Part shown: positions 1-36,491 of the stretch, in pieces
Layout: every line of letters begins with the position of its first letter
How positions within the stretch are numbered: the stretch's first letter is position 1
From: Acidimicrobiales bacterium
GTDB lineage: Bacteria > Actinomycetota > Acidimicrobiia > Acidimicrobiales > UBA8190
Length of the DNA stretch: 36,491 nucleotides
Assembly (NCBI GenBank): GCA_017882995.1
Contig: JADGOL010000056.1
Location: 1-36,491, forward strand
Reading direction: 5' to 3'
Program-made: the position numbers and the translations under genes
The notes under the pieces: generated by a model
Told to the model about the DNA's origin: nothing
What the model saw: the letters and a program-made list of their open reading frames with translations, nothing else
Database searches by the model: none

Positions 1-1068
1 CGGGCTTCACAGGGCATCGCGTGGCGCGACGCAGGGCATCGAAGCGCTGCGTCGTGGATGGCGGAGAAGAGCGGCACCGCCCTGGGCGAAGCAGTTGGGA
101 TTCTCGAAACCGCCGAGGCCCTGCAGTGCTTGCCCGAGACCACCGAAGCCTTGAAACGCGGCGAACTCTCGGGGTCACAGGTGAAGGTCATCGCCGCCGC
201 GGCGGCCGAACACCCCAACGCTGAGCACGAGCTGCTCGAGAGAGCGGCCACCGACAGCTTCAAGGGATTGAAGGAGCGCGCCGCGCAGGTCCGGGCCGCG
301 GCCACCTCGGCCGAACAGGAGAGCGGGCGCTATCTAGCCATCAAGAAGGCCCGGTACGTCCGGCACTGGGTGGACCCCGACGGGGCGTTCCGTCTCGATG
401 CCAAGCTCACCCCCGACGCCGGGGCCAAGTTCCTGTCTGTGTTGGAAGTCGAAACCGACGCCCGGTTCCACCGGGGCCGCAAGGCCCGACAACAAGAGAG
501 CCCCGCCGCCTACCGGGCCGATGCGCTGGTGGCCCTCGTGACCGGCGAGGACGTCGCGTCCCAGGACAGCGGCTCGAGAACCAACTCCCCTCGGGCGACG
601 GTCACCATCCGGGTCGACGGCAGGGCGCTGGTGCGCGGCCACGCCGAAGAAGGCGAGATCTGTCACATCCCCGGGGTGGGCCCGGTACCCGTCGCGACGG
701 TGCGCGCCCAGCTCCCCGACGCGTTCATCAAGGTCCTCGTGCTCGACGGCGAGGACGTCACCACCGTGGTGCACCCGGGCCGGGGCGTCACCGCCAAGGT
801 CCAAAGTGCCCTCGAAGAACGGGACCCGGTGTGTGTGGTCCCGGGCTGTGACGTCGCCCATGGGCTGCAGAACCATCACTGGGACGAGGACTACGTGGTG
901 TGCAAGTCGACGTCGCTCCGGGGCCTGGCCCGGATGTGCGGGTGGCACCACGACTTGGTCACCCATGAGAAGTGGGAGCTCACCGGGATCCCCGGCGCCT
1001 GGGATTGGCGGCCACCGCCGGGGGGATCGAGCTTCGAGACCGGCACGCCGTTTCGGGACACGGGCTGA
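1..1068 (+). CDS. DUF222 / HNH endonuclease-domain protein, 5' end outside the window
   Basis: The frame is open from base 1. The residues before the first ATG (position 58) already read GHRSAASW, which matches the usual N-terminal block of DUF222 proteins, so the gene starts upstream of the window. Numbered from ATG 58, residues 1 to about 240 form the helical DUF222 region. A C-terminal HNH-type module follows: C259 and C264 in CVVPGC, H273-H274, and C294 with H297-H298 in CGWHH. Such proteins are common and often multicopy in actinobacteria. Nuclease activity is inferred from the HNH residues, and the biological role is unclear. It ends 18 bp from a convergent DUF2510-like gene. Confidence 0.85.
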   Translation, partial: RASQGIAWRDAGHRSAASWMAEKSGTALGEAVGILETAEALQCLPETTEALKRGELSGSQVKVIAAAAAEHPNAEHELLERAATDSFKGLKERAAQVRAAATSAEQESGRYLAIKKARYVRHWVDPDGAFRLDAKLTPDAGAKFLSVLEVETDARFHRGRKARQQESPAAYRADALVALVTGEDVASQDSGSRTNSPRATVTIRVDGRALVRGHAEEGEICHIPGVGPVPVATVRAQLPDAFIKVLVLDGEDVTTVVHPGRGVTAKVQSALEERDPVCVVPGCDVAHGLQNHHWDEDYVVCKSTSLRGLARMCGWHHDLVTHEKWELTGIPGAWDWRPPPGGSSFETGTPFRDTG

Positions 1069-1086
1069 AGCCTTCGCCGAACTCGG

Positions 1087-1392
1087 TCAGTCCGAGGTTC
1101 CGAAACGGACGATGGAGCTGGTGGCCGTCTGGCAGGCGGCACGGCGGTCGTAGGGGGCTTCGCGTTCTGCGTCGTCGGCCCGGCGCATGTCGGCCGGCCC
1201 CGCCGAGGGGTTGGCCCCGGAGGCGGCGGGGACGAGGGACTGCGGCATGGGGATGTCCGGAGGCGGGTCGAAGGACTCGAGGCCCGAGTCCCGGACGAGC
1301 TTGGTGGGGTTGCCCTCGGAGAAGTACCGGAATTCGTGCTCGTGGTAGGGGTCCCGGAACCAGCCCAATGTGGTGGCGGTCAGGGTGGTCAT
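1087..1392 (-). CDS. Small DUF2510-like protein
   Basis: This is a 101-residue protein. Its N-terminal block GWFRDPYHEHEFRYFSEGN has the spacing of the DUF2510 motif (W-x2-D-P, then R-Y-[W/F]-x-G, then T-x2-V), a short module found mostly in actinobacteria and often attached to membrane or secreted proteins. The rest is Pro/Ala-rich and probably disordered, and there is no membrane segment. The ATG at 1392 has no ribosome binding site; a -10-like hexamer lies 6 bases upstream, suggesting a leaderless mRNA. Function is unknown. The DUF2510 assignment rests on motif spacing only. Confidence 0.6.
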   Translation of the reverse strand: MTTLTATTLGWFRDPYHEHEFRYFSEGNPTKLVRDSGLESFDPPPDIPMPQSLVPAASGANPSAGPADMRRADDAEREAPYDRRAACQTATSSIVRFGTSD

Positions 1393-1398
1393 CGATCC

Positions 1399-1427
1399 AG
1401 TTTACCTGAAGTTCACTTCTCGTTCAC
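1399..1427 (-). promoter_or_regulatory. Predicted promoter of the DUF2510-like gene, leaderless
   Basis: On the minus strand, GTGAAC (1427-1422) is followed after 17 bases by TAAACT (1404-1399). Six bases then separate the -10 hexamer from the ATG at 1392, so transcription should start at or next to the start codon. The GTTCAC element occurs twice (1411-1416 and 1422-1427), 11 bp apart. Confidence 0.45.
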
Positions 1428-1523
1428 GTTTAGATAACCTTCGGGCCCCTTGGACCCGCTGGGACCGGCCCGAACGAGGCGTCCACCCGCGGCACCGGCC
1501 CCGGCGTGCATGCTGGGGACCAA

Positions 1524-1991
1524 ATGGGAGCCGATGGCACAGAGACCGTCGTGTTCACCGACGGTTCGTGCCTCGGGAACCCCGGACCGGGGGGCTGGGC
1601 GTGGGCCGTGCCCGACGGGCCCTTCGCCAGCGGCGCCGAGGCGCGGTCGACCAATCAACGGATGGAGATCGTGGCGGTGATCCGGGCGCTCGAGGCGCTC
1701 GAGGGCCCCGTGCACGTCAACAGCGATTCGACCTACGTGGTCAATTGCTTCCGAGACCGGTGGTGGGAGGGGTGGAAGCGACGGGGTTGGCGCAACTCGG
1801 CGGGCAAGGCCGTCGCCAACCAGGACCTGTGGGAGGTGCTGCTCGAGTTGGCGCTCGACCCCGACCGGCCGGTGCGGTTCACCTGGGTGAAGGGACATTC
1901 CGGCAACGAGATGAACGACCGGGTCGACATCCTCGCCGTCGAGGCCGCCGCCGCGCAGTACGGCGTGTCCGGCGACCGCTTCGTCCCCTGA
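1524..1991 (+). CDS. rnhA: Ribonuclease HI
   Basis: RNase HI cleaves the RNA strand of RNA-DNA hybrids, for example in R-loops and primer remnants. The core motifs are all present: TDGSCLGNPGPGGWA (first catalytic Asp), the Glu in MEI, the Asp in NSDSTYV, KGHSGN, and the last Asp in NDRVD. The length of about 155 residues is normal. The ATG at 1524 is preferred because GGGGA lies 5 bases upstream; an in-frame GTG at 1506 would add six residues. The gene stands alone between the DUF2510-like gene and an SDR gene. All catalytic residues are intact, so an active enzyme is expected. Confidence 0.93.
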   Translation: MGADGTETVVFTDGSCLGNPGPGGWAWAVPDGPFASGAEARSTNQRMEIVAVIRALEALEGPVHVNSDSTYVVNCFRDRWWEGWKRRGWRNSAGKAVANQDLWEVLLELALDPDRPVRFTWVKGHSGNEMNDRVDILAVEAAAAQYGVSGDRFVP

Positions 1992-2028
1992 GGTCGGTCT
2001 CCCTTGGCGGTCGACGGGGGCGCCCCCG

Positions 2029-2034
2029 TAGCAT
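2029..2034 (+). promoter_or_regulatory. -10-like hexamer TAGCAT before the SDR gene
   Basis: TAGCAT lies 7 bases before the ATG at 2042, and no Shine-Dalgarno sequence is present. This fits a leaderless transcript. No convincing -35 element is visible. Confidence 0.35.
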
Positions 2035-2041
2035 GCGCCGC

Positions 2042-2803
2042 ATGGACCTCAACGGCATCTCCGCAGTCATCACGGGCGGCGCGTCCGGGCTCGGCGAAGG
2101 CACCGCGCGCAAGCTGACATCGATCGGCGTGCGGTGCACGATCTTCGACCGCAACGAGGACGGAGCCAAGAAGGTGGCGGGCGAGCTCGGCGCCAACTAC
2201 GTCGCCGGCGACGTCACCGATCCCGACGACTGCCAGCGCGCCGTCGACCAGGCGGCAGAAGGCGGCAGGCTGCGGATCGCCGTGAACTGCGCCGGCACCG
2301 GTTGGGTGGGTCGGGTCATCAACCGGGACAACTCCCCTCACGACCTGAGCGCGTTCAAGTTCATCCAGGACCTCAACGTCGTCGGCACGTTCAACGTCAT
2401 GACGCGTGCCGCCTCGGCCATGGCGGTGACCGAGCCTCTTGCCGACGGTGAGCGGGGCGTGATCGTGAACACGGCGTCGGTGGCCGCCTTCGACGGCCAG
2501 GTCGGCCAGCTGGCGTACTCGGCCTCGAAGGGTGCCATCGTGGGCATGACCCTTCCCGCCGCGCGCGACCTGGCGGCGGTCGGTGTGCGGGTCGTGACCA
2601 TCGCCCCCGGGTTGTTCGACACCCCGCTGCTCGGGATGCTCCCCGAGGAGCAGCGCAACGCGCTGGGCCAGTCGGTGCTGTTTCCGAAGAAGTTGGGACA
2701 GCCCATCCAGTACGGGGAGTTGGTCGCCCACATCGCGCAGAACAGCTACCTCAACGGTGAAGTCATCCGCCTCGACGGTGGCATCCGGATGCCACCGAAG
2801 TAG
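2042..2803 (+). CDS. Short-chain dehydrogenase/reductase, HSD10-like
   Basis: This NAD(P)-dependent SDR has about 253 residues. It shows the nucleotide-binding TGGASGLG motif near the N-terminus, NCAGTG after strand 4, a catalytic Ser in NTASVAAF, and the Tyr and Lys of YSASK. The sequence style, including [10 protein letters not shown], resembles the type 10 hydroxysteroid / 2-methyl-3-hydroxybutyryl-CoA dehydrogenase group that acts on 3-hydroxyacyl-CoAs. The substrate is an inference. The ATG at 2042 is preferred as a leaderless start; ATG 2033 would add three residues. An aldo/keto reductase follows 16 bp downstream with its own ribosome binding site, so the two are probably co-transcribed. 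Confidence 0.85.
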
Positions 2804-2819
2804 GAAGGCACAGCCCCAC

Positions 2820-3848
2820 GTGAAGTACGTCGACGTCGCCGGGGCCAGGCTGTCGGCCATCGGGCTCGGGACGTGGCAGTTCGGCTCGACCGAGTGGGGG
2901 TACGGGGCGGATTACGCCGAGCGCGAGGCCGACGCCATCGTGCAACGGGCGCTCGACGTCGGCATCACCCTCTTCGACACCGCCGAGATCTACGGCTTCG
3001 GCCGCTCCGAGCGGATCCTGGGCAAGGCGCTCGGGGCCCGGCGCGACGAGGCGTTCATCGCGTCGAAGATCTTCCCCGTCCTGCCCGTCGGGCCGGTGGT
3101 GTTGCAGCGGGCCCGGGGGAGCCTCCGGCGGCTGGGGGTCGATGCGCTCGACCTGTACCAGCTGCACCAGCCCAACCCGGTGGTGCCGTTCTCGTCGACG
3201 ATGCCCGCCTTCGCGCAATTGCTCGACGAGGGGGTCGTGCGCCACGTGGGCGTCTCGAACTACTCGCTGGCGCGTTGGGAGGCCGCCCAGGAGGCCCTGG
3301 GGCGGCCGGTGCTGTCGAACCAGGTGCGCTACAGCCTCGTGGACCGGAGGCCCGAGAAGGATCTGTTGCCGTGGGCCCAGGCCCATGACCGGTTGATCAT
3401 CGCCTACAGCCCGTTGGCCCAGGGCCTGCTGTCGGCGCGTTATGACGAGCACAACCGCCCGAGCGGCATGGTCCGGGCCGCGTCGCCTGGGTTCCATCCC
3501 GAGAACCTGCGCCGGGCCAAGCCGCTGCTGGACGTGCTGCGTCAGATCGCGGATACGCATCACGCCACGCCGTCGCAGATCGCGCTGGCATGGTTGATCC
3601 GGCGGCCCAACGTGGTCGTGATCCCCGGGGCGAGCTCGGCCGCGCAGGTGGAGGTCAACGCAGCTGCGGCCGACATCGAGCTCACCGACGACGAGGATGC
3701 CGGCTTGGTGGCGGCGTCGGACGCGTTCGAACCGCTGGGCGCGACGACGGTGTTGCCCGATCTGATCAGGGAACGGCTCTCCGGGTTCCTCGGTCGCATG
3801 ACCGGCGGTGCCGGCGGTACCGGCGGCAGCGGCCCGGCAACTTCGTAG
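2820..3848 (+). CDS. Aldo/keto reductase
   Basis: This 342-residue (alpha/beta)8 oxidoreductase should be NADPH-dependent. The catalytic tetrad is visible: Asp and Tyr in FDTAEIYG, Lys in ASKIFP, and His in YQLHQPNP. VGVSNYS and the late cofactor-binding block VVVIPGASS are also present. It starts at GTG 2820, with AGGAAGG about 11 bases upstream. The C-terminus ends in a Gly-rich tail (about 15 residues) beyond the normal domain. The DUF2203 gene begins 15 bp after the stop, which suggests one operon with the SDR upstream. The physiological aldehyde or ketone substrate cannot be told from sequence. Confidence 0.88.
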   Translation: MKYVDVAGARLSAIGLGTWQFGSTEWGYGADYAEREADAIVQRALDVGITLFDTAEIYGFGRSERILGKALGARRDEAFIASKIFPVLPVGPVVLQRARGSLRRLGVDALDLYQLHQPNPVVPFSSTMPAFAQLLDEGVVRHVGVSNYSLARWEAAQEALGRPVLSNQVRYSLVDRRPEKDLLPWAQAHDRLIIAYSPLAQGLLSARYDEHNRPSGMVRAASPGFHPENLRRAKPLLDVLRQIADTHHATPSQIALAWLIRRPNVVVIPGASSAAQVEVNAAAADIELTDDEDAGLVAASDAFEPLGATTVLPDLIRERLSGFLGRMTGGAGGTGGSGPATS

Positions 3849-3863
3849 TCGTCGGGACGACGG

Positions 3864-4295
3864 GTGAAGTACTGGACGGTCGACGAGGCCCAGGCGTACA
3901 TCCCCCGGTTGCGCCTGTTGCTGGGTGTGATCCGGCGGGCCAAGAACCTGGTCGTCTCGGCGAGGGGGAATGGTCACGCCGTGCTCCCCGGCGCACCGTT
4001 GCCCGCCGGCCCGCCCCCGTCCGAATCGCCGCCCCCCGAACCGCCGGCTCCTGCGACTCCCCCGATGTCCGAGTCGCCGGTGTCCTTCGACGCCAAGGAG
4101 GCCCTGGCCGAGCTCGAGGACGAGGGGATCATCCTGCGCGACCCCGAGCGGGGGTTGATCGACTTCACGGCCTTGCACAACGGGCGCGAGGTGTTGCTGT
4201 GTTGGCAGCTGGGCGAGGACGAGCTGGCGTGGTGGCACTTTCCCGAGGACGGCTTCGCCGGCCGTCGTCCCTTGCCGTTGCCTCCCGAGTTCTGA
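3864..4295 (+). CDS. DUF2203 domain protein with proline-rich insert
   Basis: This 143-residue protein matches DUF2203 at both ends. The N-terminal block is YWTVDEAQAYIPRLRLLL, and the C-terminal block contains GIILRDPERGLIDF, GREVLLCWQLGE and WWHFPEDGFAGRRPL. Between them, residues 45-75 are an unusual Pro/Glu/Ser-rich stretch in place of a short helical linker. The family is widespread in bacteria and has no established function. It starts at GTG 3864, with a weak GGGACGA upstream. It lies between the aldo/keto reductase and the lpd operon, with 183 bp before the next start. Confidence 0.75.
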   Translation: MKYWTVDEAQAYIPRLRLLLGVIRRAKNLVVSARGNGHAVLPGAPLPAGPPPSESPPPEPPAPATPPMSESPVSFDAKEALAELEDEGIILRDPERGLIDFTALHNGREVLLCWQLGEDELAWWHFPEDGFAGRRPLPLPPEF

Positions 4296-4371
4296 TCCTG
4301 CGTCTGGAGCTCTTGTCCCAGCTCCTGGCGGGGGGTGCTCCCCGTTAGGCTGGAAGCGGACCCCGGACCAA

Positions 4372-4458
4372 GGACCGGTCCTCTCGGAACACTGCTGTTC
4401 TTTCGAGCACACAGCCCAGCGGGACAGCGCATTCTCGCCGGAACACGGACCAGTCCTC
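4372..4458 (+). repeat. Paired near-palindromic motifs in the lpd leader
   Basis: GGACCGGTCCTC (4372-4383) and GGACCAGTCCTC (4447-4458) differ at one base and lie 75 bp apart. Each contains a near-perfect palindrome (GGACCGGTCC is perfect). CGGAACAC also occurs twice between them, near 4384 and 4440. They sit in the only sizeable gap upstream of the lpd-E2-lipBA operon, so they could be operator half-sites. No regulator can be named. Confidence 0.3.
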
Positions 4459-4478
4459 GAGCGTTTGAAGACACGGAG

Positions 4479-5921
4479 GTGATTGCGACGGCCGAAGCCA
4501 CTGGAACCGAGGTGTTCGACGTGGTCGTGATCGGCGGTGGTCCCGGCGGGTACGCCACCGCGCTGTACGGGGCGGCTGCGGGGCTGAAGGTCGCCGTCGT
4601 CGAGCGCGACAAGGTGGGCGGGACGTGCCTGCACCGGGGGTGTGTCCCGGCCAAGGAATTCCTCGAGACCGCCACGGTGGTGCGGACCGTGGCGGGGGCC
4701 AAGGAGTTCGGTGTCCAAGCGGGCCAACCCGTCGTCGACTTCGCCGTGAGCCAAGGGCGCAAGCAGAAGGTGGTCGACCAACTCTTCAAGGGTCTGGCCG
4801 GGCTGATGAAGGGCCGGGGGATCGTGACCTTCGACGGCATCGGCACGGTGTTGGCGGGCCGTCGGGTGCGGATCGATCCCGTTTCCGGCACTGACGGTTC
4901 GGCCCCTCCCGCCGAGATCACCGGTCGCAACATCGTGGTCGCCACCGGGTCCGTGCCTCGGACCATCCCGGGCTTCGACGTGGACGGTCGGTTGGTGCTC
5001 ACCTCCGACGAGGTCCTGGCGCTCGATGCTCTGCCCGCGTCCATTGCGGTGATCGGGGGTGGCGCCATTGGTTGTGAGTTCGCCTCGATGTTCTCGGACC
5101 TCGGCAGCCAGGTGACGGTGCTCGAGGCGCTGCCGTCGTTGCTGACGGGATGTGACAGCGACGTGGTCGGGGTCGTGGCGCGGTCGTTTCGAAAGCGGGG
5201 GATCAACGTCCACACCGGAGTGAAGGTGAGCGGGCACACGCCCAACGGATCGGGGACCACGGTCACCTTCGGCGACGGAGAGACCGTGAACGTCGACGCG
5301 GTCGTCTTGTCGGTCGGCCGGCGACCGCTCACCGACGGGTTGCTGGCGGAGGGGACCGGGGTGACGCTCGACGAGCGGGGATACGTCGTCGTCGACGAGT
5401 ACCAACGGACCGCCGCCGAAGGGGTCTGGGCGGTCGGTGACGTGGTGAACACGCCGCAGCTTGCCCATGTGGGCTTCGCCGAGGGGATCCTCGCCATCAA
5501 GGCGATGCTCGGAGAGCCGGCCTTCCCGGTGGAGTACTCGCGGGTGCCCTGGGCCATCTACTGCCATCCCGAGGTCGCGTTCGCCGGACTCACCGAGGCG
5601 CAGGCCAAAGAGGCGGGGATCGACGTGGTCGTGAAGAAGGACCCCTTCGGTGGGAACAGCCGGGCGCGCATCGTGGGGGAGACCGAGGGTCTGGTCAAGG
5701 TGGTCGCCGAGCGCCTTCCCGACGGTCGGGCGGGGCGGATCCTCGGTGTGCACATGGTCGGCCCATGGGTGACCGAGCAGTTGGGCCAGGGGTACATGGC
5801 GGTGAACTGGGAGGCCACGCCCGAGGAAGTCGGGCAGTTCATCCAGCCGCATCCCACGCTGTCAGAGGCGTTCGGTGAGACAGTGTTGGCGCTCACCGGA
5901 AGGGGACTGCACGTTGGCTGA
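4479..5921 (+). CDS. lpdA: Dihydrolipoyl dehydrogenase (E3)
   Basis: E3 reoxidises the dihydrolipoyl arm of 2-oxoacid dehydrogenase complexes, passing electrons through FAD and a disulfide to NAD+. Visible features in order: FAD-binding VIGGGPGGYATA, the redox disulfide in GTCLHRGCVP (C50 and C55 counted from GTG 4479), the NAD-binding block AVIGGGAIGCEFASMF, the second FAD motif ending AVGDVV, and the C-terminal catalytic HPTLSEAFGE. The start is uncertain. GTG 4479 overlaps a perfect anti-16S sequence (GGAGGTGAT), while GTG 4512 fits family length but has no ribosome binding site. The gene overlaps the following E2 gene by 8 bp. Confidence 0.93.
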   Translation: MIATAEATGTEVFDVVVIGGGPGGYATALYGAAAGLKVAVVERDKVGGTCLHRGCVPAKEFLETATVVRTVAGAKEFGVQAGQPVVDFAVSQGRKQKVVDQLFKGLAGLMKGRGIVTFDGIGTVLAGRRVRIDPVSGTDGSAPPAEITGRNIVVATGSVPRTIPGFDVDGRLVLTSDEVLALDALPASIAVIGGGAIGCEFASMFSDLGSQVTVLEALPSLLTGCDSDVVGVVARSFRKRGINVHTGVKVSGHTPNGSGTTVTFGDGETVNVDAVVLSVGRRPLTDGLLAEGTGVTLDERGYVVVDEYQRTAAEGVWAVGDVVNTPQLAHVGFAEGILAIKAMLGEPAFPVEYSRVPWAIYCHPEVAFAGLTEAQAKEAGIDVVVKKDPFGGNSRARIVGETEGLVKVVAERLPDGRAGRILGVHMVGPWVTEQLGQGYMAVNWEATPEEVGQFIQPHPTLSEAFGETVLALTGRGLHVG

Positions 5922-7338
5922 CGTCACAATGCCCCAGCTCGGCGAGACCGTCACTGAGGGCACGATCACGAAATGGCTCAAGGCGGTGGGGGAGGCCGTC
6001 GCTCGAGACGAGCCCCTCTTCGAGGTCTCGACCGACAAAGTCGACTCGGAGGTACCGTCCCCTGCGGCCGGGACACTGGCCGAGATCCGTGTCCAGGAAG
6101 GCGAGACGGTCGACGTCGGAACGGTGCTGGCCGTCGTCAGCGCCGACGGCGCCGCGGCTCCCACTGCCGCTCCCGCCCCCGCCGAGGCTGCTGTCGCCCC
6201 GCCACCCGCGGCTGCTCCGGCCGCCCCTCCGCCCGAACCCCCGGCTGAGCCGACTCCACCTCCTGCACCCGCCGCCGCGCCCCCTGCACCTGCGTCGCCC
6301 GTGGCAGCACCAGCTGCTTCGCCTGGTACACCCGCCGCGCCCGCTGCCGCCGCCTCCGACGGCCCCGGGAAATGGGGAGATCGGATCCTGTCGCCGGTGG
6401 TGCGGCGGCTGCTCGACGACAACGGCATCGACCCGGCGGAGATCACCGGGACCGGCCTCGGCGGTCGGGTCACGCGTTCGGACGTGCTCAGCTTCATCGA
6501 CAGCCGCCGGGCCGGAGGCGCGCCCGCATCTCGGGGGGCTGCTTCGCCGTCCACGCCCGCAGCGGCCGCGACAGCGCAATCACCGGCGGCCGCGTCGAGC
6601 GGTTCGGCATCGGCGCCCACGGCCGGCACCGACGAGATCATCCCCTTCACCAACATCCGACGGCGCACCGCCGAGCACATGGTCCGGTCGAAGGCCACGA
6701 GCCCCCACACCTTGGTCGTACTCGAAGCCGATTACGAGCAGATCGAGCGGGTTCGGCGCTCCCACGGCGCCCAGTTCCGGGCCGAGGAGGGCTTCGGGCT
6801 CAACTACCTCCCCTTTGTGGCCCGGGCCACGGTCGAGGCGTTGCACGAATGGCCGCACCTCAATGCGTCGGTGGGAGACGACTCGCTCATCGTGCACCAT
6901 CAATTCAACATGGGCTTCGCCGTCGACCTCGATCACAACGGGTTGATCGTGCCGGTCGTGAAGCACGCCGAAGAGCTCACGCTGCGGGGCATGGCGCGTC
7001 GGATCCGAGAGCTCGCCGACCGGGCCCGGACGAAGAAGCTCAGCGCGGATGACATCTCCGGCGGGACGTTCTCGATCACCAACGCCGGACCGTTCGGCAC
7101 CTTCCTTACCGCACCGATCATCAACCAGCCCCAGGTCGCCATCCTCTCGACCGACGGCGTGAAGCGCCGCCCCACCGTGGTGGTCCAGCCCGACGGTTCC
7201 GAGGCCATCGCCATCCATTCCCTCGGGCTCTTGTGCCTGGCATGGGACCACCGGGCCGTCGACGGGGCCTATGCAGCGGCGTTCGTGGCGCGCGTCACCG
7301 AGATCCTCGCCACGCACGACTGGGCCGCCGAGCTCTGA
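5914..7338 (+). CDS. sucB: Dihydrolipoamide acyltransferase, E2 of a 2-oxoacid dehydrogenase
   Basis: This is the core acyltransferase of a pyruvate, 2-oxoglutarate or branched-chain complex (474 residues). Domains in order: one lipoyl domain (about 1-78, lipoylated Lys42 in STDKVDSE), a long Ala/Pro linker (about 80-150), a peripheral subunit-binding domain (SPVVRRLLDDNGID to GGRVTRSDVL), a second Ala/Ser linker, and the catalytic domain ending in H446-R-A-V-D450-G. TTG 5914 is chosen because AAGGGGA lies 8 bases upstream and it gives an 8-bp overlap with lpd; ATG 5929 is the alternative. No E1 gene is in the window, so the substrate is undecided. The dlaT-lipB-lipA order of mycobacteria is the closest parallel known to me. 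Confidence 0.9.
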   Translation: MADVTMPQLGETVTEGTITKWLKAVGEAVARDEPLFEVSTDKVDSEVPSPAAGTLAEIRVQEGETVDVGTVLAVVSADGAAAPTAAPAPAEAAVAPPPAAAPAAPPPEPPAEPTPPPAPAAAPPAPASPVAAPAASPGTPAAPAAAASDGPGKWGDRILSPVVRRLLDDNGIDPAEITGTGLGGRVTRSDVLSFIDSRRAGGAPASRGAASPSTPAAAATAQSPAAASSGSASAPTAGTDEIIPFTNIRRRTAEHMVRSKATSPHTLVVLEADYEQIERVRRSHGAQFRAEEGFGLNYLPFVARATVEALHEWPHLNASVGDDSLIVHHQFNMGFAVDLDHNGLIVPVVKHAEELTLRGMARRIRELADRARTKKLSADDISGGTFSITNAGPFGTFLTAPIINQPQVAILSTDGVKRRPTVVVQPDGSEAIAIHSLGLLCLAWDHRAVDGAYAAAFVARVTEILATHDWAAEL

Positions 7339-7361
7339 GCCGGCAGGAGCGAGGGCCAGAC

Positions 7362-9077
7362 ATGTTTCGGGTTCGCTGGCTCGGTCGGGTCCCCTACGCG
7401 GAGGCGCACGCGCTGCAACGGGCGTTGCACGACCGGGGACACGACGACCATCTGCTGCTCCTCGAGCACCCGCATGTGTTCACGCTCGGGGCACACGCCG
7501 ATCGGGCGCATGTGCTCGTCGACCCGGCTGTGGTCGGCGCGGAGCTCGTGGCGAGTGACCGGGGAGGTGACGTCACCTATCACGGGCCGGGCCAGCTCGT
7601 CGGGTATCCCGTGGTGAACGTTCCCACCGCACCGCGCTCGGTGCCGTCGCACGTGGACGGGATCGAGCAGGTCGTGATCGACACCCTGGCGGAGTTGGGG
7701 GTGACGGCGGGGCGATTGGCCGGATACCCCGGTGTCTGGGTGGACGCCGAGGGACCGGCGCCGCGCAAGATCTGTGCCATCGGCGTCCGGGTCACGCGGG
7801 GGCGGTCGATGCACGGGCTGGCGCTCAACGTCGACCCCGACATGGCCTGGTTCGACCGGATCGTGCCCTGTGGCATCGAGGACAAGGCGGTGACGTCGCT
7901 CGCCGCCGAAGGGGTCGTCGTCTCAATGCACGAGGTGGCCGACATCCTCGTGCGCCACGCCGTGGCGCGTTGGGCCCCGGACGGGCTCTTCGAGCGCCAG
8001 GACGTGGCCTGGCCGATGCACTCCACCGTGCCCCCACCCACAGTGCCCCAGACCACAGTGCCCCAGACCACAGTGCCCGCCCGGTCCTCCCCGCCCGACG
8101 TGCTCGCCGACCGTGTCCCCGGCGAGCGGCTCCGCGTCCGGCTGCGCCAGGCGGGGGTCGACCCCGGGTCCGGGCTGCCCGGCAACACCCGGAAGCCACC
8201 GTGGTTGCGGGTCCCGGTGCGGATGGGCGACGAGTTCCTCGGCCTGCGGCGGACGGTGCGAGATCTCGGCCTTGTCACCGTGTGCGAGGAGGCGGGCTGT
8301 CCCAACATTTTCGAGTGCTGGGCGGACGGCACGGCCACGTTCATGATCAACGGTGAGCGGTGCACGCGGTCGTGCGGGTTCTGCCTCGTCGACACCCGGC
8401 ACCCCGAGCCTCCCGATGTCGACGAGCCCGACCGGGTCGCCGCCGCCGTGGAGCAACTCGACCTGGCCTACGCGGTGGTCACGGCGGTGGCGCGCGACGA
8501 CCTCCCCGACGGGGGAGCGGCGGGGTACGCGGCGACGATCCACTCCATCCGGCGTCGACGCCCGACCACCGCGGTGGAGGTGCTCATCCCGGACTGCAAG
8601 GGCGACGGACCTTCGCTGGAGGCGATCTTCGCGGCCCGCCCCGACGTGCTCAACCACAACCTCGAGACCGTGGCGCGCCTCCAGCGCGCTGTTCGGCCCT
8701 CGGCCGGATACGCGCGCAGTCTGTCGGTGCTGGCGCGGGCCAAGAACGCCGGGCTCGTGACCAAGTCCGGCATGATCCTCGGCATGGGGGAGGACCGTGA
8801 CGAAGTGGTGGGCGCTCTGGCCGATCTCCGGGCCGTGGGCGTCGACATCGTCACGCTCGGCCAGTACCTGCGGCCCACCGCAGCGCACCTCCCGGTGGCG
8901 CGGTGGTGGACCCCTGAGGAATTCGAGTCCCTGCGATCGGTCGGCGAGGAGATGGGCTTCGCCCACGTCGAGTCCTCTCCCCTGACGCGATCGAGCTACC
9001 ACGCGCGAGGAGCAGCAGCAGCCGCCTCTGCCACCAGCGCTGCGGCCGGCTCGACGTCCACCGTGGTGTCGACATGA
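7362..9077 (+). CDS. lipB-lipA: LipB-LipA fusion: octanoyltransferase joined to lipoyl synthase
   Basis: One 571-residue frame carries both enzymes of de novo lipoylation. Residues 1 to about 215 are LipB, which moves octanoyl from ACP to the E2 lysine: GGDVTYHGPGQLVGYP, the active-site pair Lys136 (RKICAIG) and Cys170 (VPCGIEDK). Residues 220-245 are a Pro/Thr/Gln linker made by a 15-bp repeat. Residues 250 to about 548 are LipA, the radical-SAM sulfur inserter: auxiliary-cluster cysteines 308, 313 and 319, the radical-SAM motif C334-x3-C338-x2-C341, and C-terminal RSSY (543-546). All key residues are present. ATG 7362 follows the E2 gene by 23 bp, and the stop overlaps the next start (ATGA). 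Confidence 0.93.
   Translation: MFRVRWLGRVPYAEAHALQRALHDRGHDDHLLLLEHPHVFTLGAHADRAHVLVDPAVVGAELVASDRGGDVTYHGPGQLVGYPVVNVPTAPRSVPSHVDGIEQVVIDTLAELGVTAGRLAGYPGVWVDAEGPAPRKICAIGVRVTRGRSMHGLALNVDPDMAWFDRIVPCGIEDKAVTSLAAEGVVVSMHEVADILVRHAVARWAPDGLFERQDVAWPMHSTVPPPTVPQTTVPQTTVPARSSPPDVLADRVPGERLRVRLRQAGVDPGSGLPGNTRKPPWLRVPVRMGDEFLGLRRTVRDLGLVTVCEEAGCPNIFECWADGTATFMINGERCTRSCGFCLVDTRHPEPPDVDEPDRVAAAVEQLDLAYAVVTAVARDDLPDGGAAGYAATIHSIRRRRPTTAVEVLIPDCKGDGPSLEAIFAARPDVLNHNLETVARLQRAVRPSAGYARSLSVLARAKNAGLVTKSGMILGMGEDRDEVVGALADLRAVGVDIVTLGQYLRPTAAHLPVARWWTPEEFESLRSVGEEMGFAHVESSPLTRSSYHARGAAAAASATSAAAGSTSTVVST
8041..8078 (+). repeat. 15-bp tandem repeat in the LipB-LipA linker
   Basis: The unit CAGTGCCCCAGACCA occurs twice perfectly (8041-8055, 8056-8070), followed by eight bases of a third copy. 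In frame it encodes TVPQT repeats in the hinge between the two enzyme domains. Confidence 0.9.
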
Positions 9078-10198
9078 CCGACCAGCTCGGAGCCCGAGCG
9101 CAGCGGCTCGAGCGTGTGCGAGGGCGCATGGGCGAGCTCGGAGTGGACGCGTTGCTGCTGTCACACGGGGCGGACCTGCCCTGGCTCACGGGTTACCGGG
9201 CCATGCCCCTCGAGCGGCTCACCCTTCTGGTGTTGCCCCGCGACGGCGAGGCGGTGCTGATCGTCCCCGCTCTCGAAGCCCCCCGTGTGCCTGACACGGC
9301 CGGGATGGTCGCGCTGTGTCCATGGTCCGAGACCGAGGACCCCATCGCCCTCGCCGCCGGACTCCTCGGTCCGGCGCGCCACGCCGTCTACGGCATCTCG
9401 GACCGGGCGTGGGCCCAGTCGCTGCTGGCGCTGCAGGCGAGCCTGCCTGGCGCGCAGTTCGAGGCGGCCTCGAGGGTCACGTCCCCGCTGCGGGCCGTGA
9501 AGGACTCGAGTGAGATCGCGGCGTTGCGCGCCGCGGCGCGGGCGGCGGACAGCGTGGCGGTCGTGCTCCAAAGCGGTGAGATCCCGTTGGCGGGTCGGAG
9601 CGAGGCCCAGGTGTCCGACGCCCTGAGCATGGGGCTGTTGGCGGCGGGGCACCGACGGGTCAACTTCGCCATCGTCGGGAGTGGGCCCAATGGGGCCAGC
9701 CCTCATCACGAACCCGGTGAGCGCGTCATCGAGCCGGGCGACACCGTGGTGTGTGACTTCGGTGGCGAGTACGTGCTGCATGACGACGTCGGGTACTGCT
9801 CCGACATCACCCGTACCGTTGCGGTGGGCGAGCCCGGCGCCCAAGTGCGCGACACCTACGCGGTGCTCCTCGCCGCGCAGCAGGCCGCGGTGGACGCGGT
9901 CCGGCCCGGGGTGACCGCCGAGCACGTCGACGCGGTGGCACGGGCCGTCATCACCGAGGCCGGCCTGGGTGAGTACTTCATTCACCGCACTGGGCACGGG
10001 ATTGGGATCGAGGAGCACGAGGACCCCTACGTCGTGGCCGGCAACGACACGGCCCTGGTCGTCGGCCACGCCTTTTCGATCGAGCCCGGGATCTACTTCC
10101 CGGGGCGTTTCGGGATGCGACTCGAGGACATCGTCGTCGTGGGCGAGGACGGGGCCATTCCCCTCAACACCGTCGACCACTCCCTCGTGGTCATCTGA
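9074..10198 (+). CDS. M24 family metallopeptidase, Xaa-Pro aminopeptidase-like
   Basis: This 374-residue protein has a creatinase-type N-terminal domain (about 1-130) and a pita-bread C-terminal domain. The metal ligands are all present: Asp in VVCDFGG, Asp in YCSDITRT, His in HRTGHGIGIEEHEDP, Glu in FSIEPGIYF and Glu in RLEDIVVV. Prolidase or aminopeptidase P activity is likely, and the protein should be cytoplasmic since no signal peptide is seen. Its start overlaps the LipB-LipA stop by 4 bp and its stop overlaps the next ATG by one base, so it is translationally coupled to the lipoylation operon. No functional link to lipoylation is obvious. Confidence 0.9.
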   Translation: MTDQLGARAQRLERVRGRMGELGVDALLLSHGADLPWLTGYRAMPLERLTLLVLPRDGEAVLIVPALEAPRVPDTAGMVALCPWSETEDPIALAAGLLGPARHAVYGISDRAWAQSLLALQASLPGAQFEAASRVTSPLRAVKDSSEIAALRAAARAADSVAVVLQSGEIPLAGRSEAQVSDALSMGLLAAGHRRVNFAIVGSGPNGASPHHEPGERVIEPGDTVVCDFGGEYVLHDDVGYCSDITRTVAVGEPGAQVRDTYAVLLAAQQAAVDAVRPGVTAEHVDAVARAVITEAGLGEYFIHRTGHGIGIEEHEDPYVVAGNDTALVVGHAFSIEPGIYFPGRFGMRLEDIVVVGEDGAIPLNTVDHSLVVI

Positions 10199-10926
10199 TG
10201 GACCTCGGTATCCGGGGCAAGGTCGCGCTGGTCACGGCCGCGTCGCGCGGCTTGGGCCGGGCCAGTGCCGAGGCGCTCGCCGAAGACGGGGCCCGGATCG
10301 TGCTGTGCGCGCGCAACGAAGAGGCGCTGCGAGACGCCGAGCAGGCCATCACCGGGCTGGGCGCCGAGGTTCTGGCCATCGTGGCCGACATGGCCGATCC
10401 GACCGCCCCCGACCGGCTCGTCGAGGCCACGGTGGAACGGTTCGGCCGCCTCGACATCGTGGTGGCCAACGCCGGAGGCCCGCCCCCGGCGAGCGCGCTC
10501 GAGCTCGACGACGACGCCATCCGGGCCGCGGTCGAGGTCAACCTGCTCTCGGCCGTGCGGCTCGTGCGCGCTGCGCTACCCCACATGCGGGCCGGAGGCT
10601 GGGGGCGACTCTGCTGCATCTCGTCGTACTCGGTCGTCCAGCCCATCCCCGGGCTCGCGCTGTCCAACACGGCACGCAGTGGGCTGCGGGCGTGGGCCAA
10701 GACCGGGGCGGCCGACCTCGCCGCCGAGGGTGCCGGCATCACGCTCAATCTGGTGTGCCCCGGTCCGCACGCCACCGAGCGCATGCGACAGCTGGGTGGC
10801 AGCGGCGCGACGATGGGCGACCCCGCCGACTTCGGCCGGGTGGTCGCCTTCATGTGCTCCGCGCACGCCGGCTTCGTGAACGGTGCCACCATCGTCGTGG
10901 ACGGTGGAGCCACCCTCGCGCTGTAG
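10198..10926 (+). CDS. Atypical short-chain dehydrogenase with SxxxR in place of YxxxK
   Basis: This 242-residue SDR has a Rossmann motif (TAASRGLGRASAEALAEDG), a NAGGPPPASALE block after strand 4, and a catalytic-type Ser in CISSYS. Where the YxxxK pair is expected it reads LSNTARSG, so Tyr and Lys are replaced by Ser and Arg. I recall this pattern from a divergent SDR subgroup with NAGGPPPG-type motifs, usually annotated only as SDR oxidoreductase. Catalysis may therefore be altered or absent. It is the last gene of the five-gene run starting at lpd, with a one-base overlap with the peptidase. Convergent genes follow after 48 bp. Confidence 0.82.
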   Translation: MDLGIRGKVALVTAASRGLGRASAEALAEDGARIVLCARNEEALRDAEQAITGLGAEVLAIVADMADPTAPDRLVEATVERFGRLDIVVANAGGPPPASALELDDDAIRAAVEVNLLSAVRLVRAALPHMRAGGWGRLCCISSYSVVQPIPGLALSNTARSGLRAWAKTGAADLAAEGAGITLNLVCPGPHATERMRQLGGSGATMGDPADFGRVVAFMCSAHAGFVNGATIVVDGGATLAL

Positions 10927-10974
10927 CGAACTCTGGACGGGCGCCGCAAAAGGCGACGGGCTAAAAAGCGACGG

Positions 10975-11367
10975 CTACGGCACTCCGGCGCGGGCGACAG
11001 CCTCGGACCGGTCGTCGAACCCGACGATGTCGACGATCAGACCGCCGCTGACGGTCAGGACCTGCCAACGCTGCGTTTCACCATCGGGCGCGTCGGCCGC
11101 CCGGGGGCCACGGACGGTCAGCCCGACGAGGATCCTGTCGCCGAGCACGACGGTCTCGGTGACCTCGGCTCGTGTTCCGGACTCCCTGCCCCGCCGGTAC
11201 CAGGCCAGGACCTGGTCCCGGTTCCGACACGACGGGACCCGGGCATCGGGCGCACCCCACCGCACGTTGGGGTCGAGAAGGTGACTGAAGGCGAAGAGGT
11301 CGGCCCCCGAAAGAGCGGTGCGGACCTGTCGGGCAAGGCTCTCCATCGACTCGAGCTGCTCGGACAT
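10975..11367 (-). CDS. NTF2-like / SnoaL-type small protein
   Basis: This 130-residue cone-fold protein is typical of the NTF2-like superfamily. It has an N-terminal helix (SEQLESMESLARQVRTAL), the LLDPNVRWGAPDA segment, a helix with DQVLAWYRRG, and alternating strands ending in IVDIVGFDDRSEAVARAG. This superfamily includes small-molecule isomerases, hydrolases and binding proteins, and no substrate can be predicted. ATG 11367 is chosen because GGGAGG lies 7 bases upstream; the frame is open further upstream but reads as low-complexity sequence. It starts 21 bp after the TauE/SafE stop on the same strand, so the two probably form an operon. Confidence 0.75.
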   Translation of the reverse strand: MSEQLESMESLARQVRTALSGADLFAFSHLLDPNVRWGAPDARVPSCRNRDQVLAWYRRGRESGTRAEVTETVVLGDRILVGLTVRGPRAADAPDGETQRWQVLTVSGGLIVDIVGFDDRSEAVARAGVP

Positions 11368-11387
11368 CGAAGGACCTCCCGGTACGC

Positions 11388-12317
11388 CTAGTCCGGACCC
11401 GTCGACACCGCAGTCAGCCCGTCTTCCTCGTCGAGATCTACCGCCGCCGGACTGTCTTTCTGCCAGGGACGGGCATGCACGAACCAGATCGCACCCACAA
11501 GGAGCAGGACCGAGCACAGCACCCAACCGAGGGCGGTGGTCCCCACGCCGACGTATTTGAGCCCCGAGGCAAGGATCACGAAGGTGATGGCGGGTCGCAC
11601 GTAACGGTCCGGTGCTCGCGACGACAAGAACGAACCGACGAGGACGGCCGGGACGCTCCCGACGATGAGCGAGGTGGTGACCGACAGTTCGATGTGACCG
11701 AAGGCGAGAGCTCCGAGGGCCGCCGCCGCGGTCAGGGGAACCGCCTGGGCCAGATCGGTCCCGACCAGTTGGTTGGCCCCGATCATCGGATACAGAAAGA
11801 GAAGGAAGACGATCATCAACGATCCCGAACCGACAGAGGTGATCCCGACGATGATTCCACCGATCATCCCGATCAACACCGTGGGCAGCGGTCTGAGGGT
11901 GATGTTGTGCACCACGCCTTGGCGGGTCTGACCCGACCGACGGTCGAGGCCGTAGCGAAGGATCATGGCCGCGGCACCGACGAGAAGGGCGGCGCCGAGG
12001 GCGATCTGGACGTTGTGTTCGGCGGCGTTGGCTTTGCCGATGAGGTGGAGGAGATAGGCACCGAGGAAGGCCATCGGGACCGACCCCGACATCATCAACG
12101 CGACCAGTCGCAGGTTCACCGTCCCGCGGCGCAGGTGCACGGCCGCTCCGATGGGACGCATGACGACGGCAGCCACCAGGTCACTCGAGATCGCGGTGGA
12201 GGGCTTCACCCCGAAGAGGAGGATCAGCATCGGGGTCATGAGGGCGCCCCCGCCCGCGCCGGTCATCCCCACCAGGAACCCGATGACGGCGCTGCCCAGG
12301 ACGATGTAGGGATCCAA
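11388..12317 (-). CDS. TauE/SafE (DUF81) family sulfite/organosulfonate exporter-like permease
   Basis: This inner-membrane protein of about 309 residues has roughly eight hydrophobic segments. The two DUF81 repeats are visible as GFLVGMTGAGGGALMTPML near the N-terminus and GGIIVGITSVGSGSLMIVF in the second half. Characterised relatives move sulfite, sulfoacetate or other small anions. TTG 12317 is favoured because GGGAGGTG lies upstream at a suitable distance and the hydrophobic core begins right after it; GTG 12416 would add a hydrophilic 33-residue leader without family support. The SQR operon of the same window makes sulfite or thiosulfate handling plausible, but this link is inference. 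Confidence 0.85.
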   Translation of the reverse strand: MDPYIVLGSAVIGFLVGMTGAGGGALMTPMLILLFGVKPSTAISSDLVAAVVMRPIGAAVHLRRGTVNLRLVALMMSGSVPMAFLGAYLLHLIGKANAAEHNVQIALGAALLVGAAAMILRYGLDRRSGQTRQGVVHNITLRPLPTVLIGMIGGIIVGITSVGSGSLMIVFLLFLYPMIGANQLVGTDLAQAVPLTAAAALGALAFGHIELSVTTSLIVGSVPAVLVGSFLSSRAPDRYVRPAITFVILASGLKYVGVGTTALGWVLCSVLLLVGAIWFVHARPWQKDSPAAVDLDEEDGLTAVSTGPD

Positions 12318-12481
12318 TGGAGAGGCACCTCCCGTCGTCACGCTCGCTGCGTCACCGGGACCCGATCCGTGACGCCCCCCTGAATGGCCTCGCAAGAACC
12401 CTACGTGACCTCGCACATCGACGTGAGCTGACGTGGTGAGAGGTGAGGTGAGGTGACCGGGCCTGAGGGTTACGGGCCTCG

Positions 12482-12748
12482 CTACTGAGTGCGCAGGAGC
12501 TGGCCGGCTGTCTTGCCCCGCGCCGCCACGACCGCCGCCACGACGGCCAACAGGTTGGCGACGACGAGGACGCCCGCCGCCAACGCCGCGATCAATCCGG
12601 CCGGCACGGTGGAGACGGCACCGCCTCCAGGTTGGTGGCGAATGCCTTCCAGACGACGTCGGGATCGAGCAACTCGGCGAGGCCGGACCCAGTCCCGACG
12701 CTCGAGCCGGTCGGCGAACGCGGCGACGAGATCCCTACCGTCGGTCAC
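12482..12748 (-). CDS. Small membrane protein resembling the C-terminus of an FtsX/MacB-type permease
   Basis: This 88-residue protein has a basic N-terminal half (RRDWVRPRRVARSRRR) and one hydrophobic segment (about residues 46-72) ending in ANLLAVVAAVVAARGKTAGQLLRTQ-like sequence (about residues 64-88). The final part looks like the last helix and tail of ABC permeases of the FtsX family (ANL..., R-A-A-R..., LLR-E). The rest of such a permease is missing, so this may be a decayed remnant. Against that, a TAACGT hexamer lies 7 bases before the GTG start, as in several intact genes here. A free-standing membrane peptide is the alternative. Confidence 0.4.
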   Translation of the reverse strand: MTDGRDLVAAFADRLERRDWVRPRRVARSRRRLEGIRHQPGGGAVSTVPAGLIAALAAGVLVVANLLAVVAAVVAARGKTAGQLLRTQ

Positions 12749-12755
12749 GGTTCAC

Positions 12756-12761
12756 ACGTTA
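12756..12761 (-). promoter_or_regulatory. -10-like hexamer TAACGT, with CTGAAC 17 bases upstream
   Basis: On the minus strand CTGAAC, a 17-base spacer and TAACGT precede GTG 12748 by 7 bases. The layout matches the predicted promoter before the DUF2510-like gene (GTGAAC, 17 bases, TAAACT). Confidence 0.35.
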
Positions 12762-12780
12762 CGGATCACCGTGGAGCCGT

Positions 12781-13350
12781 TCAGGAAGCCCGAGCCTCGC
12801 CGGTGACCCTCTCCTGGATCTCGCGCACGCGCGGACGCGCCTTGAGTACGCGTTTGCGCAGAGCGACCGAGCCTTCGGTGTCGTAGGCGCGACGCAGATC
12901 GAGCATGGCCGGGACGTCCCGGCTGGGAGCGGCGGCGACGACGGCCGCCCCCACCTCGTAGGCGTTCTCGGCATCGAGGCACGCTCCGATCAGGAAGTCG
13001 GTGTCCGCGCCGTCGTCGGTAGCGGCCAGGGCCAGCATGGCGCTCACCATCACATCGAGTGCGATGGTGGCGACGCCCGACCCACCGATGGCCAAGGTCG
13101 ATCCGATGGCGTCGGGCTTGTCCAATTGTTCGGCCGGCGGTTGCTCGCTGTGCATCGCCTTGACCGCGTACCCGACGGAACCGACCGCATCGTGCGCGGA
13201 TCTTGCGATGTCACGAGCCGACAATTCGTCGCCACGATCCAGAGCGGCACCGAGCTCTTCCATCGTGGCGTGGGCGCGCTCGAGCTCGGACGCGAGTTGG
13301 ACCGTCTTCTCGCGCCAATTGAAGGGACGCTGCTGAAGATCGAATGTCAT
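12781..13350 (-). CDS. Hypothetical protein, 189 residues
   Basis: I do not recognise a family. The N-terminal half is a charged, probably coiled helix (about residues 10-70, with TVQLASELERAHATMEELGA). A Gly/Ala-rich hydrophobic stretch (about 85-115) follows, then two more helix-like segments, one with CLDAENAYEVGAAVVAAA. The C-terminus is basic. There is no signal peptide and no clear catalytic motif. The start at ATG 13350 is strongly supported by GGGGAGG six bases upstream. It is the first gene of a minus-strand block that also holds the small membrane protein, and it faces the 453-bp non-coding region with the 11-bp repeat array. Confidence 0.65.
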   Translation of the reverse strand: MTFDLQQRPFNWREKTVQLASELERAHATMEELGAALDRGDELSARDIARSAHDAVGSVGYAVKAMHSEQPPAEQLDKPDAIGSTLAIGGSGVATIALDVMVSAMLALAATDDGADTDFLIGACLDAENAYEVGAAVVAAAPSRDVPAMLDLRRAYDTEGSVALRKRVLKARPRVREIQERVTGEARAS

Positions 13351-13532
13351 TTGTGGCCTCCCCTGGTTCGGAACAGTCCTTGGAACAGGCGTTGGGAATC
13401 ATCGGTCCGGCATCGGCGCCACAGGCTCAGGCGCGCGGCATGGACAACACGATCGCTGACTCCGAAGGTATCTGCCGACGGTGCATTCTTCACACGACAG
13501 ACGCCCAACAGTTCGTCATGATCACTCCACTC

Positions 13533-13587
13533 GCGGTGATCAGGCGGTGATCAGGCGGTGATCAGGCGGTGATCAGGCGGTGATCAG
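13533..13587 (+). repeat. Five perfect 11-bp tandem repeats, each with TGATCA
   Basis: The unit GCGGTGATCAG is repeated five times without error. A sixth TGATCA occurs just upstream, at about 13519-13524. The palindromic core recurs every 11 bp, close to one turn of B-DNA, so all copies face the same side of the helix. The array lies in the intergenic region between two divergent genes. Confidence 0.95.
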
Positions 13588-13740
13588 ACCCGATCGGGCA
13601 CGACCAACCCATGAACGCTTTGGGAGATGTGACGTCACTCACCGACGTGCTCTGAGCGCACTCCACCCCCATGAGAGGCAGCGGAAATCCCGACGGTTGC
13701 GGCAACCGGCCTCAAGTTGCATTGCGGCTGGTGACCATGC

Positions 13741-13769
13741 CTGACACCGGCGTGAGGGCCGTTTAGGTT
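13741..13769 (+). promoter_or_regulatory. Predicted promoter of the Rpf-like gene
   Basis: CTGACA (13741-13746) and TAGGTT (13764-13769) are separated by exactly 17 bases, a good sigma-70-type match. Transcription should start near 13776, inside the inverted repeat that begins at 13770, giving a leader of about 28 nt before GTG 13804. Confidence 0.5.
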
Positions 13770-13789
13770 TGTCAATGTTCCCATTGACA
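13770..13789 (+). promoter_or_regulatory. Inverted repeat TGTCAATG-TTCC-CATTGACA at the transcription start
   Basis: Perfect 8-base arms with a 4-base spacer directly abut the -10 element. It could be an operator over the start site or a hairpin at the mRNA 5' end. Confidence 0.5.
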
Positions 13790-13803
13790 GCTACCTTCGC
13801 AGG

Positions 13804-14892
13804 GTGTCTCGCGCCTGGTTCCCAGCGACGAGCAGACGAGCGGGGCAAAGGCAAGGCCGACGCATCGTCTCCGGCGCGCTCTTCTGCGTTCTCGTGGCGA
13901 CGAGTTCCGTGACGGTTCTTGCACCCCGACCTGCCGCAGCCAATCAGGTCGGCGATCTCAAGGCGCAGGCGAAGGCGATCGAGCAGAAGCTCGTGCAGGA
14001 GCAGCTGCAGACCGACGCGTATCAACAGCAGTACTCGGTGGACTCGGGCAAGGTCGCGGCCGACGCCCAGGCGGTCGCGCAAGTCGGCCGGCAGCTCGCG
14101 CTCGACCAACAGCAGTACAACTCCGATACGGCCCAGGTCCGCGAGTTGGCCATCGCGTCGTATATGAATGGCGGCCAGTTGACAGGGGCCGATGCAGCCT
14201 TGTTCGAGGGCAACGCCGAAGAGGTGCAGTCGGCGAGCGAGTACAACTCCATCGCCACCGGGAACATCGAGACAGCCCTGAGCCAGCTCCAGGGCGCGCA
14301 GGACACCTTGCAGAACCAACAGGCGGCATTGCGCCAACAGCAGGCCAAGGACCAGGCCGACGAGACCCAGCAGGCCACGGCCTTGAGCCAGGCCACGAGC
14401 ACCGAGCACGCCATGGAGGCCGAGCAGAGCCTGGTGACGGGGCGGCTCGCCGCCGCCGTGGCCGCGCAGACCGCCGCATTCGACGCGGCCGCCAAGGCGG
14501 CGGTGGCTGCCGCCCAGAAAGCCGGCTCCAAATCGGGTGCCGGTGGGACCAGGTCGGGTGCAGGCCCGGGCGCAAGCCCAGGCGCCGGCCCGGGCGCGGG
14601 CTCAGCCGTGGGGCCGGCCATCCCGGACCCGGCACTCCCGCCGTTCCTGCAGTGTGTGGTGCAGGCCGAGTCGCGCGGCAACTACGGGGCGGTGTCTCCC
14701 GGCGGGATGTACATGGGCGCCTTCCAGTTCAGCCAGTCGACGTGGAACTTCGCGGCCAAGGCTGCCGGCCTTCCGTACCTCGTCGACGTGCCCCCCAACC
14801 GGGCCACGAAACCTCAGCAGGACACCGTGGCGGTAGCGCTCTATGCGCTCGACGGCCAGCGACCATGGCTCGGAGACCGCTGCAGCGCGTAG
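13804..14892 (+). CDS. Secreted Rpf-like muralidase with long N-terminal coiled coil
   Basis: This 362-residue exported protein probably cleaves peptidoglycan. A basic N-terminus and hydrophobic signal segment (about 20-47, IVSGALFCVLVATSSVTVL, then AAA) are followed by a Gln/Ala-rich coiled coil (about 50-225) as in NlpC/P60 or PcsB-type hydrolases. A Gly/Ala/Pro linker (235-275) leads to a C-terminal transglycosylase-like domain. That domain has the Rpf/lysozyme pattern: CVVQAESRGNYGAV (Glu289 as likely catalytic acid), GAFQFSQSTWNFAAKAAG, VPPNRATKPQQDTVAVALY, and a final Cys for a disulfide. GTG 13804 is used; no ribosome binding site is obvious. It may control growth or resuscitation. Confidence 0.85.
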   Translation: MSRAWFPATSRRAGQRQGRRIVSGALFCVLVATSSVTVLAPRPAAANQVGDLKAQAKAIEQKLVQEQLQTDAYQQQYSVDSGKVAADAQAVAQVGRQLALDQQQYNSDTAQVRELAIASYMNGGQLTGADAALFEGNAEEVQSASEYNSIATGNIETALSQLQGAQDTLQNQQAALRQQQAKDQADETQQATALSQATSTEHAMEAEQSLVTGRLAAAVAAQTAAFDAAAKAAVAAAQKAGSKSGAGGTRSGAGPGASPGAGPGAGSAVGPAIPDPALPPFLQCVVQAESRGNYGAVSPGGMYMGAFQFSQSTWNFAAKAAGLPYLVDVPPNRATKPQQDTVAVALYALDGQRPWLGDRCSA

Positions 14893-14904
14893 CGCCGTGC
14901 TCGA

Positions 14905-17900
14905 TCAGGCCACGAAGTACTTGGCTTGGGGATGGGGGCAGATGATGGCGTCGGTGGTCTGCTCGGGGTGCATCTGGAACCCGTCGCTCACCGTCACGCC
15001 GATGCGGTCTCCGCCCAGCAGCTCGACCACCTTGGCGTTGTCCTCGAGGTCGGGGCACGCCGGGTATCCCCACGAGTAGCGCCCACCCCGGTACTGCTGA
15101 CGGAACAAGCCCGTCAGTGTGGGTCCGTCTTCGTCGGCGAAGCCCCATTCCTCGCGGATGCGGTGGTGCCAGTACTCGGCCAGGGCCTCGGCCATCTCGA
15201 CGCCGAGACCGTGGAGCTTCAGGTAGTCGGTGTACTGGTTCTCGGCGTGGAGGCGGGCCGCCTCGCGCGACACCTCGGAACCCATGGTGACGACCTGGAA
15301 CGCCGCGTAGTCGGGATCCCCGGATTCGATCGACCGGAAGAAGTCCGCGATGCAGAGCCAGGGTTCCTTCTTCTGGCGCGGGAAGGTGAAGCGGGTCAGC
15401 TCGGTGCCACGGGTCTCGTCGGTCCACAGCACGACGTCGTTGCCATCGGCGTTGGCCGCGTAGTAGCCGTAGGCCACCTGGGGTACCAAGAGGTCCTTGG
15501 CCTTGGCCTTGTCGAGCTCCTCGCGCAGCACCGCACTGACGCGTTCTTTGAAGTCGGAGTCGGTCTCGGCGACGCCCTGGTGATCCCTCTCGGGACGGAA
15601 TCCCCATTGGTTGCGGAACAGGGCGGTCAGGTTGAGATAGGACGCGATGTCGTCCAACGGGATGCCCTTGGCGACGCGCGACCCGAGGAACGGGGGCGTG
15701 AAGACGGGATTGTCCGCCGCCACCGTGGGGGCACGAGGCGGTGCGACCACACTCTCGTCGACCGGCAGTTGTGACTTCCGGGGCGGAAGCTTGCGTCCAC
15801 CCTGCTCGCGCCCGAAGGCGGGGTCCTCCTCGCCGGTCTTCTTCATCTCGACGAGACGGTCCATGGTGCGCAATCCCTCGAAGGCGTCCTTGCCGTAGAA
15901 GAGACGTCCCTCGTAGACCGAGCGCAGGTCGCGCTCGACGTAGTTGCGCGTGAGGGCGGCCCCGCCGAGGAGCACGGGGATGTGGGCCAGGTTGCGGGTG
16001 TTCATCTCCTCGAGGTTCTCGCGCATGATGAGCGTCGACTTCACGAGCAGTCCGCTCATGCCGATGGCGTCGGCCTTGTGGTCCTCGACGGCCTGGAGCA
16101 TCTCGGTGATGTTCACCTTGATGCCGAGGTTCACGATCTCGTAACCGTTGTTGGTGAGGATGATGTCGACGAGGTTCTTGCCGATGTCATGGACGTCACC
16201 CTTGACCGTGGCGAGCACCACGGTGCCCTTGCCGCCCTGGTCGGCCTTCTCCATGTAGGGCTCGAGATACGACACGGCCGCTTTCATGGTCTCGGCGGAC
16301 TGGAGGACGAAGGGCAGTTGCATCTCTCCGGTGGCGAAGAGCTCGCCCACCGTCTTCATGCCGGCCAGGAGGAAGTCGTTCACGATGGTGAGCGCTTCGT
16401 GCCCGGACCCCAGCGCCTCGGCCAGGTCGTCGTCGAGCCCGTTGCGGTCGCCGTCGATGATGCGTTGCTCGAGGCGGTGCTCGACGGTCCATCCCGTGCG
16501 GTCCTCGGTGACCGCCGACGACGCGGAGACGCCTTCGAAGATCCCCAGGAGCACCTGCAGCGGGTCATAGCCCTCGGTGCGGCGGTCGTAGATGAGATCC
16601 AGGCAGACCTCGCGGGCCCGCTCGTCGATCTTGGACAACGGGATGATGCGCGCCGCGTGGACGATCGCCGCGTCGAGCCCGGCGTCGACGAGCTCGTGGA
16701 GGAACATCGAGTTGAGCACGTGGCGCGCCGCGGGGTTGAGCCCGAACGACACGTTGGACAGCCCGACGATGGTGAACACCCCGGGCAGCTCGGCCTTGAT
16801 CCGGCGCGTGCCGTCGAGGGTCTCGATGCCGTCGCGCCGGCTCTCCTCCATTCCGGTCGACAGGGGAAGTACCAAGGGGTCGAAGATGAGGTCGGAGGGC
16901 TCGAGGCCATAGCGCTCCACGGCGATGTCGCGGATGGCCGTGGCGGCGCGCACCTTCCATTCGGCGGTGCGGGCCTGGCCCTCGGTATCGATGCACGTGC
17001 AGACGACGGCGGCGCCGTACTCGCGGGCCAAGGTGAGGAACTTGTCGAGCCGGGTGCCGGGCTCGTCGCCCTCCTCGAGGTTGACCGAGTTGAGGATGGG
17101 CCGGCCCCCGATCCACATCAGCGCCGCCTCGACCACGGGCGCCTCGGTGGAGTCCACCATGAGCGGGACACTGGCCTGGGTGGCGAGTCGGCTGGCCACC
17201 TCGGTCATGTCGGCCACGCCGTCGGCGCCGGTGTAGTCGACACAGACGTCGAGGACATGAGCGCCCTCCTTCACCTGGTCGCGCCCGATGGCCACGGTGG
17301 TGTCCCAGTCCGATTCGAGCATGGCCTCGCGGAACTTCTTGGACCCGTTGGCGTTGGTCCGCTCGCCGACGACGAGGAACGACGTGTCCTGATGGAACGA
17401 CACGTTGCTGTAGATCGACGACGCCCCTGGCTCGTGGTCGATCGACGCGGCGGGACGAGCCGCGGGGACGAGGTCACGACAGCGCGTGACGACGGCGCGA
17501 AGATGCTCGGGGGTGGTGCCGCAGCAGCCACCCACGACGCTGACACCGAGCTCGGTGATGAACCGCTCGAGATGGTCCGCCAGCTGGTCCGGGGTCAGGT
17601 CGTAGTGCATCTTGCCGTCGACGACCGAGGGCAGTCCCGCGTTGGGTTGCGCGGAGACCGGCAGGCGGGCGTGCTGGCAGAGGTAGCGGATGGCCTCGCC
17701 CATCTCGGCCGGGCCCGTGGCGCAGTTGAGCCCGATGATGTCGGGGCGCATGGGGTCGAGCGCGGTGAGGGCGGCGCCGACTTCGGTGCCCGGGAGCATC
17801 CGGCCCGTGAGCTCGATGGTGACCTGGACCTGGAGGGGCACGCGCCGACCGGCTTCGACCATGGCGCGTTTGGCCGCGTTGATGGCCGCCTTGGCCTGGA

Positions 17901-18477
17901 GGAGGTCGTAGACGGTCTCGATGATGATGAGGTCGACGCCGCCGGCGAGGAGCGCGGCGGCCTGTTCCTGGTAGGCGTCGCGCAGTTCGAGGTAGGGGAT
18001 CTGGCCGAGGGTGGGGAAGCGGGTGCCGGGCCCGAGGTTTCCCGCCACCCAGCGCAGACGACCGTCGTCGGCGGCCGCGGCGGCTTCGTCGGCGGCTTCG
18101 CGGGCCAGGCGGGCCGCGCTCAGGTTGATCTCCTGCACCCGGTCCTGGAGCCCGTACTCCGCCAGGACAACGCCGAAGGCGCCGAAGGCGTTGGCCTCGA
18201 CCACGTCGCAGCCCACGTCGAGGAAGGAGCGGTGGATGGCCTTGACCACGTCGGGACGGTGGAGGACCACGGCTTCGCTGCAGCCTTCGAGGGCGGGACC
18301 GCCGTAGTCCTCGGCGCTCAGGTCCGCCAGCTGCAGGCTCGTGCCCATGGCGCCGTCGAAGATGACCACCCGGGTCCGGGTGGCCTCGAGATAGGCGGCG
18401 CCGCGCTCGTCCATGGCCATGGCGTCGTGCGCCAGGACAGGAGGAGGGGACGGGTGGGGGTCCACGGTCGGAGCCAC
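14905..18477 (-). CDS. metH: Cobalamin-dependent methionine synthase
   Basis: MetH moves the methyl group of methyl-tetrahydrofolate through B12 to homocysteine. At 1190 residues all four modules are present: homocysteine/zinc domain (about 25-340; FDGAMGTSLQ, Cys in GLNCATG, GGCCGTTP), pterin-binding domain (about 360-640; VVGERTNANGSKKF), B12 cap and binding domains (about 660-880; the cobalt-ligand His in GDVHDIGKN, then MSGLLVKST), and the SAM-binding reactivation domain (about 900-1190; YSWGYPACPDLED). GTG 18477 is supported by TAGACT nine bases upstream; ATG 18420 is an alternative. It is divergent from a cobalamin adenosyltransferase, 87 bp away. No cobalamin riboswitch fits in that gap. 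Confidence 0.97.
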   Translation of the reverse strand: MAPTVDPHPSPPPVLAHDAMAMDERGAAYLEATRTRVVIFDGAMGTSLQLADLSAEDYGGPALEGCSEAVVLHRPDVVKAIHRSFLDVGCDVVEANAFGAFGVVLAEYGLQDRVQEINLSAARLAREAADEAAAAADDGRLRWVAGNLGPGTRFPTLGQIPYLELRDAYQEQAAALLAGGVDLIIIETVYDLLQAKAAINAAKRAMVEAGRRVPLQVQVTIELTGRMLPGTEVGAALTALDPMRPDIIGLNCATGPAEMGEAIRYLCQHARLPVSAQPNAGLPSVVDGKMHYDLTPDQLADHLERFITELGVSVVGGCCGTTPEHLRAVVTRCRDLVPAARPAASIDHEPGASSIYSNVSFHQDTSFLVVGERTNANGSKKFREAMLESDWDTTVAIGRDQVKEGAHVLDVCVDYTGADGVADMTEVASRLATQASVPLMVDSTEAPVVEAALMWIGGRPILNSVNLEEGDEPGTRLDKFLTLAREYGAAVVCTCIDTEGQARTAEWKVRAATAIRDIAVERYGLEPSDLIFDPLVLPLSTGMEESRRDGIETLDGTRRIKAELPGVFTIVGLSNVSFGLNPAARHVLNSMFLHELVDAGLDAAIVHAARIIPLSKIDERAREVCLDLIYDRRTEGYDPLQVLLGIFEGVSASSAVTEDRTGWTVEHRLEQRIIDGDRNGLDDDLAEALGSGHEALTIVNDFLLAGMKTVGELFATGEMQLPFVLQSAETMKAAVSYLEPYMEKADQGGKGTVVLATVKGDVHDIGKNLVDIILTNNGYEIVNLGIKVNITEMLQAVEDHKADAIGMSGLLVKSTLIMRENLEEMNTRNLAHIPVLLGGAALTRNYVERDLRSVYEGRLFYGKDAFEGLRTMDRLVEMKKTGEEDPAFGREQGGRKLPPRKSQLPVDESVVAPPRAPTVAADNPVFTPPFLGSRVAKGIPLDDIASYLNLTALFRNQWGFRPERDHQGVAETDSDFKERVSAVLREELDKAKAKDLLVPQVAYGYYAANADGNDVVLWTDETRGTELTRFTFPRQKKEPWLCIADFFRSIESGDPDYAAFQVVTMGSEVSREAARLHAENQYTDYLKLHGLGVEMAEALAEYWHHRIREEWGFADEDGPTLTGLFRQQYRGGRYSWGYPACPDLEDNAKVVELLGGDRIGVTVSDGFQMHPEQTTDAIICPHPQAKYFVA

Positions 18478-18486
18478 GATCCGAAC

Positions 18487-18492
18487 AGTCTA
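18487..18492 (-). promoter_or_regulatory. -10-like hexamer TAGACT of metH
   Basis: TAGACT on the minus strand lies 9 bases before GTG 18477, with no Shine-Dalgarno sequence. This fits a leaderless or nearly leaderless metH transcript. Confidence 0.35.
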
Positions 18493-18550
18493 CGGCGAGT
18501 GGTCGGCTTCTCCCTCCTGGCGAGGGGGTTCTCCGCTACCGGCAGCCGGT

Positions 18551-18556
18551 TAGCAT
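18551..18556 (+). promoter_or_regulatory. -10-like hexamer TAGCAT of the cobalamin adenosyltransferase gene
   Basis: TAGCAT lies 8 bases before GTG 18565 and no Shine-Dalgarno sequence is present. The same hexamer precedes the SDR gene at 2042 at a similar distance. Confidence 0.35.
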
Positions 18557-18564
18557 GCGGCGCC

Positions 18565-19149
18565 GTGGTGAAGATCTACACACGCAAGGGTGACGACGGC
18601 ACGACGGGGCTGTATTACGGGGGTCGGGTCCGCAAGGACTCGCCGGCCATCGAGGTGAACGGGGACGTCGACGAGGCCCAGGCCGTGTTGGGCCTGGCCC
18701 GCGCCGAGGCGGAGCCGGGATCGGAGCTCGACGGCCTCCTCCTCGATCTGGAGCGTGATCTGTGGGTGCTCATGGCCGAGGTGGCGACAGCTCCGGAGAA
18801 CCGCCCCAAGCTGGTGGAGGCGGCGTCACTGGTGACCGATGAGATGGTGAGCGCGCTCGAGAGACACATCGACGAGCTCAACGAGCGCTTCGAGATGCCC
18901 AAGGAGTTCGTGGTGCCCGGACAGAACCGGGTCTCGGCCACCTTGGACGTGGCCCGCACCGTGGTGCGCCGGGCCGAACGCGGTTTCACGAGCGCGTCGG
19001 TGGCGCCGGGCTCGCAGGTCGGGCCCTATCTCAACCGGCTGTCGGACTTGTTGTGGACGGTGGCGCGCTGGCAGGAGGGCGAGCACATCGTGTCGCGCTC
19101 TCTCGGCCACGCCCCGGGCGGGGCCGACTCCGACGCGGGCGCGGCGTGA
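18565..19149 (+). CDS. pduO: PduO-type cob(I)alamin adenosyltransferase
   Basis: This enzyme transfers the adenosyl group of ATP to cob(I)alamin, making the coenzyme for methylmalonyl-CoA mutase. The 194-residue protein shows the family pattern: KIYTRKGDDGTTGLYYGGRV at the N-terminus, NGDVDEAQAVLGLARA, and the C-terminal helix with ARTVVRRAER and YLNRLSDLLWTVAR. GTG 18565 or GTG 18568 is the start. It is divergent from metH and its stop overlaps the pepA start by four bases (GTGA). A methylmalonyl-CoA mutase-type gene that would need its product lies at 32003. PduO and MMAB names are both used for this family. Confidence 0.93.
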   Translation: MVKIYTRKGDDGTTGLYYGGRVRKDSPAIEVNGDVDEAQAVLGLARAEAEPGSELDGLLLDLERDLWVLMAEVATAPENRPKLVEAASLVTDEMVSALERHIDELNERFEMPKEFVVPGQNRVSATLDVARTVVRRAERGFTSASVAPGSQVGPYLNRLSDLLWTVARWQEGEHIVSRSLGHAPGGADSDAGAA

Positions 19150-20774
19150 GCCCCGCCGTGGCCTTCCCCCGTTCCGAGCTGCTCGAGGTGGCGTGGGCCG
19201 ACGCCACCGATCCCGCCGCCGTGGCCGACGCCGCCGGTGTGGCCGTGGCGGTGGTGGGCGTCCCCGTGCTCGAGACGCCCGACGGTCCCGCCGTGGCGCC
19301 CGGTGTCCCTGCCACCGTGGTCGTCAGTGTGGGAGGAGACGGGCTCGGCACCGCGCTCGACACCACCCGGGCCCGCCAGCGAGGGTTCAAGGGCAAGGTC
19401 GGCCAGACCATGGTGGTCGTGGGAGAGCGCAGCGCCCAGGGGTCACTCGGCGCCGAAGCGCCCGCCGTCGTGTTCGTGGGGTGTGGCAGGGCCACCGATT
19501 CCGACGACGCCGTCGGCGCCACCGCCCTGCGGCGAGCTGCCGCGGCCCTGGTGCGTGCCGGTGGCAAGTCCGGGGCCGGCGTCCTGGTCCTGCCGGCATC
19601 GATCGTCGGGGAAGTCGTGGGATCGCGAGGCGCGGTGCAGGCGGTCGTCGAAGGAGCCGTCCTCGCCGCGTACCGGTTCGTGTCGCACAAGCGCGACAAC
19701 GAGGGTGGTGGGATCGAGCGGTTCGTGGTGGCCGGGGCCGGTCTCGACACCGGTGCGCTCGCCGAGGGGACCCGGCGCGGCCTCGCCGTCGCCGACGCCG
19801 TGTGTCTGGCGCGCGACCTCGTCAACGAACCGCCCAGCTCGTTGACACCCACGCGTTTCGCCGAGGCGGCGGAGGAGCACACCGACGGTCGTCCCGGTGT
19901 GACCATCGAGGTCTGGGACGAGCAGCGGATCACCGACGAGCGGTTGGGCGGGCTCCTGGGTGTGGCCCGGGGGTCGGCCGAGCCTCCCCGGTTGCTGAAG
20001 ATCGCCTATGAACCCTCCGACCCCGTGACCGTGGACGGCCGGGTGCCGCACGTGGTCCTGGTGGGCAAGGGGATCACCTTCGACTCCGGCGGGCTGTCGC
20101 TCAAGACGCCCGAAGGCATGATCACCATGAAGACCGACATGAGCGGGGCGGCGGCGGTGTTGGCGGCGACCTCGGCGTGCGGCGACCTCGGCGTGCGCGT
20201 GCGGGTCACTGCCATCGCGCCCACGACCGAGAACATGCCCGGCGGTCGGGCCACCAAGCCCGGCGACGTGCTCACCATCCGCAACGGGCGGACCATCGAG
20301 GTGCTCAACACCGACGCCGAGGGCCGTCTCGTTCTCGCCGACGGTCTGACCCTGGCGACCGAGCTCGAGCCCGACGCCATCATCGACCTGGCCACGCTCA
20401 CCGGGGCGTGTGTGGTGGCGCTGGGCATGTCGATCGCGGGGTTGTTCGGCTCCGACGACGGCCTCATCGGTCGGGTGCGCGCCGCATCGGAGCGCGCCGG
20501 CGAGGGCACGTGGCCGTTGCCGTTGCCCGAGGAGTACCGGTCGCACATCGACTCGGAGATCGCGGACATGAAGAACGTCGGCAAAGGCGGACAGGCCGGT
20601 GCGATCTCGGCCGCGCTCCTCCTCGCCGAGTTCGTCGAGGAGGTGCCGTGGGTGCACCTCGACATCGCCGGTCCGGCCCGCTCCGACGAGGACAACGGGA
20701 TCCTCGCCAAGGGTGGCACCGGCTTCGGGGTGCGGACCCTGTTGGAACTGCTCGAGCACTACGGGCCGGACTGA
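19146..20774 (+). CDS. pepA: Leucyl aminopeptidase, M17 family
   Basis: This cytosolic di-metal aminopeptidase (542 residues) removes N-terminal residues and releases amino acids such as Cys-Gly from glutathione-like peptides. The C-terminal catalytic domain has the M17 motifs: VGKGITFDSGGLSLK with metal-binding Lys and Asp, MKTDMSGAAAVL, the signature NTDAEGRLVLADGL, and an ATLTGACVVALG block. The N-terminal macro-like domain is divergent, as is usual. Start GTG 19146 overlaps the adenosyltransferase stop, so the two genes are co-translated. It is convergent with the ACT gene, 36 bp away. Confidence 0.93.
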   Translation: MSPAVAFPRSELLEVAWADATDPAAVADAAGVAVAVVGVPVLETPDGPAVAPGVPATVVVSVGGDGLGTALDTTRARQRGFKGKVGQTMVVVGERSAQGSLGAEAPAVVFVGCGRATDSDDAVGATALRRAAAALVRAGGKSGAGVLVLPASIVGEVVGSRGAVQAVVEGAVLAAYRFVSHKRDNEGGGIERFVVAGAGLDTGALAEGTRRGLAVADAVCLARDLVNEPPSSLTPTRFAEAAEEHTDGRPGVTIEVWDEQRITDERLGGLLGVARGSAEPPRLLKIAYEPSDPVTVDGRVPHVVLVGKGITFDSGGLSLKTPEGMITMKTDMSGAAAVLAATSACGDLGVRVRVTAIAPTTENMPGGRATKPGDVLTIRNGRTIEVLNTDAEGRLVLADGLTLATELEPDAIIDLATLTGACVVALGMSIAGLFGSDDGLIGRVRAASERAGEGTWPLPLPEEYRSHIDSEIADMKNVGKGGQAGAISAALLLAEFVEEVPWVHLDIAGPARSDEDNGILAKGGTGFGVRTLLELLEHYGPD

Positions 20775-20779
20775 GCTCC

Positions 20780-20794
20780 CGGGCTTCCCGCCCG
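20780..20794 (+). terminator. Short GC hairpin between convergent pepA and the ACT gene
   Basis: CGGGC-TTCCC-GCCCG starts six bases after the pepA stop. It has a five-base stem and no T tract, so it is a weak terminator candidate. Confidence 0.25.
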
Positions 20795-20810
20795 ACGCGT
20801 CGTGAAAGAG

Positions 20811-21512
20811 TCAGCTGGCTCGCCCGGGGTGGTTGACCCCGGGGTCGCGGTCGGTCATGTCGGCCCAACGGGCGTCCGCGAGCTGGGCGAGGGCGACGAG
20901 ATGGACTCGCTCGCGGGTGCCGAAGCGCCAACCGGGGCGTCCCGCCGCCAGGACGAGATCCCAGGCGACGAGGTCGACGAAGCCGACGTCACCGCCTTCG
21001 GGCCCGATGGGCCGGAAGCCCGTGTCGGCGTCCGAGCCCACACCCGCGGCGCGCGCTTCGGTGAGCGACGCCGCCAGCCATTGGGTCGCGGGCGGGCGAC
21101 CCTGCGAGGCGATGACCGAGAGCCCCTCCACGTCGAGGACCGCGCTCCAGGTGGCGTCGAGCTCCGCGCACACCCGTGACGCCAGCGCCCCGAGGACGCC
21201 GTGGGGAGAGCGCTCCTTCAGGATGGAGAGTGCGGTGGTGTAGGCCTCGAGACGGCGGTCATGGCGTCGTCCGGACACGGGCCGGACGTCTTGCAACGCC
21301 ACGCCGTCGACCTCGGCGATCTCGCTGAGCAGAAGCGACAGGTGTTCGCCGTCGGCGAGCTCGACCACGAACTCGTCCACGGCCTTGCCGTCGCGGTGTT
21401 CGACGACCTCGACGGCGAGGAGGTCACCGCGCACCGCGCCGATCCGACTGGCGACCGCGCCGAGCGCGCCCGGCCTGTCGGGGAGCTCCACCCGGAGCAG
21501 AAAAGTCGCCAC
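20811..21512 (-). CDS. ACT-domain protein with uncharacterised C-terminal domain
   Basis: Residues 1 to about 75 form an ACT domain (FLLRVELPDRPGALGAVASR, VDEFVVELADG). ACT domains usually bind amino acids and regulate linked enzymes. The remaining 155 residues carry a GAF-like pattern of strands and helices (AELDATWSAVLDVEGLSVIA, and LVLAAGRPGWRFGTRERVHL) without a catalytic motif I recognise. It is probably a stand-alone ligand-sensing protein. GTG 21512 is the start, with TAGTCT six bases upstream; the short GGGAG between them is too close to act as a ribosome binding site. Target and ligand are unknown. Confidence 0.75.
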   Translation of the reverse strand: MATFLLRVELPDRPGALGAVASRIGAVRGDLLAVEVVEHRDGKAVDEFVVELADGEHLSLLLSEIAEVDGVALQDVRPVSGRRHDRRLEAYTTALSILKERSPHGVLGALASRVCAELDATWSAVLDVEGLSVIASQGRPPATQWLAASLTEARAAGVGSDADTGFRPIGPEGGDVGFVDLVAWDLVLAAGRPGWRFGTRERVHLVALAQLADARWADMTDRDPGVNHPGRAS

Positions 21513-21518
21513 ACTCCC

Positions 21519-21524
21519 AGACTA
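21519..21524 (-). promoter_or_regulatory. -10-like hexamer TAGTCT of the ACT gene
   Basis: TAGTCT on the minus strand lies six bases before GTG 21512, fitting a leaderless transcript. Confidence 0.35.
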
Positions 21525-21633
21525 CGGCTGCCACGTGAACGCTTCGTTTCCTCTTGGCGTCGCGGCCGTGAACCGCCGCCGGTGCACGGGAACGACCACC
21601 CGGGGGTGCGACGGCACCACGTGGAGTGCGGCG

Positions 21634-22356
21634 TCAGGCGGGGCGACCGGCACTGGCCTCGTGGGCCCGGTAGGCCCACGCCCATTGAGCGGCTTCGTGG
21701 GCGATGGCGGGGTGGACCTGCCAGCGGACGAGCTGGAGCTCGACCTCGGGCCGGGTGTTGTCCGATGCGAGCAGGGCGAGAGCCAGGCGCCGGGCGTTGC
21801 GACGGGCTTCTTCGAGCGCCGGTGACGAACGCACCGGGGTCATCCACTGCGCGTGTCGGTCTTGGAGGGAGACGGGAAGGCGTTGGAGATGGCGGCGCGG
21901 CATGGGCGGTATCCGGCGTCGGACCGCCAACGTCGTCGGTCCCGCGGGTCTCGCCATCTCGAAGGTGACGCAACGGGCCAGGGCACGGCGGAACGGTGAT
22001 TGGCGTCCGGAGCGGTCACCGAGCCCGAGGGCGCGGGCCGTGTCGGCCCGGTCGAGGTCGAAACCGTCGGGGTTGTCGTCGAGCCCGGCCGCGAACCGTC
22101 TCATGAGCCAGGTGCAGGTCGGGCCCAGGATCCCCAACCAGAACGTCTCGACATAGAGCGACCGGGGGTCATATCCCAGACGGTCGATGATCGGGTCGGG
22201 CCACCCGATGATGCGGATGGGCTCCATCTCCGGGGTCGCCACCGCCACATCGTCGACGACGGTCACGCCGACGGCCTCGACGACAGGTTCGGGGACAGGT
22301 TCGGGGACACGGTGCAAGGTGCCGGGACGAACGGCGGGGACAGGGACGACGGACAT
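21634..22356 (-). CDS. Conserved actinobacterial protein of unknown function
   Basis: I recall similar sequences only as hypothetical proteins in actinobacteria. The N-terminal 40 residues are Val/Pro/Glu-rich and probably disordered. The core (about residues 50-170) has a distinctive pattern: YVETFWLGILGPTCTWLMRR, then LDRADTARALGLG, SPFRRALARC, and a basic block LAVRRRIPPMPRRHLQRLP. The middle looks like a small helical, possibly winged-helix, fold. There is no signal peptide and no catalytic motif. ATG 22356 follows GGAG by six bases. It is divergent from the DsbA-family gene across a 195-bp gap that holds a 12-bp tandem repeat. Confidence 0.65.
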   Translation of the reverse strand: MSVVPVPAVRPGTLHRVPEPVPEPVVEAVGVTVVDDVAVATPEMEPIRIIGWPDPIIDRLGYDPRSLYVETFWLGILGPTCTWLMRRFAAGLDDNPDGFDLDRADTARALGLGDRSGRQSPFRRALARCVTFEMARPAGPTTLAVRRRIPPMPRRHLQRLPVSLQDRHAQWMTPVRSSPALEEARRNARRLALALLASDNTRPEVELQLVRWQVHPAIAHEAAQWAWAYRAHEASAGRPA

Positions 22357-22440
22357 AGTTGCTCCAGCTCGTGTTGGCGGGACGGGACAGGCGCAGACTC
22401 GCGCTCTCGCCTTGCCCGCAACCTCACCCCCGTCCTCACC

Positions 22441-22500
22441 ACCGGACTCACTGCCGGACTCACCGCCGGACTCACCGCCGGACTCACCGCCGGCCTCACC
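22441..22500 (+). repeat. Five 12-bp tandem repeats in a divergent promoter region
   Basis: The unit GCCGGACTCACC occurs in five consecutive copies. Three are perfect (22453-22488); the first has two changes and the last has one. The array sits midway between the divergent starts at 22356 and 22552. Confidence 0.9.
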
Positions 22501-22538
22501 GCCGACCGAACGGGGTCCTGCCCCAGGCCTTTCGGGCG

Positions 22539-22544
22539 TAGGGT
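22539..22544 (+). promoter_or_regulatory. -10-like hexamer TAGGGT of the DsbA-family gene
   Basis: TAGGGT lies seven bases before GTG 22552, and no Shine-Dalgarno sequence is seen. Confidence 0.35.
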
Positions 22545-22551
22545 CCACAGC

Positions 22552-23169
22552 GTGGCCCTGATCGAGATGTATGCGGACATCTGGTGTCCGTTCGCTCACG
22601 TCGGTCTTCGTTCGCTCGTCCGGCGGCGGAATCAGATCGGACGCGATGACGTCGTCGTACGAGTGAGGGCGTGGCCCCTCGAACTGGTCAACGGAGCACC
22701 ACTCGATCCCAGAGCCACCGCAGAGCACGTCGATGCCCTGCGGGCGCAAGTTGCCCCGGACCTCTTCGCCGGGTTTGACGCGGAGCACTTCCCACGGACG
22801 TCGCTCCCCGCCCTGGCTCTTGCCGCTGCCGCCTACCGACGAAGCGACGGGATCGGCGAAGCGGTCAGCCTCGCCTTGCGCGATGCGATCTTCGAGGAGG
22901 GTCGCGACATTTCGTGCCCCGATGTGCTCGCCGACGTGGCCTATGCCCATGGCATCGGCGAGAGCGGCCCTGAGGATGATGAGGCTGTGCGAGCCGAATG
23001 GCGAGAGGGTCAGTCCCGGGGGGTGAAGGGGTCACCTCATTTCTTCTGCGGGAAGGTCGATGCGTTCTGCCCATCGCTCCTGATCACCAAGGATGCAAGA
23101 AATGAGATTCACATCGGGCGCAATACGGCGATGCTCGAATCGTTCCTCGCGACGTGCGTCGGGATCTGA
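22552..23169 (+). CDS. DsbA-family (FrnE/2-hydroxychromene isomerase-like) protein
   Basis: This 205-residue protein has a thioredoxin-like fold of the DsbA family. It opens with EMYADIWCPFAHVGLR. The CxxC of true disulfide oxidoreductases is reduced to one Cys (C12, WCPFA), as in FrnE-like or isomerase-type members. The helical insertion (about 65-140) and the cis-Pro region GVKGSPHFFCG follow, with a later FCPSL. It lacks a signal peptide, so it should be cytosolic and may bind glutathione- or mycothiol-like adducts; this is inference. Start GTG 22552 fits a leaderless mRNA. A hairpin follows the stop. Confidence 0.82.
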   Translation: MALIEMYADIWCPFAHVGLRSLVRRRNQIGRDDVVVRVRAWPLELVNGAPLDPRATAEHVDALRAQVAPDLFAGFDAEHFPRTSLPALALAAAAYRRSDGIGEAVSLALRDAIFEEGRDISCPDVLADVAYAHGIGESGPEDDEAVRAEWREGQSRGVKGSPHFFCGKVDAFCPSLLITKDARNEIHIGRNTAMLESFLATCVGI

Positions 23170-23192
23170 GCGACCGAGGCTCCCCGAGACCT

Positions 23193-23210
23193 GGCTGATC
23201 CCGGTCAGCC
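23193..23210 (+). terminator. Hairpin after the DsbA-family gene
   Basis: GGCTGA-TCCCGG-TCAGCC is a perfect six-base inverted repeat starting 24 bases after the stop. No T tract follows, so termination is possible but unproven. Confidence 0.3.
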
Positions 23211-23354
23211 GGCGATGTCCGGGCCACGTCACCTGAGGCCAGCACCCCTGCAGGGCCTCTGGGACACCTGGACGGCACGGCCAGGCGGGTCGGCTCGAGC
23301 CGGATGGGACGTAGGTCTCTATCCAGAAAGCCCGACGGTCGCGACACTGGAAAC

Positions 23355-24599
23355 GTGGGTTCACGGATCGTCATCCTCGGAGGGGGCACGGGGGGCACGT
23401 TGGCGGCCAACCGGCTCCGGCGCGTGGTGGGCGACGACGTGGCGGTCGTGGTGGTGGACCACGACAACAGTCACGTGTACCAGCCGGGGCTCCTGTTCGT
23501 GCCCTTCGGGCTGACTCACCTCGACGAGATCGTCCGCCCTCGCCAGCACCAGTTCCACCGTGGGATCGAGTTCCACCAGGCCGCCGTCGACCACGTCGAT
23601 CTCGGGGCCCAGCAGGTGCTGCTGGAGGACGGCATCGCGCTCGACTACGACGTCCTCGTCGTGGCCACGGGTGCGACCCTCTTGCCCGAGGAGACCGAAG
23701 GGCTCACCGGCCGGGGCTGGATGGAGAAGATGTTCACGTTCTACACACCCCCAGGGGCGGTCGCTCTGCATGACGCGTTGGCGTGGTTCGACGAGGGCCG
23801 GCTCGTGGTCGGTGTGGTCGACCTCCCCATCAAGTGCCCGGTGGCTCCGCTGGAGTTCTGCTTCCTGGCCGACTGGTATTTCCGCCAACGCGGCATACGC
23901 GATCGGATCGAGCTCACGTACGTGACTCCGCTCGACGGTGCGTTCACCACGAGGGTCGCGGCCGCCACCCTGGCAGGGTTGCTCAGGGAGAAGGGCGTGG
24001 AGTTGGTGACCGAGTTCAACACCGGCGAAGTGGACGGACCTGGGGGAAGGTTGATCTCATACGATGACCGAGAAGTCGGGTTCGACCTTGCGGTGATGGT
24101 CCCGCTCCACGGCGGTGCGCCCTACGTGGGCCGATCACCGGGCCTCGGCGACGAGCTCAACTTCGTCCCCACCGACGAGCACACGTTGCAGGCTCGGAGT
24201 TGGCCCAATGTCTTTGTCATCGGTGACGCTGCCAACGTCCCGACGTCGAAGGCCGGCTCGGTCACCCACTTCGAGGGCGAGGTGCTCGTGGAGAACGTCC
24301 GCAGGTTCCTTGCCGGTGAACCGCTCGACCGCACCTTTGACGGTCACAGCAACTGTTTCATCGAGACCGGGTTCAGCAAGGCATTGCTCATCGACTTCAA
24401 CTACGACACCGAGCCCCTCCCCGGCCATTTCCCCACCAGTGTGGGGCTGCCGCTGCTCAAGGAGTCGCGCCTCAACCACCTGGGCAAACTGATGTTCCAG
24501 TGGTTCTACTGGCACAGCCTCCTTCCCGGCCGTGACATCCCGGGCATCGGCTCGGCCATGCCCGAGCACGGCAAGCACAGGGAGCCGGCCCCCCTATGA
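23355..24599 (+). CDS. sqr: Sulfide:quinone oxidoreductase-like flavoprotein
   Basis: SQR oxidises sulfide to zero-valent sulfur or persulfide and reduces membrane quinone. The 414-residue protein has the FAD-binding VILGGGTGGTLAANRL, NSHVYQPGLLFVPFG, and NVFVIGDAANVPTSKAGS. Candidate redox cysteines are C161 (IKCPVAPLE), C169 and C334 (HSNCFIETG), as expected for SQR or flavocytochrome c-type enzymes. The C-terminal stretch LGKLMFQWFYWHSLLPG looks like a membrane-docking amphipathic helix. GTG 23355 is the start. The TusE-like and DsrE2-like genes follow on the same strand, 26 and 65 bp apart, indicating a sulfur-trafficking operon. The type within the SQR family needs a tree. Confidence 0.88.
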   Translation: MGSRIVILGGGTGGTLAANRLRRVVGDDVAVVVVDHDNSHVYQPGLLFVPFGLTHLDEIVRPRQHQFHRGIEFHQAAVDHVDLGAQQVLLEDGIALDYDVLVVATGATLLPEETEGLTGRGWMEKMFTFYTPPGAVALHDALAWFDEGRLVVGVVDLPIKCPVAPLEFCFLADWYFRQRGIRDRIELTYVTPLDGAFTTRVAAATLAGLLREKGVELVTEFNTGEVDGPGGRLISYDDREVGFDLAVMVPLHGGAPYVGRSPGLGDELNFVPTDEHTLQARSWPNVFVIGDAANVPTSKAGSVTHFEGEVLVENVRRFLAGEPLDRTFDGHSNCFIETGFSKALLIDFNYDTEPLPGHFPTSVGLPLLKESRLNHLGKLMFQWFYWHSLLPGRDIPGIGSAMPEHGKHREPAPL

Positions 24600-24625
24600 C
24601 CCAAGCCACGAGAAGGAGCTGACCC

Positions 24626-24940
24626 ATGCCCAGCGCCACCTTTGCCGGCAAGGTCGTAGCCGTCAACGACGAAGGCTTCTTGGAGAACCCCGACGAGTGG
24701 AGCGAGGAGATTGCTTCTGCAATCGCCCGAGCCGAAGGCATCGAGCTCACCGAACAGCACTGGCGAGTCATCAAGTTCATGCGGGCTGAGTATGCCGAGA
24801 AAGGCACCGGGCCCACCGTGCGGGTCCTCGGCAAGACCTCGGGTGTGTCGATCAAGGAGCTGTACCTGCTGTTCCCCAAGGGGCCGGCGAAGCTCGCCGC
24901 CAAGATCGCCGGGATCCCCAAGCCCCGGGGTTGCATCTGA
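24626..24940 (+). CDS. TusE/DsrC-family sulfur carrier with a single C-terminal cysteine
   Basis: This 104-residue protein matches the TusE/DsrC family: DEGFLENPDEWSEEIA, LTEQHWRVIKFMR, and the flexible tail GIPKPRGCI. The penultimate Cys103 is the family's CysA, which carries sulfur as a persulfide. CysB of dissimilatory DsrC would be 11 residues earlier, at position 92, but this is Ala. The protein is therefore TusE-like and cannot form the CysA-CysB trisulfide used with DsrAB. AAGGAG lies seven bases before ATG 24626. Placement between SQR and DsrE2 implies it accepts sulfur from one of them. Confidence 0.9.
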   Translation: MPSATFAGKVVAVNDEGFLENPDEWSEEIASAIARAEGIELTEQHWRVIKFMRAEYAEKGTGPTVRVLGKTSGVSIKELYLLFPKGPAKLAAKIAGIPKPRGCI

Positions 24941-24968
24941 AGGGCCCGGAACCGGCGCTCGTCAGCAG

Positions 24969-24992
24969 AGATCGTCAAGGAGATCGTCAAGG
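24969..24992 (+). repeat. 12-bp direct repeat before the DsrE2-like gene
   Basis: AGATCGTCAAGG occurs twice in tandem, immediately upstream of the ribosome binding site (GGAAAGGGG). It may be a slippage product; no role is visible. Confidence 0.7.
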
Positions 24993-25005
24993 AAAGGGGC
25001 ACATC

Positions 25006-25473
25006 ATGGGAGACACCATCGAGAAGGTCTCCATCATCATTTCCAAGGGCTCCCTCGAAGGCATCTACCCGGGTCTGATCATGGCAAACGGGGCGCGAGC
25101 AGAGGGCATGGAGGCCAACCTGTTCTTCACGTTCTTCGGGCTCGACGCGATCCACAAGAAGCGCCATGAGCACATCAAGGTGGCCACGGTCGGCAACCCC
25201 GGGCTCCACTTGGCCACGATGGCCGGAGGGCTCCCCGGCATGTCGTCGGTCATGACCCACTACCTCGAGCGAAAGATGGAGAAGCTCGACATCCCTTCGA
25301 TCCCCGAGTTCATCGAGATGATCTCGGACACCGGTGCTGGGCTCTATGGCTGCAAGGCTTCGTGCGATCTGTTCGAGATGACCAAGGACGATCTCATCGA
25401 TCAGGTGAAAGACATCATCACCGTCGGGGAGTTCTACGAGATGGCCGCCGGCGGCCAGATCATCTTCACCTGA
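25006..25473 (+). CDS. DsrE2-like (DsrE/DsrF family) sulfurtransferase
   Basis: This 155-residue protein belongs to the DsrE/F/H superfamily, which relays persulfide sulfur in sulfur oxidation and tRNA thiolation. It opens with VSIIISKGSLEGIYPGLIMA and contains the DsrE2-type block GGLPGMSSVMTHYLERKMEK. It also carries C116-x3-C120 in GLYGCKASCDLF, the likely persulfide site. It has no clear transmembrane anchor, unlike some DsrE2 proteins. ATG 25006 is preceded by GGAAAGGGG. It is the last gene of the SQR operon and should pass sulfur to or from the TusE-like protein; the direction is an inference. Confidence 0.87.
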   Translation: MGDTIEKVSIIISKGSLEGIYPGLIMANGARAEGMEANLFFTFFGLDAIHKKRHEHIKVATVGNPGLHLATMAGGLPGMSSVMTHYLERKMEKLDIPSIPEFIEMISDTGAGLYGCKASCDLFEMTKDDLIDQVKDIITVGEFYEMAAGGQIIFT

Positions 25474-25498
25474 CTCGTCCGCCGGCTGTCGAAATTCG

Positions 25499-26533
25499 TC
25501 AGCGCGCTCCGGCTGCTTCGGCCTGGGCCCAGGTGTAGGTGTAGGTCGGGCTCCCCGTCATGAGCACGATGAGCGTGGCGTCACTCGTCCATGGTGCGTC
25601 GGACACCACCGTCGCCTCGGCCGCCCCCATGGCGAGGACACCGTGCGACGCGGCCACCTGGGACGCGTTGTACCGGAGGATGTTGTCGCGGTGCGCCCAG
25701 CACGAGCTCGGGGTGCTGGGAGTGCAGCCGAGGTTCCCGGACCCCGGTCCGTCGTCGTACATCCAGTTGTAGTTCGAGCCCAGCGGGCCCGCCGCCTCGG
25801 CCCAGTTCGAGGCCCAGCTCGTCACGGTGGACCCGGGTGGCACCGACACCGGGGTCGGGTCGGTGTTGGCCCCCGCCGCATTCTGGGCGTCGGCGTTGAG
25901 CGGCGCGACCATCCCGACGATGGGGGGCAGGCCCCGGTCGACGCGTTCGATGTCGGCCAGCACGAAGAGCTGTTCGCCCGGTGTGAGCGCGGCGAAGTTC
26001 GACGGGAGCACCATCGCGCCCAGACCTTCGTGGGCGCGCGCCGCAGTCGTCGCCTGAGTGGTGGCGGAGATGCACGGGGCTGACTGGTTGCCCGAGGTTC
26101 GGCACGACGAGGCGAAGTCCGGTGTCTCGGGGAAGTTCGCGGCCGGGTTGTTGGGCGGCAGGATCGGGTGCGAGGCCACCGGGATCACCGGCGGGATCGT
26201 CGGATGGGGGGCGGTCGGGTGAGGCGCCGGAGGGTGGGTGGTGGGGGATGCGACCGGCTGGGAAACGACGATGGGAGGCGGCGTCGTGGTGGTGACGGGC
26301 GGGGGAGCCGTGGTGGTGGGCGCCACCGCCTGAGGGTGGAGGAAGCCGATCGAGGGCCGCGACCCACCCGACCCCGCCGCCGACAGGGTGGCGGAACGGG
26401 CCGGCGCAGGTTCGATCGCGGTCAGGATCACCAGGGTCAGGGCCACCAGGGTGACTGCCCCGACCAGGGCGGACGTGCCCGCGACGGGCATGCGGCGGAG
26501 CAGGACGCGAGGTCGCGTCTCGAGGCTCGACAC
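25499..26533 (-). CDS. Secreted proline-rich protein with CAP-like C-terminal domain
   Basis: This 344-residue protein has a basic N-terminus and one hydrophobic segment (about 20-42) acting as signal peptide or anchor. A Pro/Thr/His-rich stalk (about 65-130) probably spans the wall. The C-terminal part contains FAALTPGEQLFVLADIERVD, LNADAQNAAGANTDPTP, WMYDDGPGSGNLGC and CWAHRDNIL. The last resembles the GHR-x-NIL segment of CAP/SCP (PR-1) proteins, and similar sequences in actinobacteria are usually annotated as CAP-domain or hypothetical. Two cysteine pairs may form disulfides. GTG 26533 is the start; no good ribosome binding site is visible. Function is unknown. Confidence 0.65.
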   Translation of the reverse strand: MSSLETRPRVLLRRMPVAGTSALVGAVTLVALTLVILTAIEPAPARSATLSAAGSGGSRPSIGFLHPQAVAPTTTAPPPVTTTTPPPIVVSQPVASPTTHPPAPHPTAPHPTIPPVIPVASHPILPPNNPAANFPETPDFASSCRTSGNQSAPCISATTQATTAARAHEGLGAMVLPSNFAALTPGEQLFVLADIERVDRGLPPIVGMVAPLNADAQNAAGANTDPTPVSVPPGSTVTSWASNWAEAAGPLGSNYNWMYDDGPGSGNLGCTPSTPSSCWAHRDNILRYNASQVAASHGVLAMGAAEATVVSDAPWTSDATLIVLMTGSPTYTYTWAQAEAAGAR

Positions 26534-26760
26534 ACCTTGGTTGTCGGCATCGGCCCCGAGACGCTTAAGACCTCACCCTGCGTGGCACCGGTTCGCCGTG
26601 GTCTTTCCGGGGGTTGCACGACGCCCCGAAATCCTGCGCCCACCACCCCGGATGTGATCTCGGCGCGTCACGGCGCGACCCACCGAGGACAAAGGCGGTG
26701 GGGAGGGGGAGCGGTGTGGGAGCACGCGAGGTGAGTGAAGGCACGGCCGAGGTGGGAGCG

Positions 26761-26868
26761 ATGAACGGCCTCATGAACCCCGCTGCGATCGATTCGTCGG
26801 GGCTCTCCCGTTCGCACAACGAGGGTCGTCTGTGCAAGTCGAAGTCCGGGCTGAGCGCGTCCGACTAA
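26761..26868 (+). CDS. Possible 35-residue peptide
   Basis: ATG 26761 is preceded by GGGAG at a short distance and opens a 35-codon frame ending in TAA. Nearly all third positions are G or C, as in real genes here, and the product is polar and slightly basic (MNGLMNPAAIDSSGLSRSH at the start). I recognise no family. It could be a small protein, a leader peptide or chance in G+C-rich DNA. Confidence 0.25.
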   Translation: MNGLMNPAAIDSSGLSRSHNEGRLCKSKSGLSASD

Positions 26869-26883
26869 GCGCAGCGCCACGCC

Positions 26884-26889
26884 TAGGAT
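26884..26889 (+). promoter_or_regulatory. Possible promoter of the GGDEF gene
   Basis: TAGGAT is preceded after 17 bases by CCGACT, a weak -35 match. Transcription from here would give a leader of about 175 nt to ATG 27071 that includes the hairpin at 26901-26938. Confidence 0.3.
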
Positions 26890-26900
26890 CGGAAGTGGTG

Positions 26901-26938
26901 TGCCTGTGTCGTCAGTGTCAGTGAGCAGGGCACAGGCA
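26901..26938 (+). repeat. Inverted repeat in the GGDEF leader region
   Basis: TGCCTGTG and CACAGGCA are perfect 8-base arms, extendable by a G-U and a C-G pair, around an 18-base loop with two GTCAGT-like units. It could be an mRNA leader hairpin or an operator. Confidence 0.45.
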
Positions 26939-27070
26939 TCGAATCTGTAGGTCAGCCTGCGGGAAGGGCCGCACGTCGAACGTGCACCACACCCAGGTCC
27001 GCGCCGCGGTGAGCGACCGGTGGGTGGAGCGGGGTCGATGTGGTCTCGCAGGGATCGGAGTACTGAGTTG

Positions 27071-28714
27071 ATGGAGGACGTCACGGGGGGGCAGGACGAG
27101 CCGAAGCGGCCCGTCGTGTCTCGTCGGCGCGGGCTCGGCAAGGGGCTCGGCGCCATCCTCCCCGGTCCCGAAACCGTCGACGAGCCTTCTCGACCTGACG
27201 AGCTCACCGGTCTGCCCAACCGGGCCGTCCTCGACGAGCAGTTCGCCGAGGCCGTGGCCCGTTGCCGCGAGGACGGTGCGTCGCTGGCGGTGCTCGTGGT
27301 CGCCCTGGACGGGTTCAGCGACGTGAACGAGCTCTACGGCCACAGCGTCGGCGACAACCTCCTTCACGACGCGGCGGCTCGGCTGTCGGCGGCGCGACGG
27401 CGGTCCGACACCGTGGCACGGTTCGCCGGCGACGAGTTCGTGCTGGTGTGTCCGTATGTGGCGTCGTCGGATCTCGCCTGTCAGATGGCGGGGCGGATCC
27501 TCGAAGACCTGAGCCGACCGACGACGGTCGACAAGGCTGAGCTCCAGTTGTCGGCGAGCATCGGCGTCGTGGTCACCTCGCCGAGAGACTCTCAAGGTGG
27601 CGCCCCGACGCTCGAGACCCTTCTGGGCGACGCGTCGCTCGCCATGAGGCGGGCCAAGGACGAGGGCGGGGCGTCGTGGAAGTTGTTCGACCCCTCGATG
27701 CGCGAAGACGTCGTCGTCCGCTCCCAGAACCGCCAGGACCTGCGCGCCGCGCTCGAGGAGGACGGCCTCGTCCTCGAGTACGAGGACATCGTCGACCTGG
27801 ACACCGGAGCGGCGATCAGTGAGTCGGCGATCCTGGTGTGGAGCCAACCCGGGCCCGAGGTGGATCACCCCCAGGCGCCTCTCGACCTGGTCGACGAAGC
27901 GGGGCTGGCGGTGCCGATCGGTCGGTGGGTGCTGGACCAGGCTCTCTCGGATCTGAGCGTGCGCCATGGGGGGTCGAGCCTGCCGGCGCACTTCCGGGTC
28001 TGGGTGAAGGTGGCACCGTCATTGGTGGCCGATCCCGCGCTGGTCGCCATGATCGACGAGCTCACCACCACCCACGGCCTCTCTCCGTCGGTCCTGGGGA
28101 TCGACATACGCGAGCCCTCGGCGGCGGCGCTGGTATCCACCGAGTCGAACCTGCGCGAACTTCACGAACGCGACGTCGTGGTGGCACTCGACGACTTCGG
28201 AGCAGGTCAGTCGAATCTGGGGCTGCTGCAGCGGTTGCCGATCTCGGGCCTCAAGCTTGCGCCGGATCTGGTGGCCGCGCTCGGCGACGACGCCGGAACC
28301 CCCGACGCCGGTGTTCCGGCCGGGGCCGATACCGAGCCGGGCGCCACCCACCCGGCCGCGCTCGAAGCCGACACCGATGCCCGTGCCCAGACCTTGAGCC
28401 GCGAAGCCGCCGCTCTCGTGCGCGGTCTGATCGAGCTCGGCCGGGCGCTCGAGCTCACCGTCGTGGCCCAGGGTGTCGAGTCCGAGACCCAAGCCGCCGC
28501 GTTGCGGGCGCTCGGCTGTGAGTACGCGCAGGGGCCGTTCCTCGTCGGCCACGACGTCGTCGCCGTCCTCGGTGACTTCTCCGACCCCGAACCCGAGGCC
28601 GACCCCGAACCCGAGGCCGACCCCGAACCCGAGGCCGACCCCGAACCCGAGGCCATACCGGCTCCGGCGGTGCCTGCCGAGTCGCTCTGGGCGCCGGGGA
28701 CGCTGACCAGCTGA
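27071..28714 (+). CDS. GGDEF plus degenerate EAL protein with ParB-like N-terminal peptide
   Basis: This 547-residue signalling protein has three notable parts. Residues 17-32 read SRRRGLGKGLGAILPG, very like the N-terminal ParA-contact peptide of ParB proteins. Residues about 40-210 are a GGDEF domain with AGDEF at 119-123 and an intact I-site R110-x2-D113, so diguanylate cyclase activity is possible. Residues about 220-500 are an EAL-type domain that has lost catalytic residues: ESA (251-253) for EAL, LKLA for LKID and QGVE for EGVE. An Ala/Asp-rich insert of about 40 residues follows position 400. The tail is a DPEPEA repeat. ATG 27071 or 27038 is the start. Confidence 0.88.
   Translation: MEDVTGGQDEPKRPVVSRRRGLGKGLGAILPGPETVDEPSRPDELTGLPNRAVLDEQFAEAVARCREDGASLAVLVVALDGFSDVNELYGHSVGDNLLHDAAARLSAARRRSDTVARFAGDEFVLVCPYVASSDLACQMAGRILEDLSRPTTVDKAELQLSASIGVVVTSPRDSQGGAPTLETLLGDASLAMRRAKDEGGASWKLFDPSMREDVVVRSQNRQDLRAALEEDGLVLEYEDIVDLDTGAAISESAILVWSQPGPEVDHPQAPLDLVDEAGLAVPIGRWVLDQALSDLSVRHGGSSLPAHFRVWVKVAPSLVADPALVAMIDELTTTHGLSPSVLGIDIREPSAAALVSTESNLRELHERDVVVALDDFGAGQSNLGLLQRLPISGLKLAPDLVAALGDDAGTPDAGVPAGADTEPGATHPAALEADTDARAQTLSREAAALVRGLIELGRALELTVVAQGVESETQAAALRALGCEYAQGPFLVGHDVVAVLGDFSDPEPEADPEPEADPEPEADPEPEAIPAPAVPAESLWAPGTLTS
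28583..28654 (+). repeat. Four perfect 18-bp repeats coding for DPEPEA
   Basis: The unit GACCCCGAACCCGAGGCC is repeated four times without error in frame near the 3' end of the GGDEF gene. It encodes an acidic Asp-Pro-Glu tail. Confidence 0.97.
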
Positions 28715-28779
28715 CCAGCTGACCCCGGACCCGGTCCGTCGCACCCGCGGGGCCGGTCGCTGGGGCAGAGTGATGGCCC

Positions 28780-29445
28780 GTGATCGACGTCCACTTCGTG
28801 TTCCTCGGCGCGGCCGTCAACGCCCTCGGCCAGGCGCTGTACGTGGTGGACACCGTACGGGGGCGGAACCAACCCAACCGGGTGACGTGGCTGTTGTGGG
28901 GGCTCGCTCCGCTCCTGGCGTTCGCCGTCGAGATCAACGACGGGGTGGGTCTGCGGTCGCTGCTCACGTTCATGGTCGGCTTCGGGCCGCTCGTCGTGTT
29001 CGCGGCGTCCTTCGTCAACCCGAAGTCGGTATGGAGGCTCGGCCCTCTCGACTACAGCTGCGGCGCGCTGTCGATCGGTGGGACCATCGGCTGGGTCGTC
29101 ACGAGAGAGGGTCTCGTCGCACTGGGCGCGGCCGTGGCCGCCGACGCGCTGGCGGGGGTGCCCACGCTCATCAAGTCGTGGCGACTCCCCGAGTCCGAGA
29201 GCGGCAGCATCTACATGGGCTCCTTCGCCAACGCCGTGATCACGCTGCTGACCGTGGAGCACGTCTCGGCGCCGGTCGTCACCTTCCCGCTCTACATCGG
29301 GATCCTCTCGCTCGTGCAGATCACCCTCGTGTCGGGGCGGGTCGGTCCGCGGTTGCGCCGTGCGCCGGCTCGCGACGGAACCGGAGCCGAAACAGGAGCC
29401 GAAACACGAGAAGGGACGCCGGGGTGGTCAGACGTCGAGAAGTGA
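28780..29445 (+). CDS. Integral membrane protein, possibly PQ-loop-like
   Basis: This 221-residue protein has about seven hydrophobic segments. Two segments recall PQ-loop/SemiSWEET-type repeats: NQPNRVTWLLWGLAPLLAF early and GVPTLIKSWRLPESESGS later. Its arrangement of Pro plus basic and SES residues is similar to PQ-loop motifs. This similarity is weak, and I would call it an uncharacterised membrane protein. The C-terminus is hydrophilic and ends in the convergent AhpD-like gene, overlapping it by 18 bp. GTG 28780 is the start. Confidence 0.7.
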   Translation: MIDVHFVFLGAAVNALGQALYVVDTVRGRNQPNRVTWLLWGLAPLLAFAVEINDGVGLRSLLTFMVGFGPLVVFAASFVNPKSVWRLGPLDYSCGALSIGGTIGWVVTREGLVALGAAVAADALAGVPTLIKSWRLPESESGSIYMGSFANAVITLLTVEHVSAPVVTFPLYIGILSLVQITLVSGRVGPRLRRAPARDGTGAETGAETREGTPGWSDVEK

Positions 29446-29910
29446 CGTCTCGTCGATCCCGAGGGAGCGGAGCATCCGGCCCAGGCCGAGAAAGGCGGCC
29501 AGGCAGATCGTCAGGTCGAGGATCTCGGCGTCGGTGAAACACCGGGCCAGTCGGGCGAAGAAGGCGTCGTCGATGCCGAGGTGGTCGAGGGCGAAGCGCT
29601 CGGCGTACTCGATGGCCAGGCTCTCTTGGGCGTTGTACCGGCCCTCGACATCATGGTCGGCGACGTGTCGGTAGAAGTCCTCGGTGACCCCTTGCTCCTT
29701 CACCGACTCGGCGCGGAAGGAGAGGCAGACCGGGCAGTCGTTGAGCTGCGCGATGCGCATGCGGGCGGCTTCTCGGACCCGGACGGGGAGGATGCTCTTG
29801 TTGTAGGCGGCGTCGACGAGACGGTTCACGGCCCGGCCCATCTCGGGACGGAGGCTCCATACCCGGACGGCGTCGCCACCTTCGCCGGCGGGAACGGCAA
29901 TGCGGGCCAC
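29428..29910 (-). CDS. Carboxymuconolactone decarboxylase / AhpD-like protein
   Basis: This 160-residue all-helical protein of the CMD/AhpD superfamily has the redox pair C59-P-V-C62 in LNDCPVCLSFR. It also carries the preceding REAARMRIAQ helix and the later helix YAERFALDHLGID. The CxxC pattern suggests alkylhydroperoxidase-type peroxide reduction instead of ring decarboxylation. GTG 29910 is the start, with TAGGCT six bases upstream and no ribosome binding site. It lies upstream of a nitroreductase on the other side of an 18-bp repeat; both may respond to redox stress, which is inference. Confidence 0.85.
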   Translation of the reverse strand: MARIAVPAGEGGDAVRVWSLRPEMGRAVNRLVDAAYNKSILPVRVREAARMRIAQLNDCPVCLSFRAESVKEQGVTEDFYRHVADHDVEGRYNAQESLAIEYAERFALDHLGIDDAFFARLARCFTDAEILDLTICLAAFLGLGRMLRSLGIDETSLLDV

Positions 29911-29916
29911 GAAGCC

Positions 29917-29922
29917 AGCCTA
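29917..29922 (-). promoter_or_regulatory. -10-like hexamer TAGGCT of the AhpD-like gene
   Basis: TAGGCT on the minus strand lies six bases before GTG 29910, fitting a leaderless transcript. Confidence 0.35.
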
Positions 29923-29974
29923 CGACCCCGGTGCGCGCCGCACCGGCGGCCATGGGCTCACCGACGACCGCGGT

Positions 29975-30025
29975 GCTCACGAACTGCCGAGCGCTCACGA
30001 ACTGCCGAGTGCTCACCAACCGCCG
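29975..30025 (+). repeat. 18-bp tandem repeat at the nitroreductase 3' end
   Basis: Two full copies of an 18-bp unit beginning GCTCACGAACTGCCGAG (29975-29992, 29993-30010, one difference) are followed by a diverged third copy that overlaps the nitroreductase stop at 30013. Confidence 0.85.
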
Positions 30026-30624
30026 CGATGGACGACCTCGGAAGCCCGACGTCGTCCCCGGGCCAGCGACGGCGACGGCGGGTCGTCTCCGGTCGGCTCG
30101 CCCATGAGCACGGCGCCGACATAGCGGCGGTCGTCGGGAACGCCGAGCGCACCGCGCAGGGCCGCCTCCCCCCGGAAGTTTCCGAGGAAGCACGCGCCGA
30201 GCCCGGCGTCGGTCGCGGCGAGGAGCATGACCATCACGGCGAAACCGCCGTCGACGAACCAGTAGGGCACGGGCCATTCGCCGTCGACCCCGCCCAGCTC
30301 TCCGTCAGGGCCGTCTTTGTCGGGCTCGGCGTACCGGGCCCGGTAGGCGTCGGGGTCGACGAACAGCGCCACGACCACCGGGGCGCGTGACAGGCCCGCC
30401 CACCGCCGGGACCGGGCCCGCCAGTCCGCCGTGGTGGTGGCGTCCCAGAACGGCGCGGTCTCGTCGGGCCCGGCCAGGACCACAGCGTCCCACCCTCCGG
30501 TGTTGCCCGCCGAGGGGGCCCGACAGGCCAGGTCCAGGACATGGTCGAGGACATGGGCGGGGACGGGCTCGGTCGAGAAGCTGCGGACCATCTTCCGCCG
30601 GCGGGCGACGTCGGCCAGCTCCAT
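30013..30624 (-). CDS. Nitroreductase family FMN protein
   Basis: This FMN-dependent reductase-like protein has about 203 residues. It shows the N-terminal RRRKMVRSFSTEPVP block with FMN-phosphate-binding arginines, CRAPSAGNTGGWDAVVL, and the C-terminal helix-strand GLGACFLGNFRGEAALR followed by VGAVLMGEP. Members reduce nitroaromatics, quinones or flavins. An internal acidic stretch (about 105-125) is longer than usual. ATG 30624 is the start, with TAGGTT eight bases upstream. The stop overlaps an 18-bp tandem repeat. The physiological substrate is not deducible. Confidence 0.87.
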   Translation of the reverse strand: MELADVARRRKMVRSFSTEPVPAHVLDHVLDLACRAPSAGNTGGWDAVVLAGPDETAPFWDATTTADWRARSRRWAGLSRAPVVVALFVDPDAYRARYAEPDKDGPDGELGGVDGEWPVPYWFVDGGFAVMVMLLAATDAGLGACFLGNFRGEAALRGALGVPDDRRYVGAVLMGEPTGDDPPSPSLARGRRRASEVVHRGGW

Positions 30625-30632
30625 GGAAGTGC

Positions 30633-30638
30633 AACCTA
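30633..30638 (-). promoter_or_regulatory. -10-like hexamer TAGGTT of the nitroreductase gene
   Basis: TAGGTT on the minus strand lies eight bases before ATG 30624, and no Shine-Dalgarno sequence is present. Confidence 0.35.
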
Positions 30639-30739
30639 CCGACAAGCACTCCCCCCGGGAATGTTGACCCCACTGGTAGGGTTTAAGGGGCAGGCGGCGA
30701 GGTCGTGTCGCCGACGCAACCGGGAAGGTCGTGAACGTC

Positions 30740-31927
30740 GTGGCCAGTGCGAGAGAGTTGTTGACCCAGGCCAAGTCGGCTATCCGCGAGGCCCAGGCCG
30801 ACGAGGTCCAGCCGCGCCTCGACGAGGACGGGGTCGTGTGGCTCGATGTGCGAGAGGCCGACGAATACGAACAGGGAGCCATCCCCGGAGCGCTGCACCT
30901 TCCCCGGGGCCATCTCGAATTCCAGGTCGAGGGCCGGATCCCCGACAAGTCGGCCCCCGTCGTCGTGTACTGCGCGGGCGGCGTGCGGTCGGCGTTCGCG
31001 GCGAAGACCATGGCCGACCTCGGGTACACCGACGTGGTGTCGCTCGTGGGCGGGTTCAACCGCTGGAAGGACGAGGGCCGTCCCTGGAAGACCCCGGAGA
31101 CCCTCACGCCCGAGCAGCGCAACCGCTACCAGCGCCACCTCCTCGTCTCCGAGGTGGGGGAGGAGGGTCAGCTCAAGCTGCTCGACTCCCGGGTCCTGCT
31201 CCTCGGTGCGGGGGGACTGGGCTCTCCCGCCGCGCTCTACCTGGCCGCGGCCGGGGTGGGCACCATCGGCATCATCGACATGGACGTGGTCGACGCCTCG
31301 AACCTCCAGCGCCAGATCCTGCATTCCATGGACCGCATCGGCGAGCGCAAGGTCGACTCGGCCAAGAAGACGCTCACCGCGCTCAACCCCGACGTCGACG
31401 TCGTCACCTACGACGTGCGTCTCGGCGCGGACAACATCCTCGACATCATCGACGGGTACGACCTCATCGTCGACGGCACCGACAACTTCCCGACGCGCTA
31501 TCTCGTCAACGACGCGTCGCTGCTCAAGCGCATCCCGGTCATCCACGGCTCGATCTTCCGCTTCGAGGGTCAGGCCACGGTGTTCGACCCCTACAACGGG
31601 CCCTGCTACCGGTGCATGATCCCCGAGCCGCCGCCCGCCGAGCTGGCGCCGTCGTGCGCCGAGGCGGGTGTGCTCGGCGTGCTGCCCGGCATCATCGGGT
31701 CGATCCAGGCCGTCGAAGCCATCAAGATGCTGCTACGCATCGGCGACCCCCTCGTCGGACGGCTGCTCGCCTACGACGCACTCGAGGAGTCCTTCCGGAC
31801 CTTCAAGGTGCGGCGTGACCCGCAGTGCCCGGCGTGCGGGGAGAACGCCGCTCCCATCGTCATCGCCGAGTACGACGACCTGTGCATGCCCCACGCGCTG
31901 GCGTCGTCGGGGACCACACCGGCCTGA
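30740..31927 (+). CDS. moeB: Rhodanese-ThiF fusion, MoeB/MoeZ-type adenylyltransferase-sulfurtransferase
   Basis: This E1-like enzyme adenylates the C-terminal Gly-Gly of a ubiquitin-like sulfur carrier (MoaD, ThiS or CysO type) and supplies sulfur. Residues about 15-120 are a rhodanese domain with Cys78 in VVVYCAGGVRS. Residues about 122-395 are the ThiF/MoeB domain: GAGGLGSPAALYL (156-168), NLQRQILH, DGTDNFPTRYLVND, and zinc cysteines C289, C292, C363 and C366. MoeZ-type proteins have the reverse domain order. GTG 30740 is preferred since GGGAAGG sits 11 bases upstream; GTG 30731 is too close to it. The sulfur-carrier partner is not in the window. Confidence 0.88.
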   Translation: MASARELLTQAKSAIREAQADEVQPRLDEDGVVWLDVREADEYEQGAIPGALHLPRGHLEFQVEGRIPDKSAPVVVYCAGGVRSAFAAKTMADLGYTDVVSLVGGFNRWKDEGRPWKTPETLTPEQRNRYQRHLLVSEVGEEGQLKLLDSRVLLLGAGGLGSPAALYLAAAGVGTIGIIDMDVVDASNLQRQILHSMDRIGERKVDSAKKTLTALNPDVDVVTYDVRLGADNILDIIDGYDLIVDGTDNFPTRYLVNDASLLKRIPVIHGSIFRFEGQATVFDPYNGPCYRCMIPEPPPAELAPSCAEAGVLGVLPGIIGSIQAVEAIKMLLRIGDPLVGRLLAYDALEESFRTFKVRRDPQCPACGENAAPIVIAEYDDLCMPHALASSGTTPA

Positions 31928-31989
31928 CCCGGCCTCTCCGGGCCCGGCGGAATCGACGCCGGGACTGGGCGTTGACCCCCGGCAGTCCG

Positions 31990-31995
31990 TAACCT
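31990..31995 (+). promoter_or_regulatory. -10-like hexamer TAACCT of the mutase gene
   Basis: TAACCT lies seven bases before GTG 32003. TTGACC occurs upstream (31972-31977), but the 12-base spacing is too short for a standard promoter. Confidence 0.35.
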
Positions 31996-32002
31996 GGGAC
32001 GG

Positions 32003-33583
32003 GTGGGCGACGAGGAACGACGGACCGATTCGGGCATCGAGATCAAGCCCGTGTACACGCCGGCCGACCTCGAGGGCTGGGATCCCGAGGCCCAGTTGGG
32101 CCAGCCTGGCCAAGCGCCGTACACGCGGGGGATCTACCCCAGCATGTACCGGGGCCGGCTGTGGACCATGCGGCAGTACGCGGGGTTCGGGACCGCCGAG
32201 GACACCAACGAGCGGTTCAAGTTCCTCCTAGGGGCGGGCCAGACGGGGCTGTCGTGTGCCTTCGACCTCCCCACCCAGATGGGGCTCGACTCCGACCACG
32301 CCCGGGCCGAAGGCGAGGTGGGCAAGGTCGGGGTGGCCATCGACTCGCTCGCCGACATGCGGCTGTTGCTGGCGGGCCTGCCCCTCGACAAGGTCACGAC
32401 GTCGATGACCATCAACGCCACCGCCGCGATCCTGCTGCTGTTCTACGAGTTGGTGGCCAACGAGCAGGGGGTGGCGCCCGACGCGCTGGGCGGGACGATC
32501 CAGAACGACATCTTGAAGGAGTACGTGGCGCGCGGCACCTACATCTACCCGCCTCGGAGCTCGATGCGGCTCATCACCGACACCTTCGCCTACTGCGCCG
32601 AGCGACTGCCCAACTGGAACAGCATCTCCATCTCCGGGTACCACATCCGTGAGGCGGGGTCGACGGCGGTGCAGAAGATCGCCTTCACCCTGGCGGATGG
32701 CATCGCCTATGTCGAAGCGGCGCTGGCGGCGGGGCTCGGTGTCGATGCCTTCGCGCCGCGGCTGTCGTTCTTCTGGAACGCGCACAACAACCTCTTCGAA
32801 GAGGTGGCCAAGTACCGCGCCGCGCGGCGGATGTGGGCCAAGATCATGACCGAGCGCTTCGGCGCCAAGGACGAGCGGTCCAAGCTGCTGCGATTCCACA
32901 CCCAGACCGGTGGGTCGACGCTCACGGCCCAGCAGCCCGAGAACAACATCGTGCGGGTCACTCTCCAGGCGCTCGCCGCGGTGCTGGGGGGGACTCAGAG
33001 CCTGCACACCAACGGCTTCGACGAGGCCCTCGGGCTCCCCACCACCAACGCGGCCAAGATCGCGCTGCGGACCCAGCAGGTGATCGGGTACGAGTCCGGC
33101 GTCCCCGACACCGTGGACCCGTTGGCGGGGTCGTACTTCGTGGAACAGCTCACCGACGAGGTCGAAAGGGCCGCTTGGGACTATCTCGACCGCATCGACA
33201 AGCTGGGTGGGGCGGTGGAGGCGATCGAAGCCCGTTTCATGCAAGGTGAGATCGAGATGGCGGCCTACGAGTTCGCCAAGGCCGTCGACGACGGCGAGAA
33301 GATCGTGGTGGGCGTGAACCGGTTCACCGACGAGGCGGCCGAGCCCGCCGAGGTGTTCCCCATCGATCCCGCCCAACAGCAGGCGCAGATCGACCGCACC
33401 CGACGGGTGCGGGCCGAGCGCGACCAACCCGCCGTGGACGCCGCGCTCGCCGATGTGGCCGCGGCGGCCCGGGGCACGCAGAACCTCCTCGTCCCCATGC
33501 GCGAGGCGTTGGGCCGCATGGCGACGTTGGGCGAGGTCTCCGACGTCCTGCGCGAGGTGTTCGGCGTCTATCAGCCCAGCTGA
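32003..33583 (+). CDS. Methylmalonyl-CoA mutase-family large subunit (no B12 domain)
   Basis: This is the catalytic TIM-barrel subunit of an adenosylcobalamin acyl-CoA mutase (526 residues). It has [73 protein letters not shown] and [20 protein letters not shown]. The Tyr of RQYAGF and the Arg of VARGTY match residues that favour methylmalonyl-CoA over isobutyryl- or 2-hydroxyisobutyryl-CoA mutases; this reading is from memory of the family. The C-terminal B12-binding domain is absent, so a separate small subunit must exist, and it is not in the window. The PduO-type enzyme here would supply the cofactor. Confidence 0.92.
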
Positions 33584-33593
33584 CGGCTCACCT

Positions 33594-33609
33594 CGAGGAG
33601 GGGGCCTCG
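33594..33609 (+). terminator. Hairpin after the mutase gene
   Basis: CGAGG-AGGGGG-CCTCG begins 11 bases after the stop, between convergent genes. The five-base stem lacks a T tract, so this is a weak candidate. Confidence 0.25.
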
Positions 33610-33688
33610 CCCTGGCGAAGCACATCGGTGATGGTGCCCAGACCTGTTCTCACTCGGTGACCAGCATTGGGCTTCTTCCACCAAGGTC

Positions 33689-34402
33689 TCAACCGAATGC
33701 TGCGCCCGTATCGCTCACGGAGTACTCGAGGAGCCATTTCAGGAGGTTGGCGGTGAGAACCCCAATTTCGGTGGGAGTCCGCTGGGAGTCGAGCATGAGC
33801 GACTTCGTCGTGAAGACGGAAAGGTTGATGGCAAATCCGAGCACAAGGGTCTCAGGAGGCTCGTCCGCGCCTCCGGCCGCGAGCCAGGCGCAGGAGGCCA
33901 GGTAGCGCACGGCCCGGTCCCGGAACTCTGATCGCAGAGCGATCAATTCGAGAAGTGCGGGTGAGTCACCGCCGTTGGTGGCATAGACGCCCCAAAACGC
34001 CTCTCCGAGGACATGGGCGTTTCGGGTGTGGATCAGAACCGCCAGCCCTTCCAGCCAGCCGTCGAGATCATCTGTCGGCCGAGGTAGTGGACTGACCGGC
34101 CTATGTGCCCAGGAGTCAAATATGTCTTTGACGGTCTCGACGATCAGCCGGTCATGGCTGCCGAAGTGGCGGAAGATGGTTCTGGTGCTCACACCGCACG
34201 CCGCTGCTATTTCGTCGACAGTGACATCAAATCCTCGCCGGACCAGGAGTTCCTTCGCGGCTCTCCTGATGCGGTCACGAGCGACGCTCTGCTGTTCCTG
34301 AGCCAGCGATGGTGGCGACGTCTGAATCGATCGTCCATCAATAGAGGTAGTTCCTGCGTCGTCGATCGCCCCCTCCCACCATCCAGCGAAAGACACAAAC
34401 AC
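33689..34402 (-). CDS. TetR-family transcriptional regulator
   Basis: This 237-residue regulator has an N-terminal extension of about 35 residues before the DNA-binding domain. The helix-turn-helix is clear: AAKELLVRRGFDVTVDEIAA then CGVSTRTIFRHFGSHDRL. The C-terminal ligand domain (about 95-235) is not assignable. GTG 34402 is chosen because AAGGGAG lies seven bases upstream. It is convergent with the mutase gene and downstream of the M20 gene. Codon use looks less G+C-biased than in its neighbours (ATT, TCT, AAA occur), which could indicate recent acquisition. A palindrome 33 bp upstream may be its own operator. Confidence 0.88.
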   Translation of the reverse strand: MFVSFAGWWEGAIDDAGTTSIDGRSIQTSPPSLAQEQQSVARDRIRRAAKELLVRRGFDVTVDEIAAACGVSTRTIFRHFGSHDRLIVETVKDIFDSWAHRPVSPLPRPTDDLDGWLEGLAVLIHTRNAHVLGEAFWGVYATNGGDSPALLELIALRSEFRDRAVRYLASCAWLAAGGADEPPETLVLGFAINLSVFTTKSLMLDSQRTPTEIGVLTANLLKWLLEYSVSDTGAAFG

Positions 34403-34434
34403 AAGTCGACTCCCTTAGTGACAAGACCGCAGGG

Positions 34435-34467
34435 GTGCGCGTTGCGCGCACAAGGAGAGCGCACAAG
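34435..34467 (-). promoter_or_regulatory. Candidate TetR operator
   Basis: GTGCGCG-TTG-CGCGCAC (34435-34451) is a perfect 7-base inverted repeat. GCGCACAAG also occurs twice, 13 bp apart (34446-34454, 34459-34467). It lies just upstream of the TetR ribosome binding site, where self-repression would act. Confidence 0.45.
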
Positions 34468-34639
34468 AGAGGAGGCTTTAGAGGCAGTAGTCCTGCCACG
34501 AAGTCAGTTTACCATCCGCTGAAGACGGTCAGGAAGTCGAGATCGCAACTATCGATTCGGCAATTAGGCCAATTGGTGCGTCAATGAGGTGGGGCGGCCA
34601 ACGCTCGCAGTGTGCCCGACCCCGGGGAGCCGTCCCGCC

Positions 34640-35812
34640 TCAGCCCACCCGACTCAGGAGGTGCTCGCGTAGCGCGGGGTCGGTGGCGGCGTCGATGGCC
34701 GTCCATGCCATGCCCAGCGCGCCGTCGAACACGGCCTGTTCGGCCGAGGGCCCGAGACACGCCGCCGCGAACTCGGCCTGGTGGTTGACCGCCCCGCGTG
34801 TCTCGATGCCGATCATGGGGTGGATCGAGGGCAGCGCCAGCGAGATGTTCGCCATGTCCGTCGAGATGGTGGGACGCGCCTCGAGCCTCTCGTCGGCCGC
34901 GTACCGCCTCCCGAGCTCCTCGGCGTTGTGCCGCCACGCGTCGAGGAGAAGATCGTCGGAGACCATGTGCGAGTACGTCGGCGCCAGGTCGCGGATCTCG
35001 AGCGAGCTCCCCGTGGCGAGACCGCCCGCTTCGAAGCAATGCTCGATGCGCGGTCGCAGCAACGCCAGGTCTTCGAGGGTGCGGGCCCGCACCATGAACC
35101 GCCCGAGTGTCTCCTCGGGGACGATATTGGGGGCGTCCCCACCTTTCGTCACGATGCCGTGCACCTGGTCGCCGCGGCGCAGGTGCTGGCGGATGAGCCC
35201 GATGGCCACCTGGGCCACCACCATGGCATCCGCCGCGTTGACACCCTGGTCCGGTGACGCCGAGGCGTGCGCGGCCCGCCCCCGGTAGCGGACCTCGAGA
35301 TGGTCGACGGCCAGACAGGTGGCGACGAGGCGGTCCTCGGGCCAGGGATGGACCATCATCGCGGCGTGGGCGCCCTCGAAGGCGCCGCGTTCGAGGAGCA
35401 GCACCTTGCCGCCCCCACCTTCCTCGGCCGGCGTGCCGAGCACGGTGACGGTCAACCCGAGGTCGTCGGCCACGCCCGCCAGCACCATCCCCGCCCCGAG
35501 CGACGCGGCCGCGATGAGGTTGTGCCCACAGGCGTGGCCCACCGCCGGCAGCGCGTCGTACTCGGCGCAGATCACGATCGACAACGGCCCCGACCCCACG
35601 CTTCCCCGCACCGCGGTGGGCAGGTCGTAGGGGCCGCGTTCTACGGCGAAGCCGGCCTCGTCGAGCATGTCGCCCACGCGCTGCGCGGCGCGGACCTCCT
35701 CGAAACAGAGCTCGGGCTCGTGATGGATGGCCCGGCTCAGCCCGACCAGCGCCGGTTGGAGGTCCTCGGCGACCTGACGCGCGGCGCGCTTGGCCGCCGC
35801 GACGTCGCTCAC
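34640..35812 (-). CDS. M20-family amidohydrolase / aminobenzoyl-glutamate hydrolase-like
   Basis: This metal-dependent amidase has about 390 residues. The first block is LSRAIHHEPELCFEE. The metal-site segments are AEYDALPAVGHACGHN and TPAEEGGGGK, with a later His in HPWPEDRLVA and a dimerisation domain around AAHASASPDQGVNA. The CGHN form is common in the AbgB-like branch, which cleaves acyl- or aminobenzoyl-amino acids. GTG 35812 overlaps the upstream carboxylase stop by four bases (GTGA), so both are translated from one message. The substrate is not known. A 237-bp gap separates it from TetR. Confidence 0.88.
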   Translation of the reverse strand: MSDVAAAKRAARQVAEDLQPALVGLSRAIHHEPELCFEEVRAAQRVGDMLDEAGFAVERGPYDLPTAVRGSVGSGPLSIVICAEYDALPAVGHACGHNLIAAASLGAGMVLAGVADDLGLTVTVLGTPAEEGGGGKVLLLERGAFEGAHAAMMVHPWPEDRLVATCLAVDHLEVRYRGRAAHASASPDQGVNAADAMVVAQVAIGLIRQHLRRGDQVHGIVTKGGDAPNIVPEETLGRFMVRARTLEDLALLRPRIEHCFEAGGLATGSSLEIRDLAPTYSHMVSDDLLLDAWRHNAEELGRRYAADERLEARPTISTDMANISLALPSIHPMIGIETRGAVNHQAEFAAACLGPSAEQAVFDGALGMAWTAIDAATDPALREHLLSRVG

Positions 35813-36491
35813 TCGATCACCGCGATCACGTCGCCGGGCCCCACCGAGTCGCCCGGCGCCACCTTGACCTCCGCCACGGTGCCCGCCTTCTCGGCGGTGA
35901 TGGCGTTCTCCATCTTCATGGCTTCGAGCAGGCACACCGTTTCGCCCACCTCGACGCTGTCGCCCGGTGCCACCAGGATCTTGACGATGGTGCCCTGCAT
36001 GGGGGCGGTCACCGAACCCGATCCGGATCCCGCCACGGCCGCTCTCGGCTTGTGGGGTCGGGTGCTCGTGCGCGCCCCACTGCCGTTGGAGGTCTCGGGT
36101 ACCCACAGCCGCACCTCGTAGCGACGCCCGTCGACCTCGGCGGTCACCTCACGCAACACCCGGGGTCCGGTGTCATCCGCGCCCGATGCGGGAGCGCCCA
36201 CCGCCGGGGTCGGCGCCAGCGAGGCGAGGTCGAGGCTGTCCTCCACCCACCTCGTCGAATGGCGGCCCTCGATGAAGTCGGGATGCGACAGGATCACGAC
36301 GTCGGCGGGGATCGTGGTGGCGACGCCCGTGATGGCGGTCTCGTCGAGGGCCCGCAGCATGCGGCGCCGAGCCGACTCTCGGTCCGATCCCCACACGATC
36401 AATTTGGCGACGAGATTGTCGTAGAACTGGCTCACGGTGTCGCCCACCTCGTACCCGGCGTCGAGCCGGATGCCCGGTCCTCCGGGGGCCC
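35809..36491 (-). CDS. Acetyl/propionyl-CoA carboxylase alpha subunit, 3' part only
   Basis: The frame runs off the right edge of the window, so only the last 227 or so residues are seen. They contain the end of the biotin carboxylase domain (GIRLDAGYEVGDTVSQFYD, then NLVAKLIVWGSDRESARRRM) and a linker. A C-terminal biotin carboxyl carrier domain follows, with the biotinylated Lys in LEAMKMENA. The fused BC-BCCP layout is typical of actinobacterial acyl-CoA carboxylases that make malonyl- or methylmalonyl-CoA. Its stop overlaps the M20 start. With the mutase nearby it could feed propionyl-CoA to methylmalonyl-CoA, which is inference. Confidence 0.93.
   Translation of the reverse strand, partial: APGGPGIRLDAGYEVGDTVSQFYDNLVAKLIVWGSDRESARRRMLRALDETAITGVATTIPADVVILSHPDFIEGRHSTRWVEDSLDLASLAPTPAVGAPASGADDTGPRVLREVTAEVDGRRYEVRLWVPETSNGSGARTSTRPHKPRAAVAGSGSGSVTAPMQGTIVKILVAPGDSVEVGETVCLLEAMKMENAITAEKAGTVAEVKVAPGDSVGPGDVIAVIE

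Follow-up and report, generated by a model that had tools for sequence, protein, structure and literature searches.

A ParB-like peptide at the N-terminus of a degenerate GGDEF-EAL protein suggests a candidate ParA adaptor in one family of Acidimicrobiales

We describe a protein encoded at 27068..28714 (+) of a window of 36,491 nucleotides (the whole stretch analysed, from contig JADGOL010000056.1 of an Acidimicrobiales bacterium), in which a peptide closely resembling the ParA-binding N-terminus of ParB precedes a GGDEF and a degenerate EAL domain. Judged from an evidence base of sequences, mostly fragmented draft assemblies with six genomes carrying the gene, the peptide is real, translated and under purifying selection, and it probably functions as a ParA-interaction element, carried by a protein without catalytic activity. 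The best reading is that of a non-enzymatic adaptor that would bind ParA through a ParB-type tag, possibly under the control of c-di-GMP; ParA binding is itself what we infer from the established biochemistry of ParB.

Results

The N-terminus matches the ParA-binding peptide of ParB

The peptide, SRRRGLGKGLGAILPG, spans residues 17-32 counted from the ATG (27119..27166, +) and was delimited by its score against a ParB profile and by comparison of six orthologues. Against a profile built from 30 distinct ParB peptides it scores 39.9 bits, where ParB itself has a median of 43.3 and the best of 5,000 shuffles of the window protein reaches 14.0. This bears out the match to ParB proposed in the preliminary description, and a chance motif is ruled out by the shuffles and by the conservation described below. 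ParB from this genome family starts MARRSGLGKGLGALIPTE; the comparison uses relatives because a contig edge truncates the window genome's own ParB.

The core LGKGLGAIL (27134..27160, +) contains L22, K24, L26, I29 and L30, the equivalents of L11, R13, L15, L18 and I19 of Myxococcus xanthus ParB. In that protein L11, R/K13, L15, L18 and I19 were shown to matter for ParA binding or activation, R13 is in contact with a conserved Tyr/acidic patch, ATPase stimulation requires it, and the position is a Lys in about half of the chromosomal ParBs (PMC12462528). The last two hydrophobic residues are swapped, IL in the peptide and LI in ParB, and the IL order is family-specific. The peptide region is basic (SRRRGLGK), disordered and attached to an unrelated folded domain: in the AlphaFold model residues 1-37 have a pLDDT below 50, as a predicted disordered tail, and the folded body begins after about residue 43. 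As the preliminary description also held, no ParB or HTH domain follows, since Pfam gives no match to either at E<=1; apart from the GGDEF and EAL families it finds on the window protein a single weak match to low complexity.

The peptide is translated from a conserved TTG start

Counted from the ATG, the open reading frame covers 27071-28714 (+) and encodes 547 aa. The location given for it earlier stands, but the best-supported start is the TTG at 27068, one codon before the ATG at 27071. This TTG is common to all three full-length orthologues and the ATG is absent in two of them (in genomes G001 and G008); because these two keep the TTG with a GGAG 7 bases upstream (GGATCGGAG-N7-TTG), the start is best placed at 27068. 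In the window the GGAG, a likely Shine-Dalgarno sequence, lies at 27057..27060 (+), 7 nt before the TTG. On inspection, the stretch that joins the peptide to the GGDEF domain contains no in-frame ATG, GTG or TTG, so the peptide must be translated for the GGDEF domain to be intact. A start 3' of the peptide, which the preliminary description had named as a possible objection, is thereby ruled out: it would cut into the GGDEF domain, and it is the upstream TTG and Shine-Dalgarno sequence that are conserved.

Both domains are predicted to be non-catalytic

The GGDEF domain (27197..27670, +; residues 43-200; Pfam E 9e-37) is modelled with high confidence. The EAL domain (27734..28543, +; residues 222-491; Pfam E 7e-39) is degenerate and is interrupted at about 408-446 by an insert that is acidic and rich in Ala and Pro. 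The AlphaFold model, computed with 23 sequences, has a mean pLDDT of 81, with folded GGDEF and EAL domains and a disordered acidic C-terminus. This last includes a low-complexity tail of four DPEPEA repeats (28583..28654, +). The four repeats are perfect, and the corresponding position in the G008 orthologue is occupied by another repeat, EPSHEPAS, such that the acidic tail is kept between the two proteins and its sequence is not.

The signature of the GGDEF domain is AGDEF (27425-27439, +) in the window genome, G001 and G008, GGDEF in G014, and GDQF and GDVF in G012 and G006. A further change lies at Ala78 (27302..27304, +), the alignment column of the conserved metal-binding Asp, which is nearly invariant across the 22 other homologues. 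The six peptide-bearing orthologues have Ala (three) or Gly (three) at this position, and all seven aligned non-peptide homologues keep the Asp. The guanine-site residues Asn86 and Asp95 are kept. In the EAL domain the alignment to 5m3c and homologues reveals that the catalytic Glu is replaced by Ser252, an Asp by Ala397 and a further Glu by Gln467, and the DDFG motif and Lys395 remain. Taking the roles of these residues to be those generally assumed for GGDEF and EAL enzymes, we predict that neither domain is catalytic. The view of the protein as a GGDEF domain followed by a degenerate EAL domain thus holds for the EAL half, whereas the GGDEF domain, which was not called degenerate, has lost its metal-binding Asp in six of six orthologues. 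An RxxD motif of the inhibitory-site type (RRSD, residues 110-113; 27398..27409, +) stands five residues before the signature and is kept in all six (RRSD, RKSD, RRSD, RSSD, RRGD, RAGD); because RxxD is common in the ordinary GGDEF proteins of this group, its presence argues only weakly that c-di-GMP is bound.

The peptide is conserved in six syntenic orthologues of one family

The gene was found in six sampled genomes of one bacterial family. The window genome, G001 (70% identity where aligned) and G008 (60%) encode GGDEF-EAL proteins, and G014, G012 and G006, which belong to another genus of the family, encode proteins with the GGDEF domain only. The six are positional orthologues, as all lie at the same locus, with genes for a methionine synthase, an aminopeptidase, an ACT-type protein, a DPRSxYVExFWL protein, the peptide gene, a rhodanese/MoeB protein and a methylmalonyl-CoA mutase; the names were read from the sequences, and completeness of the locus varies at contig ends. 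Two neighbours help to recognise it. The DPRSLYVETFWLGILGPTCTW protein (21634..22224, -; the core of a longer minus-strand ORF) was found in 17 of 17 family genomes and serves as a marker for finding the locus elsewhere. The rhodanese/MoeB-ThiF-type protein (30731..31927, +) flanks the window, G001, G008 and G012 loci and also loci without the peptide gene. In seven other genomes of the family the same neighbours are present at the locus and the peptide gene is absent, so the gene is dispensable. A Pro/Thr-rich protein is encoded upstream of the gene (25499-26533, -) and at the same place in G001 and G008, and was not seen in the other family loci.

Doubts that homologues might lack the Gly-Leu-Gly and the basic residues are settled by this comparison: all six orthologues retain them, together with the hydrophobic residues. 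Between the window and G008 the 16 peptide codons differ by 11 synonymous and 7 non-synonymous changes (pS 0.71, pN 0.22), K-to-R is the sole change within the core RGLG[KR]GLGAIL, and the linker behind the peptide takes non-synonymous change freely. The GGDEF-only members, of genus g6, keep the peptide in a protein whose remainder has strongly diverged.

Outside the family the combination has found no further support. The six proteins rank at the top of 397 genomes of the order when searched with a GGDEF-type peptide profile, a rank they hold by construction since the profile was built from them, and the other matches opened in this order-wide search included no further GGDEF case. In a phylum-wide sample (397 genomes) 29 other matches were opened. 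Of these, 27 satisfied simple criteria for ParB, one is recognisably a ParB in sequence but falls short on a single criterion, and one had no readable motif. The search for the pattern together with GGDEF, suggested in the preliminary description, therefore yielded no GGDEF protein with the peptide outside the family among the matches opened in either sample, and we reject a wide actinobacterial spread: the other matches opened were ParB, a second family or unclear low-scoring frames. Weak matches at profile positions 4-13 were discarded; the one inspected (L221) resembles an in-frame translation of a tRNA sequence. A scan of the genome collection with the whole protein returned generic GGDEF-EAL homologues only (21-38% identity), with no peptide in the DNA examined.

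A second, unrelated family carries a ParB-like peptide

Profile searches indicate that the peptide is not restricted to the GGDEF fusion. A second, unrelated family of proteins of about 260-300 aa, without a Pfam domain above cut-off, also has a ParB-like N-terminal peptide (RRGLGRGL-A-[IL][ILF] or similar, for example MSAAQKRGLGRGLAAILP). Members are encoded at L255:9169-9960 (-), L256:59-886 (+) and L257:7569-8477 (-), in L301 and L303 (G159:C24:110665-111519 and G332:C195:9391-10221), and in L385-L390. A five-member profile matches 28 of the 397 genomes of the order, in several families, and none in the family of the window. The peptide is the most conserved segment among the five aligned members and lies near the N-terminus in 11 of 20 matches opened; one large sub-clade appears to be without a recognisable peptide. 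The existence of this independent family supports the idea of the ParB tag as a reusable module. One member (L399, G021:C5:53272-54102) has apparently two tandem ParB-like stretches (SGLGKGLAAIL...RRGGLASLIPEAS). In genome G028 a second-family member has a ParA-family gene (L255:11231-12034, +; 267 aa) two genes away. A general linkage of this family to ParA was considered and rejected, given that the pocket of the G028 ParA has diverged and that two other loci have no ParA nearby.

The chromosomal ParA is the more likely partner

No ParA gene was seen beside the peptide gene in the window or the orthologue loci, and parA/parB are not near. Two ParA proteins were compared in related genomes. 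In the ParA encoded with parAB in G001, G008 and G014 the pocket for ParB is kept at all ten positions (Y, D, D, I, E, L, L, V/I, L, L), with some conservative replacements. In the second ParA of the same genomes four of the ten (Y81, E117, L187 and L192) are replaced, the residues there being H, H, D and A. As the pocket is kept in the former and diverged in the latter, the chromosomal, parAB-encoded ParA appears the more likely partner. The pocket was checked in relatives only because the window genome's own assembly (88% complete) contains no recognisable chromosomal ParA. The second ParA is an orphan of about 258 aa with a KGGVAKTT Walker A motif (L347-L350, in G008, G001, G014 and G012); what flanks it varies from one genus to another, and visual inspection of the neighbourhood did not reveal scpA/scpB.

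Discussion

A proposed tag for ParA on a regulatory body

The mechanism that we favour would have the disordered tail dock on ParA, so that the tag would tether the protein to ParA on the nucleoid or else stimulate ATP hydrolysis by ParA. The GGDEF body would act as a dimerisation and regulatory cargo, not as an enzyme. Its dimerisation, possibly by c-di-GMP at the retained RxxD, could juxtapose two peptides, and the interaction with ParA would thereby become signal-dependent. Strong activation of ParA by ParB involves two peptides brought together by clamp closure (PMC12462528), and since ParB needs paired peptides, the crosslinking of two GGDEF domains by c-di-GMP would be an attractive switch. 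In its most explicit form the protein would be a c-di-GMP-gated counterpart of the ParB clamp, in which an RxxD crosslink pairs peptides that bind or activate the chromosomal ParA. We regard this form as tentative and rather unlikely, and both the gating and the biological output are speculative; if true, a second messenger would directly control a chromosome-segregation or cargo-positioning ATPase.

Other explanations differ in the step that they question. That the peptide is a functionless remnant, left when the gene fused to the 5' end of parB, is disfavoured, and in our view highly improbable: it accounts for the close similarity to the N-terminus of the same-family ParB, but not for a core that is invariant across six diverged orthologues despite synonymous changes while the flanking linker changes freely. 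It is also improbable that ParA localises an active diguanylate cyclase or phosphodiesterase that makes a local c-di-GMP pool. The AGDEF or GGDEF signatures are intact in four of six orthologues, and Asn86, Asp95, DDFG and Lys395 are kept, yet the same proteins have all replaced the metal-binding Asp that the seven non-peptide homologues keep, the EAL residues Glu, Asp and Glu have become Ser, Ala and Gln, and two GGDEF-only members have GDQF or GDVF.

Granted a functional peptide on a non-catalytic protein, its target could be another one: the second ParA, a Mrp/MinD-like ATPase, nucleic acid or membrane. The basic, glycine and leucine character of the peptide could suffice for such binding, relatives encode the second ParA and further P-loop ATPases, and, according to the available text of PMC10241942, the partners of this ATPase family generally engage it by N-termini that are basic and disordered. 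We nevertheless consider this unlikely, as conservation tracks the ParB pattern residue by residue, beyond charge, and four of the ten pocket residues are changed in the second ParA. If the target is instead the groove of the chromosomal ParA, the protein might compete with ParB for it, restraining positioning as a segregation regulator tuned by the GGDEF body. The peptide matches that of the same-family ParB itself, and a motif in common with ParB would lead to competition for a single site in a ParA with an intact pocket; ParB, however, is concentrated locally at parS and hard to outcompete, which makes this reading possible but doubtful. Its binding step is that of the adaptor that we prefer and the outcome alone differs; sequence alone accommodates positioning of the protein, stimulation of ParA and competition with ParB, and does not separate the three.

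ParA-type ATPases place chromosomes, plasmids and protein cargos in bacteria, and c-di-GMP governs bacterial lifestyle and cell-cycle decisions. The comparisons made here suggest an undescribed link, in a small group of related bacteria, between the signalling molecule and the machinery that positions DNA and cargo. If this holds, the access of a second messenger to a segregation ATPase becomes a testable question. The second unrelated family in the order suggests that the ParB tag was reused more than once as an address label for ParA, and that motif searches for it will reveal further partners.

Comparison with known systems

PopA is a degenerate GGDEF receptor of c-di-GMP that has lost a catalytic residue and retained an RxxD-type site. 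The window protein resembles it, to judge by its residues, in having a GGDEF fold with the catalytic residue lost and an RxxD-type site kept; we know of no ParA peptide in degenerate GGDEF receptors of this type. The nearest GGDEF/EAL homologues in the same genome family are REC-GGDEF-EAL proteins (L085-L092; 44-48% identity), which differ in having a receiver domain in place of the peptide and in keeping the GGDEF catalytic Asp. With ParB/Spo0J the protein shares the RxGLG[KR]GLxA[IL][IL]P motif, a disordered N-terminal tail and the equivalents of L11/R13/L15/L18/I19 (PMC12462528). Unlike ParB, it has neither a ParB/Srx CTPase (CTP-binding) domain nor a parS-binding HTH, its peptide begins at about residue 17 instead of residue 2, and it reads AIL where ParB reads ALI.

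Proteins of c-di-GMP signalling have been connected to cell organisation before, with PdeB linked to the polar landmark HubP in Shewanella (PMC9061725) and CdbA to chromosome organisation in Myxococcus (PMC7156744). PdeB has phosphodiesterase activity and CdbA binds DNA; the available text of those papers describes neither with a ParB-type peptide. Among open-access full texts we found no description of a GGDEF protein with a ParB-type peptide, in agreement with the earlier statement that no case was known, nor of a direct bridge from c-di-GMP to ParA by such a tag. Modular N-terminal activating peptides are a precedent for partners of ParA/MinD on diverse domains, and the available parts of PMC7993993 and PMC10241942 name no GGDEF case among them. 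As described there, PomX, TlpT, McdB, MinE and ParG are similar to the window protein in carrying a short basic N-terminal peptide on an unrelated domain; they differ in that their peptides serve their own dedicated ATPases and are described by charge, not as copies of the ParB consensus. Tags for ParA on non-ParB domains are thus known from PomX, TlpT and McdB, and their presence on a c-di-GMP domain appears to be new.
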